DNA from: an uncultured Bacteroides sp.
GTDB taxonomy: Bacteria > Bacteroidota > Bacteroidia > Bacteroidales > Bacteroidaceae
Direction of reading: 5' to 3'
Assembly (NCBI GenBank): GCA_947646015.1
Contig: CANSEY010000005.1
Span: 121,707 to 185,706, forward strand
Length of the DNA: 64,000 nucleotides
Shown: positions 1 to 64,000 of the stretch, one piece after another
Layout: every line of letters begins with the position of its first letter
Numbering within the stretch: the stretch's first letter is position 1
The notes under the pieces: model-generated
Database searches by the model: none
The model's input: the letters and a program-made list of their open reading frames with translations, nothing else
Told to the model about the DNA's origin: nothing
Translations under genes and position numbers: made by a program

Positions 1-631
1 ACGCATTGTTTCACATCAGGACGGTCGTCATCTTGCCTCTCTGGCAGAAGGTAAAGAAGGAGCATTGGCTGATTTCTCCATAAGTCCGGAACAATGGGGT
101 AACTTTCTCTGTACAATTTTTGATGAATGGGTAAAAGAAGATGTGGGCAAATTCTTCATACAGATATTCGATTCTACATTGGCTAACTGGATGGGTGAGC
201 AACCGGGCGTATGTACAATGGCGAAGCATTGCGGACATGCCGGCGTTATGGAATTCAACGGAGACGTATACTCTTGTGACCACTTCGTATTCCCGGAATA
301 TAAATTGGGAAATATCTATAGCCAGACTTTGGTGGAAATGATGCATAGTGAACGACAGCATAGCTTCGGGACAATGAAATACCAATCACTCCCAACACAA
401 TGCAAGGAGTGCGACTTTCTATTTGCCTGCAACGGAGAATGTCCAAAGAACCGCTTCAGTCGGACAGCGGACGGCGAACCCGGTCTGAACTATTTGTGCA
501 AAGGATATTACCAATACTTTCAGCATGTAGCTCCCTATATGGATTTCATGAAAAAAGAATTAATGAATCAACAGGCTCCTGCCAACATCATGAAAGCACT
601 AAAAGACGGAAGTTTAAAAATAGAATATTAA
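1..631 (+). CDS. Anaerobic sulfatase-maturating enzyme (radical SAM, SPASM domain), C-terminal part
   Basis: The gene enters from the left edge; the reading frame is open from base 2 and stops at 629-631, so only about the last 209 residues are seen. Two cysteine clusters typical of SPASM domains are visible: a Cys-x5-Cys pair followed by an [15 protein letters not shown] stretch, and [19 protein letters not shown]. These match anaerobic sulfatase-maturating enzymes, which convert an active-site Cys or Ser of sulfatases to formylglycine and allow Bacteroides to use sulfated glycans. The radical-SAM CxxxCxxC core would lie upstream of the window. The next gene starts only 31 bp downstream, so co-transcription with the S46 peptidases is likely. 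Another SPASM maturase is possible, but the fit to this family is good. Confidence 0.85.
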
Positions 632-662
632 CATCATAATTTATAATTGTTATCATAAAGTA

Positions 663-2822
663 ATGAACAGACTAAGACTTTATTTATTAGCGCTGACAGC
701 GCTGCTGGTATGTACCGTAAAAGCGGACGAAGGTATGTGGTTATTGCAACTAATGCAACAGCAACATTCCATAGATATGATGAAGAAGCAAGGATTAAAA
801 CTGGAAGCCCAGGATTTATATAATCCCAATGGTGTCTCTTTGAAAGATGCAGTCGGTATATTCGGAGGAGGATGTACGGGAGAAATCATTTCACCGGAAG
901 GCTTGATCCTAACTAACCATCACTGCGGTTATTCTTCTATCCAGCAACACAGTAGTGTAGAACACGATTATCTGACAGATGGTTTTTGGGCTACATCCAG
1001 AGATCAGGAACTTCCTACTCCGGGATTAAAGTTCACCTTCATCGAACGTATCGAAGATATAACAGATGTTGTGAATGCTAAAATCGCTGCCAAAGAGATT
1101 ACAGAATCTCAGTCATTCACCGGTGCTTTCCTTGAAGGACTGGCTAAAGAACTCTATGAGAAAAGTGACCTGAAAGATAAGAAAGGAATTGTACCGCAAG
1201 CCCTTCCTTTCTACGCAGGAAACAAATTCTACCTGTTCTACAAGAAAATATATCCGGATGTACGTATGGTTGCCGCTCCTCCTTCTTCTGTAGGTAAATT
1301 CGGTGGCGAAACAGACAACTGGATGTGGCCCCGTCATACCGGTGACTTCTCCATGTTCCGTATCTATGCAGATGCCAACGGAGAGCCGGCTGAATACAGC
1401 GCAAGCAATACTCCGCTGAAAACGAAGAAACATCTGTCAATCTCCATCAAAGGTTTAAAAGAAGGAGACTATGCAATGATCATGGGATTCCCCGGAAGAA
1501 CCAGCCGTTATCTGACTGTGTCAGAAGTAAAAGAACGAATGGAATCAACCAATGAACCGCGTATCCGCATTCGTGGTGCACGCCTGGCTGTTTTGAAAGA
1601 AGTGATGAACGCCAGCGATAAAATCCGTATTCAGTATGCAAACAAATATGCAGGCTCCAGTAACTACTGGAAAAACTCTATCGGAATGAACAAAGCGATC
1701 ATTGACAATGACGTATTGGACACTAAAGCAGAACAGGAAGCTAAATTTGCTGAATTTGCAAAGGCACAAAACAATACCGAATATGCCAATGTTGTGAAAA
1801 AGATCGATGATCTGGTAGCACAAACAGCCCCTCTCAATTATCAACTGACTTGCCTGACTGAAGTTTTCTTCGGAGCTATCGAATTTGGTAACTCAATGTT
1901 AACTAAAACACGGGAAGCTTTGGTTGATAAAAACGACTCTCTGATCAAAGTTCGTCTGGAAGGTCTGAAAGAAAACTTCAAAAGCATCCATAACAAAGAC
2001 TATGATCATGAAGTAGACCGCAAAGTAGCTAAAGTACTGCTTCCTCTCTATGCAGAAATGATTCCGGCAAACCAACGCCCTGCTATCTATAAAGTGATTG
2101 AACAGAAATATAAAGGAGACTACAATAAGTTCGTAGACGACATGTACGACAAGTCTATTTTTGCTAATCAGGCTAACTTTGATAAATTCCTCAAAAAGCC
2201 GACAGTAAAAGCTATTGATGAGGATCTGGCTTTGCAATATGCTCAATCCAAATACGATCAATACGGCAATCTCCTTGATCAGCTAAAAGAGCTGGACAAA
2301 GAACTTGCTCTGCTCCACAAAACTTACATCCGCGGTTTAGGCGAAATGAAATTGCCTGTTCCTTCATATCCGGACGCAAACTTTACCATTCGCCTGACCT
2401 ATGGTAACGTAAAACCATATGATCCGAAAGATGGTGTACACTATAACTATTACACAACAACAAAAGGTATTCTTGAAAAAGAAAATCCGGAAGACCGCGA
2501 ATTTGTGGTACCGGCCAAGTTGAAAGAACTTATAGAAAAGAAAGACTACGGTCGTTATGCATTACCTAACGGTGATATGCCTGTCTGCTTCCTGTCAACC
2601 AATGACATTACCGGTGGTAACTCCGGTAGTCCGGTATTGAACGAAAACGGAGAATTGATCGGCTGTGCATTCGATGGTAACTGGGAATCTCTGAGTGGTG
2701 ATATTAACTTTGATAACAACCTGCAACGCTGTATCAATCTTGATATCCGCTACGTCCTGTTTATCCTTGAGAAATTAGGAAACTGCGGCCATCTGATTAA
2801 TGAAATGACTATCGTAGAATAA
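663..2822 (+). CDS. dpp7: S46 family dipeptidyl peptidase, DPP7 type
   Basis: This 719-residue exported serine peptidase has a signal peptide (about residues 1-21, cleaved near VKA-DEG). The S46 triad is visible: His in the NHHCGY motif (residues 86-87), Asp in TDNWMWP, and Ser654 in GGNSGSPV. Family members release dipeptides from peptide N-termini in the periplasm. The residue 18 positions after the catalytic Ser sets the S1 pocket: Gly in DPP7 (hydrophobic P1), Arg in DPP11 (acidic P1). Here it is Gly672 in FDGNWE, so DPP7 specificity is inferred. Length matches the family. The next gene begins on the base after this stop codon and is a paralogue, so this is a tandem duplication with diverged specificity. 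Confidence 0.93.
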
Positions 2823-4979
2823 ATGAGAAAACAAATTATATTTGCTATTTTTTCACTGGCAACTCTTAGCATCCACGCCGATGAAGGTATGTGGATGCTA
2901 ACTGACCTGAAAGCACAAAATGCAGTTGCCATGCGGGAACTCGGTCTGGAGATTCCTGTTGAAGAGGTATACAATGCCAATGGCCTCTCTCTGAAAGATG
3001 CTGTTGTACACTTCGGTGGCGGATGTACCGGAGAAGTCATTTCTTCTGAAGGACTGGTACTCACCAATCATCATTGTGGTTACGGAGCTATCCAACAACA
3101 TAGTAACATAGAGCATGATTACCTGACAGAAGGATTCTGGGCCATGAATCGTGATGCAGAACTTCCCACACCGGGATTGACCGTCACTTTTATTGACCGT
3201 ATCCTTGATGTAACCAGTTACATAACCGATCAGTTGAAGAAAGATGAAGATCCGAACGGTACTAATTATCTGTCGCCAAGCTACCTGAGCAAAGTAGCAG
3301 AACGCTTCGCCAAAGATGAAAATATAGAAGTCACTCCTGCAACCAAACTTGAACTTAAAGCTTTTTACGGAGGAAATAAATATTATATGTTTGTAAAGAC
3401 CGTATACAGCGATATCCGCATGGTAGGTGCTCCTCCCTCTTCTATCGGTAAATTCGGAGCCGACACAGACAACTGGATGTGGCCCCGCCATACCGGAGAT
3501 TTTTCCCTCTTCCGTATCTATGCTGATAAAAACGGGAAACCTGCCGCATATTCTAAAGACAATGTTCCTTTGCAGGTAAAAAAACATTTGAAAATCAGCA
3601 TTGCCGGAGTACAGGAAGGTGACTTCACCTTTGTTATGGGATTCCCGGGACGCAACTGGCGATATATGATTTCTGACGAAGTGGAAGAGCGTATGCAGAC
3701 TACCAACTTTATGCGTCAACATGTACGTGGGGCCCGTCAGAAAGTTCTGATGGAGCAGATGCTGAAAGATCCTGCCGTACGAATCCATTATGCAAGTAAG
3801 TATGCATCTTCAGCCAATTACTGGAAAAATGCAATTGGTATGAACGAAGGATTAGTACGTCTCAAAGTACTGGATACCAAGCGTAAGCAACAAGAAGAAC
3901 TCTTGGCCCGTGGCCGCGAAAAAGGTGATGATTCTTATCAGAAGGCATTTGATGAAATACGTTCTATCGTTGCTCATCGACGGGATGCACTCTATCACCA
4001 GCAAGCCCTTAACGAAGCACTTGTCACAGCACTTGACTTTATGCGCCTCCCTTCTACAACAGAAATGGTCACTGCCCTTAAGTCAAAAAACAAAGAACAA
4101 ATAAAAACAGCTACCGAAAATCTGAAACAAGCCGGTGAAAAATACTTTGCCTCCATTCCCTTCCCGGAAGTAGAGCGAATGGTTGCCAAAACCATGCTGC
4201 AAACTTATGCCAATTACATTCCGGAGGAACAACGAATCAATATTTTCGAGATCATAAACTCACGTTTCAAAGGAAATATAGATTCATTTGTAGATGCTTG
4301 TTTTGAATATTCGATTTTTGGTAATCCCAAAAACTTTGAAAAGTTTATTAAAAAGCCAAGCTTATATAAGATAGGTCATGACTGGATGGTACTTTTCAAA
4401 TACTCCATCACAGATGGAATATTGAAAACTGCCATTGCCATGAAAGAGGCCAATCAGAACTACGACGCTGCTCATAAGGTATGGGTAAAAGGAATGATGG
4501 ACATGAGACAGGAAAAAGGAATGCCTATCTATCCGGACGCCAACTCAACCTTACGACTGACTTACGGACAGGTACTTCCTTACGAACCTGCCGACGGAGT
4601 AGTTTATGATGCTCATACTACACTCAAAGGAGTTATGGAGAAAGAAGATCCAGGAAACTGGGAATTTGTAGTTCCGCAGAAGTTGAAGGAACTATATAAA
4701 GCCAGAGACTATGGACGCTATGGTAAAGACGGTGAAATGCCTGTCTGCTTTATTGTTAATACTGATAATACAGGAGGAAACTCCGGCAGTCCGGTATTCA
4801 ATAGCAAAGGACAACTAGTGGGCACAGCTTTCGACCGCAACTATGAAGGTCTGACCGGAGACATCGCTTTCCGCCCCTCCTCACAACGTGCCGCCTGTGT
4901 AGATATCCGCTATACCTTATTTATTATCGATAAATATGCAGGAGCCTCCCACATTATTGATGAACTGAGTATTGAATAA
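2823..4979 (+). CDS. dpp11: S46 family dipeptidyl peptidase, DPP11 type (Asp/Glu-specific)
   Basis: This 718-residue paralogue of the preceding peptidase has a signal peptide ending near IHA-DEG and the same S46 landmarks: [21 protein letters not shown], and Ser654 in GGNSGSPV. The S1 residue 18 positions after the Ser is Arg672 (AFDRNYE), the established marker of DPP11, which cleaves after Asp or Glu at P1. With the DPP7-type neighbour it would cover hydrophobic and acidic dipeptides. The ATG directly follows the stop codon of dpp7 with no gap, suggesting translational coupling. A long hairpin follows the stop. The substrate call rests on this residue; the family call is very secure. Confidence 0.93.
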   Translation: MRKQIIFAIFSLATLSIHADEGMWMLTDLKAQNAVAMRELGLEIPVEEVYNANGLSLKDAVVHFGGGCTGEVISSEGLVLTNHHCGYGAIQQHSNIEHDYLTEGFWAMNRDAELPTPGLTVTFIDRILDVTSYITDQLKKDEDPNGTNYLSPSYLSKVAERFAKDENIEVTPATKLELKAFYGGNKYYMFVKTVYSDIRMVGAPPSSIGKFGADTDNWMWPRHTGDFSLFRIYADKNGKPAAYSKDNVPLQVKKHLKISIAGVQEGDFTFVMGFPGRNWRYMISDEVEERMQTTNFMRQHVRGARQKVLMEQMLKDPAVRIHYASKYASSANYWKNAIGMNEGLVRLKVLDTKRKQQEELLARGREKGDDSYQKAFDEIRSIVAHRRDALYHQQALNEALVTALDFMRLPSTTEMVTALKSKNKEQIKTATENLKQAGEKYFASIPFPEVERMVAKTMLQTYANYIPEEQRINIFEIINSRFKGNIDSFVDACFEYSIFGNPKNFEKFIKKPSLYKIGHDWMVLFKYSITDGILKTAIAMKEANQNYDAAHKVWVKGMMDMRQEKGMPIYPDANSTLRLTYGQVLPYEPADGVVYDAHTTLKGVMEKEDPGNWEFVVPQKLKELYKARDYGRYGKDGEMPVCFIVNTDNTGGNSGSPVFNSKGQLVGTAFDRNYEGLTGDIAFRPSSQRAACVDIRYTLFIIDKYAGASHIIDELSIE

Positions 4980-4990
4980 ATGGATAATGA

Positions 4991-5043
4991 AAAATGGATA
5001 ATGGAAAGTCCCTATGTAGGGTGACATTTCCATTATCCATTTT
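4991..5043. terminator. Long hairpin between convergent genes, probable bidirectional terminator
   Basis: Bases 4991-5007 and 5027-5043 are perfect 17-bp inverted repeats built from ATGGATAATGG-like sequence. The loop itself carries a CCCTA/TAGGG stem. The A-rich left flank and T-rich right flank give U-runs in both directions. It lies between dpp11 (+) and the HicB-like gene (-), as expected of a shared terminator. Confidence 0.75.
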
Positions 5044-5046
5044 CCA

Positions 5047-5229
5047 TTAAATAAACTCTTCTACCATATACATCTCATCTATCATTTCATTCATTGTTTC
5101 CTGCAAATTCAACACAGCTTCTTCAGGAGACTCTCCGTAAGCATTACATTGCATATTCACAGTCAACCAGGCATAATATCCGCCATCTGACGCCCGCTCA
5201 AGTACATAATCTGTTTTATTCAGTTTCAT
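5047..5229 (-). CDS. Small HicB-like protein
   Basis: A 60-residue protein with the pattern DGGYYAWLTVNMQC..GESPEEAVLNLQETM, resembling the half-RNase-H-like fold of HicB antitoxins and related single-domain proteins. No HicA-like mRNA interferase is adjacent and no DNA-binding tail is present, so a toxin-antitoxin role is not supported. Its ATG overlaps the TGA of the upstream glycosyltransferase gene by 4 bp (ATGA), implying translational coupling. The reason for the pairing is not clear from sequence. Confidence 0.6.
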   Translation of the reverse strand: MKLNKTDYVLERASDGGYYAWLTVNMQCNAYGESPEEAVLNLQETMNEMIDEMYMVEEFI

Positions 5230-6353
5230 ATCGGTAAATAATTAGTAAATGTTGGTATTGAAGTAATTGCTGATTGTGGAGCAGCCAGTTTTTCCAGTTC
5301 CAGAATAATACGTCGTTCACCACTACGTACCCAACGAACGAATGTACGATTAGGAGAATACGTTCCGGCAAAACGGAGTAAAGGCTTCAAATCAAAAGAA
5401 TCACTGATAATCCCTGCTCCTGCCCTCATTGCATCATGGGCATTACAATCCTGCTCAATATGTGCCGGAACCATCAATACAGGTTTTCCCAGATACATTG
5501 CTTCACAGATAGATTCGAACCCGGCAGTGGTAGCATAAGCACGACAACCGGCCATCCCATTAAGAAACTTCACATCATCTATCTGATAGAAACTTAGTGT
5601 TTCGTCAATCCTGGTCACCTCATCTGCATCTGCTTTGTCCCAGAAAAACCTCAAAGGAACTTCCGGATATATCGTATGAAACTCCTCCACACTATCTGCA
5701 AAACCGGAATTTACCATATATCCATGAATATAATTTCCTTCTTCCGGTTGAATAGCAGTTACTTCCTGCCGAATTAAAGGAGGAACTACCACCACTTGTT
5801 CTACCCTGTCCGGTTCCATATCATTGAAAGATAAAGCAAGTTTCTTCGAAGATCTTACAGCTGTCATCTTGGTGAAGAAACGCAGCATCCGTAATTGAAA
5901 AGAGTTTTTATCCGGAAATTCAAAATTCTGATGTAAAAACAAGTATTGGTGTCCGACGCAGACATATGGAACGGAGGGACGAAAGAGTGTGTAGGTAAGT
6001 CCTGTCAAAAGCTCGTAGAAGTTGATCACTACTTCCGCCCCTGTATCCTTAATCCGCTGGTTAATATAGCACATACTGCGAAAATATTCCGGAATACGCA
6101 GTAAATTATAAATAAAACTTTTCTTTAGATTCGCTCGTTTATTATCTGCCGCAGGCAAGAAATTAGGACTGATAAAACGTTTGACCGGTGCCTGTATATT
6201 CCGGTTAAAAAATCCGGGCAAGATACGTGATGAACTCTCACCGACTAATACTTCCACTACTTCATGTCCATTACGCAACAACATTTCTTCAAGGGTAATA
6301 GCTTGTGTCAAGTGTCCCCTACCCTCGCCTTGTACAATAAATAAAAATTTCAT
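5226..6353 (-). CDS. MurG/GT28-like glycosyltransferase family protein
   Basis: A 375-residue protein starting with MKFLFIVQGEGRGHLTQAITL, the N-terminal Gly-rich/His loop of GT-B fold glycosyltransferases such as MurG and the MJ1255-type family. The C-terminal half has the nucleotide-sugar site pattern GFESICEAMYLGKPVLMVPAHIEQDCNA, in which the Glu and the HxEQ segment are typical. It lacks a signal peptide and would act in the cytoplasm on an unknown acceptor. It is read divergently from the thioredoxin gene and is translationally coupled to the HicB-like gene downstream. Exact substrate cannot be told from sequence. Confidence 0.7.
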   Translation of the reverse strand: MKFLFIVQGEGRGHLTQAITLEEMLLRNGHEVVEVLVGESSSRILPGFFNRNIQAPVKRFISPNFLPAADNKRANLKKSFIYNLLRIPEYFRSMCYINQRIKDTGAEVVINFYELLTGLTYTLFRPSVPYVCVGHQYLFLHQNFEFPDKNSFQLRMLRFFTKMTAVRSSKKLALSFNDMEPDRVEQVVVVPPLIRQEVTAIQPEEGNYIHGYMVNSGFADSVEEFHTIYPEVPLRFFWDKADADEVTRIDETLSFYQIDDVKFLNGMAGCRAYATTAGFESICEAMYLGKPVLMVPAHIEQDCNAHDAMRAGAGIISDSFDLKPLLRFAGTYSPNRTFVRWVRSGERRIILELEKLAAPQSAITSIPTFTNYLPI

Positions 6354-6497
6354 GAGGCTATCATTATTAGTTTATTTCTTATTTATTTGTTTTTCGTTAT
6401 GCAAAGTTCCCTTTTCCAGATTACAATAAGATGACTCTACAATTACTATTTTATGAACAAAAACAGCTTTTTCCCGTTATATTAATAAAATAGAAAT

Positions 6498-6521
6498 TAT
6501 ATTTGCAGTCTTCAAAGACTG
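6498..6521 (+). promoter_or_regulatory. Bacteroides -7 box with hairpin at the transcript start (thioredoxin operon)
   Basis: TATATTTG at 6498-6505 matches the Bacteroides -7 consensus TAnnTTTG. No clear -33 TTTG is seen at the right distance. Directly after it, CAGTCTT-ca-AAGACTG (6506-6521) is a perfect 7-bp inverted repeat covering the expected start site. It could be an operator or a 5'-end RNA hairpin. The first gene begins at 6549. Confidence 0.55.
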
Positions 6522-6548
6522 ATATTTAAATTTAAGAAAGGAAAGATT

Positions 6549-6848
6549 ATGGAAAAGTTTGAAGATTTAATACAGTCACCGATACCCGTTTTAGTTGATT
6601 TCTTTGCAGAATGGTGTGGACCCTGCAAAGCAATGAAACCCGTTTTAGAAGAATTGAAAACAATGGTAGGAGATAAAGCCCGTATTGTGAAGATAGATGT
6701 TGACCAACATGAAGATTTGGCTACTAAATATCGCATACAGGCAGTGCCGACTTTTATTTTATTCAAAAATGGAGAAGCCGTATGGAGACATTCCGGAGTT
6801 ATCCACAGTAGTGAATTAAAAGGAATCATCGAACAAAATTACATATAA
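6549..6848 (+). CDS. Thioredoxin, short cytosolic form
   Basis: A 99-residue thioredoxin with the redox motif WCGPCK (Cys24, Cys27) and the cis-Pro segment AVPTF. There is no signal peptide, so it acts in the cytoplasm as a disulfide reductant. It is slightly shorter than E. coli TrxA because the N-terminal strand is trimmed. GAAAGGAAAG lies just upstream of the ATG. A second, exported thioredoxin begins 14 bp after its stop, so the two are probably one operon serving two compartments. Confidence 0.92.
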
Positions 6849-6862
6849 AAGGAAAATAGCGA

Positions 6863-7327
6863 ATGAAGAAAGTATTAGCAATGGTAGCTTTTGTCATGCT
6901 GAGCGTTATCGTATACGCCTTCAATGACAAACCGGATGCCAATCAAGGTAAAAAAGAGGTAACAGGTAACGGTGAAGTCGTCGTAATGGACAAAGAAATG
7001 TTTCTGAAAGACGTCTTCGATTATGAAAAATCAAAAGAGTGGAAATACAAAGGTGACAAACCTGCCATCATCGACTTATATGCAGACTGGTGTGGTCCTT
7101 GTCGCCAGACAGCCCCAATCATGAAAGAATTGGCAAAGGAATATGCAGGGAAAATAACAATCTACAAAGTCAATGTAGACAAACAGAAAGAACTTGCTGC
7201 CTTGTTCAACGCAACAAGCATTCCATTGTTTGTATTCATTCCTATGAAAGGAGATCCGCAGCTTTTCCGTGGAGCGGCTGACAAAGCAACTTACAAGAAA
7301 GCTATCGATGAATTTCTACTGAAATAA
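6863..7327 (+). CDS. Exported thioredoxin-like protein
   Basis: A 154-residue protein with a hydrophobic N-terminal signal or anchor (residues 4-20), a charged linker, and a thioredoxin domain with WCGPCR (Cys77, Cys80) and the cis-Pro segment TSIPLF. It probably faces the periplasm, where it could reduce or exchange disulfides. The downstream DsbD-type reductase in this window (50375-52435) would be a candidate electron donor; that pairing is inference. It follows the cytosolic thioredoxin gene by 14 bp, and a strong terminator hairpin follows. Confidence 0.88.
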   Translation: MKKVLAMVAFVMLSVIVYAFNDKPDANQGKKEVTGNGEVVVMDKEMFLKDVFDYEKSKEWKYKGDKPAIIDLYADWCGPCRQTAPIMKELAKEYAGKITIYKVNVDKQKELAALFNATSIPLFVFIPMKGDPQLFRGAADKATYKKAIDEFLLK

Positions 7328-7379
7328 AGAGCCCTAATTATAGTGACACTATCCGGTCAGGATAATGACATTATAATAT

Positions 7380-7422
7380 AAAAATGGTGACACTATCCGG
7401 TGTGGATAGTGTCACCATTTTT
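7380..7422. terminator. Bidirectional intrinsic terminator
   Basis: A perfect 19-bp inverted repeat (7380-7398 with 7404-7422) around a 5-nt loop, with A5 at one end and T5 at the other, lies between the convergent thioredoxin and nitroreductase genes. A partial copy of the left arm (GTGACACTATCCGGT) also sits at about 7343-7357, so the element looks partly duplicated. Confidence 0.85.
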
Positions 7423-7438
7423 ATATGCAGAATAAAGA

Positions 7439-8074
7439 TCATTTAAAGTATCCCACGGGATGATTCATCATAGGAATCTGACTATCTTTCAGTTTCAATA
7501 CTTTCTTCAGCTGAGCGGCATCCATCGAAGCACGTGGCACTGTAGCCAGTTTAGCCGCAGAACAGAAAATAGAAATATTCTGAGAAACAATACCGGCATC
7601 CATGGCTCCCATTAGTTGATTCTGTATCTTCTGAGCATCACCAAAACGGGAAACATCACTGATTAATACTAAAGATACCGGAGCCGTTTTTACAAAAGCC
7701 TGGCCACCCGCTACCGCTCCACGGTAATCTCCTTCAGCAATCAGATTTAACTGATGATTCTTTGCGTCATACAAGTAACTTCCTTCCGATAATATCACAT
7801 ATACGTCTACATCCTGCTTATTCATAGCGGAAGGAGCCGTTCGTTTTCCAGCATCCGAACGATTGATTCCGTTGGCCGCCCATAATAAGTCTGACAAATC
7901 AGCAAGAGTTAACGCTTTCGAAGCATACTCACGCGTAGATTGACGTTCAGACAATGCCTTCATCACCGTACCAGTACGATTTAAATTAGGTTTTGGTAAC
8001 TTAACAACCTTATCAGCAGCAAAAGCAGCCGCTGAAAGCATTAAACAAACGAACAATAGTTGTACCTTTCTCAT
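7439..8074 (-). CDS. Exported nitroreductase-family (SagB-like) protein
   Basis: An FMN-dependent nitroreductase-fold protein. The start is placed at 8074 because MRKVQLLFVCLMLSAAAFA is a clear signal peptide with an AFA cleavage site; an in-frame ATG at 8143 would add a non-signal extension. The domain begins with RQSTREY, the usual FMN-contacting Arg-Ser-x-Arg stretch, followed by SDLLWAANGINR and a TAPSAMN segment, as in SagB/ThcOx-type oxidoreductases. About 211 residues. An exported flavoprotein of this family is unusual, and how it would acquire FMN is unknown. A second exported member is at 56708-57307. Substrate unknown. Confidence 0.8.
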   Translation of the reverse strand: MRKVQLLFVCLMLSAAAFAADKVVKLPKPNLNRTGTVMKALSERQSTREYASKALTLADLSDLLWAANGINRSDAGKRTAPSAMNKQDVDVYVILSEGSYLYDAKNHQLNLIAEGDYRGAVAGGQAFVKTAPVSLVLISDVSRFGDAQKIQNQLMGAMDAGIVSQNISIFCSAAKLATVPRASMDAAQLKKVLKLKDSQIPMMNHPVGYFK

Positions 8075-8172
8075 AATTGTGGTATTTATAAAGTTGATAG
8101 GCAAATATAAACAAAAAAGGTCTGCATTCACTATAGAACACAAACCTTTTAAAAGTTATTTATAAGGCTTTA

Positions 8173-8733
8173 TTATTTCTTATCTCCGAAATAACGGTTG
8201 TAAAGTCCTTCAAAACCTTTACCATGACGAGCTTCGTCCTTGCACATTTCGTGTACAGTATCGTGAATAGCGTCCAGATTCAAAGCTTTAGCACGAGTAG
8301 CTATACGTTTTTTGTCTTCGCATGCACCTTGTTCAGCATCTTTACGCTTTTGCAGGTTAGTTTTTGTATCCCAAACACAGTCACCCAGCAATTCTGCAAA
8401 TTTAGAAGCATGTTCAGCTTCTTCCCAAGCATAGCGTTTGAAAGCTTCAGCTACTTCAGGATAACCTTCACGGTCAGCCTGACGGCTCATAGCCAAATAC
8501 ATACCTACTTCAGTACATTCACCCATAAAGTGATTATTCAGATCCTTGATCATTTCTTCGTCACAACCTTTTGCAACACCAATCACGTGTTCGTCAGCAA
8601 AAGACAATGCACCACCTTCTACTTCAACAACTTCTACGAATTTGCTGGCAGGAGCTTTACACAAAGGACATTTCTCAGGAGCTGCGTCACCTTCATAAAC
8701 GTAACCGCATACAGTACATCTAAATTTTTTCAT
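8173..8733 (-). CDS. Rubrerythrin with N-terminal rubredoxin domain
   Basis: A 186-residue iron protein. The N-terminal rubredoxin-like site uses Cys6, Cys9, Cys22 and Cys25 ([17 protein letters not shown]). The ferritin-like diiron domain follows, with EAEHASKF and [12 protein letters not shown] supplying ExxH ligands. This reversed domain order is known in anaerobes, where the protein reduces hydrogen peroxide in the cytoplasm. It begins 22 bp after the perR stop, so regulator and peroxidase form an operon. Confidence 0.94.
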
Positions 8734-8755
8734 TTTCTTCTCAATTTTAAATTAA

Positions 8756-9184
8756 TTAGTCAATACGTGTTTCTTTATCTTTTCTTAAGCAATTCTTGCA
8801 TATACCTTTATAATAATAATGAACTTCCGTCACTTGATGCCCATCCATTTCCAGACTTTCAACTTTCTTCACGGCTTCCGGAGATTTTAAGTCGTAAATA
8901 TGTCCGCAATACCTGCATAAGAAATGAGAGTGAACAGAAGTATCCGCATCAAAATTTGTATTCTTCTCATCAATCGTGAGCATCAATGCAGCTCCCTGTT
9001 CCGAAAACAATCTCAAAGTGTTGTATACCGTCGTTTTCGAAAGTGTCGGCATAGAAGGAGATAACGCTGTATAGATATCATCAGCCGAGGGATGAATGGG
9101 ATGATTCATCAAATATTCCATGATCGCTATGCGCTGCATGGAAGGCTTTATATTATGCTCTAACAATCGTTCGTATGGTTTCAT
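8756..9184 (-). CDS. perR: Fur-family peroxide-type repressor PerR
   Basis: A 142-residue Fur-family regulator with an N-terminal winged helix (YTALSPSMPTLSKTTVYNTLRLF) and a C-terminal metal domain with HSHFLCRYCGHIYDL and CKNCLRK, giving the paired CxxC structural zinc site. The N-terminal HPIHPSADDIY segment carries the usual regulatory His. Its own promoter contains a palindrome at the expected start point, so autorepression is likely. Linkage to rubrerythrin favours PerR (peroxide sensing) over Fur or Zur. Confidence 0.88.
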   Translation of the reverse strand: MKPYERLLEHNIKPSMQRIAIMEYLMNHPIHPSADDIYTALSPSMPTLSKTTVYNTLRLFSEQGAALMLTIDEKNTNFDADTSVHSHFLCRYCGHIYDLKSPEAVKKVESLEMDGHQVTEVHYYYKGICKNCLRKDKETRID

Positions 9185-9214
9185 AAGTTCTCCCTCTTTT
9201 CAAAGTTGTATTCA

Positions 9215-9266
9215 TTACAATTGTAAATCTGATGCAAATATAGAAAGTCCCAATATCATTTCCAAA
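9215..9266 (-). promoter_or_regulatory. perR promoter with palindromic operator
   Basis: On the minus strand, TTTG (plus 9263-9266), a 20-bp spacer and TATATTTG (plus 9235-9242) match the Bacteroides -33/-7 consensus. Just downstream, at the expected start site, TTACAATTGTAA (9215-9226) is a perfect 12-bp palindrome similar to PerR/Fur-type boxes. The position suits autorepression of perR-rubrerythrin. The operator assignment is inferred. Confidence 0.72.
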
Positions 9267-9315
9267 TAAATTCAATCTTTTTTTGCAGAGAAGTATTACA
9301 AAATCCATTCAAACG

Positions 9316-9345
9316 AAAAGGCCACCTTTTGAAAGATGACCTTTT
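9316..9345. terminator. Intrinsic terminator downstream of the lipocalin-like gene
   Basis: AAAAGGCCACCTTT (9316-9329) pairs with AAAGATGACCTTTT (9332-9345). Read on the minus strand this makes a near-continuous stem with G-U pairs ending in a U-run. It lies 25 bp past the stop of the lipoprotein gene and would end the long susC operon. Confidence 0.7.
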
Positions 9346-9370
9346 TGCGTTAATATACCTCGCTTCTGCC

Positions 9371-9847
9371 TTAGTCTTTGTCCACCTTGGCTTCTTCTAT
9401 GATCGATGCAGGTACTTTTTCACAACGAACATATTTACTCACATCGTTGTCATCGTCTTTTGCAGTCCAGATCATGGAACCCGATTCCAACAAATCGGTT
9501 ACGATATAATCATTATTCCAATCACCATTACCGAAATCATATTCTCCGCTGATAATATATCCTAAATAAGGATCATTTTCAAGGCTGAAATGACCAGTGA
9601 TATGGCGCGCGTACATACTGTCGAACTTCTGGTACATTTCAAAAGTCAATTCTTTACGGTTAAAGGTTATGTAGCAATATGTACCTTCTGCCATAGGCTG
9701 TCCATTCCATTCAGAAAGTTGCCATGTTCCGTTCAGGTTAGCAGCAGTGACCGGCAATGTAGGGATCTCTGCCTTCTCATCTTCATCACAAGATATGAAA
9801 CAAAGCAGGAAGGCGAATAAAGCCATTAATTTAAGAATATTCTTCAT
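9371..9847 (-). CDS. Lipocalin-like lipoprotein
   Basis: A 158-residue lipoprotein: signal peptide with lipobox FISC (Cys20), then a small beta-rich domain starting LNGTWQLSEWNGQP, the typical opening of lipocalin-like/DUF5004-type proteins of Bacteroides, with repeated short beta strands. It probably sits on the outer membrane. It is the last gene of the nine-gene susC operon. No catalytic residues are evident and its binding partner is unknown. Confidence 0.68.
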   Translation of the reverse strand: MKNILKLMALFAFLLCFISCDEDEKAEIPTLPVTAANLNGTWQLSEWNGQPMAEGTYCYITFNRKELTFEMYQKFDSMYARHITGHFSLENDPYLGYIISGEYDFGNGDWNNDYIVTDLLESGSMIWTAKDDDNDVSKYVRCEKVPASIIEEAKVDKD

Positions 9848-9868
9848 GTCTTCTTTTTATTTTTATCG

Positions 9869-10684
9869 TTACTTAATACAGTTTACTTTAATACTCAATG
9901 TCCGGTCAGCCTGTTGTCCGCTTACTCCTTCTATTATAACAGGAAAGATAAACGAATCGCCCTTTTCCACAGGAATCAGGGAAGCATCTATCGTGATTAT
10001 TATATCGGCTTCACTGCCCGGACTGATTACTTCCGGTTCTGTGCGAAAAGTAACAAAACAGGGAAGGTTCAGAACTGTCAAACGCAATGATTGCTCCCCG
10101 CTGTTACCGCAAAGTATTCGTTCCGAAGCACGCTTTCCTGACATCACCTCCCGAAATTCCATCCGGTTTTGTTTTAGCCTCAGTTTGCCCATCGCATAAG
10201 GATAGCGTCCCCATTCATCTGCTCCGGGCAATACATTACCCGTCAATGTGAGGCGTGCCACAGGCATCCGGTCCGACAGAGACAGATAAACGAAAGCATT
10301 CGTATCTATCGTCCCCGGGTGGTTTTTCGGATTATAGGTCAATGCAATAACACTCGCTTCACCGGGAGGTATTTCTCCGGTACGAACATCCGCCACTGCA
10401 CATCCGCAGGTAGTCCTTACACGAGTCAGATTTATCGTTTTATTACTTATATTAGTACATGTGAAACGATAGGTCTTTGGAGCATCATCCTCCGTCATTG
10501 TTCCAACATTCAACACAGTACTGTCGAAGCGCAGAATTTGTTCCCCATGCTTCATTAGCGGCGGATTTATCAGCGTATCTGTTTTTTCCTGCGGAATGAA
10601 ACGAATCCCCTTGGCTTCAACCGCCCGGAATGATCCGATGACCACACAGAGTAAAAATAACCGTATCCAAGTAATTGGTTTCAT
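9869..10684 (-). CDS. DUF1573 domain-containing exported protein
   Basis: A 271-residue protein with a signal peptide (about residues 1-24) and a DUF1573 immunoglobulin-like domain. The hallmark segment FTCTNISNKTINLTRVRTTCGCAV, followed by IPPGE and a YNPKNHPG motif, is clear near residues 90-140. A second beta-sandwich-like region follows. DUF1573 proteins are common in Bacteroidetes, with an unclear envelope role. It lies 12 bp after the subtilisin-like protease gene in the same operon. Confidence 0.8.
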   Translation of the reverse strand: MKPITWIRLFLLCVVIGSFRAVEAKGIRFIPQEKTDTLINPPLMKHGEQILRFDSTVLNVGTMTEDDAPKTYRFTCTNISNKTINLTRVRTTCGCAVADVRTGEIPPGEASVIALTYNPKNHPGTIDTNAFVYLSLSDRMPVARLTLTGNVLPGADEWGRYPYAMGKLRLKQNRMEFREVMSGKRASERILCGNSGEQSLRLTVLNLPCFVTFRTEPEVISPGSEADIIITIDASLIPVEKGDSFIFPVIIEGVSGQQADRTLSIKVNCIK

Positions 10685-10696
10685 TGAATATTAAAA

Positions 10697-12784
10697 TTAC
10701 ATCCAACCGTTATCATTAGCCTTTTTACGGACGGTAACGGCAATGGACTGTTCGCTTCCGTTGCTTACTTTCACTGTAATACGAGCTGTACCGGTTTTTA
10801 TACCAGATACGGTCATAAGCGTATTACTTACGCTCACTGCAGCGGTAGCCGGGTCGCTCGATGTGCAAGTATAAGTCAGTGTTTCACCATTTACAAAGTA
10901 GTAAGCCAAATTAAGAGTCGATGTTGTACTTTCTGCCACATAGACATTTGGCACTACCATATCCGAACCACTCCCTTCAATACTGTTAAGCAAACTTCCG
11001 GCATTTACTAAGCCTGTACCCATCTTGCCGACATACTTCGACAGTGCTACTTTTGTAGGAGAAGCACCGGCAGAAAGATGATTGCGATAATAAGTTTTCA
11101 CTTTTCCGCCAGTATACCAGCCGTCCAATGGTTTTGCAGAATTCTTCAGCAGTTCAATGAACTCAGTTGCTTTAAAATGACGGCGTTGTTTTACAGCATA
11201 GGACAAGCCTAATGCCGCTACTCCCGATACATGCGGACAAGCCATAGATGTACCATCCATAAAACCATAAGTAGCAGTACCGTTCTGTATCCAAGTAGAA
11301 AGAATAGAACCGGAGTATATACCTTCTGCCCAAGCTTCAGGATCTTCTTTACCTACCGGATTATAGTACTCCGTATCACCACCCGGAGCAGAAACTGTCG
11401 CTTCCACACCGTAGTTAGTATAAGAAGCCGGGGTAAAATCGGCAGCCACCGCACTCACTGCTATACATTTGGAATAAGCAGCGGGGAATGCCGGCATTCC
11501 TGCATATTCGTTACCGGATGCAAAAATAGCCAAACCACCATCAATCACTCCATTGGGAGAACCGGCGTTATTGATAAAATAATCTAATGCTTCTTTTTCC
11601 AATGGATAAATACTCTCCCACTCTTTTTCCGTTCCCGGCCCTGGAGTATATCCTTCGATCATATTAGCTAAAGAAGAGTTGTATCCCCAGCTACACTGCA
11701 AAATAACAGCGCCATTATCGGCAGCATATTTGATGGCTCTGGCCTCAGCATCCAAGCTGACACCGTAGTCTCCGGAAAACACTTGGCATGACATAATCTT
11801 CACACCCGAATTTTTCGTCCCATCACCACCGGCAATACCACAAACACCGATACCATTATTATTCATAGCAGCAATAGTACCGGCAACGTGTGTTCCGTGT
11901 CCCGTATCGCTTGTTTCCATCCATGAGATAACACCTGTATTACTTACGAAATTGTAACCATATTTATCATCCTTATATCCGTTACCATCGGCATCGTCAT
12001 CAGCATAAAGTTCTTCTCCTTCATTAATCCAGATATTACCAACCAGATCAGGATGTGTATTCATTACACCTTCATCCAGTACAGCGACTATAATAGACGG
12101 ATCGCCCTTACATTTCTGCCAGGCTTCCGTACAACCGACATCACACCCTGCTTCCGAACCATTACCTAAATCATTTTGATTATCAAATTCATTCTCTCCA
12201 GTATTATTATAATGCCATTGATAAGACAATCCTGGATCGGAGAACGAGCTTCTTGCTGATACAGCACGTGTAGCAGCCTTTTGCCGCAAAGCGCTCTCGT
12301 TGATATAACTCCGATATCCTTCGGTTTTGTAAGCACGTTTAATACGGCTATTGCCTTGTACTTTTGATATTTCACCTAATTTACCAAGACGGCTGGCCGC
12401 TTCCTTCAGGTCCGTATTTTCATTAAACTTCACTCGATACCACAAATGTAGTCCGGCACTACGGGTGCGTTCTTCATTTTTAGCATCGACCGGAAATATA
12501 CGTTCAAACTGGTATGCACCCAAAATAGCCAATACTTCATCAGTAGATGGAATCCCGGAACGGGTCATGGCTCCTCCACTTCTTGTCGCAACCTTGAGGG
12601 CTTGGTCAAGAATTTCGGTCATTGCAGGATCGAATTTAATCAGCAATTCACCGGAAGTGACATCAGTCGGAAACTGAACTTCCGTCCCCCCTGCAGGGGT
12701 AGACGGTTGTTCAATAAATTCTTGTTCCGAGCATGAAGCCAGCAGCAGGGCAAACAGTGCTGTATATAAGATTTTTTTCTTCAT
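10697..12784 (-). CDS. Subtilisin-like (S8) serine protease, surface lipoprotein
   Basis: A 695-residue lipoprotein (lipobox LASC, Cys18). Residues of roughly 40-180 form a propeptide-like region, followed by the S8 catalytic domain: Asp237 in VAVLDEGV, His296 in GHGTHVAGT, oxyanion Asn425 in ASGNEY and Ser513 in GTSMACPHVSG. The C-terminal ~100 residues look like a Big-type immunoglobulin-like domain. All catalytic residues are present, so it should be active, degrading proteins at the cell surface or in the periplasm. It is the only evident degradative enzyme in the susC/susD operon, which points to a proteinaceous substrate. Confidence 0.92.
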   Translation of the reverse strand: MKKKILYTALFALLLASCSEQEFIEQPSTPAGGTEVQFPTDVTSGELLIKFDPAMTEILDQALKVATRSGGAMTRSGIPSTDEVLAILGAYQFERIFPVDAKNEERTRSAGLHLWYRVKFNENTDLKEAASRLGKLGEISKVQGNSRIKRAYKTEGYRSYINESALRQKAATRAVSARSSFSDPGLSYQWHYNNTGENEFDNQNDLGNGSEAGCDVGCTEAWQKCKGDPSIIVAVLDEGVMNTHPDLVGNIWINEGEELYADDDADGNGYKDDKYGYNFVSNTGVISWMETSDTGHGTHVAGTIAAMNNNGIGVCGIAGGDGTKNSGVKIMSCQVFSGDYGVSLDAEARAIKYAADNGAVILQCSWGYNSSLANMIEGYTPGPGTEKEWESIYPLEKEALDYFINNAGSPNGVIDGGLAIFASGNEYAGMPAFPAAYSKCIAVSAVAADFTPASYTNYGVEATVSAPGGDTEYYNPVGKEDPEAWAEGIYSGSILSTWIQNGTATYGFMDGTSMACPHVSGVAALGLSYAVKQRRHFKATEFIELLKNSAKPLDGWYTGGKVKTYYRNHLSAGASPTKVALSKYVGKMGTGLVNAGSLLNSIEGSGSDMVVPNVYVAESTTSTLNLAYYFVNGETLTYTCTSSDPATAAVSVSNTLMTVSGIKTGTARITVKVSNGSEQSIAVTVRKKANDNGWM

Positions 12785-12836
12785 TGTTCCTTTTTAAAAA
12801 GTTATTCTTGTTAATGATATTTATTCCACAGTTATC

Positions 12837-14819
12837 TTAGTCTGTTGTCCCCGATAATACAAATTTTCTGTAATATAGCGGATAGGCTACACCTTTAACA
12901 ACCTGACTTGCTTCCGGGTCTTTATCCCCATAGTAGTAAGAATAATCGTAATTCACAACATCCACATTGCTAAATCCAACTGCCTTTCCTTCTGAATTTA
13001 TACCTCCTTCTTGCTGATTGAATACCATAGTTTCCGGATACCAATATACAAAGTAAGGATGGAACAGAAGCCAGTTCGGTATTGCACCAGTCAAGAAGTT
13101 CAAATTAATATGAACTGTACGGGCAAATGGTAGTACACGTGGAATATCCTGTCCTGTTACCGGAGACTGCTTCTGATAAGTAACCTGATTGTCACCCGTC
13201 AGCAACCATTGACAAGTATCCTTTGATATCTTATCAAGGAATAATGATGGTGTAGCAGTCAATTCCTCTTTAGTAAAGAAATCATCATGTTGATAAGTTA
13301 ATGGTTTTCTGGCAGCAGCCAATGCACTTTTAACTTCTGCGTCAGTAGGTAATTCTCCCTCAAGGAAGTTATAAGACAGGAACAGTGCATTCAGTTTATC
13401 CCAAGTCAGCAATTTCAAGAATGCTGCTCTTTCCGGCTGTCCTTGTGAAATATTAACATGCAACCCAACATCCTTACCATTATATTGATTGTTTCCATCA
13501 ATCTGAGTTAAGTCTTTCAGTGTTTCTGTAGCACGACATCCGGTCAATGATAATGATCTTAAATGTGGGAAATTTTCTTCGTTTACCACATCTGTAATCA
13601 CAGATAACTTCTGGAAATTATTACTTGACAAGTCAAGACTTACCATCTTTTTACCCAGTTTAACAAAATTCTTAGGGAGATCATTCATACCGAAAGAGAA
13701 CATCTTCAAATCTTTCAGATATTCCAATTCACAGATTTCTTCACCTAAATGGATCGTACGTATCTGTCTGTTGGCATTACTCATGACAGCAAATGATTCC
13801 AGATATTTCAGATGACGAATTTCCTTCGGCAATGTTTCACCGTCTTGCAGATCGATCATAGCAAAATGTACAGAACGTACACGCCCCACAGCTTCTTCCG
13901 GAAGTTCTCCATCTTTTATTTCCTTATCCGTAGCTTCCCAAAGTGTCACGAAATCCCAGTTCATCATACTTTCACTGGTATCAAAGCTCATCATACTCTG
14001 GAGTTTGTTATTAATGGTAATAATAGCTAATGAGTCACCTGCACGATTGTCTTCGATTCTCATGGCAGCTTCCTGTGTAACAGTCAGCACAACTGCATCT
14101 ATTTTATTACCATTGTCGTCCACCAGTTGATCATCCGAATTTACCGGAATCAGATGAATCTTTGCCACACGAGTATATGGAGCCACGTTCATTCCCCATC
14201 GAAAATCAACTTTCAAAGTACGGGGACGTGCTCCTCTGTCTAAATTCACTTCCAGGTCTTTATCTTTCGGCAATGTCACCCAGTTGCTACGTTCTCCTTC
14301 CACTTCCTTTTTCTCTTCATCGGTCATGGTCGCTTCTTCTGCAAAAGAATAATCCACACTTCCGATTTTGAAATTCACATTCGTGGAAATAGTAGACTCG
14401 AAATGACGATCTTTGTAAACATCCGAACTAGGGATTTTCACTTCCGGTTCTCTCACTAAGATTTGCTTACCGAAACCAAACTGTGTAACTGTAACCAATC
14501 GAGGTTCCCGACCGTCCATAGTGAAACGTACCTGCGCCGTACGCGCAACATTTGTCAGTGTAGAGTCTATAGCAAGATCACATACTGCCGAGCCCAGCCC
14601 ATTTGCCGGTGAAACGGCAATCCAAGGTTGTGACACACGTGCCACCCATTGATCATTGGACGAAACGGCAATCTTCTCAGTTCCTCCTTCGGCACCGATA
14701 GTAATTTCTTCCTTATCTATCGTAATGCCATCGATTCCCACTTCATCATCATCCTTGCACGAGGATACGAACCCCGCACAAAGAATCAGTCCTAATGTTA
14801 TTTTACTAAAATATTTCAT
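12837..14819 (-). CDS. BACON-domain lipoprotein with leucine-rich repeats
   Basis: A 660-residue lipoprotein (lipobox VSSC, Cys21). Residues about 30-115 are a BACON domain (ITIGAEGGTEKIAVSSNDQW..VSQPWIAVSP..VTVTQFG). A region with several leucine-rich repeats follows from about residue 330 (LKYLESFAVMSN, LEYLKDLKMFSFGMN, MVSLDLSSNNFQKL, LRSLSLTGCRATETL). BACON domains are thought to bind carbohydrate or mucin, and LRRs to bind protein; no catalytic site is visible. It lies between another LRR lipoprotein and the protease in the operon, suggesting a substrate-binding surface protein. Confidence 0.75.
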   Translation of the reverse strand: MKYFSKITLGLILCAGFVSSCKDDDEVGIDGITIDKEEITIGAEGGTEKIAVSSNDQWVARVSQPWIAVSPANGLGSAVCDLAIDSTLTNVARTAQVRFTMDGREPRLVTVTQFGFGKQILVREPEVKIPSSDVYKDRHFESTISTNVNFKIGSVDYSFAEEATMTDEEKKEVEGERSNWVTLPKDKDLEVNLDRGARPRTLKVDFRWGMNVAPYTRVAKIHLIPVNSDDQLVDDNGNKIDAVVLTVTQEAAMRIEDNRAGDSLAIITINNKLQSMMSFDTSESMMNWDFVTLWEATDKEIKDGELPEEAVGRVRSVHFAMIDLQDGETLPKEIRHLKYLESFAVMSNANRQIRTIHLGEEICELEYLKDLKMFSFGMNDLPKNFVKLGKKMVSLDLSSNNFQKLSVITDVVNEENFPHLRSLSLTGCRATETLKDLTQIDGNNQYNGKDVGLHVNISQGQPERAAFLKLLTWDKLNALFLSYNFLEGELPTDAEVKSALAAARKPLTYQHDDFFTKEELTATPSLFLDKISKDTCQWLLTGDNQVTYQKQSPVTGQDIPRVLPFARTVHINLNFLTGAIPNWLLFHPYFVYWYPETMVFNQQEGGINSEGKAVGFSNVDVVNYDYSYYYGDKDPEASQVVKGVAYPLYYRKFVLSGTTD

Positions 14820-14836
14820 TAATAGAATCTTTTATA

Positions 14837-17551
14837 TTATCGTTCAATACCTAAAGCATCACAACCACGAATATCCTGCGTAGTATCATAGAACAGCGCA
14901 TACATACCTGCCTCAATATAAGGACATACTTTGGTCACATCAATAGAGATATTCGGATTGTCTGCGATATCCAATATATAAAGCTGCGGTGTCAGAGTTT
15001 CATCTACTTTACGGATGTCATTTGAACCGATTTGCAACTGGATCAAGCTCGGACAGGTAGTGATACCTGTCGGCCATTGGCGCAAGATACGGTTACCTTC
15101 CGCATCACGTTGGTGACGAATACCAAAAGCCTTCAATTGACTACTGTTCAACGGCTGTGTCGGGAACGTAGAGAAACAGTTGTAACTAACATCCATATTA
15201 CTCAAATAAGGCAAGGTTGTCGCCCGGAAGTCATCAGACAAGCTTGTTAATTTATTGAAGCGCAAATCTATAATGGTCAGCATGTACGTATTCTTATAGT
15301 TTCCTTCTTTGGGTTTCAGCGAATTTTCCGGAATCGATGTCATCAGATTATTACTCAAGTCAATAGTCGATATCGGTGAACCTGATGCAAACAGTTCTGT
15401 AGGGAATTTCGTTATTTTATTATACGATAAAGTCACTGTACTGGCATTGATACCCTTGAATTGGGCCATCGGACAATCGATATTGCTTCCTTCCGAACCT
15501 ATTTCATTATACGAGAAATCGACAGAACCCATAACATATACCGATTTAGCATTAAAAATATTCGGTATATATTTCAACTTATTATGAGAAAAGCCCAAGC
15601 CTTCTACCTGATCGGTAAATGCACAAAAGTTATCCGGGATTTCTTCAATCTGGTTATAATCCAGCTTAAGGTCTGTCAGTTTAACATTTGTACCGAAAGC
15701 TTCCAATTGTTTTACATTATTGTGTACACAATCTAATAAGCCAAGTTTTACCATTTTCTGTAAGGATGCAGATTCGGGGAATCTTTCCAGATTGTTATAA
15801 CCCATATATAAGATTTGAATTTTTGGCCCTGTATCTTCATCGTCAGCCAGCCTTTGCCAGTCAGCAGTCAGTTGATCCCCACTGATACCTTTATTACAAG
15901 CTATATTTAATAACTGTAACTCCGGCAAATCATATATAAATTCCGGTATTTGTGTCAGATTTGGACAATTATATAATTCCAGATCCGTCAGTTTTGTCAG
16001 ATTACTCCAACTTAACTCTTCATCCGCATACTGCTTAGCATATTCTGAATCGGCATCTTCCCAATCGGCAGCGATATTATCATAAGTAAACGGCGAATTG
16101 GCAAAATAGATTGTCTGTAAATTAGTCAATCGCTGAATAGCCTTTGAAATAAATGTTATTCGATTAGTAAGGATACCTATTTGAGTATCCTTTAATGAAA
16201 TGCGGTTATTCTTCTTTATCGGTTGCAGGTCAGGATGTCTGTTAATACCGTCTTGCAAAAGTTCCGACATATTCAGACGCGGATCGCGATCAAGAAATGT
16301 TCTTTTGTAATGCATACGTATTCTTTGCTTCTGTTCCTCGCTCATATCTGGGGTCAGTTCATCTTCACCAAAGAGTCTGCCGCTCAATATTTCACTATGC
16401 GTACCAAAAGAAAGAGTTTTTAGTTCAGTTAACTGTCCGATAGCATCAGGCACTCTGCCTTTAGCACCAAAGCCAGCAAGTGAAAGCCCTATAACACGTC
16501 CATTGTTATCGAGATCAACTCCAGGCTGATCCCCCCACATATCCAGTTCTTTATTAAAGTTCCAGTTTGAACTGCTGACAGTATTATTCACAGTACCGCC
16601 ATTGTACTTCCAGTTCTTTCCGTCCAAGGCTTCCCAAATAATTTTCAGCGCTTTGTAGTCCTTAATGTATTCTGCAGTCTCTTTCAATTGGATAGGCACA
16701 TTAGCATCTTCTGTCAATTCATTGTCTTTCACTGTAAAAGGTTCTCCTCTTACGGACTGTGTTTCCAATACCGGTCGCGTACCACCACTTTGTGTATAGG
16801 TGGTATATGCCACTACTTGAAAAGTACCGGCAGGAAGCCATACGGCAGAATCACATGTTGCCACACCTATGTCCATATACTTGTCATTAGCATTATCAGG
16901 GTTCTGGTTTTCCTTAGAGCCTTCTTCATAAGTAACTTTCATCCCTTTCATCTCTGTTGTGACACGAGTAAAGGTGTTCATTACAGTAACATCGACATAG
17001 CGAATATTGCTAAATAAATATTCACCGACCGCACGTGTGCTAAGACCTTCTTTCGTTAGCTTAAAAGTAACAGTTCCACGTGCTACAGCATCTACAGCCA
17101 ACGCTTTTTCCTGAAGTCCTTGACCGACAACGGTAAATTCGCTGTCATCTCCACCAGGTCCTGCCAACAGAACCTCATCAAGTTTATCATACAGGTAGTA
17201 ACCGATAATCTTATAAGTACCGGCCAATAACTGCAATTTATCACTACGCAGACCATATTCCGCATTGTTCGCATTGTATGCGTTCAAGGGTACAGTCTGT
17301 GAAACGGTCGTTCCGTTGTGCGTCATCACAACCTTTATCTTCTGTGCACTAGACAACGTTTCCAGTTTGTCTGTTGCACGGGTGGTTGTTCCTTTCTCAA
17401 AAGAGGTGCTCTTATAGAGCTTGAACTGCACATAGCCGTATTGGCTTTGCAGTACCTCGTCACCGTCATCAGAGCAACCAGTTACCACCATCGTTAGTAA
17501 GCTGACGATGAGGGGTAAGAAGAATATTGAGTATAATTTATGTAGATTCAT
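14837..17551 (-). CDS. Large leucine-rich-repeat surface lipoprotein (DUF4458-like N-terminus)
   Basis: A 904-residue lipoprotein (lipobox VTGC, Cys26). The N-terminal third is beta-rich, with the form YGYVQFKLYKSTSFEK..VVMTHNGTTVSQTVPLN..LLAGTYKIIGYYLYD, resembling DUF4458 proteins of Bacteroides. From about residue 350 on, many leucine-rich repeats follow (LTKLTDLELYNCPNLTQIP, LPELQLLNIACNKGIS, VKLTDLKLDYNQIEEIP, ISTIDLSNNLMTSIP). No enzymatic motif is seen. Likely an exposed binding protein for a protein or glycoprotein ligand, working with SusC/SusD. It lies 17 bp upstream of the BACON-LRR gene. Confidence 0.75.
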   Translation of the reverse strand: MNLHKLYSIFFLPLIVSLLTMVVTGCSDDGDEVLQSQYGYVQFKLYKSTSFEKGTTTRATDKLETLSSAQKIKVVMTHNGTTVSQTVPLNAYNANNAEYGLRSDKLQLLAGTYKIIGYYLYDKLDEVLLAGPGGDDSEFTVVGQGLQEKALAVDAVARGTVTFKLTKEGLSTRAVGEYLFSNIRYVDVTVMNTFTRVTTEMKGMKVTYEEGSKENQNPDNANDKYMDIGVATCDSAVWLPAGTFQVVAYTTYTQSGGTRPVLETQSVRGEPFTVKDNELTEDANVPIQLKETAEYIKDYKALKIIWEALDGKNWKYNGGTVNNTVSSSNWNFNKELDMWGDQPGVDLDNNGRVIGLSLAGFGAKGRVPDAIGQLTELKTLSFGTHSEILSGRLFGEDELTPDMSEEQKQRIRMHYKRTFLDRDPRLNMSELLQDGINRHPDLQPIKKNNRISLKDTQIGILTNRITFISKAIQRLTNLQTIYFANSPFTYDNIAADWEDADSEYAKQYADEELSWSNLTKLTDLELYNCPNLTQIPEFIYDLPELQLLNIACNKGISGDQLTADWQRLADDEDTGPKIQILYMGYNNLERFPESASLQKMVKLGLLDCVHNNVKQLEAFGTNVKLTDLKLDYNQIEEIPDNFCAFTDQVEGLGFSHNKLKYIPNIFNAKSVYVMGSVDFSYNEIGSEGSNIDCPMAQFKGINASTVTLSYNKITKFPTELFASGSPISTIDLSNNLMTSIPENSLKPKEGNYKNTYMLTIIDLRFNKLTSLSDDFRATTLPYLSNMDVSYNCFSTFPTQPLNSSQLKAFGIRHQRDAEGNRILRQWPTGITTCPSLIQLQIGSNDIRKVDETLTPQLYILDIADNPNISIDVTKVCPYIEAGMYALFYDTTQDIRGCDALGIER

Positions 17552-17572
17552 TTAATATACTATCTAAATTAA

Positions 17573-19162
17573 TTAATTGGCAGGGGTAATCACCAAAGCC
17601 TTCTTAAAGAGCATATCTGTTCCCTTAAAAACAATGATTAAATCTTCCTTAAAAACGTCAGGTACAGTGACCCCCAAAATCATATTTCCAGTCTCATCCA
17701 TTGATGCCTCAAGAGTTACAGTAACATCCTCATCATCAGCATTAATTGCATAAGCTTCACCTATCCATTCACTTTCGGATAATAACGGATTAACCGCATA
17801 ATATTCGCCTGCATTAGCAGATATTGAATAAACATCATCAATAAAATAGTTTCCTTGGAGGAGTTCTAAAATAGAAGTATTTGTTGTTTTAGTAGGTGAA
17901 ACTTCTTCCCATCCGGCTTTTTTTATAATGAAGCTCTGATTACCGGGTTCTTCTTTCACTTCTTTCTGAGTAAAGCCAATTAAAAGATTTCTCTGTTCAT
18001 ACTTATAAGCTATCTCTCCATTTTCAACAATAGTTTCTTCCAAATTATCTTTGATACTTTCATACTCAGCCTGTGAGAACGCAAGAACATAACCAGTTCT
18101 AGATTCAGGCTCTCCCCAACTAACATTAGGAGTATATTCATCAACTGTGAGATTTATTTTACCTTTTTCACCTTCACAATGCATCCATATCATATCAGGG
18201 TCTATTGTTGAAATATTCTTATTTCCCAGCATATCTTCCCATTCCTCCATATATACAAATACATATTTATCACTTAAAGTTTTAATAGTGAATGGCATTC
18301 TTTTGTGTAAAGTAATATCACCAGTACTACCACCCGTACTTTTTTGTGTAAATGTCTTTCCATCCATTGAAACAACCCAATTGGTAGGATAAGTTGACGG
18401 AAGCGTCAATTCCATAACCCCAGGTGTCATGCCATCATAAGAAACTTTAAAAGAATAGAATGCTTTACCTTCTTCGTCAGAGAATGTAATCACGTTTTTA
18501 TCGCTTGCTTCAACCGGATATTTTTCACGATTCTCATCTTTTATTATCTTCAAGCCACCAGTCACTTCTTGATTAACTGCACCTACAAGAGAGCCGCCTT
18601 CCAGTTCTACCCAACCCGGCAGGTTTGTAGCGGCAAAACGGAAATTAGCTTTAACGCTAAATTTAGAGAAGTCCTGATAGCCCACTTTAAGTTCTTTGAC
18701 CACCTCGCCTGCTTCATCATATACTTCCAATTCATATCCCTTAGCCGAACGAGTTACCTCTCCAATCACAATAGTCTGACCACCCATTGTCAATTCCAAT
18801 TTAGCCACACTAATGTTATCCACTTTCTGATTGTCATCAGTAGCTAAGATTGTTACAGTTTGTGTACCGGCTGTTCCGGACACAACAAATTCTTCCATAT
18901 CATTGGACTGAAACTTACACCAAATGGCGGAAGATGCCAAACTCCAATTCGTATTAGCCGTAAAAGTAAACTCTTTTGTCTCACCTGCATTGCAAACAAT
19001 GTTCTGCTTTTCCGGAAATATCGGAGCCACTGCATCGTCATCATCGTCCGAACACGCTGCCAGACAGAAAGTCATGAGTAAGCCAATGAAGAACCAACTC
19101 TTGCACGACATCTTCATACAAGAATCTCCTAGTGGTTTTAAACTAAACTTTTTCATATCCAT
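17573..19162 (-). CDS. Surface lipoprotein, BACON-like N-terminus (DUF5003-like)
   Basis: A 529-residue lipoprotein with lipobox LAAC (Cys about 37), followed by an acidic run of five Asp. This acidic stretch after the lipidated Cys resembles the lipoprotein export signal that directs Bacteroides lipoproteins to the cell surface. Residues ~45-130 resemble a BACON-type sandwich (VCNAGETKEFTFTANTNWSLASSAIWCKF). The rest is beta-rich with no recognised catalytic site; it resembles DUF5003 proteins. ATGs at 19162 and 19156 are both possible starts. In the operon it follows the DUF4843 gene by 15 bp and probably contributes to substrate binding. Confidence 0.62.
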   Translation of the reverse strand: MDMKKFSLKPLGDSCMKMSCKSWFFIGLLMTFCLAACSDDDDDAVAPIFPEKQNIVCNAGETKEFTFTANTNWSLASSAIWCKFQSNDMEEFVVSGTAGTQTVTILATDDNQKVDNISVAKLELTMGGQTIVIGEVTRSAKGYELEVYDEAGEVVKELKVGYQDFSKFSVKANFRFAATNLPGWVELEGGSLVGAVNQEVTGGLKIIKDENREKYPVEASDKNVITFSDEEGKAFYSFKVSYDGMTPGVMELTLPSTYPTNWVVSMDGKTFTQKSTGGSTGDITLHKRMPFTIKTLSDKYVFVYMEEWEDMLGNKNISTIDPDMIWMHCEGEKGKINLTVDEYTPNVSWGEPESRTGYVLAFSQAEYESIKDNLEETIVENGEIAYKYEQRNLLIGFTQKEVKEEPGNQSFIIKKAGWEEVSPTKTTNTSILELLQGNYFIDDVYSISANAGEYYAVNPLLSESEWIGEAYAINADDEDVTVTLEASMDETGNMILGVTVPDVFKEDLIIVFKGTDMLFKKALVITPAN

Positions 19163-19177
19163 TTATATTCTTATTTT

Positions 19178-20083
19178 TTAATATCCTTGTTCTTTTAATT
19201 TTTCTGCTTCCGCTTCACTTATCCATTCTATGACATTGGCAAATGTTCCTACTACACCATATAATGAGCCATCTCTATTATTCACACTCATTGTGACATA
19301 TTGGAAGACAAAGTTCTCATTAGTACTATAAAAAGAAGTATAAGCGGTAGGTTGATTAAGCCGCAATTTGTCGTCACCGTGAATGGTGTTGAAAGCCTCA
19401 CCTGTCGTTCCACAAATTTGCTCTTCCATTTCGACGATCGGTTGCAGGATATCATCCCGATTGAAGGTGATTTCCATATCGTAGCCATCAAAGTAGAGGT
19501 CATGTATAACAACTGTATTTTCTTTACCCTCTACCACATCAGAAGTTACCAAACGCAAGTCTACATTCTTCGGATAGTAATCCGATGATAAATAGGTAGA
19601 AGTCACCTTGCAATATCCTGTAAAGTTTTTGATATCAAACGGACAAACCTTCTGCATCACAACTTTTGCCTCAGTTCCATACATACTCCATTGCTCAGTT
19701 TCAGGAATTACGAGCCGCAAAGCAAAGCCCAGCGAGTCGCTAATACCAATATTCTTATAAATACCTTCCACCTCCACGTTAGTGCTCATTTCGCCCGCTT
19801 TAATGGTAACGGTATTCGACAAAATTCTGTAATGCTTACCTTCCACAGCATTGCTTTCTTTGTCTATCACTTCGACAGCCAGCGTGCGGTCGTAGTCAAC
19901 AGACTTAGTAGCAGAGACAGGAACATTAAATATCTCATTCGTTTCTTGCACGGCATAAGTATAAAGCGTGTCAGAAAACATAAGATAACTGGATCCGTTG
20001 TATAACACCTTGTCCTGATCGCATCCGGAAAGAGCTATCAGAGCAGCAATGGCTGCCATACATCCTATTAATAATTTCTTCAT
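19178..20083 (-). CDS. DUF4843 domain lipoprotein
   Basis: A 301-residue lipoprotein (lipobox LSGC, Cys20) of the Bacteroidales DUF4843 type, recognisable from the YNGSSYLMFSDTLYTYAVQETNEIFNVPVSATKSVDYDRTLAVEVID region with later beta-strand repeats. Such proteins are usually encoded next to susC/susD pairs and are presumed accessory surface binding proteins. It lies 18 bp after susD. No catalytic residues are evident. Confidence 0.75.
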   Translation of the reverse strand: MKKLLIGCMAAIAALIALSGCDQDKVLYNGSSYLMFSDTLYTYAVQETNEIFNVPVSATKSVDYDRTLAVEVIDKESNAVEGKHYRILSNTVTIKAGEMSTNVEVEGIYKNIGISDSLGFALRLVIPETEQWSMYGTEAKVVMQKVCPFDIKNFTGYCKVTSTYLSSDYYPKNVDLRLVTSDVVEGKENTVVIHDLYFDGYDMEITFNRDDILQPIVEMEEQICGTTGEAFNTIHGDDKLRLNQPTAYTSFYSTNENFVFQYVTMSVNNRDGSLYGVVGTFANVIEWISEAEAEKLKEQGY

Positions 20084-20101
20084 TATCGTATGCTTTTAAT
20101 C

Positions 20102-21637
20102 TTATTTGTTACTTTCATTCGGTTGGACTTGTGAGCCCGGAGCGTCCAATTCGTGCTGCGGTATAGGCCACACGAACAAAGGATCGTCAGCTTCTACTTT
20201 CAAGCTACTACCATTTGCCAATGACTGGTCTTGTGGTTTACGCTCGAAACCTTTGTGCCAGCGTTTCAAATCATGAAGACGGAAACCTTCCATATAAAGT
20301 TCTTTCACGCGTTCTGCCTCAATAACATCCATTGCATTAGAAGCCGTCAAAGAAGTAGAACCACCATAACTGGAATAACGTGCTGTACGAAGAGTAGTGA
20401 TATCTTTTCCGGCACGACCATAATCAGGCTTCTCCTGTTGTACATAAGCCTCAGCACGTATCAGATACTGTTCCGACAAACGAAGTACTTTCGGCATACA
20501 GACGTGAAGTATCTTAGTTTCCAGGAATGCTTCGTTACCAAAATACTTTATCAGCAAAGGCCAAGAAAGATGGTGACTATAGCCAGTAGTATATGATTGG
20601 AAAAAAGTAGATACACGTAAGTCGTTATTATCATATGAGTTGAGAACCCATGTTGCCGGCACATAATCAGGACGATAATTACTGTAGTCGTAATTAAAGA
20701 AAATCTGTCCCAAGCGACCTCCATAAGAATTTACGGTAAAACCAACTTTCCAAATAATTTCAGTAGAGAGGTCATTCGTCCACATATACTTGTAATAACT
20801 CACTCCGGAAGAAATATTCTGAGTACAGCTAGACAAGACAAAGTAATCACTGTCTATTACTTTACTAGAATACTTAATAGCTTCATCCCACTTTCTCATA
20901 TAGAGAGCTACGCGTGCACGCAAAGCATATACAGTGTATTCATTGAAATAAGTAGCGTTATTGAACAAAGCACCATCAGTAGCCGGATTGTAATCCTCAT
21001 CCAATGCCAGCAATTCAGCTGCACGATCGAGATCACTAAGGATAAACTGATAAGAATCTTTCAGTGAAGCACGCTTCATTTCTTCGTCTCCTGCATAATG
21101 CTCGGTCAGGATAACACCCAACTGATTGGCTGCGTCTTCATCACTTTCATAAGCCTTACAGAAAAGTTTTACCAATTCCGAATAAGCAAGCGCACGGGCA
21201 AAATAGGCTTCACCACAACATTGGTCTATTTTATCCAAATCGTTATCATTAGTAGTTTTATTTCTTACTCCATCCACACGGTCGAGCAGAAAGTTACAAC
21301 GATTGATTACATTATATAATGCAGCATAAACACCTTCAATATTTGTATTGGTTGCCAAAATGTCTTTCCAACGCCAAATATCTCCATAAGTATTCGTATT
21401 TCCGTTTACTCCATACACAAAGTCAGTCTGCAAATCGGGTAATAACGTAAGACTTCCGGAGTACAAGGCACTACTTTTAAAAGTATCATAAATACCTATA
21501 ACTGCCAGATTTACATCATCTACCGTCTGGATAGACTTATCGAAAGGGATTGCATCCTCAGGCATCTTATCCAAACAGGAAGTGTAGGAAAATGCCACGG
21601 CAGCCAACAAGATATATAATTTAAATTTCTTAATCAT
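20102..21637 (-). CDS. SusD/RagB-family outer-membrane substrate-binding lipoprotein
   Basis: A 511-residue lipoprotein (lipobox YTSC, Cys21) with the SusD architecture: N-terminal IPFDKSIQTVDDVNLAVIGIYDTF, TPR-like helices with ARALAYSELVKLF, and a C-terminal domain with VIEAERVKELYMEGFRLHDLKRWHKG, WPIPQHELDAPGSQVQPNE. SusD proteins sit on top of SusC as a hinged lid that captures ligand. It starts 18 bp after the susC stop. The family call is secure; the ligand is unknown but probably peptide-like given the operon. Confidence 0.93.
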   Translation of the reverse strand: MIKKFKLYILLAAVAFSYTSCLDKMPEDAIPFDKSIQTVDDVNLAVIGIYDTFKSSALYSGSLTLLPDLQTDFVYGVNGNTNTYGDIWRWKDILATNTNIEGVYAALYNVINRCNFLLDRVDGVRNKTTNDNDLDKIDQCCGEAYFARALAYSELVKLFCKAYESDEDAANQLGVILTEHYAGDEEMKRASLKDSYQFILSDLDRAAELLALDEDYNPATDGALFNNATYFNEYTVYALRARVALYMRKWDEAIKYSSKVIDSDYFVLSSCTQNISSGVSYYKYMWTNDLSTEIIWKVGFTVNSYGGRLGQIFFNYDYSNYRPDYVPATWVLNSYDNNDLRVSTFFQSYTTGYSHHLSWPLLIKYFGNEAFLETKILHVCMPKVLRLSEQYLIRAEAYVQQEKPDYGRAGKDITTLRTARYSSYGGSTSLTASNAMDVIEAERVKELYMEGFRLHDLKRWHKGFERKPQDQSLANGSSLKVEADDPLFVWPIPQHELDAPGSQVQPNESNK

Positions 21638-21655
21638 CTTTCTTTAATATACTAT

Positions 21656-24598
21656 TTAGAATGAAACTTCAACACCCAAAGTAAATTGGCGTGATGCCGG
21701 GTATTGTGCTCTATAAATATTGCTTGCAACTTCCGGGTCAAGTCCGGTAAAACCAGTCCAAGTCAGCAAATTCTGTCCTTGCAGGTAAACGCGTGCTGCT
21801 GTGAAGAAATTACTTTTCTTCAACAACGATTGCGGAAGTGAATAAGCCAATGTCAGATTCTTCAAACGAAGGAATGAAGTATTTTCAAGAAAGCGGTCGT
21901 CAAGTTGTGCCACCACATCGTAGCGGGGAATATCCGTAATATCACCGGGCTTTTTCCAACGATCATACAACAGTCGCTTAGACTGGTTATATGCGCTATA
22001 CAGTCCGTTACTTTCTTCAAAGAAGCGGTCATTATTCATCACGTAGCGTTTCGCCATCCAGCTGAACTGCGCCGACAATGAAAGCCCTTTCCACACGAGG
22101 GTAGTTCCAAAACCACCTGCCCATGGAGAATCGAAAGTCTTGCCAGTCATAACTTTATCTTCCTGACGAAATTCAGTTGTTAACTCTCCGTCGGCTGTGT
22201 ACCACAAAGCGTCCCCATTAGCGGGGTTCACACCTGCATAACGATTCAGGAAGAACTCAGTTGTAGGATGTCCGACCATATACTTTAAGCCAGTCGTAGA
22301 ATTTACATACTCTTCTACCCCATTGTAAAGTTCCAACAACTTATTCTTATTATAAGAGAAATTAGCACTAAGATTCCAAGTGAAATCCTTTGTATGGATG
22401 ACATTACCATCTACTGCCACTTCAACACCCCGGTTCATCATAGCACCGATATTCTCCCAACGATACCCCTCACCAGTTATGGCATAAGATGTGGGTACAT
22501 ACATCAATATATTAGTAGTCTTCTTATGATAAAAATCAACGTTTACATTAACACGATTAAAGAGCCCCAAAGTAAAACCAACATTGTTAGCCCAAGTCTG
22601 CTCCCAGCCTAATTTTTCATTTCCACTCTGTAAAGGAAAGATACCCGCTTCATCGTTATAGTTGGCATTCCCGGAAACAAGTGCAAGATGATCGTAGTCA
22701 GGGATACTCGAGTTACCCGAAGTACCGGTACTCAACTTTATCTGCGCATTAGTCAACCATTCCACATCTTTCAGGAAAGCCTCGTTCTTTATGTTCCACA
22801 TAAAGCCCAATGACCAGAAAGCTCCCCAACGATGATCTTTACCAAAACGGGAAGAAGCATCCATACGCCCGGCAACTTCCGCATAATACAAATCCTTATA
22901 GTTGTACTCGCCACGGAAGAAAAGCGATAAATAAGAATAGCTACTATTGACATCTTGCCATGAAGAGGCCCGCGTACCGGAAGTTACATTTGTCAACCGG
23001 TCTATTGTCTGCCCTCTCGTAACAACCTGAAACCCAGTTGAACGATAATCTATACCTTCTTGTCCCAACAAGAAATTGAATGAATGTTCGTCATTCAATG
23101 CCCATCGGTAATTTGCCGTAAGAGTTTCACTCAGACTCAAAATATCCGCCGAACTACGTCCGGCACTTCCTGATTTATTATTAATTATATAACTAGGAAA
23201 AGATTGCATAAATGACGTAGAATGAGAATAATCAGCACCAAACTGAGCCCGGACAGTCAAGTTCTTAACAGGAGTAATATCTGCAAAAACAGTTGACAAC
23301 AACTTATATTTTTTATGTTCTACAGGGTTATTTGCCATCCACTCAATAGGGTTCTGTCCTGTCCCTTTCCAAGTTCCGTCATTTTCAGAAGCCAAAGAGC
23401 CATCAGCATTATAAGGATTCCAGTAAGGCAACATAAAGCGTGAACCGGAAATAGGAGTATAAAGTGCCATATCCCCTTCTTCAGCCTGCGCTATTTCCTC
23501 ATAAGCCATCATCGTATTGGTACCTATTTTCAACCAGTTGCTGGCTTTTACCTCCGCATTGGCACGCATGTTATAACGACGGAAAGTTGAACTTTGGGCA
23601 ATACCGTCCTGATCGTAAAATCCTCCTGAGACATAGTAGTTCAAACGATCGGTAGCACGGTTAACAGACAGTTCATAACTCTGCAATGGAGCGCGATCAT
23701 TAAATACTTTATCCAGCCAATTAATATCTGTACGAGAAAGCAAATTATAATCCTTACCTGTGTCCAAGCCAATTTCTTTTTCAAATTGGATACGCTCCGG
23801 TGTATTCATCATCATCCAGTTATCATCCGACGCCAATTGTGAGAACCCCCACTGTCCGCGCAATGTTACTTTTGCTTTATCCATTGCCAACCCACGTTTG
23901 GAAGTGATTACAACCACACCATTCGCTGCACGGGCACCATAAATAGAGGTTGAAGAAGCGTCTTTCAACACAGAGATGGACTCTATATCTCCCGGACTGA
24001 TCGTATTAAAGTCAGCACTGGAAATAGGCACACCATCCAAAATAAACAACGGTGCCGTACCCGAATTAATTGAATTCGTACCGCGAATCTGGAAAACAGC
24101 CGCCTTACTAGGTTCTCCCGAGTTAGAGATTACAGATAATCCCGGTGTCTGTCCCTGCAGTGACTGATCAAAACCTGCAGCAGGCACATTTTCTAATTTT
24201 TCCGCTTTAACAGTGGATACGGCACCAGCAATCGTCCCTTTTTTACGAGTTCCATACGCTACTACCACTACCTCATCTATTAAAGCAGCATCTGAAACCA
24301 GACGAACATTCAGTGTTCCGGTTTTGGCACTAACCGCATGTGCCTGTGATTGCATACCGATATAAGAGAACAGCAAAGTAGCACTTGCCGTACCCTTAAT
24401 CTCAAGAGTGTAATTACCATCAATGTCGGTAATTACACCATTTGTAGTACCCTTCTCTAAAATAGACACACCAACCATCGGCTCATTATCTTCTGCCGAA
24501 ACAACATGTCCTTTTACCTTATATCCACTCTGTGCAAAAAGCATAAGAGGAATATTCAGTAGAGCAAAGAGTACAAACAAGAGAATTGATTTTCTCAT
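21656..24598 (-). CDS. SusC/RagA-family TonB-dependent transporter (no STN domain)
   Basis: A 980-residue outer-membrane transporter: signal peptide (1-22), carboxypeptidase-regulatory-like domain (about 27-105), the SusC TonB-box region DEVVVVAYGTRKKGTIAGAVS, plug domain (about 120-240) and a 22-strand barrel ending FTLGVEVSF. It lacks the N-terminal STN signalling domain, so it is not expected to signal to an anti-sigma factor, and no ECF/FecR or hybrid two-component gene is adjacent. It heads a nine-gene operon with a 5' leader of about 350 nt. Likely imports peptides or glycopeptides after surface proteolysis; that substrate call is inference. Confidence 0.93.
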   Translation of the reverse strand: MRKSILLFVLFALLNIPLMLFAQSGYKVKGHVVSAEDNEPMVGVSILEKGTTNGVITDIDGNYTLEIKGTASATLLFSYIGMQSQAHAVSAKTGTLNVRLVSDAALIDEVVVVAYGTRKKGTIAGAVSTVKAEKLENVPAAGFDQSLQGQTPGLSVISNSGEPSKAAVFQIRGTNSINSGTAPLFILDGVPISSADFNTISPGDIESISVLKDASSTSIYGARAANGVVVITSKRGLAMDKAKVTLRGQWGFSQLASDDNWMMMNTPERIQFEKEIGLDTGKDYNLLSRTDINWLDKVFNDRAPLQSYELSVNRATDRLNYYVSGGFYDQDGIAQSSTFRRYNMRANAEVKASNWLKIGTNTMMAYEEIAQAEEGDMALYTPISGSRFMLPYWNPYNADGSLASENDGTWKGTGQNPIEWMANNPVEHKKYKLLSTVFADITPVKNLTVRAQFGADYSHSTSFMQSFPSYIINNKSGSAGRSSADILSLSETLTANYRWALNDEHSFNFLLGQEGIDYRSTGFQVVTRGQTIDRLTNVTSGTRASSWQDVNSSYSYLSLFFRGEYNYKDLYYAEVAGRMDASSRFGKDHRWGAFWSLGFMWNIKNEAFLKDVEWLTNAQIKLSTGTSGNSSIPDYDHLALVSGNANYNDEAGIFPLQSGNEKLGWEQTWANNVGFTLGLFNRVNVNVDFYHKKTTNILMYVPTSYAITGEGYRWENIGAMMNRGVEVAVDGNVIHTKDFTWNLSANFSYNKNKLLELYNGVEEYVNSTTGLKYMVGHPTTEFFLNRYAGVNPANGDALWYTADGELTTEFRQEDKVMTGKTFDSPWAGGFGTTLVWKGLSLSAQFSWMAKRYVMNNDRFFEESNGLYSAYNQSKRLLYDRWKKPGDITDIPRYDVVAQLDDRFLENTSFLRLKNLTLAYSLPQSLLKKSNFFTAARVYLQGQNLLTWTGFTGLDPEVASNIYRAQYPASRQFTLGVEVSF

Positions 24599-24967
24599 CT
24601 TTGATACTTGAATTTAAATTAATGAATTGATTTATTTTTTACAGATTTATCTACAAAACGAAAACTTAGCATATTACGCTTCACGCATGAAACAGCAATA
24701 TACTTCTCCCCTTGGAGCGACTTTGAAAAGTATACTTTTATCATCGTTCCAGGACAGACTATTAAATAGTCTATACAATATATAGAATAGGGAAATTAGC
24801 TTGGCTGGTTTTTAATATTACGCCATATGTCTAAATAAATGTCTTGTGTCGCTGCAATACTAATAAAGTGTATGTCCATCTCTCTAAAATTATAGATATT
24901 AATAAGTGCTTATCGTTTGTTTAGGTGTAAATTGCCTATAAAATTCTTTAATTTGGCTACAAATATA
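24599..24967 (-). promoter_or_regulatory. susC operon promoter and long structured 5' leader
   Basis: A -7 box TATATTTG lies at plus 24960-24967 on the minus strand. The nearest TTTG upstream is 24 bp away, so the -33 element is weak. Transcription from here gives a leader of about 350 nt containing two perfect palindromes: AAAAGTATACTTTT (24726-24739) and AGACTATTAAATAGTCT (24756-24772). Part of the first can also pair with GAGAAGTATA-type sequence further on, so alternative folds are possible. The AT-rich stretch to 25221 shows no gene. Confidence 0.45.
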
Positions 24968-25221
24968 ATTATAATAGTTAAATAGAAAAAACAAAAAGTC
25001 TCATTTTTTATACCAAATTTCCTCAAATGTCTTTTTATTGCATAATTAACAAAATATTAATAAACAAATAGATATATCCCATATAAACCGTCAAAAATAA
25101 GACCATCTTACTTTCCATTTGACATTCTTATTAGTTGCTTATGCAATAGTCATTAAAACGACATAAGACACCTCATTTTGAGGATTCAGAGTCAAAAGGG
25201 CAAAAATCCAAAACTATTTCC

Positions 25222-25229
25222 TATTTTTG
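25222..25229 (+). promoter_or_regulatory. nadE -7 box
   Basis: TATTTTTG matches the Bacteroides -7 consensus TAnnTTTG, 27 bp before the ATG at 25257. It rules out the in-frame TTG at 25227 as a start, because that codon lies within the promoter. No good -33 box is seen. Confidence 0.55.
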
Positions 25230-25256
25230 TACCCACTATATATAAAAAGGTACAAG

Positions 25257-27182
25257 ATGAACTACGGATTCGTAAAAGTAGCTGCAGCCGTGCCACGCGT
25301 TAAAGTGGCCGACTGTAAATTCAATGTAGAGAGAATAGAAAGCCAAATCGCAATAGCTGAAGGTAAGGGTGTGCAAATCATAGTATTCCCGGAAATGAGT
25401 ATTACCGGATATACTTGCGGTGACTTATTCGGACAGCAGATTTTGCTGGAAGAAGCAGAGATGGGGCTAATGCAGATACTCAATAATACCCGCCAACTGG
25501 ACATCATCTCTATTGTCGGCATGCCGGTAGTAGTCAATTCAACCGTGATCAATGCCGCCGTAGTGATTCAAAAAGGAAAAGTACTAGGTGTTGCTGCCAA
25601 AACTTACCTCCCCAATTATAAGGAGTTCTACGAACAGCGCTGGTTTACTTCTGCCCTTCAACTGACAGAAGATACCGTACGCCTATGCGGACAAATCGTT
25701 CCCATAGGTGCCAACCTGCTGTTTGAAACTTCCGATACGACTTTTGGGATCGAAATTTGCGAAGACCTTTGGGCTACCATACCTCCCAGTTCCTCATTGG
25801 CTTTACAAGGAGCAGAAATTATTTTCAATATGTCTGCCGATAATGAAGGAATCGGAAAGCATCATTATCTCTGTTCTCTTATCAGCCAACAATCAGCACG
25901 TTGCATTGCAGGATACGTATTTTCTTCCTGTGGTTTCGGGGAGTCTACTACGGATGTAGTATTTGCGGGAAACGGATTGATTTACGAAAACGGCTCATTA
26001 CTGGCACGTAGCAAACGTTTCTGCATGGAGGAGCAACTGATCATTAGCGAAATCGATGTGGAACGCATACGGGCAGAACGTAGAATCAACACCACTTTTG
26101 CTGCCAGCCAGGGAAATCCAGGAGATAAAAAAGCAATCTCCGTCGCAACGGAGTTTATTAATAGCAAAGAGCTTACTTTGACCCGAGACTTCAATTCACA
26201 TCCTTTTGTCCCCCAAGGAGCAGAACTGGATGAGCATTGTGAAGAAGTATTCTCTATCCAAATAGCCGGCTTGGCACAACGACTGGTTCATACCAAAGCT
26301 AAAACAGCTGTAGTCGGTATTTCCGGAGGATTGGATTCAACATTGGCATTATTAGTCTGCGTGAAGACCTTCGACAAACTCGGTTTACCCCGCAAAGATA
26401 TTCTGGGAGTTACAATGCCAGGCTTTGGAACGACTGACCGTACTTATAACAATGCCATTGATTTAATGAAATCATTGGGCATTTCTATCCGGGAAATCAG
26501 TATTCAAGATGCCTGTATCCAGCATTTCAAAGATATCGATCATGATATCAATGTACATGATGTCACCTATGAGAACTCTCAGGCACGCGAACGCACACAG
26601 ATATTAATGGATATCGCTAACCAAACTTGGGGAATGGTAGTGGGTACGGGTGACTTGTCAGAACTTGCACTCGGATGGGCTACGTACAATGGAGATCACA
26701 TGTCTATGTACGGTGTCAATGGAAGTATTCCCAAAACACTTGTGAAGTATCTAGTGCAATGGGTAGCGGAAAATGATATGGATGAGGACGCTAAAGCGAC
26801 TTTACTGGATATTGTAGATACTCCTATCAGTCCCGAATTAATTCCAGCAGACGAAAACGGGGAAATCAAACAGAAGACCGAAGACTTGGTAGGGCCTTAT
26901 GAACTGCATGACTTTTTCCTCTATTACTTCCTGCGTTTTGGTTTCCGCCCTTCCAAGATTTACTATCTGGCTAATATAGCTTTCAAGGATGTATATGACA
27001 AAGAAACAATAAAGAAATGGTTATCTACTTTCTTCCGACGTTTCTTTAATCAGCAGTTCAAGCGCTCCTGTCTGCCCGATGGTCCGAAGGTAGGTAGTAT
27101 TTCCATCAGTCCCAGAGGTGACTGGCGAATGCCAAGTGATGCAAGTTCAACTATCTGGCTCAAAGAAATAGAAGATTTATAA
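25257..27182 (+). CDS. nadE: Glutamine-dependent NAD+ synthetase
   Basis: A 641-residue two-domain enzyme for the last step of NAD synthesis, amidating deamido-NAD with glutamine and ATP. The N-terminal nitrilase-type glutaminase has the triad Glu46 (FPEMSITGY), Lys115 (AKTYLPNYKEFYEQRWF) and Cys168 (GIEICEDLW). The C-terminal synthetase has the ATP-pyrophosphatase loop SGGLDS (356-361) and the ELALGWATYNGDHMSMYGVN segment. Start ATG 25257 is chosen because the upstream TTG falls in the -7 box and a purine-rich site precedes the ATG. Length matches the bacterial long-form NadE. Confidence 0.96.
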   Translation: MNYGFVKVAAAVPRVKVADCKFNVERIESQIAIAEGKGVQIIVFPEMSITGYTCGDLFGQQILLEEAEMGLMQILNNTRQLDIISIVGMPVVVNSTVINAAVVIQKGKVLGVAAKTYLPNYKEFYEQRWFTSALQLTEDTVRLCGQIVPIGANLLFETSDTTFGIEICEDLWATIPPSSSLALQGAEIIFNMSADNEGIGKHHYLCSLISQQSARCIAGYVFSSCGFGESTTDVVFAGNGLIYENGSLLARSKRFCMEEQLIISEIDVERIRAERRINTTFAASQGNPGDKKAISVATEFINSKELTLTRDFNSHPFVPQGAELDEHCEEVFSIQIAGLAQRLVHTKAKTAVVGISGGLDSTLALLVCVKTFDKLGLPRKDILGVTMPGFGTTDRTYNNAIDLMKSLGISIREISIQDACIQHFKDIDHDINVHDVTYENSQARERTQILMDIANQTWGMVVGTGDLSELALGWATYNGDHMSMYGVNGSIPKTLVKYLVQWVAENDMDEDAKATLLDIVDTPISPELIPADENGEIKQKTEDLVGPYELHDFFLYYFLRFGFRPSKIYYLANIAFKDVYDKETIKKWLSTFFRRFFNQQFKRSCLPDGPKVGSISISPRGDWRMPSDASSTIWLKEIEDL

Positions 27183-27197
27183 TCTCTTTGATCTTTC

Positions 27198-27259
27198 TTC
27201 TGTGACATTTTTGTATTTATCTTAAGTATTATACGGGGTAAAACAAAAATGTCACAGAA
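27198..27259. terminator. 17-bp inverted repeat after nadE
   Basis: TTCTGTGACATTTTTGT (27198-27214) is exactly complementary to 27243-27259 across a 28-nt loop. It lies 16 bp after the nadE stop and probably ends or stabilises that transcript. The U-run is internal to the stem rather than after it, so it is not a standard intrinsic terminator. The rest of 27260-27390 shows no gene. Confidence 0.5.
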
Positions 27260-27391
27260 CTGTATATCAATCATTTAGTTCACAAAACACCCCATATTCA
27301 AGAGAAGTTTACAAAAAAACATGCGGTTGTTTTTGACTTTTGGAGAAGAAAAACTGCATTTTCTTTATAACAGTAAGTTCTTCAGCCAATT

Positions 27392-27500
27392 AGCTACAAA
27401 TGCGAATAATTAGCCAAATACACTTAAACAACCATTCAGCTACACTTGTGTATCCTCTTGATTACACAAGTGTAGTTTATTAGTTACTCAAGTCTAACAG
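27392..27500. repeat. Array A: four (perhaps five) 17-bp palindromes at 22-bp period
   Basis: The 12-bp cores TACACTTAAACA (27419-27430), TACACTTGTGTA (27441-27452), TACACAAGTGTA (27463-27474) and TACTCAAGTCTA (27485-27496) are spaced exactly 22 bp apart. A more degenerate copy starts at about 27395. The two middle units are perfect palindromes and also form a 13-bp inverted repeat with each other. The array lies between nadE and the phosphatase gene, downstream of both. Geometry is the same as at 36298-36380 and 62863-62945, but the core is different. Confidence 0.7.
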
Positions 27501-27610
27501 ATTAAATCATTTAGAAGAATAAAGTAATAGATCAGGAGAAAATACCAGTTCATGCAGAAGAAAACATTAATCCTTCCGCATGAGTTATATAGAACATACG
27601 GTCAATTGCA

Positions 27611-28171
27611 CTATTGTAATACTTCTCTTTTAATACGTTCTATATCAGCCTTCTCAATAGTGCGAATGATATTTTTATAAATACGATGAAAACCGAAACC
27701 TCCTTCGGTCATTTCCTGAATAGCTTTTTGCTTTGACACTCCTTGAAATACAATACGATACATAGCACATACTGCGCCTGTCCTATCAGAACCGTGATGA
27801 CAATGAAAGACGATTGGCCCTTTGCGGTTCTTGATAATGCGCAATGCATTGATCAATTGACCTTCACTGACTGAATGCGCTTTCATTTTTAGCCGATAAA
27901 GCTTAATCTTTGTTCCTGCCGCCTCATCATCGTCACTATGCCTGTTGCGAAGATTCAGCACTTCACGGATACCGTATTTCTCCAAAGCCTTAAAGTCAGC
28001 ATCCGATGGTTGCTCCGAACGATATGCACCTGAGTCTATCTGATACAAATTAGTCAGTTTACTATCGGGAACAGTTATCTTTTCAGCGTTTATGTTTTGA
28101 CCATAAACCGAAAAAGACATCACTATCCCGATAAATAAACCAAGCCAAATTCGTTTGTTATTGATTATCAT
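27611..28171 (-). CDS. Exported tyrosine / dual-specificity phosphatase-like protein
   Basis: A 186-residue protein with a signal peptide (cleavage near VYG-QN, residues 24-25) and the phosphatase signature HCHHGSDRTG, giving catalytic Cys124 and Arg130 of the CX5R loop. An upstream FKALEKYGIREVLNLR segment is typical of DSP/PTP folds acting on small molecules or phosphotyrosine. It lies 39 bp downstream of hisB and may be the last gene of the his transcript, although an exported phosphatase has no evident link to histidine synthesis. Substrate unknown. Confidence 0.8.
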   Translation of the reverse strand: MIINNKRIWLGLFIGIVMSFSVYGQNINAEKITVPDSKLTNLYQIDSGAYRSEQPSDADFKALEKYGIREVLNLRNRHSDDDEAAGTKIKLYRLKMKAHSVSEGQLINALRIIKNRKGPIVFHCHHGSDRTGAVCAMYRIVFQGVSKQKAIQEMTEGGFGFHRIYKNIIRTIEKADIERIKREVLQ

Positions 28172-28210
28172 ATAGCAATCCTATGAGATTATATAATATG
28201 ATGAGGCAAA

Positions 28211-29335
28211 TTATAGTACTCCTTTGCTCGAAGGAAGCTCAAAATGATAGATATCTCTTTTCAATGCCATTTTCAGAGCACGTGCAAGCGCTTTAAAGAT
28301 ACCTTCTATCTTGTGATGCTCATTCTGTCCTTCAGCCTTGATGTTCAGATTCATTTTTGCAGCATCACTCAATGATTTAAAGAAATGCAGGAACATCTCC
28401 GTCGGCATCTCTCCTATTTTCTCACGATTGAACTCTGCATCCCATACTAACCAAGGACGACCTCCGAAATCAAGGCAAACCTGACAAAGGCAATCATCCA
28501 TAGGCAAAGCATAACCATAACGTTCGATTCCACGCTTACTGCCCAAAGCCTGATAAATACATTCTCCCAAAGCGATGGCAGTATCCTCAATGGTGTGATG
28601 TTCATCCACTTCCAGGTCGCCTTTTACCCGAATGGTCAGATCCATTCCGGAATGCTTACCTATTTGTTCAAGCATATGATCGAAGAAGCCAAGACCGGTA
28701 GAAATATCACAGCTTCCATTTCCATCGAGATTGAGAGACACATAAATATCAGTCTCCTTCGTTGTACGGCGAACTTCTGCTTTCCGCTCACCGGCAAAAA
28801 GAAACTCTGCCACCTGATCCCAGTCTGTTGTTGCAAGTGCGCAAACATCTTCCAGACCTTTCTCTTTCAAATCATCCGTTGCTTCTTGCAGATAAATAGC
28901 ACGGCAACCAAGATTCTTTGCCAGCTCCACATCAGTAGGACGATCACCGATTACAAAGCTTTCCGCAAGATCATATTCCGGATTATCAATATACTTCGTC
29001 AACATTCCTGTACGCGGTTTGCGAGTCGGCGCATTATCTTCCGGAAAACTACGGTCGATCAGAATATCATCAAAGGTAATGCCTTCTCCGGCCAATGTTT
29101 TCAGCATCAAGTTGTGAGCAGGCCAGAAAGTGTCTTCCGGAAACGAAGATGTACCCAGCCCGTCCTGATTGGTAACCATCACAAATTCAAAATCAAGCTT
29201 GCTACGGATAAAGCCCAAATTACGGAAGACTCTCGGATAAAATTCCAGCTTTTCCAGTGAATCAAGCTGATAATCAATGGGAGGTTCAATGACCAATGTC
29301 CCGTCCCTATCTATAAACAATATTTTCTTCTTCAT
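28211..29335 (-). CDS. hisB: Bifunctional histidinol-phosphatase / imidazoleglycerol-phosphate dehydratase
   Basis: A 374-residue fusion enzyme for two steps of histidine synthesis. The N-terminal HAD phosphatase has the nucleophile motif DRDGT (Asp9, Asp11). The C-terminal dehydratase has the metal-binding motifs [21 protein letters not shown] and EHHKIEG. This fused form is shared with enteric bacteria. It is the fourth gene of hisGDCB, starting 3 bp after the hisC stop, and controlled by the attenuator upstream of hisG. Confidence 0.97.
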
Positions 29336-29338
29336 ATA

Positions 29339-30379
29339 CTATCCTTGATATTTTTTGAGGGCAGCAAGTAACGTATTATTCTCCACTCTGGTACCCACCG
29401 TCACACGCAGACAGTTGCAACAAAGCGAAATGGAATGACGGTTGCGCACTATGATCCCTTCACCTACCAAATAATTGTAAATCTTCACCGCATCCGTTAC
29501 TTTCGCCAAGAAGAAGTTGGAATCGGACGGGTACATTCGGACTGTACAAGATAATTTCGCAAATTCTTCTTCCAGATAGTCGCGTTCTTCCTTCAATGTT
29601 TTTATCCAGCGTTCTATTTCATAATATTTATGCAGCATAGCAATAGCCTGCTGCTGTGTCAGCTGATTCACATTATAAGGATACTTGATTTTACTCAGGA
29701 TTCCGATAATTGCTTCGGATGCAAAAGCCATACCCAAACGGATAGCAGCACATCCCCAAGCTTTGGAGAAAGTCTGAAAAACAACCAGATTCGGATATTT
29801 ATCCAGCTCTTCGAGGAAAGAAGGTGCTTCGGAGAAATCATTATACGCTTCATCCAATATGACCAATCCTTCAAATTCGCGGAGTATTTTTTCTATTTCA
29901 GAACGCAGCAGGTCGTTTCCCGTCGGGTTATTAGGTGAACACAGGAAAATGAGTTTCGTACGCTCATCTGCAGCTGCAAGAAGCTTTTCTGCTGAGAACT
30001 GGAAGTTTTCGTCCAACAAAACTTTCCGGTACTCCACATTATTCACATCGGCACAAACCTGATACATACCGTAAGTCGGATCAATAGCAACTACGTTATC
30101 TTTTTCCGGTTCGCAGAATGCACGAAACACCAGATCAATCGCCTCATCACTGCCGTTTCCTAAAAAGATATGCTGGGGAGAAACCTTTTTAATTTTAGAC
30201 AACAGTGTTTTCAGTTCCCACTGCATGGGGTCCGGATAGCGGTTGTGAGGCAGGTTATAAGGATTCTCATTCGCATCCAGAAAAACGGAAGCCACAGCGC
30301 CTTTATATTCATCACGAGCCGAAGAATAAGGCTTTAGTTTCCATATATTCGGCCGGGTAAGTTCTTGTAATGTTTTCAT
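29339..30379 (-). CDS. hisC: Histidinol-phosphate aminotransferase
   Basis: A 346-residue PLP-dependent aminotransferase making L-histidinol phosphate. The PLP lysine is Lys206 in [21 protein letters not shown] and SPNNPTGN are the class-II aminotransferase landmarks, and the [11 protein letters not shown] opening is HisC-like. The ATG overlaps the hisD stop by 4 bp, so the two are translationally coupled. Confidence 0.96.
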
Positions 30380-31662
30380 TTCAATGTATTTAATCGTACT
30401 GTAACTGCATTCTTATGAGCATCCAGAAGTTCGTTGGCTGCCATTTCTTCAATAGCCGGCCCGATAACTTTCATGCCTTGAGGAAGAATTTCCTGAAACG
30501 TGATTTTCCGGATAAAGCTGTCCAGGCTCACGCCGCTGTATGCTTTCGCATAACCATTAGTCGGCAGCGTATGGTTGGTTCCGGAAGCATAATCCCCTGC
30601 ACTTTCCGGCGTCAATGAGCCAAGGAAGACGGAACCGGCATTTATTACACGTTCAGCAACTTCCAGATAATTTTCAGTCTCTACAATCAGATGTTCGGGT
30701 GCGTATGCATTCGTCAACTCTAACGCTTCATCCATGTCCTTCACCAAAATCAGTTTACTGTTTTCCAGAGATTTCGCAGCAATTTCCCGTCGAGGAAGCT
30801 TTGCCAGTTGGCGGTCTACTTCTTCCATTACTTCTGCCTGAAGCTTTTCAGAGGTTGTTATCAACATCGCCTGACTGTCCACTCCGTGTTCTGCCTGCGA
30901 CAGTAAATCTGCCGCAACAAACACCGGATTAGCAGATGCATCAGCCAGCACTTCCACTTCGGAAGGACCTGCCGGCATGTCGATGGCTACATCCCGAAGA
31001 CTTACCAACTGCTTGGCAGCCGTCACATATTGATTTCCAGGGCCAAAGATTTTGTAGACTTTAGGAACACTCTCGGTTCCATATGCCATAGCAGCGATAG
31101 CTTGCACTCCTCCCGCTTTGAATATCTTACTGACACCTGCCAGTTGAGCGGCAAAGAGAATAGCCGGATGAATATTTCCGTTTTTATCGGGAGGGGTACA
31201 AAGCACAATTTCCCTGCATCCCGCAATTTTTGCGGGAACAGCCAACATCAATACCGTAGAGAAAAGCGGAGCCGTTCCACCGGGAATATAAAGCCCCACC
31301 TTTTCGATACCTACCGCCTTTTGCCAGCAAGTTACTCCTTCCATTGTTTCTACCTTCTTGCCAACGAAGCGTTGGGAAGAGTGGAAAGTTTCAATATTCC
31401 GTTTAGCCAGCGTAATGGCAGATTTCAACTCGTCGCTGATCAGTCCTTCGGCTTTCTGTATTTCTTCGGAAGTCACAGTGAGAGCAGACAAAGTCACCTT
31501 ATCAAAAGCCGCCTCATATTCCAAAACAGCTTTATCACCTTCCGCTCTTACCTTATTTATAATAGTACGAACTGTATCGAACAAGCTCTCCGTATTCAAA
31601 GCCGGACGCTTCAGAAGTTCTGCCCATTGTTCTTTGGAGGGATATTTGATTAGTTTCATCAT
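30376..31662 (-). CDS. hisD: Histidinol dehydrogenase
   Basis: A 428-residue NAD-dependent enzyme oxidising histidinol to histidine, the last step of the pathway. The signature [17 protein letters not shown], the [15 protein letters not shown] stretch, and [11 protein letters not shown] with [12 protein letters not shown] carry the Zn ligands and catalytic His residues of the family. It begins 9 bp after hisG. Two consecutive ATGs (31662 and 31659) are possible starts. Confidence 0.97.
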
Positions 31663-31671
31663 TCAAACTTA

Positions 31672-32523
31672 TTAGACTATCATTTTTTCAATCGGCAACA
31701 CCAAAATACCTTCAGCACCCAGTCCCTTCAATTTGCCAATGATTTCCCAAAAACGCTTTTCATCTAGTACAGTATGAACAGAGCACCAGCCTTCTTGTGC
31801 CAATGGCATAATAGTAGGGCTCTTCATACCAGGTAACACGGCAATTATTTCTTCCAGTTTATCCTTCGGAGCATTCATCAGCACGTATTTCTTGTCTTCG
31901 GCAGTCTTTACTGCATTCATTCGGAACAAAAGTTCTTCCAGTACTTCTTTCTTCTCATCGCTCATGTTTTTGTTGCCAATCAACAGCGCTTCGGATTTCA
32001 TCACTACCTCCACTTCCTTCAAGCGGTTGCTTACCAAAGTAGATCCTGAACTTACGATATCAAAGATAGCATCTGCCAGTCCAATGCCCGGAGATACTTC
32101 TACCGAACCGGTAATGACATGTATCTCTGCATTTACTCCGTTCTTCTTTAGGAAGTTTCTCAAAATGACCGGATAAGAAGTAGCTATTTTCTTCCCATTG
32201 AACCATGACAATCCCGGATATTCAATGTCTTTCGGCATTGCCAAAGACAAACGACATTTGCTGAATCCCAATCGTTTGATGATTTCAGCATCTTCCTCTT
32301 TTTCCATAAATTCATTCTCACCGACAATTCCCAAATCAGCTACACCGGTAGCTACTGTTTGCGGGATATCATCGTCACGAAGAAATAAAACTTCGATAGG
32401 AAAATTGGAAGACTGCACCAACAAAGTACGCTTCGTTGTACTGATTTTAATATCCGACTCTCCTAAAAGTGCCATTGTCTCTTCGAAGAGACGTCCTTTG
32501 GCTTGTACTGCGATTCTTAACAT
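31672..32523 (-). CDS. hisG: ATP phosphoribosyltransferase, long form
   Basis: A 283-residue HisG catalysing the first committed step of histidine synthesis, from ATP and PRPP. The start LRIAVQAKGRLFEETMALL, the GVADLGIVGENE region and the PRPP loop VEVSPGIGLADAIFDIVSSGSTL are clear. The C-terminal ~75 residues (NAPKDKLEEIIAVLPGMKSPTIMPL..GAEGILVLPIEKMI) are the ACT-like feedback domain of long-form HisG, so no separate HisZ is needed. First structural gene after the leader attenuator. Confidence 0.97.
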   Translation of the reverse strand: MLRIAVQAKGRLFEETMALLGESDIKISTTKRTLLVQSSNFPIEVLFLRDDDIPQTVATGVADLGIVGENEFMEKEEDAEIIKRLGFSKCRLSLAMPKDIEYPGLSWFNGKKIATSYPVILRNFLKKNGVNAEIHVITGSVEVSPGIGLADAIFDIVSSGSTLVSNRLKEVEVVMKSEALLIGNKNMSDEKKEVLEELLFRMNAVKTAEDKKYVLMNAPKDKLEEIIAVLPGMKSPTIMPLAQEGWCSVHTVLDEKRFWEIIGKLKGLGAEGILVLPIEKMIV

Positions 32524-32569
32524 GATTTTATTTATTATTTTATGATTTACAATTCGAACAATTCAGAAA

Positions 32570-32601
32570 TAAAAAAAGGCTTACCGTATTCGGTAAGCCT
32601 T
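32570..32601 (-). terminator. his attenuator terminator
   Basis: On the minus strand, the perfect 11-bp stem AAGGCTTACCG / CGGTAAGCCTT (plus 32576-32601, 4-nt loop) is followed by seven U residues (plus 32571-32577, partly shared with the stem). It lies between the leader peptide and hisG. Its 5' arm can instead pair with UCGGUGGGC (plus 32638-32646), located just after the leader stop, in a 9-bp stem with two G-U pairs. This fits a classical terminator/antiterminator switch. Confidence 0.85.
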
Positions 32602-32647
32602 CGTTATCTTTATAGAGTTATACACACTATCAATCACGCCCACCGAG

Positions 32648-32695
32648 TTATTCGTTAGGAAAATGATGATGATGATGTGCAACTGTATATTTCAT
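32648..32695 (-). CDS. hisL: Histidine operon leader peptide
   Basis: A 15-codon reading frame encodes MKYTVAHHHHHFPNE and then TAA. Five consecutive CAT codons make it a sensor of charged His-tRNA. The ATG lies about 14 nt after the predicted transcript start, and the stop is 2 nt before the putative antiterminator arm. A ribosome finishing translation would cover that arm and allow the terminator; a ribosome stalled on the His codons would leave it free. This is what is expected of attenuation as in enteric his operons. The frame is too short for usual gene finders. Confidence 0.9.
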   Translation of the reverse strand: MKYTVAHHHHHFPNE

Positions 32696-32715
32696 ATTTC
32701 TTTTATTTAATGCGA

Positions 32716-32747
32716 CAAAAGTAAAGCATTTGTTTGATACTTCCAAA
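32716..32747 (-). promoter_or_regulatory. his operon promoter
   Basis: On the minus strand, TTTG (plus 32744-32747), a 20-bp spacer and TACTTTTG (plus 32716-32723) match the Bacteroides -33/-7 consensus closely. Transcription would start near 32709, giving a short lead-in to the leader peptide at 32695. Confidence 0.75.
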
Positions 32748-32776
32748 CATTTATCACAAAAAGTTCAGTTTTTATT

Positions 32777-33268
32777 TCAAATTAAAGGCAATATCTCTTC
32801 TGGCTCTACATCACACTTATCAAAGTGCATTTCATCTTTCGACTTTTCGTGCGAGAACGTAAAGTACGTACAAACCGCTTCGGTACATACTTCGCCATCC
32901 TTATTATATAACTTAGCTTCAATAATTACAATATTTCGCTTGACTTCCTTAATAGAAGCACGCAACACAATATGGGAATCAGTAGTACTGACCGGCTTGC
33001 GGTAACGAGTCTCCATTTTTGAAGTTACTCCCGTTGTCTGTAATTTACGAAGTATCACCCAAGCGCAAATTTCATCCATGAGAACAGCCTGAATACCACC
33101 GTGCAAGGTATTGATCCATCCCTGATATTCAGGACGGGGTTTCCAGATACTTACCACTTCGTCGCCATCTTCATAAAACTCCATCTTTATTCCGGCTTCA
33201 TTATTAGGGGCGCAACCAAAGCAATTGTACCCTTCCAGACCTTTCCAGGGATTTATTATTTTCTTCAT
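32777..33268 (-). CDS. PaaI-family hotdog thioesterase
   Basis: A 163-residue single-domain hotdog protein. The segment WINTLHGGIQAVLMDEICAWVI is the PaaI-type motif, with HGG followed by the catalytic Asp/Glu helix. It begins with NPWKGLEGYNCFGCAPNNEAG, a cysteine-containing lead typical of the DUF4442/PaaI subgroup. It probably hydrolyses an acyl-CoA in the cytoplasm; the substrate is unknown. Upstream of the his promoter on the same strand, it is a separate unit. Confidence 0.82.
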   Translation of the reverse strand: MKKIINPWKGLEGYNCFGCAPNNEAGIKMEFYEDGDEVVSIWKPRPEYQGWINTLHGGIQAVLMDEICAWVILRKLQTTGVTSKMETRYRKPVSTTDSHIVLRASIKEVKRNIVIIEAKLYNKDGEVCTEAVCTYFTFSHEKSKDEMHFDKCDVEPEEILPLI

Positions 33269-33343
33269 AATCTATGACTTCTATTTAAGTTTCACTTCCC
33301 AAATATAAGCAAAATATAAAAAAGAAGAACAATTTTCCACGAT

Positions 33344-35248
33344 TTACTTTCGGATGCAACGAATGGCGTAAGCTTTGTCTAACCCGGTGTTTCCCTCTGC
33401 TATTTCGTTTTTATCACTTCTCAACAAGAATATTTTCTCATCCGCATCTGTCCCTGCTTCATTCAAAGTCCAATAAGAAAGATATTTTCCTTCATAGGCA
33501 GACTGAAACTTGCCGGCATACATTCCTACCGGATATCCATCAAAACCCGTGAGATTGGTAGCAGTTCCTACTATTGCACCGGCACCGGTACTTATTGCTT
33601 TCCATGTCCCGGTTTTCAACAAAGAGGCATCATTGCTCAAATAAGTTTTCAGCATATTCCAATCATTCCAATCAGGCATATTCCACCCCACAGGAAGCAG
33701 CTTATTACTGACAATTGTTCCAAAACTATAAAAATAATAACTCTTATCTGTTTGAGACAATAGATAACCTGTCGCTCCGGCATTCATAATCTCCAGTTTC
33801 GGAATTTCTTCTCCATCTATATATAATGATGTTTTCAGATTACTTCCCATCCAATACTGCGTACCAATTTTCACTATCGGGTAATTGTGAATACTACTCC
33901 CACGCACATCACGCATTATATCTTTCATGGCCAATACGGGCAACATTTCTTCAGGCATAGACAATGCAATTTGTCCGTCAGGCAAAATATACACCTTACT
34001 TCGGGCAGCCTGATTTCCAGGAGTATATTTCAATGAATGTTCTTTCAAATCCCACGCTACAGTTCCGCCGTGCACTTTATCTGCATGTCCGACCAATTGT
34101 ACTACCGTTCCCTTGGATAAGTCAACCGCATGGTTATCTTTCATCGGATAAACGACAATTGCCTGTGAAGAAAAATCAGGCGTCACTAGATATTCTTTAC
34201 ATATTTCTGCTACCTGCTGCCCAGCACTCAACACTTTATACACCTTCGAATCGTCAAATACCAATTTTGACACATCCACATAATTGTGGAAAACTTCGGA
34301 CCCGGACTGCCCTGTATTTCCATCTTCCCAACTATTGATTTCTCCTTCGACTTTACTTATCAAAACATCTTCGGTCGGGATGAAGGAAATCGCCAGCTCA
34401 CTCTGTTTACCACTCTGCAACTGCAATGAAGAGGGCAATGGGCTGGTATATATCTTACCTCCAACATCCAATACAATATATTGATAGCCCAAAGTGGTTT
34501 CTTGCGGAATAAGGATCACTTCTTTTCCGCTCAACCGATCTCCCTGTATCTCCCATTTTCCGGCAGGAGTAATGCTTTTCTCATTAGAAAAAGCGGAATA
34601 AGTTTCTTTTTGGAAATCATAAATCGCCTTAGTATAAAAACCACAAACAGAAAGTTTTGGGTCAGCATCCAGTATACCCTGCAATTCTTCACCTTCCTTT
34701 CCTACCAAAGCGATTTTTAATTTGAAAAATTTGTGATCATAGTGCAGGGCGATGGCTCCTTTAGGAGCTGATTGCAGATTTTGAGAAGCAACCAGAAAAT
34801 CAGAGCAGAAATAGCCGGCAGAAAGATTTTGATCTGTTTCTACCGCCACCGACATCGTACTTTCTCCCATATTCACTCCCTCTTCCTGATAAGGATAATA
34901 ACTGATCAAACGTAATGTTACCTCATCATCAGGATAATAAATCGGCTCACTGGACTCAAAAACTTTTTCGGAAGTACGAAAGAAACGCAAATTATCCGCA
35001 TAACGTTCTTCCTTCATGGTGGAGGACCCTACAAGGGCAAATACTCCCACTTCATCATTCTCTTCAAAGCCATTGCCAGCAACACGTGTATATGTCACTT
35101 CATGAATATCAGCAGTAAATTTCAATGGAATATCTCCATTGCTGACTGCAGCCTTCTCTCCCGGAATATGATTTACACATGCTAATACAAAAAAAGAAGA
35201 AAAAAGGCACACAGCGATTCCTTTTTCCATTCTAAACAAAATATTCAT
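33344..35248 (-). CDS. Fimbrillin-family / FISUMP-domain lipoprotein
   Basis: A lipoprotein of about 634 residues. The start at 35248 is preferred because AGAGGA precedes it and a signal peptide with lipobox VLAC follows; an ATG at 35323 would add 25 hydrophilic residues. The N-terminal half (PLKFTADIHEVTYTRVAGNGFEENDEVGVFAL..YYPYQEEG..HYDHKFFKLKIAL) has the Mfa-like fimbrillin form. The C-terminal ~150 residues (GTQYWMGSNLKTSLY..GWNMPDWNDWNMLKTYL..YAIRCIRK) match the FISUMP domain. Likely surface exposed; adhesion or pilus-tip role is possible but not shown. Confidence 0.72.
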   Translation of the reverse strand: MNILFRMEKGIAVCLFSSFFVLACVNHIPGEKAAVSNGDIPLKFTADIHEVTYTRVAGNGFEENDEVGVFALVGSSTMKEERYADNLRFFRTSEKVFESSEPIYYPDDEVTLRLISYYPYQEEGVNMGESTMSVAVETDQNLSAGYFCSDFLVASQNLQSAPKGAIALHYDHKFFKLKIALVGKEGEELQGILDADPKLSVCGFYTKAIYDFQKETYSAFSNEKSITPAGKWEIQGDRLSGKEVILIPQETTLGYQYIVLDVGGKIYTSPLPSSLQLQSGKQSELAISFIPTEDVLISKVEGEINSWEDGNTGQSGSEVFHNYVDVSKLVFDDSKVYKVLSAGQQVAEICKEYLVTPDFSSQAIVVYPMKDNHAVDLSKGTVVQLVGHADKVHGGTVAWDLKEHSLKYTPGNQAARSKVYILPDGQIALSMPEEMLPVLAMKDIMRDVRGSSIHNYPIVKIGTQYWMGSNLKTSLYIDGEEIPKLEIMNAGATGYLLSQTDKSYYFYSFGTIVSNKLLPVGWNMPDWNDWNMLKTYLSNDASLLKTGTWKAISTGAGAIVGTATNLTGFDGYPVGMYAGKFQSAYEGKYLSYWTLNEAGTDADEKIFLLRSDKNEIAEGNTGLDKAYAIRCIRK

Positions 35249-35557
35249 GTCCTCTTTATTTAAATATAAATAATAAGAAATCTTTGATTGGGCAGAAAGA
35301 AGGACATAAGAGGAAGTATTCACTTTCAGTTATGAGATTCCACACAACACGTCTGTTGCGACTGGAGAATCATCAACTCCAACATTTCATTCTGAAATGC
35401 CAAAAGCAAAAGTATAAATCATAAATCAACCAATACTTCATTTTCTTAAATAATATTTATATTTATTCATAAGTATCAAATTAGTAGCACTTTATGAATC
35501 AGGGATATTTCAAAACCAAATAGGCTTACACATTATTATATTAGCAATCTAACATTT
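35249..35557 (-). promoter_or_regulatory. Intergenic region with -7 box for the fimbrillin gene
   Basis: AT-rich, with no gene seen. CAAAAGTA at 35407-35414 is TACTTTTG on the minus strand, a Bacteroides -7 match giving a leader of about 150 nt. No -33 box at the right distance. The part near 35450-35557 lies between this promoter and the stop of the barrel-protein gene and holds nothing recognisable. Confidence 0.4.
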
Positions 35558-36211
35558 TCAAAAAGAATAGCCTATTTCTACCCCGGCAATATGTTTACCT
35601 TTTGGAGACTCATACTGATAACAATAAAAAACATCTAACGCCCATCGTTTAGCCAAAGCTATCTCTACTCCAGGCCGATAACGCATACGATCTGCTCTCC
35701 AAAAAGGAGCATCATCCAAACTTTGATAAATTTCAATTGAAAAGTAGGGGGAAACGATTCCTTTTTCGGGCGCATAAGCGAATTTTAAGCGGGAACGAAG
35801 GCGAGCTTTTGAATCTCCACGGTCAAAAGTTTGCTGAAACCTTTCTCTCAAAGCAATTTTCAACCACTGATATTGAAAACTTGCAGTTGCTCCAAAGTTA
35901 TAACGGTGTCTGAATTTCCATTCCGAATCTCCCAAATTCCGGAAATGAGTTTCATATCCGGCTTCCAGTTTCAAAAATGAATAAGCCCGATACTCGCCTC
36001 CAATGGCCAATCCCAAACGGTCCATTCTACTTACGTCATCCTTTGTCCGAAACTCCAGATTGCTTAAAAGTGAAAATCGGGGATCGATCTTATAGTTCAC
36101 TTTGAATTTAGTCCATGTAGTGAAATCATCGCTTTGCGCAAATACAGTGGAAGTCATTCCAGCCAATAGCACAAACAGCAGTATTTTAGTAATTGCAAAT
36201 ATTCTACTCAT
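35558..36211 (-). CDS. DUF2490 outer-membrane beta-barrel protein
   Basis: A 217-residue protein with a signal peptide (cleavage near FAQ-SD, residues 25-26) and alternating amphipathic strands: TWTKFKVNYKIDPRFSLLSNLEFRT, FLKLEAGYETHF, FRHRYNFGATASFQ, ending IAGVEIGYSF with a terminal aromatic, as in Bam-inserted barrels. The pattern RFQQTFDRGDSKARLRSRLKFAY matches DUF2490. A small outer-membrane barrel of unknown substrate. It lies downstream of array B. Confidence 0.78.
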   Translation of the reverse strand: MSRIFAITKILLFVLLAGMTSTVFAQSDDFTTWTKFKVNYKIDPRFSLLSNLEFRTKDDVSRMDRLGLAIGGEYRAYSFLKLEAGYETHFRNLGDSEWKFRHRYNFGATASFQYQWLKIALRERFQQTFDRGDSKARLRSRLKFAYAPEKGIVSPYFSIEIYQSLDDAPFWRADRMRYRPGVEIALAKRWALDVFYCYQYESPKGKHIAGVEIGYSF

Positions 36212-36297
36212 CGATTACCGGGTTAAAAGTACAAAGATAATAAATCTCCCGCAAAGAAAAATTATGATACTGAAATAATTCTGAAATATCAAGGCTC

Positions 36298-36380
36298 ATT
36301 CCTTTAAAAGAAACACCCCGTTGGTTTTAAAGGAACAGGTCGTTGGTTTTAAACCAAGAGCCCGTTCCTTTAAAAGAAAA
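36298..36380. repeat. Array B: four 17-bp palindrome-like units at exact 22-bp period
   Basis: 17-mers start at 36298, 36320, 36342 and 36364: ATTCCTTTAAAAGAAAC, GTTGGTTTTAAAGGAAC, GTTGGTTTTAAACCAAG and GTTCCTTTAAAAGAAAA. They are separated by 5-bp spacers (ACCCC, AGGTC, AGCCC). The centre is TTTAAA in every unit. Half-sites are drawn from TTCCTTT, TTGGTTT and TTCTTTT, combined differently in each unit. It lies 36 bp past the glpT-like stop. It is not a simple terminator: no U-run follows. Confidence 0.75.
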
Positions 36381-36415
36381 AGTACCTATTTTATACTCCA
36401 CTGATAATCAATGAT

Positions 36416-37762
36416 TTATTTTTGCTTCGCATTCCACACCCATAAAGCGAAAAATACCGACAATATAGCCGATCCGATCCAAAACCAATTGATATAAGTA
36501 AAGTCGTAAACCTCTACCCCACTCCGGATCGTTTTATGTCCTTCAATCAAAACTCCGCTCATGACATCTTGCAGCCCAGCTCCGATATAACTGGCAATTC
36601 CAACAACTCCCAAAGCAGCTCCCGAAGCATTGCGAGGAGCAATATCAACAGCCATCAGCCCACCTAAGAAACAAATCAGTACTCCGATGCCCAGTCCAAA
36701 GAGGATCATTGCCACAGCATCGAGCCAAAAGTGTACCCCTGGCACTAATAAGAACAAACATAATGCTAAAACATTCGTCAGTCCGAAAATCAAAGCCGGA
36801 ACATTACGCCGGCCACCAAACAGTTTATCAGAAATTACACCGGAAAACATGGTGCCGATAATACCACAAACAGAACTAATGGAAATAATGAAACTGGCAT
36901 CCAAAGTGGAATATCCTTTCTGTGCTTCCAGATAAAAAACTCCCCAACTGTTTACCGCATATCGGCTGATATACATAAATGCACTTGATAAAGCAAGGAT
37001 CCAGATAGCAGGCATTGTCAGAACCTGCCGTTGAGCTTTATTAAAATCTGCCGTTTCGGAAGCACTCATCGTTTTCTTTTCTTTCGGAACATTGACCGGA
37101 GGAAAGCCCTTGCTTTCGGGACTGTCATGAAAAAAACGCCATACAATTAATGCCCCCAGCAATCCTACCATACCCGCCCCAAAGAAACCATAACGCCAGC
37201 CGCAAACACTAACAATAGATGCTACAATTATAAATGTCAGTGCTTCACCAATATTATGACTGGCGGACCAAAAGCCATAATAAGAGCCACGTTCTTTATC
37301 CGTGAACCAACGGGAAAGTCCGACTACACACGAAGCAGCCCCCATAGACTGAAACCAGCCGCTGACTCCCCAAAGAACAGCAAACAAAATAAATGAATGG
37401 GAGAAACCGAGACAAAGATTAATCAATGCGGTAACAAGCAGGCCGGTAGTCATAAAACGATTTATATTACTTCGATCTGCCAGAAATCCATTCGTAAATT
37501 TACCCACCGCATACGTAAAGAACAGCACCGAACCGATTATTCCGAGTTCCGTTTCAGAAAAGATTCCCTCGTCTACAATTGGTTTCTTTACTACATTCAA
37601 GCTCAACCGGCAGACATAATACATACCGTATCCGAAAGTTGCCGAAAGAAAGGTAGACCATTGCAGATATTTCAACCGACGCTTGCCGGATGAAGACATA
37701 ACGTCTTCGTTACAAGGCCCCGGTGAAGAGACCTTGTAAAAATTTATAAGATGTTTCAGCAT
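36416..37762 (-). CDS. GlpT/UhpT-family organophosphate:phosphate antiporter
   Basis: A 448-residue major-facilitator protein with about 12 membrane segments. The first helix, FGYGMYYVCRLSLNVVKKP, carries the Arg typical of the phosphate-binding pair in GlpT, and VGKFTNGFLADRSN is the MFS loop motif. GlpT imports glycerol-3-phosphate in exchange for phosphate. It lies 12 bp after a glycerophosphodiester phosphodiesterase gene, so glycerol-3-phosphate is the most likely cargo; hexose phosphate remains possible. Last gene of the ECF-linked susC operon. Confidence 0.85.
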   Translation of the reverse strand: MLKHLINFYKVSSPGPCNEDVMSSSGKRRLKYLQWSTFLSATFGYGMYYVCRLSLNVVKKPIVDEGIFSETELGIIGSVLFFTYAVGKFTNGFLADRSNINRFMTTGLLVTALINLCLGFSHSFILFAVLWGVSGWFQSMGAASCVVGLSRWFTDKERGSYYGFWSASHNIGEALTFIIVASIVSVCGWRYGFFGAGMVGLLGALIVWRFFHDSPESKGFPPVNVPKEKKTMSASETADFNKAQRQVLTMPAIWILALSSAFMYISRYAVNSWGVFYLEAQKGYSTLDASFIISISSVCGIIGTMFSGVISDKLFGGRRNVPALIFGLTNVLALCLFLLVPGVHFWLDAVAMILFGLGIGVLICFLGGLMAVDIAPRNASGAALGVVGIASYIGAGLQDVMSGVLIEGHKTIRSGVEVYDFTYINWFWIGSAILSVFFALWVWNAKQK

Positions 37763-37774
37763 GAAGGAATATCT

Positions 37775-38674
37775 TTAGTCGTGCAGTTTCTTTTTACGCA
37801 AATATTCGAGTAATAATGCCGGGCGGTCTGTTTGAATCAGTTTAGCCCCCTGATTCAAAATCCATCCCCAGCTTTCATCCGGTTGGTGTAGTTCTACCGC
37901 GCGATCGTCATCGTGACCTCCACAAAGTTCAGGCCACAAAGAATTAATGAAAAGCTTGGCACCACTATCACGTACTTTCCTGATCAAGCGAAGTATTTCT
38001 TCATTATCATCATTAAATACCAGTTCATAAGCAGTCGGTTTCATGTGTGACTGATAATCATTGATTATCTTTTCCGCTCCTTCTTTGTGCAGATTCACAA
38101 TAGGCATAAAAATAACCTTATCAAGTACATCACCATTTTCTGCTTTCACTCGTTCATAGGGGAGCCCTGCTTTAATTACGCAATGGTCAATTGTTCCTGT
38201 TTTTTCAAGTACAGCATAAGCTTCCTGAAAATAATCGTAACCTTTATCGATATTCACCATTATCTTCCCTTTGCAAAGTAACATAACTTCTTCGAGAGTA
38301 GGAATCTGATGTCTGGTTTTACAGCCTGCTCCATTTTTAAGTCGCATTGCTTTCAGTTCTGCCAGTGTATAATCCTCAGCGTTTCCTTTTCCTGTCATTG
38401 TACGGTTAATTGTCTTATCATGCATGACGACCAAGTGACCATCTTTGGTCTTCTTCAAATCTATTTCTACCATATCCACTCCCATATCAATGCAATTCCG
38501 TATTCCTTGCAATGAATTTTCGGGAGCATTTCGCCAATCGGCACGATGAGAAACGACCAACACTCTATCGGAATAATTTCCTAACAGGTTTTCTCTGATT
38601 TCCGCAATCCGATTTTGGGCAACAGCCAGTTGCACCAGGCATACAAGCAATATAAAGTTATAAATTCGTTTCAT
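37775..38674 (-). CDS. Exported glycerophosphodiester phosphodiesterase
   Basis: A 299-residue protein with a signal peptide (residues 1-19, AVAQ). The GDPD core is intact: His43 (SHRADW), Glu70 and Asp72 (VEIDLKKTKDG) and His85 (MHDKTINRTM). The enzyme hydrolyses glycerophosphodiesters to glycerol-3-phosphate and an alcohol; the signal peptide places it in the periplasm. The GlpT-type transporter gene follows by 12 bp, giving a hydrolyse-then-import pair. Some Bacteroides GDPD homologues act on other phosphodiesters, so the exact substrate is open. Confidence 0.92.
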   Translation of the reverse strand: MKRIYNFILLVCLVQLAVAQNRIAEIRENLLGNYSDRVLVVSHRADWRNAPENSLQGIRNCIDMGVDMVEIDLKKTKDGHLVVMHDKTINRTMTGKGNAEDYTLAELKAMRLKNGAGCKTRHQIPTLEEVMLLCKGKIMVNIDKGYDYFQEAYAVLEKTGTIDHCVIKAGLPYERVKAENGDVLDKVIFMPIVNLHKEGAEKIINDYQSHMKPTAYELVFNDDNEEILRLIRKVRDSGAKLFINSLWPELCGGHDDDRAVELHQPDESWGWILNQGAKLIQTDRPALLLEYLRKKKLHD

Positions 38675-38694
38675 AAATTCAAATATTAAAATTA

Positions 38695-39753
38695 TTAGTT
38701 CAGCTTACCATTCTTCCAGACCATCTTTTCTCCCCACATAGGCACATAGGTCTGGTCACAGTTAATCTTGGACGCCCGTTCTAGTGCCATGTCCAATGAC
38801 CATCTGGATGCATCAACACCTGCATGAGCCATTTCCAGAATATGGGATAACAGAACATAATCCGGCTGTACCTGTCCCGCTCCGGTACCTAAAATATTAT
38901 TCTCAGTCAGCGCATTAGGAGCATAGCGGGGAATCAAGACATTAACATGTGGCGCAATGTTTGTATATTGTTCCGGTTTAAAATTGGAATCACCGACATG
39001 CATAAAGACGAAATTTCCAGTATCGTCCCCACAGTCTATCTGGAAAATAGTTACGAAATTTGATAATCCGGAATTATTATGATCGGTAATACAAGTACGG
39101 ATTTTAAATTTACCTATTTCATAATCTTTATCCCCCTTTGCCGTGTAGGGATAAGTGGTGTCTTTCAAATAATTGGATAATACCGGCTTACCCAAATCAA
39201 ACATTGCCTGAATCAAATCTGTATTATAATGATCAGAATGCTTATGCGTCACACAAAGGAAGTCGATATAGGGTGCAAGTTCCTTCGCCCAGCGATGAGA
39301 AATATCAATAGCAAAACATCCGGAAGGAGTCTTAACTATATATCCCATGTTATAAAGCAACCAGATTTCTGCTGTGCCATTCTCTACTTTGGAGTTTTTA
39401 ATTCCGTCCATCACCCGGTCAAAAGCACTCCGGTAATAGTATAAGATCGGTTCACTCTTCTCCATACTCATACTTGCCTGATCAAAACCATTCAGAAAAC
39501 TGATAAAATAGTCATCCAAACATTTATCGGCATATCCCTGAATAGTGCTCAAAGCATCGGCACGTTCAGTATTTACAATTGATGGAGAAGTTCCCCATAA
39601 CTGTTGGGTAGTGGCATCTACCTTTGCTGCCAGTTCCGTAAGAATTCCTTCGTACCCGGTCTTCTTATCATTATTATCATCGTCACTACAACTTGCAAGT
39701 CCTATTGCCAGCAGGCAAAACAGGAAATATTGTATTCTTCTTATATTATTCAT
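38695..39753 (-). CDS. Metallo-beta-lactamase-fold lipoprotein
   Basis: A 352-residue lipoprotein with lipobox LASC (Cys22) followed by SDDDNND, a surface-export-like acidic run. The hydrolase motif VTHKHSDHY (HxHxDH) lies mid-protein, with a later MHVGDSNFKPEQY segment resembling the second metal site. The fold resembles UlaG/RomA-type proteins, some of which act on phosphoesters or lactones. An N-terminal helical region precedes it. In the operon between the isomerase-like and GDPD genes, it may open a cyclic or phospho substrate; that is inference. Confidence 0.75.
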   Translation of the reverse strand: MNNIRRIQYFLFCLLAIGLASCSDDDNNDKKTGYEGILTELAAKVDATTQQLWGTSPSIVNTERADALSTIQGYADKCLDDYFISFLNGFDQASMSMEKSEPILYYYRSAFDRVMDGIKNSKVENGTAEIWLLYNMGYIVKTPSGCFAIDISHRWAKELAPYIDFLCVTHKHSDHYNTDLIQAMFDLGKPVLSNYLKDTTYPYTAKGDKDYEIGKFKIRTCITDHNNSGLSNFVTIFQIDCGDDTGNFVFMHVGDSNFKPEQYTNIAPHVNVLIPRYAPNALTENNILGTGAGQVQPDYVLLSHILEMAHAGVDASRWSLDMALERASKINCDQTYVPMWGEKMVWKNGKLN

Positions 39754-39754
39754 A

Positions 39755-40639
39755 TTATTTCAGTGTTTTATAGTCATCAGTTATTTTATCGAAGGTCTCT
39801 GCAATCCGTTCAAGAGCAGGTCTCACATTATTATTTTCGTGATCCTTCGTCGCTTCATACATGAAAACGCCTTTATATCCGGTCTTCTCCAAATCTTGCA
39901 TCAACTTTCCCCATTTTATATTTCCCTGTGTAGGAAGCCAGTGGCATTCGTTCACCAAATCAAAATCTGAAGCATGTATAGTGCCGATACGGCTACCTAC
40001 TATTGCCACAAAGTGCTCTGTCGTGCCTTTGGTATAGTGATTTGTATCAAAGCACACTTTTACGTCCGGGATATCTCCGACAATCCTCATAAGTTCCTCC
40101 GGAGTATTTCCCAAACAGGTTCTGGGCAGATTCTCTATACAAAGTTGAGCGCCAATCCTATCAGCATATTTCTTCAAATAAGCAATAGACTCCGAAGCAT
40201 TGGCAATCCGTTGCGCCCGAATACTATCGGCTATCGGTTCCGAACTTGGATGCAAAACCAGGCAAGTCGGTTGGAACATGGCACACAATTCTATCATCTC
40301 TGCCATAAAATCTACATTTTCCTTCCTTAACCGATCATCCAGAACTGAGATATCCAGCGTTCGGGAGAAAGGAAGATGAATAGACCAGACTTCAATATCC
40401 GCACTGTCTATCTTCGCTTTCATTTCCTTTATACGTGGAATCACTTCATCGACAGGAACTCCCCTATAACATTGATTAAAGGCTACTTCGACATACTTCA
40501 CACCAATCGCTTTTGCATGAAGGAAGTCGGCAGCAGCAGGTGCTTTCCACACTGCTGTCGTAGTACCTACTTCATATTTCTGTGCATATCCACAAACAGA
40601 CATCACCATAAATGCGATAAATATCAATTTTCTCATCAC
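39755..40639 (-). CDS. Exported sugar-phosphate isomerase/epimerase-like TIM-barrel protein
   Basis: A 294-residue protein with a signal peptide (about 1-19, CGYAQ). The xylose-isomerase-like/AP-endonuclease-2 barrel is visible: VKYVEVAFN, WSIHLPFSRTLD, LCIENLPRT, VKVCFDTNHYTKG, IGTIHASDFD and GVFMYEATKD, supplying Glu, Asp and His metal ligands. Most relatives are cytosolic isomerases such as IolE or IolH; exported ones are common in Bacteroides loci with uncharacterised roles. Genes on both sides are 1-3 bp away. A substrate carrying an inositol or sugar head group is a possibility only. Confidence 0.8.
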   Translation of the reverse strand: MMRKLIFIAFMVMSVCGYAQKYEVGTTTAVWKAPAAADFLHAKAIGVKYVEVAFNQCYRGVPVDEVIPRIKEMKAKIDSADIEVWSIHLPFSRTLDISVLDDRLRKENVDFMAEMIELCAMFQPTCLVLHPSSEPIADSIRAQRIANASESIAYLKKYADRIGAQLCIENLPRTCLGNTPEELMRIVGDIPDVKVCFDTNHYTKGTTEHFVAIVGSRIGTIHASDFDLVNECHWLPTQGNIKWGKLMQDLEKTGYKGVFMYEATKDHENNNVRPALERIAETFDKITDDYKTLK

Positions 40640-40642
40640 CGT

Positions 40643-42610
40643 TTATTTTTGTCGGTTTGTACCTTGAATATCTCCACCCCGTATACTCCAGGAGTCTGTT
40701 TCCAACGTTTTATTAATGTCAAACGCTTTTATAGAACCTATATTGCTCGCTCCAATAGTACCACAATAAAGACGCTTGTCCGGACCAATCGAAACGGATG
40801 CCATTACCTGTTGACCCACAGATTCCTCATAAACAGTACTTCCATCTGCCGTATTAAGTCCGAAAATCTTATTATTTGACTGCGTTCCGATATAAAGAAC
40901 ACCATCTGTACTCAACGCAGCACCACTGTAGTTCAGGTTATTATTTACCTTCTTCACCCATACTTTTGAACCGTCAGCGTCTACAGCGTAAACTGTTTGC
41001 GAACCTTTCTCTGTAAAATAAACAACACCTTTCTTATCTACGATAGGGAAATAAGCATCACCGCCTGTTGTCGGATAGGTCCATTTTTTGGTTCCGTTCG
41101 TGATATCAACAGCAACAAGTCCAGCCTTTGACTTCAAAGTTGCGTAAAGCGTGTTGCCATTCAAAGCAAAAGTTCCCTGCTCTGTCACATTAACACCACT
41201 GAGTTTCCAAAGTTCTTCCTTATTTGCGCTGAAAGCATAAATAGCTTCACTGGTACCTGCATAGATATGTCCGTTTCTATCAATAGCCACCGCACTTCCT
41301 GTTGTTCCATCAAGAGATTGTTGCCATTTAATCGCACCATTCGCAACATCGAGTGCATATAACGTACTTTTATTAGTCAAACAATAGAGTACACCATCAG
41401 CAGACAAAGCAGGGAACGCACCTATCGGTCCGTCTAATTGCAATGACCATTTCTGAGTACCATTCGGATTTATGGCATACACATTCTTGATAGAAGCATC
41501 TCTCACGCACTGATAGATAGTACCGTCAGACCCCACTAATGCACCGCCGCCATAAGTTATTTTATCAATGGCAAATACCCATTTGAATTCGCCGCTGACT
41601 ACATCTAAGGCAAACAAATGCCCGGCAGGCGTTGAAGTCGGAATATACATCGTCTTTCCATCCGGGGAGAATACAGGATTGGACGTCTTGACATATCCTG
41701 TTAATCCGTTAAAATTTAGATTCAGACTATCCCATTTATATTCGACAACATTAATTTCCACACTTCCTGACTCCGTCGTATTATTCGTATATGTTACTGT
41801 AATAGTAACTGTATAAGTTCCAGTAGCAGCAAAAGCATGCGATGGAGTCGTTTCAGCAGAAGCAGTACCATCACCAAAATCCCAGCTGACGGATTTAACA
41901 TTGCCACCAGTAAAATACATATCGTTATAAGCAAAGACAGCAGACTCCCAGACAACCAATTCCGTATTGACTGCTACCGGATAAATAATTCCCGGAGTAG
42001 CCACCGCTTCCGCCGAAACAGAATTCCCCATCGGATAAATGCAAACAACATCAAACTTATACTCCTGATCATTAGTCAACCCTTCAACCATATATTCTTC
42101 CAATGTTGTGTCATCCAATTTGATAACCTGATTGCCGGGACTTACGGTAATCTGATAATTCGTAAACCGTTCGCTGGCAGGCTTCGTCCATCTCAGCCGG
42201 ACTTTCTTGTCTCCCGCTGACGCAGTCAGACCAGTCACCGGATATCTTGCATTCTTTGGCGTACAAGAAGTAGATCGCTTACTCGCCAATCCTCCGGTAT
42301 AGCGAGGTTGTACGGAGAATGTATAAGCAACATCATTGACAAGATCACTGACAGTTGCACCGGAAGCCTCAGCCTCCACAGTCATTTGCCCTCCTTCCGC
42401 TCCCGAAGAGCCCGAAGTCCAGCTAATAAGATATTCATCAGGACGGGCGTCCGGATATGCTTCCCAGGAAAGTGCCACATTCATATCTCCGGCCGTTGCC
42501 GTAAGCGTCTTTAATTCATATAAATCAAAACTTGCTTTTGGCAGTTCTTCGTCACAAGCTGCACAAACTGCCGTAATGACAAACAACAAGCTATATATTA
42601 TTTTTTTCAT
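40643..42610 (-). CDS. FN3/PKD/beta-propeller surface lipoprotein
   Basis: A 655-residue lipoprotein (lipobox CAAC, Cys19, followed by DEELPK). It has two fibronectin-III-like domains (about 35-115 and 120-210), a PKD domain (about 225-290, VSWDFGDGTASAETTPSHAFAATGTYTVTITVTY is split across its core) and a PQQ-type beta-propeller with repeated GTIYQC, GVLYCLTNKSTLYALD, GHIYAGT and GVLYIGT blades. No catalytic residue is evident. By position after susD it resembles the SusE/SGBP class of surface binding proteins, though a propeller is an unusual component. Confidence 0.82.
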   Translation of the reverse strand: MKKIIYSLLFVITAVCAACDEELPKASFDLYELKTLTATAGDMNVALSWEAYPDARPDEYLISWTSGSSGAEGGQMTVEAEASGATVSDLVNDVAYTFSVQPRYTGGLASKRSTSCTPKNARYPVTGLTASAGDKKVRLRWTKPASERFTNYQITVSPGNQVIKLDDTTLEEYMVEGLTNDQEYKFDVVCIYPMGNSVSAEAVATPGIIYPVAVNTELVVWESAVFAYNDMYFTGGNVKSVSWDFGDGTASAETTPSHAFAATGTYTVTITVTYTNNTTESGSVEINVVEYKWDSLNLNFNGLTGYVKTSNPVFSPDGKTMYIPTSTPAGHLFALDVVSGEFKWVFAIDKITYGGGALVGSDGTIYQCVRDASIKNVYAINPNGTQKWSLQLDGPIGAFPALSADGVLYCLTNKSTLYALDVANGAIKWQQSLDGTTGSAVAIDRNGHIYAGTSEAIYAFSANKEELWKLSGVNVTEQGTFALNGNTLYATLKSKAGLVAVDITNGTKKWTYPTTGGDAYFPIVDKKGVVYFTEKGSQTVYAVDADGSKVWVKKVNNNLNYSGAALSTDGVLYIGTQSNNKIFGLNTADGSTVYEESVGQQVMASVSIGPDKRLYCGTIGASNIGSIKAFDINKTLETDSWSIRGGDIQGTNRQK

Positions 42611-42637
42611 CGTCTGAATTCTTTAAGTTTAACCATA

Positions 42638-44029
42638 TTAATACCCCGGATTCTGCCACAACAACTCGGTATTGTTGATTCTTTCCAATTCCGTTTTAGG
42701 AATAGGATACAGAAACTGGAAATCCTGAATTGTATGTCCCTCCGCTTTCATAGCTTCCTTGGCACCTCCCATGCGAACAAGGTCAAACCAACGGTGTCCC
42801 TCATAAGGAAATTCCTGTTGGCGTTCCAGCATAATGGCTTTACGGAAACTATCCTGATCTGCCAGTTCCGTAATCTGAACCGGAGATAATCCGGCACGGG
42901 TATGTACCGCATTCAAAGCAACCATTGCATCAGAAGTCTGAGAGTTGCTATAGCTGATTTCGTTCAGTGCTTCGGCATACATTAACAGTACATCGGCATA
43001 ACGAAGAATAATCTGATCGTTACCGACGGTATTGTATGTCGCACTTTTCAAATCCTTGAATTTATTCATTACGCAAACTTTATCTTCTACTTTCACATAA
43101 GTGATCAGGTCTTTGCGTTTATCACCGTCTTTATAGCACTCCTTCAAAGCCTTTGTCTGGTTAGTATCATCTGTCAGGTTGATAATTGAAAACCAATAAC
43201 CATGTCCTTCACCCTCAACGTCCTTATTAAAGCGCACTGCGAAAATGATTTCATCGTTCATTTTATTATCGACATCAAATACTTTATCCGGTGTAGGCAT
43301 CAAAGAATATCTGCCTATCAGTTGCGAAAGTACATTGCGTGCCTCTGTCCACTTATGGAAAGTCAGATAAATCTTTCCCAGCAATGCCATTGCAGCACCG
43401 GAGGTCGCACGTCCCGTATCAGTACCCGTATAAGAAGAAGGCAGCATATTCTCATTGATAACCTGATTCAAATCGCCGGTAAGAAAATCAAAGACCTGCT
43501 GCTCTGAGCTTCTTCCGATTTTAAGAGCTTCAGCCACCGTCACCACTTTATCAGTCATCGGAATTCCACCCCACAAGCGATACATATTAAAATAAGTAAG
43601 AGCACGCACGAAAAGCGCTTCCCCTTTATATTGTTTCTTCAACGTAGCATCAAAGTCAGCTGCGTCTATTTTGTCCAATACCAAATTACAGCGATATACT
43701 CCGTTATTAAAATTCGCCCAGGCGGATTCCAATATTCCATTAGAGGCTTTATCCGCAAACTGATCTATATCATAACGGTCTTGTGTTCCGGCAGTAGGAG
43801 CACTCAACGACAGGTTGTCACTCCGATATTCGCAGCATTCCGTGAAGTAGGAAACCTGTCCCTGCAATTTAGAATAACAGCCGATCACTGCTACATTAAA
43901 ATCGTCTGCTGTCTTGTATACTTTATCTGTAGGCACACTGCTACTTGGCTCCAAGTCGAAAAAGCTATCTGTACAGGCCACTGATACAAAAGCAGTTGCC
44001 AAGAATAGGATTTGTCTATATATTTTCAT
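42638..44029 (-). CDS. SusD/RagB-family substrate-binding lipoprotein
   Basis: A 463-residue lipoprotein (lipobox SVAC, Cys19). SusD landmarks: FFDLEPSSSVPTDKVYKTADDFNVAVIGCY at the N-terminus, ALFVRALTYFNMYRLWGG in the TPR region, and IMLERQQEFPYEGHRWFDLVRMG with YPIPKTELERINN near the C-terminus. Works as the lid of the SusC transporter encoded 23 bp upstream. Ligand unknown; neighbours suggest a phosphodiester-containing compound. Confidence 0.94.
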   Translation of the reverse strand: MKIYRQILFLATAFVSVACTDSFFDLEPSSSVPTDKVYKTADDFNVAVIGCYSKLQGQVSYFTECCEYRSDNLSLSAPTAGTQDRYDIDQFADKASNGILESAWANFNNGVYRCNLVLDKIDAADFDATLKKQYKGEALFVRALTYFNMYRLWGGIPMTDKVVTVAEALKIGRSSEQQVFDFLTGDLNQVINENMLPSSYTGTDTGRATSGAAMALLGKIYLTFHKWTEARNVLSQLIGRYSLMPTPDKVFDVDNKMNDEIIFAVRFNKDVEGEGHGYWFSIINLTDDTNQTKALKECYKDGDKRKDLITYVKVEDKVCVMNKFKDLKSATYNTVGNDQIILRYADVLLMYAEALNEISYSNSQTSDAMVALNAVHTRAGLSPVQITELADQDSFRKAIMLERQQEFPYEGHRWFDLVRMGGAKEAMKAEGHTIQDFQFLYPIPKTELERINNTELLWQNPGY

Positions 44030-44052
44030 ACACCGTATATTTTTAAGGATGA

Positions 44053-47000
44053 CTAAAGTGTTATATTTAATCCAAACAAGAAGGTTTTCGCCAGCGGATA
44101 TGTTCCGTAATCTTCACCCGGCGAAAGTGAATTGCTCGGACGTGCATTTACTTCCGGATTGTATCCACCGTAGTTGGTAGATGTCCAAAGGTTCTGTCCG
44201 GAGACATAGACTCTCAACTTCTCCACAAAGAAACGACGTGTCAGATTCTGAGGCAAAGTATATCCTAACGTTACATTCTGCAATCTCAAATAAGAACCAT
44301 CTTCCAGATGCCAGGTTGAAGTACGGCCATTATAACCTTTCGATTTGCGGTTGGCACGGTTCACCTGACCATTTCCGGGGTTATCCGCACTTTTCCAGCG
44401 ATTCAGGGCAATCGTGGTACCATTGGTGTTTCCTTCCAAATTATCAATATAGCGACGATTCAGATTCAGAATCTCATTACCGTAAACTCCCTGGAAGTTA
44501 AAGTCAAGATCAATGCCTTTATACCATACTTTACCACCAAATCCATAGGTGAAGTCGGGCATATAGTTACCTACTATCGTACGGTCTTTGTCCAAGTCCA
44601 TCACACCGTCTCCATCCACATCTACAAAACGGAAGTCTCCCGGCTGAGTATTGCTGAAATGAGGATATTTCTTCAATTCTTCTTCGTTGGAAAAGATACC
44701 GTCCTGCACCAGCAAATAGTAACATCCGATCGGTTCGCCTACTTTTGTGATATAATAAGCATGATCTACGCTTCCGGTAGAGATAATGGGAGCATTTCCC
44801 GGACCAAGAGCTTTTACTTCATTGGTATTCGTAGCATAGTTGGCATTAAAAGAATACCCAAAGTCTTTGGTGAAATTTTTCTGAGATGTCAAGGCTATTT
44901 CCCAACCACGGTTATTTACTTTTCCAATATTCATCAGGGCAGTGCTGTATCCGGTCAGATGAGGAACAGGAACATTCAGCAACATATTGGAGGTATTGGT
45001 ATTATAGTAATCAACTGTTATCCCCAATAATCCTTTGAACATTTGCAGGTCCACACCGACATTGACCATTGCATTCTTTTCCCAGCTTAAATCATCATTC
45101 TTAATTGTATTGGGCTTATAACCTTGTACCAGTTGCCCGTTACCCGTACCCAGTATATAATTATCAAGAGCCATCAATGATAGATGATCGTAGTTGCCTA
45201 TCTGAAAGTTACCTGTAACACCATAACTGGTTCTGATTTTCAAGTCATCTACAAAGGAGAGAAATTTCGCCTTCGTGAAGAAATCCTCCCCGCTAACTCT
45301 CCATGCCAATGATGCGGACGGGAAATATCCCCAGCGGTTATTTTTTCCGAAACGGGAAGAACCATCCGCACGAATAGCTCCGGAAGCCATATATTTACCT
45401 TTATAACTATATTGCACACGAGCCAGATAGGAAGCAATCGACCATTGGGTCTTATCAGACGCCCCCTTTATAACTGTTCCACCGGAGATCGTCTGTATAT
45501 AATCATTCGGAAAATCGGTAGCCGTCACATTATCTCCTTTATAAGTTTCTTTTTGTGCAGATTGCACCAGAACCGCATTAATCGAATGATCTTCATTAAT
45601 CACTGTATTATAATTAATCTTATTCTCAATCAGCCAATTAAAATAAAAACCGGAGGAGCTGTATGCAGTAGGGTTCGACTTGATATCATAATATTTCTGG
45701 CCCAGTAAGGGTAGTTCTGACGAACGATACTGATCATTATGAGAACCATAATAATCACCACCGAAAGAAATATTATAAGTAAGTCCCTTGAAAAGTTCCA
45801 GTTCGGCAAAGACTTTCCCTACAATTGCCATACGGTCTACTACGTCCGATTGTAGATTGGCCATTGCCACAGGGTTTAATACCGCATTGTGCTGATAGTC
45901 ATTGCCAATTCTCCAATAGCCATTTCCCTGATAGTTATAACTACCGTCGGAATTATATACCGGCCACACAGGAGGCATCATCAAGGCCGACTGAACAATA
46001 CCATTCGATCCGGAAGCATCCACCCGATTGGAAGTCGAATAAGAAGGAGAGAAATTAAGACCGAATTTCAGTCTTTTATATTTTCCGTCCAGATTCATAC
46101 GCATGCTATATTTCTTGAAATCAGAATTGATGATAATACCTTCTTTATCATAATAATTGGCAGAAATAAAATAACCAACGGTCTTTCCTCTGCCGGAGAT
46201 AGAAACATTATGGCTGGTTGTAGCCGCACTACGGAAAATTGCATCCTGCCAGTCTGTGTCCGTTAATCCCTGATCGCCGTTCAGATAAGGAAAAAGTTCT
46301 GTAGGAATCCGTTCCCATGAATTCGGACGCATACCATTAGGGTCATTAGGTGAACCACCGGGATTAGCATCCAGATAAGAATTATCATGCCCGTCTTTGG
46401 CAAACTCCGCAAACTGATAAGCATTCAACATCGGAAGTTTTTTCGAAATACTCTGGATACCATAATATCCATCATATTGTACTTTCATTTTTTCCGACTG
46501 CCCTTGTTTGGTAGTGATAATAATTACACCATTTGATCCGCGGCTACCATAAATCGCAGCAGACGAAGCATCTTTAAGTACCTCTACCGACTCGACATCA
46601 TTATTATTCAGATTGGCAAAGCCACGCTCCACAGGTACACCGTCAATGATATAGAGAGGATCACTCCCCGCATTGACTGTACTGATACCACGAACACGGA
46701 TACTGACACTTCCTTCCGGGTCACCGCTCGGCTGAGTCACTTGCACTCCCGGCATCTTTCCAGCTAATGCCTGACGAAAGTCGGAAGCAGAAACCTCCGC
46801 AATCTGCTCGGCTTTCACGGAAGAGATGGAAGTAGACACATCCCGTTTCCGCTGTACACCATATCCTACCACTACTACTTCATCGATCATCTTGCTGTCT
46901 TCGGTCAACGTAATCTTAGCCGTATTCTTATCTTTTGCAGAAAGGCTGACGGTCTTATAGCCAATATAGGAAATTGTCAATGTAGCCGATTCCGGTACAT

Positions 47001-47493
47001 TCATCAACGAATATCGTCCGTCCATATCGGTAATCGTACCACTGCCCTCTCCTTTGATCTGGACACTGGCACCAATAACTGGCTCTCCCTTATCATCTAC
47101 AACCACTCCCTGAACGGTACGTGTACGTTGAGCGCTTTCTTCTTTAAGCGGCTGTTTACTGACAGCAATTGTATTATCGGTCCTATTGAAATAAAGTTTT
47201 GACTGAGTAGTTATCACTCCCAGAATTTGTTTAAGCGTAGCGTTTTTTACATCAAAAGAAACATGCGGAGCGTTATTTACCGTTTCCTGATCGTAGATAA
47301 ATTTAAAGTTGGTCTGTTCACTGATTTTATTGAAAACATTTTCTACCGGCTCGTTTTGTACACGGAGCGTAATGTTGTTCTCTTTCAATGTCTGAGCAGC
47401 AGTCGGAGCAACAAAAAGGAAGGTGAATAGTAAAAAAGCTAAAAACGAGCAGCTATTTCTACTTTTTCCTTTACAAATAAGAAGATTATTCAT
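44053..47493 (-). CDS. SusC/RagA-family TonB-dependent transporter with STN signalling domain
   Basis: An 1146-residue outer-membrane transporter: signal peptide (to about 34), STN domain (about 38-115, ITLRVQNEPVENVFNKISEQTNFKF begins it), carboxypeptidase-regulatory-like domain (about 128-205), TonB box DEVVVVGYGVQRKRDVSTSIS, plug and barrel. The STN domain is the contact point for a FecR-type anti-sigma factor, and one is encoded directly upstream with its ECF sigma factor, so substrate binding should switch on the locus. Its 5' leader is overlapped by a candidate antisense RNA. Confidence 0.95.
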   Translation of the reverse strand: MNNLLICKGKSRNSCSFLAFLLFTFLFVAPTAAQTLKENNITLRVQNEPVENVFNKISEQTNFKFIYDQETVNNAPHVSFDVKNATLKQILGVITTQSKLYFNRTDNTIAVSKQPLKEESAQRTRTVQGVVVDDKGEPVIGASVQIKGEGSGTITDMDGRYSLMNVPESATLTISYIGYKTVSLSAKDKNTAKITLTEDSKMIDEVVVVGYGVQRKRDVSTSISSVKAEQIAEVSASDFRQALAGKMPGVQVTQPSGDPEGSVSIRVRGISTVNAGSDPLYIIDGVPVERGFANLNNNDVESVEVLKDASSAAIYGSRGSNGVIIITTKQGQSEKMKVQYDGYYGIQSISKKLPMLNAYQFAEFAKDGHDNSYLDANPGGSPNDPNGMRPNSWERIPTELFPYLNGDQGLTDTDWQDAIFRSAATTSHNVSISGRGKTVGYFISANYYDKEGIIINSDFKKYSMRMNLDGKYKRLKFGLNFSPSYSTSNRVDASGSNGIVQSALMMPPVWPVYNSDGSYNYQGNGYWRIGNDYQHNAVLNPVAMANLQSDVVDRMAIVGKVFAELELFKGLTYNISFGGDYYGSHNDQYRSSELPLLGQKYYDIKSNPTAYSSSGFYFNWLIENKINYNTVINEDHSINAVLVQSAQKETYKGDNVTATDFPNDYIQTISGGTVIKGASDKTQWSIASYLARVQYSYKGKYMASGAIRADGSSRFGKNNRWGYFPSASLAWRVSGEDFFTKAKFLSFVDDLKIRTSYGVTGNFQIGNYDHLSLMALDNYILGTGNGQLVQGYKPNTIKNDDLSWEKNAMVNVGVDLQMFKGLLGITVDYYNTNTSNMLLNVPVPHLTGYSTALMNIGKVNNRGWEIALTSQKNFTKDFGYSFNANYATNTNEVKALGPGNAPIISTGSVDHAYYITKVGEPIGCYYLLVQDGIFSNEEELKKYPHFSNTQPGDFRFVDVDGDGVMDLDKDRTIVGNYMPDFTYGFGGKVWYKGIDLDFNFQGVYGNEILNLNRRYIDNLEGNTNGTTIALNRWKSADNPGNGQVNRANRKSKGYNGRTSTWHLEDGSYLRLQNVTLGYTLPQNLTRRFFVEKLRVYVSGQNLWTSTNYGGYNPEVNARPSNSLSPGEDYGTYPLAKTFLFGLNITL

Positions 47494-47500
47494 AAATTTG
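47470..47500 (+). promoter_or_regulatory. Promoter pointing into the susC leader on the opposite strand
   Basis: On the plus strand, TTTA (47470-47473), a 19-bp spacer and TAAATTTG (47493-47500) match the Bacteroides promoter form with one base off in the -33 box. It would start RNA near 47507, opposite the 5' leader of susC and just outside the susC start codon. Confidence 0.5.
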
Positions 47501-47506
47501 TGCGTT

Positions 47507-47630
47507 TTAGTAATTGACTAAAGTTATTAAAAACAAGCAACGTGCGATACGTTATTCATTTGGGTCGAAGCGAATGAATATCCGTCCGGGTTGCGGATAG
47601 AAGCATTCCTTAGGAGTGCTTCTATCTTTT
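47507..47630 (+). ncRNA. Candidate antisense small RNA opposite the susC 5' leader
   Basis: The predicted start at about 47507 follows the promoter at 47470-47500. The end is an intrinsic terminator: a 14-bp stem with one G-U pair and a 3-nt loop (47596-47626), followed by T5 on the plus strand. Inside are other stems: TTTAGT/ACTAAA near the 5' end, and TATTCATT/AATGAATA (47554-47581). The RNA would be fully complementary to the untranslated leader of the susC mRNA. Antisense RNAs next to susC genes (for example DonS in B. fragilis) are known repressors; this assignment is by analogy. Confidence 0.55.
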
Positions 47631-47705
47631 TAGGGAGTTTCTATGAGGGTGATGCTTTCATTCTGTCCTTATTAACGGGTTAAACATTGATCTATTTTTT
47701 AATTC

Positions 47706-48692
47706 TCATTTTTTATAAAGAAGTATATTCCTGCCTTCTTTCTTATAATTGATATCACTGATAAATTCGATGGATTTAAGTACGGACTCCAGACTCTTAT
47801 TGTCATGTTCACCGGTAATCAGATTATCAAATTCCTGTCCGGAAGCAAAGGTTATCTGACAATTATAAACACGTTCCAGTTCTTTTGCCACATCCCGGAT
47901 CGGAGTACTGTTAAAACGCAGGCTTCCCTTGATCCAGACTGCTACCCCACGTTCTTCCTTCTTCTTACTATATTCACCGGAAACGGTATTTATCAGAACT
48001 TGTTCTTTTGCAGTCAATCGCATCATTGCTTCCGGCAGATCAACCTGTACTTTGCCACTCTCTACACTTACCGATACGATTTCATCCGTAGAGTAAGATT
48101 TTACATCAAACCGGGTTCCCAAAACACGAACATCCAGTCGCTTCGTCTGTACAATAAACGGCATATCTTCATTATGGGCAACCCTGAAATATCCTTCTCC
48201 TTCCAGTTCCACTTTCCGGATATCCCCTTGAAAAGAATCAGGATAACGTACTTGTGAACAAGAGTTCAACACTAATATAGTTCCGTCCGGTAATTCCACC
48301 CGTTTCTTCTCTCCAAAAGAGGTTGAGATTTCAGCGAAAGTTATCTGCTGCTCACTCATATACCGGAAATAACTGATACTTCCTGTCACGATGGCTATTA
48401 CAGCCGCCACACTGGCTGCAATCGTCATTACCCGACGGAACCAGGTACGTTTCTTATGTTCAATATGTTTCAGCAACTGGCGAGCCTCCTTTTTATACTT
48501 CTCACGCTCCAAGTCAGTAACAGGCTGCTGGCTGACGGATTCCTCCCAGACTTCGGCAGACAACTCATCCAATATATCTTTATGGTCAGCATCTCTCATA
48601 CTTTCCAGTAACTGCGATGCTTCCTCCCGGATGTACATATCATCCAGATAGCGACGTAATTTGTTTTTTTCTGTCTTCGTATCTTTCATCAT
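47706..48692 (-). CDS. FecR-family anti-sigma factor
   Basis: A 328-residue inner-membrane protein: cytoplasmic N-terminal region that would hold the sigma factor, one membrane segment (about residues 85-108), and a periplasmic FecR domain (RVELPDGTILVLNSCSQVRYPDSF..VELEGEGYFRVAHN..VLGTRFDVKSY). The C-terminal STN-like/DUF4974 domain (LRFNSTPIRDVAKELERVYNCQITF) is expected to contact the STN domain of the SusC transporter. It lies 84 bp after the ECF sigma gene and 212 bp before susC. Confidence 0.94.
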   Translation of the reverse strand: MMKDTKTEKNKLRRYLDDMYIREEASQLLESMRDADHKDILDELSAEVWEESVSQQPVTDLEREKYKKEARQLLKHIEHKKRTWFRRVMTIAASVAAVIAIVTGSISYFRYMSEQQITFAEISTSFGEKKRVELPDGTILVLNSCSQVRYPDSFQGDIRKVELEGEGYFRVAHNEDMPFIVQTKRLDVRVLGTRFDVKSYSTDEIVSVSVESGKVQVDLPEAMMRLTAKEQVLINTVSGEYSKKKEERGVAVWIKGSLRFNSTPIRDVAKELERVYNCQITFASGQEFDNLITGEHDNKSLESVLKSIEFISDINYKKEGRNILLYKK

Positions 48693-48776
48693 ATATTCAA
48701 ATAAGGGTGCTGATTTTTCCCCTTCGTATTAGTAATACACAAAGGCAGGAAACAGCTAGGGTATGATTAACATTTA

Positions 48777-49379
48777 TTATAAATTCAGACAAAGTAGAAT
48801 CAGCAATATGTCAGCAGAAGTACCCGAATATTTAGTCAAGTAGGCACGAATCACTTTCAACGAAACAGAAATATGCTCCTGTACGGTATTGACAGAGACT
48901 CCCAGCGCTTCCGCAATTTCTTTATGGGACATCTGTAAATCTCGGCTCATATTAAAGACTTCACGCTGACGGGGAGTCAATTGTTCCAATGCACGGCTAA
49001 GGACATCCTTCAAATCATCGAACAATATTTTATTATTCGTTTCATTGGCCGAATCAACCGCATGAGAAAGGATATGCTCTTTCAACTTATCTTCATTCGC
49101 CATATCCCGTATCTGATTAAGGATACGATTGCGTACAATCGTATATAAATAGGATGAGAAAGACGCATCCGGATTGATAAAACGCCTGCTTTGCCATACA
49201 ACCGTAAACGCGTCCTGAAAAATATCTTCGGCAAACTCACGAGATTTGACGAACTTCATCGCAAAATACAGCAAGCGATTCTTATAGGCGGCATAGAGTT
49301 CGCAAAAGGCATCCTCATCGCCGTCTATCAGACGGAGAACTAACTCCCGTTCGTCCATAAGCGTGTCTGTTGCGTACAT
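48777..49379 (-). CDS. ECF-type RNA polymerase sigma-70 factor
   Basis: A sigma factor of about 200 residues with region 2 (LYFAMKFVKSREFAEDIFQDAFTVVWQSR) and region 4 (LTPRQREVFNMSRDLQMSHKEIAEALGVSVNTVQEHIS), as in Bacteroides ECF factors of Sus-type loci. An in-frame GTG at 49400 is rejected as the start because the -7 box TACCTTTG occupies 49400-49407. ATG at 49379 follows an A-rich stretch about 14 nt from the expected start site. It probably drives the downstream susC operon when released by the FecR protein. Confidence 0.94.
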   Translation of the reverse strand: MYATDTLMDERELVLRLIDGDEDAFCELYAAYKNRLLYFAMKFVKSREFAEDIFQDAFTVVWQSRRFINPDASFSSYLYTIVRNRILNQIRDMANEDKLKEHILSHAVDSANETNNKILFDDLKDVLSRALEQLTPRQREVFNMSRDLQMSHKEIAEALGVSVNTVQEHISVSLKVIRAYLTKYSGTSADILLILLCLNL

Positions 49380-49399
49380 ATTTTCTTTACTTTTGGGCA

Positions 49400-49407
49400 C
49401 AAAGGTA
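49400..49407 (-). promoter_or_regulatory. -7 box of the ECF sigma gene
   Basis: CAAAGGTA on the plus strand is TACCTTTG on the minus strand, matching TAnnTTTG. It lies 21 bp before the ATG at 49379 and decides against the GTG at 49400. No well-spaced -33 box was seen. Confidence 0.6.
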
Positions 49408-49574
49408 TTGTTATGATGTTACAAACGTATGTATTTTTTCTGAAATAAAAAAATAAAGCTCCCTTCTTATTAAATCTCCCGTTAAGAACTTTATCTACCT
49501 TTCCATTGTTATTAGTAATAGTAAAGTGCAAATAAGACGCACACCAAAGTTCTATTAAAAAAGAAAGGAAGATT

Positions 49575-50279
49575 ATGAAAAAAGTAATCGACAGAGCTTC
49601 ATCAAGAGGCTATTTTAATCATGGCTGGCTCAAAACCCACCACACATTCAGTTTTGCTAACTATTACAATCCGGAAAGAATCCATTTCGGAGCCTTGCGA
49701 GTGCTGAATGATGACAGTGTAGACCCGTCGATGGGATTTGATACTCATCCACATAAAAATATGGAAGTAATTTCCATTCCGTTGAAAGGGTATCTGAGAC
49801 ATGGCGACAGTGTACAAAATACGAAAACGATTACTCCCGGTGATATCCAAGTGATGAGTACGGGCAGTGGTATCTATCATAGTGAGTATAACGACAGCAA
49901 GGAAAAACAATTGGAATTCCTGCAAATATGGGTATTCCCCCGAATCGAGAATACGAAACCCGAATATAACAATTTCGATATACGTCCGCTGCTGAAACCG
50001 AACGAGTTATCTCTGATCATTTCACCGAACGGCAAGACACCGGCCTCCATCAAACAGGATGCCTGGTTCTCTATGGGAGACTTCGATACGGAAAGAACCA
50101 TCGAATATTGTATGCATCAGGAAGGTAACGGAGCTTATCTGTTTGTGATAGAAGGAGAGATCAGCGTGGCCGATGAACATCTGGCCAAACGTGACGGCAT
50201 CGGAATATGGGATACCAAAAGCTTCTCTATCCGTGCTACTAAAGGGACCAAACTTCTGGTAATGGAAGTACCCATGTAA
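49575..50279 (+). CDS. Pirin-family protein (YhhW-like)
   Basis: A 234-residue bicupin pirin. The metal-binding set is visible in GWLKTHHTFSFANYYNP, FDTHPHKNMEVISIPLKGYLRHGDS and GSGIYHSEYN. Homologues such as YhhW act as quercetin 2,3-dioxygenases; a metabolic or redox-sensing role is suspected in most bacteria. GAAAGGAAG precedes the ATG. It is read divergently from the ECF sigma gene. Confidence 0.92.
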   Translation: MKKVIDRASSRGYFNHGWLKTHHTFSFANYYNPERIHFGALRVLNDDSVDPSMGFDTHPHKNMEVISIPLKGYLRHGDSVQNTKTITPGDIQVMSTGSGIYHSEYNDSKEKQLEFLQIWVFPRIENTKPEYNNFDIRPLLKPNELSLIISPNGKTPASIKQDAWFSMGDFDTERTIEYCMHQEGNGAYLFVIEGEISVADEHLAKRDGIGIWDTKSFSIRATKGTKLLVMEVPM

Positions 50280-50318
50280 AAAACATTATTTCTAGTTTTA
50301 TTCTATTCTATTTAAATG

Positions 50319-50350
50319 AAGCGGTCCCACTCTACAGAGTGAGACCGCTT
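50319..50350. terminator. Bidirectional terminator between pirin and dsbD genes
   Basis: AAGCGGTC and GACCGCTT bracket CCACTCT/AGAGTGA, forming a 14-bp stem with one mismatch and a 4-nt loop. It lies between two convergent genes, with T-rich sequence on the right flank. Confidence 0.75.
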
Positions 50351-50374
50351 CTCATTGATAGTTATATCTTCGGA

Positions 50375-52435
50375 TTATTTTTCCTTCCGATAATTCTCCA
50401 GTCCAGTTTGCAGGAATTCAATATATTTGGGAATGTCTTCATCGTAAGCATAAGACTTATTCAAAGGACTTCCCTGATTATCCAGCAATACATAGAAAGG
50501 CTGTGCATTAGCACCAAACTTCACACGTTGCAGATAGCTCCACTTATCACCGACTGTACGCAAAGTACGTTCCTTACCGTTCTCTACGATTTTCACAGGT
50601 TCGGTCAACGGAGTTTTATTATCCACATACAGAGTAATCAGCACATAATCATTATTAATCAGATCACTCACTTTCGGGTCCGTCCATACAGCGGCTTCCA
50701 TCTTACGACAGTTCACGCATCCATAGCCTGTAAAGTCAAGCATCACTGGTTTGCCATTCAGACGTGCATACTCCATACCCAGATCGTAGTCATCGAATTT
50801 CGCATGTACTTCATTCTTATACAGATTAAAGTCTTGCGTATGCATAGGAGGCGCAAAAGCACTTACGGCTTTTAACGGAGCTCCCCACAAACCGGGAACC
50901 ATATATACGGCAAACGCCAGAGAAATAAGTGCCATAAAGAAACGAGTCACTCCCACCTTATTGTCATCATCGTCATGCGGAAACTTGATTTTACCAAGCA
51001 AATAGAAACCCAGCAATGCAAAGATGACAATCCACAGAGCGAGGAAGGTTTCACGGTCGAGTAATCTCCAGCCATAAGCCAGATCGGCAACCGACAGGAA
51101 TTTAAGCGCAAATGCCAGTTCCAGAAATCCTAACGTCACTTTGATCACATTCATCCATCCGCCCGACTTCGGCATAGACTTCAGCCATGACGGGAACAGA
51201 GCAAAGAGTGTGAACGGCAATGCCAATGCAATGGCAAAACCCAACATACCGATAGCCGGGGCCACCACGCTTCCTGTAGTAGAAACCTGTACCAGCAGGA
51301 ATCCGATAATCGGACCTGTACAAGAGAAAGATACCAGTGAAAGTGTAAATGCCATCAGGAAGATACTCAGCAGACCGGTAGTCGATTCCGCTTTACTATC
51401 TACCGCATTGCCCCACTTTGACGGTAATCTAATCTCAAACGCTCCAAAAAATGAAGCGGCAAAGATTACCAGCATCAGGAAGAAAAGGATATTAAAGACA
51501 GCATTCGTCGATAAAGCATTGAGCGCACTGGCACCAAATATCAGTGTAATAGCCAATCCTAATGCCACATAAATAACGACAATGGAAGCACCATAAGTCC
51601 ACGCATCACGAATACCTTTCTTCTTATCTTTGCTACGTTTCAGAAAGAAACTGACTGTCATCGGGATAATAGGCCACACACAAGGAGTGAACAAAGCCAG
51701 CAATCCACCCAGGAAACCTGTCACGAAAATATAAATCCAGGACATATCTCCCTGAGTATGTTCCTCGCCCAGTGCCTGCAATTCACTGATTACCGGACGC
51801 CAAAGGTCACCGGAAGCTACTGCTGGTTGAATATCGGCATTTGCATCCGTAGCAGAAGCAGGAACCAGTTCCATCATCGCAGCAGAGTCTTTGGACGCAG
51901 CAGGAGCAGTTACCTCTTCCGCCTCTTTTGTCTCCGGCTTATCAACTTTGGCTACAGGAGTAGCCGTAGTTCCGGCCTTTGCTTCACCCGAAAACTTAAA
52001 AGGAACTTCTGTCGGAGGCAGACAACTCTCATCGTCGCAGGCTCCATATTCCAGATAACCTTCTATCGCATAAGCTCCACCAGTCAGCTTCACTTTCTGC
52101 ACGAATTTGGCAGTATTCTCGAAATAGCGCACTTTCATTTCGAACAGTTTGTCGAAAGTAGCTATTTCCTTGCCGACAGGCTTCAATTTACCAACCAGTT
52201 CTACACCGGACTTCTTCTCCACATTAAATGTGGCAGAAATAGGTCCTCCGTCTCCAAGATCGGTAGAATAAACATGCCACCCTTTGTCAATGGCAGCTGT
52301 AAACACGATCTCCGCTTCTGTATCAGAAAGAGAGTTCAGTTCTGTTTTAAACTTTACCGGATCTTTAATCTGCGCCTGCAATGTATAGGCTACAAAGCTT
52401 AAAAGCAGAAAAGAAATTAATTTTCTCATTTTCAT
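50375..52435 (-). CDS. dsbD: DsbD-type thiol:disulfide interchange protein
   Basis: A 686-residue inner-membrane protein in three parts: signal peptide and DsbD N-terminal immunoglobulin-like domain (about 22-145, with YGACDDESCLPPTEVPF carrying its Cys pair), an Ala-rich linker, an eight-helix membrane domain (about 215-500, with CVWPIIPMTVSF and SFSCTGPIIGFLL supplying the redox Cys), and a C-terminal thioredoxin domain with GYGCVNCRKME. It moves electrons from cytoplasmic thioredoxin to periplasmic partners, which would include the exported thioredoxin at 6863-7327. Length matches the family. Confidence 0.93.
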   Translation of the reverse strand: MKMRKLISFLLLSFVAYTLQAQIKDPVKFKTELNSLSDTEAEIVFTAAIDKGWHVYSTDLGDGGPISATFNVEKKSGVELVGKLKPVGKEIATFDKLFEMKVRYFENTAKFVQKVKLTGGAYAIEGYLEYGACDDESCLPPTEVPFKFSGEAKAGTTATPVAKVDKPETKEAEEVTAPAASKDSAAMMELVPASATDANADIQPAVASGDLWRPVISELQALGEEHTQGDMSWIYIFVTGFLGGLLALFTPCVWPIIPMTVSFFLKRSKDKKKGIRDAWTYGASIVVIYVALGLAITLIFGASALNALSTNAVFNILFFLMLVIFAASFFGAFEIRLPSKWGNAVDSKAESTTGLLSIFLMAFTLSLVSFSCTGPIIGFLLVQVSTTGSVVAPAIGMLGFAIALALPFTLFALFPSWLKSMPKSGGWMNVIKVTLGFLELAFALKFLSVADLAYGWRLLDRETFLALWIVIFALLGFYLLGKIKFPHDDDDNKVGVTRFFMALISLAFAVYMVPGLWGAPLKAVSAFAPPMHTQDFNLYKNEVHAKFDDYDLGMEYARLNGKPVMLDFTGYGCVNCRKMEAAVWTDPKVSDLINNDYVLITLYVDNKTPLTEPVKIVENGKERTLRTVGDKWSYLQRVKFGANAQPFYVLLDNQGSPLNKSYAYDEDIPKYIEFLQTGLENYRKEK

Positions 52436-52444
52436 TATTGGGGG

Positions 52445-52744
52445 TTATAATTCATAATCCACGCATGCACGACTGTCCTTTGCTTCAGCTATAATCTTTC
52501 CGGCTGCCACATGATCAGGGTGTGTTGCATAGAACTTCACATCCTCCAGCGTGTCAAATTCGCTATAGAGAGCTATATGCCAAGCCTCTCCCGGATTCAT
52601 ATTCAGTCCGACTTCAATCTTACGGATCACTGAAATCTTAGCGGGGAGCGCTTCGATAGCTTCCTTAAATTTATTCATCACTACGAGTTTCTCCGCTTCG
52701 GGAACTTCGTCTTTTAACTTAAATAATACAATGTGTTTCACCAT
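52445..52744 (-). CDS. Dabb (stress-responsive A/B barrel) protein
   Basis: A 99-residue protein beginning VKHIVLFKLKDEVPEAEK, with HIALYSEFDTLEDVKFYATHPDHVA, the classic Dabb dimeric alpha/beta barrel pattern. Family members have varied, mostly unknown roles. It precedes dsbD by 9 bp. On the minus strand, a -7 box TAATTTTG (plus 52807-52814) lies upstream, divergent from udk. Confidence 0.9.
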   Translation of the reverse strand: MVKHIVLFKLKDEVPEAEKLVVMNKFKEAIEALPAKISVIRKIEVGLNMNPGEAWHIALYSEFDTLEDVKFYATHPDHVAAGKIIAEAKDSRACVDYEL

Positions 52745-52771
52745 TACGTTGTTATTTTAATGAATTGTTTC

Positions 52772-52779
52772 TATATTTG
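52772..52779 (+). promoter_or_regulatory. udk -7 box
   Basis: TATATTTG matches the Bacteroides -7 consensus on the plus strand, 66 bp before the udk ATG. The -33 region is weak. Confidence 0.5.
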
Positions 52780-52845
52780 TCTTGTCAATGCATTACATTA
52801 CTAATGCAAAATTACTCTATTTGGTTCAAATAACACTATAAAGAG

Positions 52846-53463
52846 ATGTTAATAATAGGAATAGCAGGTGGAACGGGCTCCGGAAAAACCACCGTCGTAC
52901 GAAAAATAATAGAAAGCCTCCCCGTTGGAGAAGTAGTACTATTACCTCAGGATTCATACTACAAAGACAGTAGTCACGTGCCGGTTGAAGAACGTCAGAA
53001 TATCAACTTTGACCATCCGGATGCTTTTGAATGGAGCTTGCTTTCCAAACATGTGATGATGCTGAAAGAAGGAAAAAGCATCGAGCAGCCGACCTATTCT
53101 TATCTGACTTGTACCCGCCAACCGGAAACCATCCACATCGAGCCTCGTGAAGTCGTCATTATTGAAGGTATCCTTGCCTTGTGCGACAAGAAGCTACGCA
53201 ATATGATGGATCTAAAGATATTTGTAGATGCCGATCCCGATGAACGCCTGATACGTGTCATCCAAAGGGATGTCATCGAAAGAGGACGGACAGCGGAAGC
53301 TGTCATGGAACGCTATACCCGTGTTCTGAAACCGATGCACCTGCAATTCATAGAACCCTGCAAACGCTATGCGGACCTTATCGTTCCAGAAGGCGGCAGC
53401 AATGCAGTAGCTATCGATATATTAACAATGTATATCAAGAAACATTTGAAAAATGAAGAATGA
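52846..53463 (+). CDS. udk: Uridine kinase
   Basis: A 205-residue kinase of the uridine/cytidine salvage pathway. The P-loop GGTGSGKT is at residues 8-15; LPQDSYYKD, NFDHPDAFEW and the IEGILAL motif complete the Udk signature. It phosphorylates uridine and cytidine to UMP and CMP in the cytoplasm. The stop codon overlaps the start of the next gene by 4 bp (ATGA). Confidence 0.96.
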   Translation: MLIIGIAGGTGSGKTTVVRKIIESLPVGEVVLLPQDSYYKDSSHVPVEERQNINFDHPDAFEWSLLSKHVMMLKEGKSIEQPTYSYLTCTRQPETIHIEPREVVIIEGILALCDKKLRNMMDLKIFVDADPDERLIRVIQRDVIERGRTAEAVMERYTRVLKPMHLQFIEPCKRYADLIVPEGGSNAVAIDILTMYIKKHLKNEE

Positions 53464-54869
53464 AAGATAAAGAGTTCAGAATGAGTGCCAAGACACTGAT
53501 CCTCCCCTTGTTTCTTATACTTTTGTGCTGTGTATTCGGATGCCGGAACAAACATCATACCGAAAAGAATGAAACAGCACACGATCTTCCACAGATTAAA
53601 GACAGTGGAGAACTGGTTGTGCTGACACTCTATAGCTCTACTTCATATTTCATTTATCGCGGACAGGAAATGGGATTCCAATACGAACTCAGTGAACAGT
53701 TCGCTAAAAGTCTGGGACTGAAACTCAGAATCGAGGTAGCCAGAAATGTCCGTGAATTGATTCAGAAATTACAGTCAGGCGAAGGAGATATGATCGCCTA
53801 CAACCTGCCGATTACCAAAGAATGGAAAGACAGCCTTTTGTATTGCGGAGAAGACATAATCACCCATCAGGTTATCGTCCAGCAAGGAAATGGAAAGCAT
53901 AAACCATTGAAAGATGTAACGGAACTTATCGGCAAAGATATATATGTCAAACCAGGCAAATATTACGATCGCCTCGTGAATCTGAACAACGAACTGGGAG
54001 GTGGTATCCATATTCATAAGATAACGGGAGATAGCGTTACCGCGGAAGACTTAATCACCCAGGTAGCACAAGGTAAGATTCCCTATACCGTAGCCGATAA
54101 TGATTTAGCCAAACTGAATAAAACTTACTATCCCAATCTGAATATCGATCTTTCTATCAGTTTTGACCAGCGTTCTTCATGGGCTGTACGAAAAGACAGT
54201 CCCGAACTGGCAGCCGCCGCCACAAACTGGCATAAAGAAAATATGACCTCTCCTGCCTATACGGCAAGTATGAAGCGTTACTTCGAGAATAGTAAAATGA
54301 TGCCACACTCCCCCATCCTTTCACTTAAAGAAGGAAAAATATCACATTACGACGATTTATTCAAGAAATACGCCCAAGAGATCGGATGGGACTGGCGAAT
54401 GCTGGCATCCCTCGCCTATACAGAATCAAACTTTGACACAACAGCCGTATCTTGGGCAGGAGCCAAAGGATTGATGCAATTGATGCCTGCCACTGCACGC
54501 GCAATGGGCGTACCCGCAGGTAAAGAACAAAACCCGGAAGAAAGTATAAAAGCAGCCGTTAAATACATTGCCGCCACAGACCGAAGTTTCAATATGATCC
54601 CTGACAAACAGGAACGGCTCAACTTCATACTGGCTTCTTACAATGCCGGCCTAGGACATATCTACGACGCCATGGCATTAGCAAAAAAATACGGAAAGAA
54701 TAACCTCGTATGGAAAGACAACGTCGAAAACTTCATCCTGCTCAAAAGCAATGAGGAATACTTCACCGATCCTGTTTGTAAAAATGGATATTTCCGTGGC
54801 ATAGAAACGTTCAACTTCGTACGTGATATTCAGTCCCGGTTCGAATCGTACAAAAAAAAGATAAAATAA
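53460..54869 (+). CDS. MltF-like membrane-bound lytic transglycosylase
   Basis: A 469-residue lipoprotein (lipobox near VFGC) with an N-terminal periplasmic substrate-binding-like domain (about 45-275, GELVVLTLYSSTSYFIYRGQEMG begins it) and a C-terminal SLT transglycosylase domain. The catalytic Glu is in LAYTESNFD, with GAKGLMQLMPATA and ILASYNAGLGH downstream. MltF enzymes cleave peptidoglycan between MurNAc and GlcNAc. Translationally coupled to udk by an ATGA overlap; an alternative ATG lies at 53481. It is not otherwise linked to pyrimidine salvage. Confidence 0.9.
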   Translation: MKDKEFRMSAKTLILPLFLILLCCVFGCRNKHHTEKNETAHDLPQIKDSGELVVLTLYSSTSYFIYRGQEMGFQYELSEQFAKSLGLKLRIEVARNVRELIQKLQSGEGDMIAYNLPITKEWKDSLLYCGEDIITHQVIVQQGNGKHKPLKDVTELIGKDIYVKPGKYYDRLVNLNNELGGGIHIHKITGDSVTAEDLITQVAQGKIPYTVADNDLAKLNKTYYPNLNIDLSISFDQRSSWAVRKDSPELAAAATNWHKENMTSPAYTASMKRYFENSKMMPHSPILSLKEGKISHYDDLFKKYAQEIGWDWRMLASLAYTESNFDTTAVSWAGAKGLMQLMPATARAMGVPAGKEQNPEESIKAAVKYIAATDRSFNMIPDKQERLNFILASYNAGLGHIYDAMALAKKYGKNNLVWKDNVENFILLKSNEEYFTDPVCKNGYFRGIETFNFVRDIQSRFESYKKKIK

Positions 54870-54961
54870 GTAATAAGTATCAGGTAATAGGTAATAACCG
54901 TAGCTTATCAATAGTGTATCCGCACGGCTTATTACCTATTACTTATTACCTATTACTTATT
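54865..54961. terminator. Long AT-rich hairpin between convergent genes
   Basis: Tandem TAATAGG/TAATAAG-type units at 54865-54897 are inverted at 54929-54961; the inner 14 bp and outer 14 bp pair well around a mismatched middle. It lies between the transglycosylase and symporter genes. Simple-sequence inverted repeats of this kind also end the dpp11 gene at 4991. Confidence 0.65.
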
Positions 54962-54963
54962 TA

Positions 54964-56514
54964 CTACTTGTTTCTGCCCGTCAAAAGGCTAACCACCACA
55001 ATAGCCAGTATAGACAATGGTAATGCAAAGAGAATAGGGTCAATTACCGGAAACGGATATGTCTCAATCAATACATCCTTGCCAAACAGGAATTTACATA
55101 TTCCCATTGCGGCAGCTTCTTTCTGATGAAGGAATATTAGTGCAAAAGCACTGCCTAAAGTTCCTACCCAGAGACTTGCCATAACTCCCTGTTTCGTCGC
55201 TTTCTTCCAGTACAATGCACAAAAGTAGGCAGGAAGAAATGCAGCAGCACAGATACCCATGAAAATAGAAGTTCCGCGGGCGATAATATCGTGAGGCAGC
55301 ATATAGCAAATAATATAGCTGACCAAAATAGAGAAAAGTACTCCCAAACGAATCACATTTGTCAATTTGCCACGAGAACGGGGTTTATAAGTACCATAAA
55401 TGTCAGAACCAACCGATGCTCCCATTGTGTGGAACTGAGAACTAAGCGTAGACATACTTGCAGAAAGGATACAGAGCATAAACAAAGCGGCAAACCAGTC
55501 CGGCATAGCTTTATTGATGAAATAAGGAATGATTTTATCAATATCCTGTATCACTTCCGTAGCAACGGCTCCTTCTGTCTTCAAGAAGAAAAGATTGCTT
55601 AATGCACCGGCATGATAGATAGCTCCTACCGTTATAATCAGGAAAAAACAACCGATAAATACGCCACGATTCAACTGTTTGCTACTTTCTACCGTCATAA
55701 AACGTACCACCAACTGAGGCTGTGCAAGGCAACCGATTCCTACTCCCAAAATAAGAGAGGTAACCAATGAGTACCACTGTGGAGAACCTGTCACAGGCAT
55801 TGCGGTCCATCCCTGATGCCCCAATGCCTTGAACTTTTCCGGAACCAGAGGGGCTATATTTGTCAATTCCTTGTTTGCTTCCGTAAAACCCATGCCAAGC
55901 ACCTGATACAAAGAGAACAACAGGAACAACATACAGCCAAACATGATAACTGCCTGTAAAGCATCCGTATACATCACCCCCTTCATTCCTCCCGCAATCA
56001 CATACGCAGCAATGACTAACGTAAATATCAGCAGAGATATATTAAAATCAATCTGAAAAATCTGTTCAATAAATACAGCGCCCCCTTTCATTACCACAGC
56101 AGCGTACAACGGCATACCTATAAATATGACGGCTGCAATGAACACCTGTATATTACGGGAACGAAAATGACGGCCTAATAACTGCGGAAAAGTGCTGACA
56201 TTCAGTTTTGCTCCCATGCGCCGGGTACGCAAACCGAAGAATATGAAGGCGATAACTACCCCGACAAACATATTGAGGAAACACAGCCACTGAATACCCA
56301 TACCGAAAGCAGCCGCTACTCCGCCAAAACCAACTATAGCAGACGCAGAGATAAACGTAGCACCATAAGAAAGCGCCATCACTATCGGATTCATCTGACG
56401 TCCGCCAACCAGATAATCACTGGTATTCGTAGTCTTCTTATATCCTAAAAAACCGAGGTAGGCCAATGACAGCAGATAAGCTATCACAATCAAGCCAAGA
56501 GTAAATGTATTCAT
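54964..56514 (-). CDS. Sodium:solute symporter (SSS family)
   Basis: A 516-residue membrane protein with about 13 helices of the SSS fold. Landmarks: DYLVGGRQMNPIVMALSYGATFISASAIVGFGG at the N-terminus and GGMKGVMYTDALQAVIMFG mid-protein, with GIGCLAQPQLVVRFM. SSS proteins import organic solutes (proline, pantothenate, sugars, carboxylates) with Na+; the substrate here is not clear. Its ATG overlaps the stop of a 41-residue membrane peptide gene, which marks the subgroup with a small accessory protein. Confidence 0.92.
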   Translation of the reverse strand: MNTFTLGLIVIAYLLSLAYLGFLGYKKTTNTSDYLVGGRQMNPIVMALSYGATFISASAIVGFGGVAAAFGMGIQWLCFLNMFVGVVIAFIFFGLRTRRMGAKLNVSTFPQLLGRHFRSRNIQVFIAAVIFIGMPLYAAVVMKGGAVFIEQIFQIDFNISLLIFTLVIAAYVIAGGMKGVMYTDALQAVIMFGCMLFLLFSLYQVLGMGFTEANKELTNIAPLVPEKFKALGHQGWTAMPVTGSPQWYSLVTSLILGVGIGCLAQPQLVVRFMTVESSKQLNRGVFIGCFFLIITVGAIYHAGALSNLFFLKTEGAVATEVIQDIDKIIPYFINKAMPDWFAALFMLCILSASMSTLSSQFHTMGASVGSDIYGTYKPRSRGKLTNVIRLGVLFSILVSYIICYMLPHDIIARGTSIFMGICAAAFLPAYFCALYWKKATKQGVMASLWVGTLGSAFALIFLHQKEAAAMGICKFLFGKDVLIETYPFPVIDPILFALPLSILAIVVVSLLTGRNK

Positions 56515-56636
56515 CGCGTTTCGTCTTTATCGTCGTCCTTATTCCAATATTTCAGCCCAAACCAGGCAGCAAAAATCACACATATCACTGAGAGGATATA
56601 TGGCAAGACTATAAAAGGGTCATCTATTCCAAACAT
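56511..56636 (-). CDS. Symporter small accessory protein
   Basis: A 41-codon frame starting MFGIDDPFIVLPYILSVICV, with a single membrane helix (about residues 8-27), then KYWNKDDDKDETR. The TGA overlaps the ATG of the symporter gene (ATGA). Small single-helix proteins of about 40 residues are known companions of SSS symporters in Bacteroidetes and related phyla. It is too short for most gene callers. Likely binds the symporter in the inner membrane; its exact role is unknown. Confidence 0.85.
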   Translation of the reverse strand: MFGIDDPFIVLPYILSVICVIFAAWFGLKYWNKDDDKDETR

Positions 56637-56707
56637 TTGCGTATCAGATTTTAATCAATTAAGCCACAAATGTAAGGAATTTATTGAAAAGACAAAACTT
56701 TTGTTTA

Positions 56708-57307
56708 CTAATACTGATTATAATGTATCTTTTTCTCGTCATATTTCTGTTTCGGCTGCTCTTTTGTTGCAGGATAGCCGAAAGGAATGACACAAAGAGG
56801 AAGAATATTCTCGGGCAGGTGGGTATATTTGCGAACGACTTCCATACGATCTTCATACGGATAAGCAGCTGTCCATACAGCACCCAGCCCCATACTTTCA
56901 GCAGCCAGCAAAATATTCTGTGCTGCAGCAGAACAGTCTAAATACCAATAAAAAGAACGGGCAGAATCACCACAGACAATAATCGCATTACGGGCTTGTG
57001 TCAACATTTTGGCATAAGGAAGAGCCGCCGCCATCGAATCCAGTTTCGCACGGTCGGAAACAACCACAAACTCCCAGGGACGAACATCCTTTCCCGATGG
57101 AGCAGACATCCCTGCACGAAGCATTAAATCAATTTTCTCTTTCTCTACCCCTTTATTCAAGTAAGTACGCACGCTCTTACGCTCAAAGATATTATCCAAA
57201 GCGGCATTTCCGGTGCCGGTTGTTCCTTTTTCCTCTTTTGAGGAAGAACACGAGATCATAGCAGTCATTGCCATGAGCATACACAAGAAAGAAAAAATCT
57301 TTTTCAT
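56708..57307 (-). CDS. Nitroreductase-family lipoprotein
   Basis: A 199-residue lipoprotein (lipobox MISC, Cys20) with an FMN-binding nitroreductase domain: ERKSVRTYLNKGVEKEKIDLMLRAGMSAPSGKDVRPWEFVVV at the N-terminus and MGLGAVWTAAYPYED with LPLCVIPFGYPA further on. The Arg-Ser-x-Arg and PSGKD segments are FMN contacts. Exported nitroreductases are unusual; this is the second in the window. Substrate unknown. It lies 12 bp after metH on the same strand. Confidence 0.85.
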   Translation of the reverse strand: MKKIFSFLCMLMAMTAMISCSSSKEEKGTTGTGNAALDNIFERKSVRTYLNKGVEKEKIDLMLRAGMSAPSGKDVRPWEFVVVSDRAKLDSMAAALPYAKMLTQARNAIIVCGDSARSFYWYLDCSAAAQNILLAAESMGLGAVWTAAYPYEDRMEVVRKYTHLPENILPLCVIPFGYPATKEQPKQKYDEKKIHYNQY

Positions 57308-57319
57308 TGTGACAAGTCT

Positions 57320-60067
57320 TTAAAATAGGTTTAACTTATTTTTCTGGGCTTCTTCCAACGATACTGTTTCACGGCGTAATAGTCCACTCTTCTCACGAAG
57401 TGCCTGATATTCCGCATCTAACTCATTAATCAGTTCGGCTTTCATCTGCGAATTCAACAGCCGGGAAGCAACACTGGCATTCTGAGAAGCATCTTTCAGA
57501 TGTACAACCGGCGCATGATATACAGGTGCGATTTTCAGTGCCGTATGCATCTTTGAAGTAGTGGCTCCGCCAATCAACAGAGGAATATCCAGTCCGGCTT
57601 TCTCCAGTTCGGCAGCCACATGAGTCATTTCTTCCAGAGAAGGTGTGATCAAGCCACTCAAACCGATCATATCGACTTTTTCTTCTATGGCACGCTGAAC
57701 AATGGTTTCTGCCGGAACCATCACTCCCAAGTCAACTATATCATAACCGTTGCACGCCATTACGACGGCAACTATATTTTTTCCGATGTCGTGCACATCC
57801 CCTTTTACGGTGGCAAGCAGAACTTTTCCGGCAGAAGATGATCCTTCCACTTTTTCTGATTCAATGATCGGTTGCAGTATAGCTACGGCTTTCTTCATAG
57901 TACGGGCAGTCTTCACGACCTGAGGCAGGAACATTTTTCCTGCGCCAAAAAGCTCGCCGACATAATTCATTCCATCCATCAACGGACCTTCAATTACATC
58001 TACAGCTTTATCATATAAAGGTAAAGCTTCCGCTAAATCCTGTTCCAGATAATCACCGATTCCTTTCATCAAAGCATATTTCAAACGCTCTTGTACGGAT
58101 TCTTCTCTCCATGCATCCTGCTTCACAGCTGCCTGACCGGAAGTACCGCCCATCGTTTCTTTCAATGCTTCCGCCAGTTCTATCAGACGCTCGGCAGCAT
58201 CGGGACGACGATTCAATACAACGTCCTCTATCTTTTCCAGCGTATCTGCAGGAATATCACTGTAGAGTACGGAAGTTCCCGGATTGACGATTCCCATATC
58301 CATCCCTTGCTGGATGGCATGATAAAGGAATACCGCATGCATTGCTTCACGAATATAATTATTGCCACGGAAAGAGAAAGAAAGATTACTCACTCCGCCG
58401 CTGACGTGTGCACCGGGAAGATTCTTCCTGATCCATCCGGTAGCTTCTATAAAGTCTACGGCGTAATTGTTATGCTCTTCGATTCCTGTAGCCACCGCAA
58501 GCACATTCGGGTCGAAAATAATATCATGAGGATTGAATCCAACTTTATCAACCAGCAGACGATATGCACGTTCGCACACTTCTATCTTGCGGGCAGCAGT
58601 ATCCGCCTGTCCTTTTTCATCAAAAGCCATCACGACAGTTGCCGCTCCATATTGCTTGATGATCCGGGCATGCTCCAGAAATACTTCCTCCCCTTCCTTC
58701 AGAGAGATCGAGTTTACGATTGATTTGCCTTGCAGGCATTTCAATCCGGCTTCGATCACTTCCCATTTGGAAGAGTCGATCATAACAGGTACACGGGCTA
58801 TTTCCGGTTCGGACATGATGAGATTCAGAAAAGTAGTCATCTCAGTCCGGGCATCCAGCAGACCATCATCCATATTAACGTCAATAACCAAAGCTCCGTC
58901 TTCTACTTGCTGACGAGCTATGGAAAGGGCTTCATCATATTTCTTTTCATTAACCAGACGAAGAAACTTGCGTGAGCCTGCTACGTTGCAACGCTCACCT
59001 ATATTCACAAAGTTGATTTCCGGTTTCACTTCCAGCAGTTCGAGTCCGGAAAGCCACATACAATCCGGTTTGGGTGCCGGAACATGAGGTTTGGCACCTG
59101 CTATCAGTGTCTGATATTCTGCAATGTAGGCATCTGTCGTACCACAACAACCACCGATAATATTAACCAATCCTTCCTGAATATACTCCTTCACTTCATG
59201 AGCCATATCTGCGGGAGTCTGATCATATTTCCCCAGACTATTCGGAAGGCCCGCATTAGGATAAGCACTGATATAATAAGGTGCACGCGAAGCCAACTGT
59301 TCAAGAAAAGGCTTCAACTGACGGGCACCAAAGGAGCAATTCAATCCGACTGAAAATATATTGGCATGCTGCACAGAAGCAAGGAAAGCTTCCAAAGTCT
59401 GTCCGGACAATGTACGTCCGCCGATATCGGATACCGTCACAGACAACATAACAGGGACTTCTATTCCTGTCACCTTCATAGCCTGTCCGGCTGCAAAGAT
59501 GGCAGCTTTCGCATTCAGCGTATCAAATATGGTTTCGATAAGAATGGCATCCACCCCACCTTCCAGCATGGCTTCCATTTGCTGCTGGTAAGAGGCAGCC
59601 AGTTCGTCATAAGACAAGGCACGAAACGCCGGATTGTTCACATCCGGGCTCATAGAACAGGTTTTATTAGTAGGTCCAACGGAGCCTGCAACAAAACGCG
59701 GTTTATCCGGACTCTTTGCCGTATATTCGTCCGCCAGTTCACGTGCCAGTCTGGTAGCGGCAAGATTGATTTCGCGCACATATTCTTCTACATGATAATC
59801 CGCCATTGAGACAGTTGTAGAACTGAATGTATTGGTCTCGATAATATCCGCACCTGCTTCCAGGTATTTACGATGGATATCTTGAATGACATCGGGGCGA
59901 GTCAGACACAACAAATCATTATTCCCCTTCAACTGACCGGGAATATGCGCAAAACGTTCACCACGAAAATCTTCTTCTTTGAGATTATATTGTTGGATCA
60001 TTGTGCCCATTGCGCCATCCAGAATCAGAATACGCTCGGATACAATCTGAGAAATTGTCTTTTTCAT
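57320..60067 (-). CDS. metH: Cobalamin-dependent methionine synthase lacking the reactivation domain
   Basis: A 915-residue enzyme that transfers a methyl group from methyltetrahydrofolate to homocysteine through B12. Order: homocysteine domain (about 1-320, GLNCSFGA and GGCCGTT zinc Cys), pterin domain (about 350-610, [16 protein letters not shown]), cap domain (about 645-740) and B12 domain with DVHDIG, its lower-ligand His at 759, exactly as in E. coli MetH. The chain ends shortly after the start of the linker, where E. coli continues for about 330 residues as the AdoMet reactivation domain. That domain must be encoded elsewhere or replaced. Confidence 0.97.
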
Positions 60068-60156
60068 TCTTACCTTATTACATTAACACCTAATTGTCAC
60101 TCTGCCTATCTTAGACCTATCACGATCTTATCTTACTATTACGCTATAAAGCCATC

Positions 60157-60609
60157 TTATCGCTTAAACATTCGGGCCATGTCTCTGCGGTCATCTTTTT
60201 CTTTAATTGATTCCCGTTTATCGTACTGTTTTTTACCTTTCGCCAAAGCAACGACCAGTTTCGCCAAACCTTTTTCGTTGATAAACAAACGCACAGGAAC
60301 GGTAGTAAAACCGGGGTCTTTCATTCCCCGTTGAATTTTCTCCAATTCTTTCTTATTAAGCAACAACTTTCTGTCTCTACGAGCTGTATGATTATTGTAC
60401 GAACCATAGAAGTACTCGGCGATATGCATATTCTTTACCCATAATTCGCCTTTCGCAAAATAACAAAACGTATCCACCAGACTTGCTTTTCCTAAACGAA
60501 TGGATTTAATTTCCGTGCCTGTCAATACGATACCTGCCGTGTAGGTATCCATCAACTCATAGTCAAATGTAGCACGTTTATTCTTGATATTTACAGAAGG
60601 TTGTTTCAT
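60157..60609 (-). CDS. smpB: SsrA-binding protein SmpB
   Basis: A 150-residue RNA-binding protein for trans-translation: [31 protein letters not shown] opens the OB fold, with [26 protein letters not shown] mid-protein and the basic tail [19 protein letters not shown]. It pairs with tmRNA to rescue stalled ribosomes. It lies 89 bp upstream of metH on the same strand, and 9 bp downstream of the Yip1 gene. Confidence 0.96.
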
Positions 60610-60618
60610 CTTTACACA

Positions 60619-61194
60619 TTAATTAAGTATGGCTATCAACTTACTAAATACAATTTGAATCACCGTCGGACATAGTATTAACAAAACTGATGAGAAAAGG
60701 GTGTATTTCAATCGTACTTTTTCCTCCACTTGCATCAATATGGGAGCTCCTTCCCATACTACATAGACAATGTAGAACTGAAATAGCCAGGCAATAATTC
60801 TAAAATCAGGTAAAAGTCCGGTCACAATCTGAAGCAAGAAGGGAACAACAAGTGCGTATCCGGCAAACTGTTGTGTCAACGGAGCATTGGCAGGCATCCC
60901 AAACATTCTTACTCCCATTTCGTTAATTGCATAGGCCGCCAGAAAGTAACCACCAAACAATGCCACAGCTACGGCACAACAATTGGTCATCGCTATTTGA
61001 AAACTTTGCGGTCCTCCCCATCCATTCGTCAGCAAAGAGCCGATAAAGACGGACAAACCGCATAAACCAATCATAGGATAGACAAAAGCCATAAAAACTT
61101 TTCGCCTATCCTCTTCCATAGAAATTTCCTCCCAGGCCTTGGCCGGAGAGGAAATCAATTTCATTGCTATATTAAATAATTCTTTGTAGTTCAA
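60619..61194 (-). CDS. Yip1-domain membrane protein
   Basis: A 191-residue protein with about five membrane helices of the Yip1 type. The start NYKELFNIAMKLISSPAKAWEEI fits Bacteroides Yip1 proteins and supports a TTG start codon at 61194, which overlaps the TGA of the NigD-like gene (TTGA); the first in-frame ATG would be ten codons in. Function in bacteria is unknown; a role in membrane organisation is suggested by the fold only. Confidence 0.8.
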   Translation of the reverse strand: MNYKELFNIAMKLISSPAKAWEEISMEEDRRKVFMAFVYPMIGLCGLSVFIGSLLTNGWGGPQSFQIAMTNCCAVAVALFGGYFLAAYAINEMGVRMFGMPANAPLTQQFAGYALVVPFLLQIVTGLLPDFRIIAWLFQFYIVYVVWEGAPILMQVEEKVRLKYTLFSSVLLILCPTVIQIVFSKLIAILN

Positions 61195-61979
61195 TTTGTT
61201 TTAAGTGTTTCACTCCACGTTGAATTTGCGGCACCATCCAAAGAATTCTTTGAGGAGTTGGTCTTTGCATTTACTTTTATTTTAGTTGGTTCAGTTCCTC
61301 CACTTGCAGTTTTGAAAGCAGAAATAGCAGTAGTCAAATTATAGGCTTTATAAGTAGAAGTATATTTATTACGATCTACAGTTTCTTCTGAACCATCTTT
61401 TATCACATGGTTAAGTGTTAATTCAAGAGTAGTATCTCCCGATTTAACATTTGTAAAATCATAAGTAAGTATGAAAGAATGCTTATTAAGTTCTTCTTTC
61501 TGCTTTTCGTCTGTACTCTCTACTTTTACCCAATACATAATAGGAATTACAAGATATTGATCAAAAAGTATTCCCGGCTGAGTTGATGTATCGCTATTAA
61601 AAGTATATAAAGGTGCAGTAGCTTCGTTATAATCTGCCGCTTTCTCTGGTCCTTCAGTAGATTTTGCACTAATAGAAGTCGGAGTACTTCCTGCATAAAG
61701 TGTTACATCAAGAGTCTGAGAATTCCCTGGCTGTTGCGCTGTGTCAAACTGATAGTAAAAGAAATAGATTTCTCCTATATTCAAGTTAGGCATTGACAAT
61801 TCATTCACAACTAATTTCTGCCCATTAGCCAATTCAAATGTAGCAGGAAAATAGTTTGTACATTTTGCGAACGCAGGTCCGGTATATATCGTATTATCAT
61901 CCCCATTCATACAAGAAGTAACAGACATCCCCATTAAAACCGTCATTAAAGCTACTAATAAAAATTTCATTTGTTTCAT
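61191..61979 (-). CDS. NigD-like lipoprotein
   Basis: A lipoprotein of about 262 residues (signal MKFLLVALMTVLMGMSVTSC). The domain order fits NigD-like proteins: CTNYFPATFELANGQKLVVNEL forms the N-terminal OB-like part, followed by a beta-sandwich. The upstream TTG at 62003 lies within a -7 box (TATCTTTG) and is rejected; ATGs at 61985 and 61979 are both possible, and 61979 is preferred. It is coupled to the Yip1 gene by a 4-bp overlap. Role unknown. Confidence 0.72.
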   Translation of the reverse strand: MKQMKFLLVALMTVLMGMSVTSCMNGDDNTIYTGPAFAKCTNYFPATFELANGQKLVVNELSMPNLNIGEIYFFYYQFDTAQQPGNSQTLDVTLYAGSTPTSISAKSTEGPEKAADYNEATAPLYTFNSDTSTQPGILFDQYLVIPIMYWVKVESTDEKQKEELNKHSFILTYDFTNVKSGDTTLELTLNHVIKDGSEETVDRNKYTSTYKAYNLTTAISAFKTASGGTEPTKIKVNAKTNSSKNSLDGAANSTWSETLKTN

Positions 61980-62000
61980 AAACATATTTTTTAGAGTTTG

Positions 62001-62008
62001 CAAAGATA
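62001..62008 (-). promoter_or_regulatory. -7 box of the NigD-like / Yip1 / smpB unit
   Basis: CAAAGATA on the plus strand reads TATCTTTG on the minus strand, matching TAnnTTTG. It would start RNA near 61994, only 9-15 nt before the possible ATGs, so it sets the gene start. No clear -33 box. Confidence 0.55.
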
Positions 62009-62061
62009 TAAATTCTAATTCACAATTAATAAATGCAGATACTTAAAAAATACTGCATCGT

Positions 62062-62562
62062 TTACTTTATTATTTTTGCAAAAAGTTCCAGGTGATTATC
62101 TACATAGCTGGCAACCAGTGTTGTCACTTGTTCCTCCATATCTAAATATGCCTCTTCCAAATCATCAAAAGCCTCATATTGCTCATACATCGCCATGAAT
62201 TCATCATCCGTCCGTTCTTTTTCCAGATCCTTCCGGTTGGCATCATATATCTTCTTGGCTTTATATACCAATTTAGAGAACTCTTCCGCCCCCCACAGGC
62301 GCATCACTTTTGCAAAAGGATTATCAAAGATATATCCGCCATAACCGTTCTGAATCAACTGACAGAATCCGCCGAACATTATTTCATCACGAAAAATCTG
62401 ATAAGCCAGCAATGAATGCTGTTCACCTGTCAACAACGGCATTGTGTCAGCAGTCAATTCACCACCGATTATTTCCTTATATTTATCAGTAAAAACCTGG
62501 ATAAATTCATCCATTCCTTCGCCCGCAGCTTTCTGTAAAGCGGACTCCATAACTTCTATCAT
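62062..62562 (-). CDS. DMP19-family (DUF4375) protein
   Basis: A protein of about 166 residues with the DUF4375/DMP19 pattern GEQHSLLAYQIFRDEIMFGGFCQLIQNGYGGYIFDNPFAKVMRLWGAEEFSKLV, and a strongly acidic C-terminus (DDEFMAMYEQYEAFDDLEEAYLDMEEQ). A characterised DMP19 is a DNA-mimic protein that binds a repressor; whether this one does so is unknown. The open frame continues upstream to a TTG at 62589, but the first ATG (62562) is preferred. Confidence 0.72.
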   Translation of the reverse strand: MIEVMESALQKAAGEGMDEFIQVFTDKYKEIIGGELTADTMPLLTGEQHSLLAYQIFRDEIMFGGFCQLIQNGYGGYIFDNPFAKVMRLWGAEEFSKLVYKAKKIYDANRKDLEKERTDDEFMAMYEQYEAFDDLEEAYLDMEEQVTTLVASYVDNHLELFAKIIK

Positions 62563-62854
62563 AGCTTTGTTCAATAAATTATTCAGCAAAGCTACTAATT
62601 TTATTCTATATCTATCTAGTAATACCGCTACATTCTCACTAAAACATACCTGTTGGCGGAATTAATTTAATTCAAACCCATGAAAACAGGATATCTCATT
62701 CTGCTTTCCGATATCCGCCAGATAATTGCATACCGATATACTTTCCCTTTCCCCAAAAACCCTTTAAGCACATTTCTTTTACCGTTCAATAGTATGCAAA
62801 CAACCCTATAATAACCTGCTTTACAACTATTATTGTCGCATTTTCAAAGGGAGT

Positions 62855-62954
62855 TCTTCATCGTTCCACCCAAGTGAACAAGCATGTCCACCTAGGTGCG
62901 CATACCTGTTTACAAGGGTGCAACGATCGGTTCACCCGGGTGGAACGATGAAGA
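62855..62954. repeat. Array C: four 17-bp palindromes at exact 22-bp period inside a 25-bp inverted repeat
   Basis: 17-mers start at 62863, 62885, 62907 and 62929: GTTCCACCCAAGTGAAC, TGTCCACCTAGGTGCGC, TGTTTACAAGGGTGCAA and GGTTCACCCGGGTGGAA. The 10-bp cores (CACCCAAGTG, CACCTAGGTG, TACAAGGGTG, CACCCGGGTG) begin exactly 22 bp apart. The outer arms 62855-62879 and 62930-62954 are 25-bp inverted repeats with two mismatches, so the whole array can fold on itself. Same geometry as arrays A and B, different core. Confidence 0.8.
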
Positions 62955-63089
62955 TGTCGGTAAAATAACACACGAATAAAGGCATCAAATGCCATAGAGA
63001 TAAGTAACATAATATATAAACAACAAGTAAACAGCAACCAAGATGCGAGATCCATTTGGCAACTACTTACGTAAAAGGCAAAGAAATGG

Positions 63090-63187
63090 AATGAGAGATA
63101 CCCCAAAAAGAGTGAGGGATAGACTGAAATGAAGCGATTCTAGGGAGAAAATAATGAGAGATACCTATTTGAAAAGTATCTCTCATT
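63090..63187. repeat. Three copies of an AATGAGAGATACC element
   Basis: AATGAGAGATACC occurs directly at 63090-63102 and 63153-63165, and GTATCTCTCATT (63176-63187) is the exact inverse of its first 12 bases. The second and third copies form a perfect 12-bp hairpin with an 11-nt loop. No U-run follows, so a terminator is not certain. Confidence 0.55.
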
Positions 63188-63320
63188 CTGTAATATACTA
63201 ATTATATGCAGATTACACAAAAACAGTGAGACCGTGAGACTAAAATATTTTTTTCTTTGCAGGAGTTAGCTGAAAGAAGGAACTCTTTTAAGTCTATCTA
63301 ATGCAAAAACATATAACTAT

Positions 63321-63725
63321 TTATGCATGTAAATGCATTCCTATGGCCATACCTATTAAATAAGGTATTAACCAAATGCACCAAACGACGATACTAAAAC
63401 GATTAAAATGCCTTTTCGCCTCGGCAGATCCCTTCACATAAGTCCATATCGCCCATGAAGCATGTACAAACATCAGAAGAATGGCAATCGTCCCCGTTAC
63501 CGTGTGGATTTCATCATGCAAATGCGTTAATTCGGCAATATGCTCCATCAGGCTGGTCCCGACTGCATCGGACACCAATCCTAAAAGAAAGAAAATAATA
63601 TGCCATAACTTCAGTTTCTTTTGCAGCCTTTCTCCCCATACACCGATAGTATAAAATACCAATGCAGATGAAATAACGCAGATTGCCGCTATCAAATAAT
63701 GTATATCAACCTGATTGAGTTCCAT
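63321..63725 (-). CDS. HsmA-family (TIGR03987) membrane protein
   Basis: A 134-residue protein with four membrane helices: YLIAAICVISSALVFYTIGVW, LKLWHIIFFLLGLVSDAVG, TVTGTIAILLMFVHASWAIW and FSIVVWCIWLIPYLIGMAIGM. His residues in the HLHDEIHTVTG loop are conserved-looking. The pattern matches HsmA/TIGR03987 small membrane proteins of unknown function. Single-gene unit. Confidence 0.78.
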   Translation of the reverse strand: MELNQVDIHYLIAAICVISSALVFYTIGVWGERLQKKLKLWHIIFFLLGLVSDAVGTSLMEHIAELTHLHDEIHTVTGTIAILLMFVHASWAIWTYVKGSAEAKRHFNRFSIVVWCIWLIPYLIGMAIGMHLHA

Positions 63726-63869
63726 AAAATTTATATTTCAGATAACAACAAAGCAACGAATAGATAGTTCGACGCATAGCAATCTTTCACAAATGCAATC
63801 CCGACTTAGCAAACGAAGAAAAAACGTAAACGGATTTGTCACTTTTCACAAAAAAGTAAGATATGGCGA

Positions 63870-63900
63870 TTTGCAGAAACAAATAAATCGACTACCTTTG
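63870..63900 (+). promoter_or_regulatory. Promoter of the gene at the right edge
   Basis: TTTG (63870-63873), a 19-bp spacer and TACCTTTG (63893-63900) match the Bacteroides consensus fully on the plus strand. The resulting leader of about 55 nt holds a short CGATT/AATCG stem before the ATG at 63963. Confidence 0.75.
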
Positions 63901-63962
63901 TGGGCGATTTAGAGAATCGTGACTACGTATTTTTAATTATATCACTAAAAAAAGAGCTAATT

Positions 63963-64000
63963 ATGACTTATTCACACGAAGTGGAACACATGTGTGTTGT
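63963..64000 (+). CDS. Start of an unidentified gene, cut by the window edge
   Basis: Thirteen codons are visible (MTYSHEVEHMCVV) and the frame is open to the edge. The good promoter at 63870-63900 supports a real gene. No family can be named from so few residues. Confidence 0.6.
   Translation, partial: MTYSHEVEHMCV

Follow-up and report, generated by a model that had tools for sequence, protein, structure and literature searches.

REPs of enterobacteria are not known to be locked to a 22-bp step or to four units or to lie in the leaders of genes for DNA-binding proteins, whereas the arrays described in this study have a 22-bp lock, four units and a place in the leader of a gene for a DNA-binding protein. 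Plasmid iterons and the autoregulation of Rep proteins involve sites spaced by about two helical turns and winged helix-turn-helix (wHTH) initiators that act at their own promoter. Iterons are direct repeats, however, while the present arrays consist of four palindromic units that vary among many chromosomal paralogues. The likeness to the BIME/REP elements of enterobacteria lies in intergenic, regularly spaced palindromes of alternating orientation, and the available part of one report describes BIME/REP elements as binding sites for several proteins (PMC2817692). The BrickBuilt MITE of Porphyromonas gingivalis is also an intergenic element of the Bacteroidales with a repeat of about two turns (23 nt) and predicted long stem-loops; it differs in its direct repeats of variable number (1 to 22.8), its leader and tail and its terminal inverted repeats, and no link to HU-HIG leaders was found in the available part of its description (PMC4596501). 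The capsule locus of P. gingivalis, a polysaccharide locus, has an HU protein (PG0121) and, at its 5′ end, a 77-bp inverted repeat, but in the available part of that report the inverted repeat is single, the HU is of the E. coli type and no four-unit 22-bp geometry appears (PMC3969353). Lastly, the gene behind the intact array is a member of the Pfam family HU-HIG (PF18291), although that entry describes a protein domain and the upstream array lies outside it. Bacteroides shows a strong expansion of HU-HIG (in the single-contig genome G021, 28 non-canonical PF18291 genes were examined), and no paper on what HU-HIG proteins bind was found in the open-licence PMC literature. No description of such arrays was found in its titles and abstracts either, in agreement with the sequence-only reading of this DNA, which knew of no named Bacteroides element of this form.

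The window analyzed here is a stretch of 64,000 nucleotides from an uncultured Bacteroides sp., and array C occupies its positions 62855-62954, with four palindromic units, a 22-bp period, a closing 25-bp inverted repeat and known homologous copies. The units, to which like the arrays themselves no strand is assigned, are TTCCACCCAAGTGAAC (unit 1, 62864-62879), GTCCACCTAGGTGCGC (unit 2, 62886-62901), GTTTACAAGGGTGCAA (unit 3, 62908-62923) and GTTCACCCGGGTGGAA (unit 4, 62930-62945). Four cores at an exact 22-bp period had been proposed from the letters alone, and the same starts were recovered: CACCCAAGTG at 62867, CACCTAGGTG at 62889, TACAAGGGTG at 62911 and CACCCGGGTG at 62933. The palindromes span 62867-62942 and are enclosed by the inverted repeat that had been ascribed to the outer units (62855-62879 and 62930-62954; 25 nt, 92% complementarity). 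Some units are poor palindromes when taken singly, unit 3 being the worst; the regular part of the array is a set of eight similar half-sites in alternating orientation. The four-palindrome score accordingly compares each of the eight half-sites of the four units with the others. It reached 142 at period 22 and did not exceed 110 in any of 60 block-wise dinucleotide shuffles of the window, a comparison akin to one that the sequence-only reading had offered as a possible refutation, nor 117 at any other period from 14 to 35 in the real window. The second such comparison had the same outcome, as the 22-bp period is kept in both sister genomes that share the locus. In CRISPRs, unique 25-40-bp spacers separate direct repeats, and array C, with unit steps of 22 bp and spacers of about 5 bp, is not a CRISPR. 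It is also no ordinary intrinsic terminator, since a T run is absent directly past either end of the inverted repeat, read strand-wise; both judgements had been made earlier and hold. Array C likewise has four palindromic units at 22 bp in place of the variable number of 23-nt direct repeats that marks BrickBuilt, and an Rfam search of the window at the gathering score gave no matches.

Array C is one copy of a dispersed repeat, with relatives on contigs C32, C37, C44 and C19 of its own genome. The C37 copy is part of the 5′ leader of an HU-HIG gene (203 aa; PF18291, E 1.1e-33), divergent from a BT4734/VapE-type gene whose 720-aa product has the Pfam domains BT4734-like_N, VapE-like and DUF3874. 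Proteins of this domain type are primase-helicases. Window positions 62691-63045 are 76% identical to the C37 leader, and 63089-63258 share 79% identity with a flanking repeat of the C37 array. This homology shows that 62691-63258 is a decayed C37-like cassette, in which the -7 box is changed, the HU gene is a scrap and the BT4734/VapE gene is absent. From left to right, the cassette comprises the end of the left flanking repeat with a CTCATTCTG motif (62691-62703, minus strand); an altered -7 box (62839-62846, plus strand), which is CATTTTCA in place of the TATCTTTG of the C37 copy and stands, as is usual, about 33 bp ahead of the centre of unit 1; array C; the remnant of the HU-HIG 5′ leader from the array to the start codon (62955-63042, plus strand, within the 76% match); the gene scrap (63043-63087, plus strand), in which a start codon is left together with 27 bp (63058-63084) that resemble the middle of the C37 gene (E 0.002), the remainder missing; and the right flanking repeat (63089-63258, plus strand), with ATGAGAGATA motifs, a 12-bp hairpin and AGTGAGACCGTGAGAC. 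In both C37 and B. faecis, repeats related to the last feature bracket the array together with the HU gene. Array C was called a relic because the box at the usual place is altered. Its four units have a step within the 21-23 bp of the leader class (score 142, period 22), while it has neither the unaltered TAnnTTTG box of that class, 32-34 bp upstream of unit 1, nor an HU-HIG open reading frame downstream. That the copy is a gene-leader relic, and that the intact form precedes HU-HIG genes, could not have been seen from the window sequence alone.

The locus is common to two sister genomes at 96-98% identity, and across the three related genomes 5 of 100 columns vary in the array compared with 23 of 511 in its surroundings. 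The window copy is a fossil, without sign of extra constraint. In another genome (G030) the equivalent intergenic site measures about 32 bp instead of about 670 bp, with flanks too diverged for a target-site duplication, one mark of a MITE, to be read. With the window as comparison, the array of the C32 copy is inverted relative to its surroundings.

The four-palindrome architecture is general and stands before many HU-HIG genes in Bacteroides and some relatives. The window's own genome has 15 PF18291 matches, of which 13 are of the HU-HIG type and two are canonical HU. The five HU-HIG genes that have neither an acidic nor a Gly-rich tail all have a leader array (scores 136-200), and the eight tailed genes score 82-114, the 114 (L041) being marginal. 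A wider set joined these five genes to 120 relatives, taken roughly best-first and not as a random sample from the match lists of 60 genomes, of which 38 had at least one match. At least five listed loci in range were left out (G063:C1:2532441, G009:C131, G009:C117, G012:C31:122754 and G056:C79), and two of the 125 loci were omitted for having less than 200 bp upstream, which gave 123 scanned loci. Both the scan and the period scan used even-centred palindromes only and under-score odd-centred arrays. Upstream of the HU-HIG gene, 113 of the 123 loci scored above all 492 shuffles and 115 reached the 99% shuffle level, a level reached by one of 123 control stretches taken 900-1300 bp upstream. 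Among periods of 14-35 bp, 22 bp was best at 112 of the 123 loci, and some lineages have 21 or 23 bp instead. Follow-up analyses used the sets above a score limit: 111 arrays for the unit consensus, 116 for unit pairs, 104 for folds, 115 for mismatches and the promoter box and 110 for the split test. In the 111 best arrays, units 1 to 4 agree with the consensus of the remaining units in 11.3-11.8 of 16 bases, and hypothetical units before and after them match at about 4.2, that is, at chance.

The palindrome itself varies by lineage (CCCGGG, CTATAG, CAGCTG, CGTACG and others) around a common base pattern ACnn|nnGT, with A at position 4 from the centre in 81 of 104 arrays and C at position 3 in 91. 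Array identity falls with protein identity, from 0.85 above 90% to 0.38 below 30%. The association also holds in G021, where 30 of the 34 PF18291 matches were examined, the remaining four being without a locus. An array scoring at least 129 was present within 400 bp of all 13 tail-less HU-HIG genes and of one of 15 genes with a Gly-rich tail (L325, score 132), and the two canonical HU matches scored 87 and 111 (L341, gene start ambiguous). The near-identical paralogues L323 and L324 of this genome share one palindrome. In 73 of 256 related pairs the arrays match better when one is inverted; the margins are mostly small and an array-flip mechanism is therefore not claimed.

The distance to the promoter is also fixed. 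TAnnTTTG is the Bacteroides -7 consensus, and an exact match lies within 80 bp before the centre of unit 1 in 83 of 115 arrays, compared with 20 of 460 control windows. The start of the box is 33-34 bp upstream of that centre in 70 of these 83; 32 of the 115 arrays are without an exact box in the 80 bp. Among 19 loci from named records, at least four of which duplicate places of the first set and two of which have low array scores (108 and 114), the box stands at 33-34 bp in 18 and is masked in the 19th; Phocaeicola massiliensis and Parabacteroides distasonis were new to the set. The 13 tail-less genes of G021 have the box at 32-34 bp in ten cases and at 53 bp in one, with none in two. Transcription starts at a set distance from the -7 box, and the position of the box would place the start just before unit 1.

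The array is a candidate DNA operator of the HU-HIG gene behind it, bound by the product of that gene, and the window copy would be a decayed example; a probability of about 0.55 is given to this reading. Binding and self-regulation are what we infer from the observed position, geometry, promoter distance, HU-HIG association and lineage-specific sequences of the arrays. In intact cassettes the array lies just behind the promoter of the HU-HIG gene, and each palindrome is the predicted site of one dimer of the gene's own product. The HU domain would bend the DNA, and either the C-terminal helix-turn-helix region or the HU arms would read the half-sites. With a dimer on each of the four sites, at steps of 22 bp, one regular complex would form over about the first hundred transcribed bases and would block or tune transcription of the HU gene. 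Since the palindromes differ among lineages, little cross-talk would be expected between most paralogues; the palindrome shared by L323 and L324 counts against the operator reading. A fixed, computable signature before the tail-less members would also supply a likely candidate binding site for each paralogue at once.

The array may be a site on DNA or a structure in RNA, and a double-stranded DNA site fits better. Taken as RNA, array C has a very stable fold (z -7.6 and -7.8), and transcription beginning just before unit 1 would include it in the leader, where it could form long hairpins that govern translation or termination of the HU-HIG mRNA or could pair with the RNA of other arrays. This alternative is unlikely: it does not account for the exact 22-bp period, and the predicted folds of 104 arrays vary, with none common to all (22 form the full hairpin of u1:u4 and u2:u3, 22 most of that, 15 a u1:u3 pairing, and others differ). 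If pairing in a transcript mattered, G.U pairs would be tolerated and A.C mismatches would not be expected. In 115 arrays no excess of G.U over A.C was found at positions 1-11, as in slid controls, although the slid control is itself uneven at positions 1-3, and an alignment of stand-alone TTTAAA arrays, described below, gave no clear excess of G.U or A.C in the unit arms. Similarly, a need of each left arm for a right partner should make the true left/right split the best-matched division of the eight half-sites. It is matched no better than arbitrary splits in 110 HU leader arrays, where the mean rank of the true split was 0.45-0.48 and no left/right balance was found.

A double-stranded DNA site is favoured by the fixed period, the fixed promoter distance, the absent G.U excess and the absent half-site balance. 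Of the two suggestions of the sequence-only reading, that of a protein on one face of the DNA gains indirect support from the period (22 bp in 112/123), the box (33-34 bp in 70/83) and the lack of a G.U excess, while that of a stacked-hairpin RNA keeps the stable fold (z -7.6) in its favour and is not borne out by period, box distance or mismatches. Pairing could also take place in DNA, the arrays extruding cruciforms or folding as single strands into a shape that HU-type proteins recognize. The symmetric mismatch pattern fits such pairing on both strands, units 1:3, 1:4 and 2:4 are mutually complementary, and the mosaic of CC and GG half-sites in the 21 arrays of the TTTAAA family has a slight left/right balance (rank 0.63, p 0.006); but with that balance absent from the 110 HU leader arrays, and with neither a promoter lock nor a constant 22 bp needed for it, extrusion or folding of this kind is improbable.

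Some results point towards pairing. Complementarity between the outer half-sites, 1L and 4R, reaches about 18 bp, and a pairing permutation showed a weak preference for 1L-4R, 2L-3R, 3L-1R and 4L-2R (13.4 compared with a mean of 12.4 of 20). Among 116 arrays there are 13 exact 16-bp reverse-complement unit pairs, seven of 1:4 and six of 1:3, some of them mutual orthologues, and none between neighbouring units. In addition, matched changes in both partner units were seen by eye in L161/L173, L186/L189 and L187/L195. Such pairs and matched changes also speak for a leader RNA, and they count against a simple operator, since simple operators need neither. The DNA-site reading leaves the exact reverse-complement units unexplained.

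The gene divergent from the array bears on another explanation, in which the arrays are the iterons of an origin or transposition-like element, the HU-HIG protein its initiator and the BT4734/VapE protein its replication protein, with stand-alone arrays as miniature derivatives. A relative of the C37 BT4734/VapE protein was found in the fetched stretch at 52 of 125 loci, always divergent, and its Pfam domains agree with this explanation, as do the flanking inverted repeats, the dispersed solo copies and the G030 site without the insert. It is improbable all the same, as 73 of the 125 loci have no such gene in about 1.5 kb upstream, a Parabacteroides HU gene stands beside rpsL, the plasmid and phage matches look like pieces of chromosome, and the promoter lock indicates gene control. 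A plasmid or phage location of the arrays was set aside on inspection of six of the 12 plasmid matches, which were read as chromosome pieces. The cassette of B. finegoldii sits among glycan genes, and at L344 of Parabacteroides distasonis the HU-HIG gene, which has a four-unit array, immediately precedes rpsL-rpsG-fusA.

For the candidate operator, the half-sites could be read by either part of the HU-HIG protein, and no claim is made for the wHTH or for the HU part. The N-terminal part matches solved HU/IHF chains, and the C-terminal part is of the winged-helix type according to the Pfam family description (PF18291). The C-terminal part gave weak matches to HTH_24 in 8 of 56 proteins and to HTH_Crp_2 in 4 of 56, and a Pfam domain search with three isolated C-termini returned nothing significant. 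Array-bearing members of one type (L043, L152, L337) lack both the wHTH length and a Gly tail. Over 1574 pairs, uncorrected for phylogeny, site similarity had a partial rank correlation of 0.29 with wHTH identity when HU identity was controlled for, and the reverse was 0.16; over all 6555 pairs, likewise uncorrected, the values were 0.04 and 0.10. In a crude covariation test by mutual information, the columns that best follow the palindrome lie mostly in the N-terminal HU part and not in the C-terminal part, which counts against the operator reading, with clade structure as a confounder.

Arrays of the same form also stand alone. At a score of at least 115 the window has four period-22 matches: array C, a second four-palindrome array of the TTTAAA family at 36298-36379 (score 145, with matches in 20 of 157 genomes), a third array of the TACACTTGTGTA type between convergent genes at 27417-27498 (score 134, with matches in 2 of 157 genomes) and a match at 7340 (score 119). 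The last is a hairpin like that of an ordinary terminator and was set aside. In G021, a set of 20 pieces of 20 kb at even distances, searched at a score of at least 125, held four arrays at period 22, three at 23, one at 21 and one at 17, with none at any other period of 16-30. One of the four at period 22 is an HU leader (L255, the L314 gene). Solo arrays have the 3′ end of a gene within 130 bp in 20 of 28 cases and a 5′ end in 8 of 28, figures given without a random expectation.

In the 1.5-kb flanks of the 30 best loci of the TTTAAA family a BT4734/VapE gene was found at none and an HU-HIG-like frame at one (L277), and no TTTAAA-type leader was found among the 30 HU loci of G021. For the stand-alone TTTAAA arrays no HU-HIG partner was found, which counts against the operator reading. 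The arrays are better conserved on average than both 100-bp flanks in five of six orthologue groups (for example, 0.95 compared with 0.40 and 0.56), the exception being the window's own group, in which the array is no better conserved than the left flank. This exception, and the window copy of array C being as variable as its surroundings, are what would be expected of a functionless repeat spread by amplification and conserved by descent only. Such a repeat is very improbable in view of the five other groups and of a geometry held fixed in 112 of 123 arrays despite sequence variation.

Other solos resemble HU leaders. The L256 solo has the palindrome GACACCCGGGTGTC and the 23-bp period of the L337 HU leader in the same genome, with homology in the array only, and the L254 solo resembles the L316 leader. 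These cases are compatible with a tentative extension of the operator reading, which we hold possible but doubtful: a DNA address system of the Bacteroidales with fixed geometry and free sequence. Most of the dozen or so HU-HIG paralogues of a genome would each own a lineage palindrome, set four times at about 22 bp, and would build the same four-dimer complex at their own promoter and on matching solos, as in the L337 leader and the L256 solo with GACACCCGGGTGTC at 23 bp; the TTTAAA and similar arrays would be read by other factors. If stand-alone arrays are targets, they would form an overlooked layer of chromosome organization or gene control in dominant gut bacteria.

Several minor observations were made on individual arrays. 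The TTTAAA arrays (36298-36379 and L267-L296) are built of 17-mers that have an odd centre and a 22-bp step, and in which the half-sites GTTCC and GTTGG can replace each other; a recurrent order, CC,CC / GG,CC / GG,GG / CC,GG, has each combination once, and their spacers often alternate between C-rich and G-rich. L298 is a locus related to the third window array, with TACACTTGTGTA units. Two 23-bp GGGAA..TTCCC arrays without an identified partner gene (L259:18835 and L265:10419) lie in one genome. A 21-bp array (TTTCATTATAGCTAAT; L248:7315) lies between a divergent 730-aa gene and the Gly-tailed HU-HIG gene L326, about 0.6 kb upstream of the latter and beyond the 400 bp scanned. Lastly, at the intergenic site that matches window positions 62590-63320, two other species (L231 and L235) have unrelated 22-bp repeats, about GTTACCTACCG and GTTTCC..GGAAAC, with scores of 116 and 115, as if this site were a spot that collects arrays.
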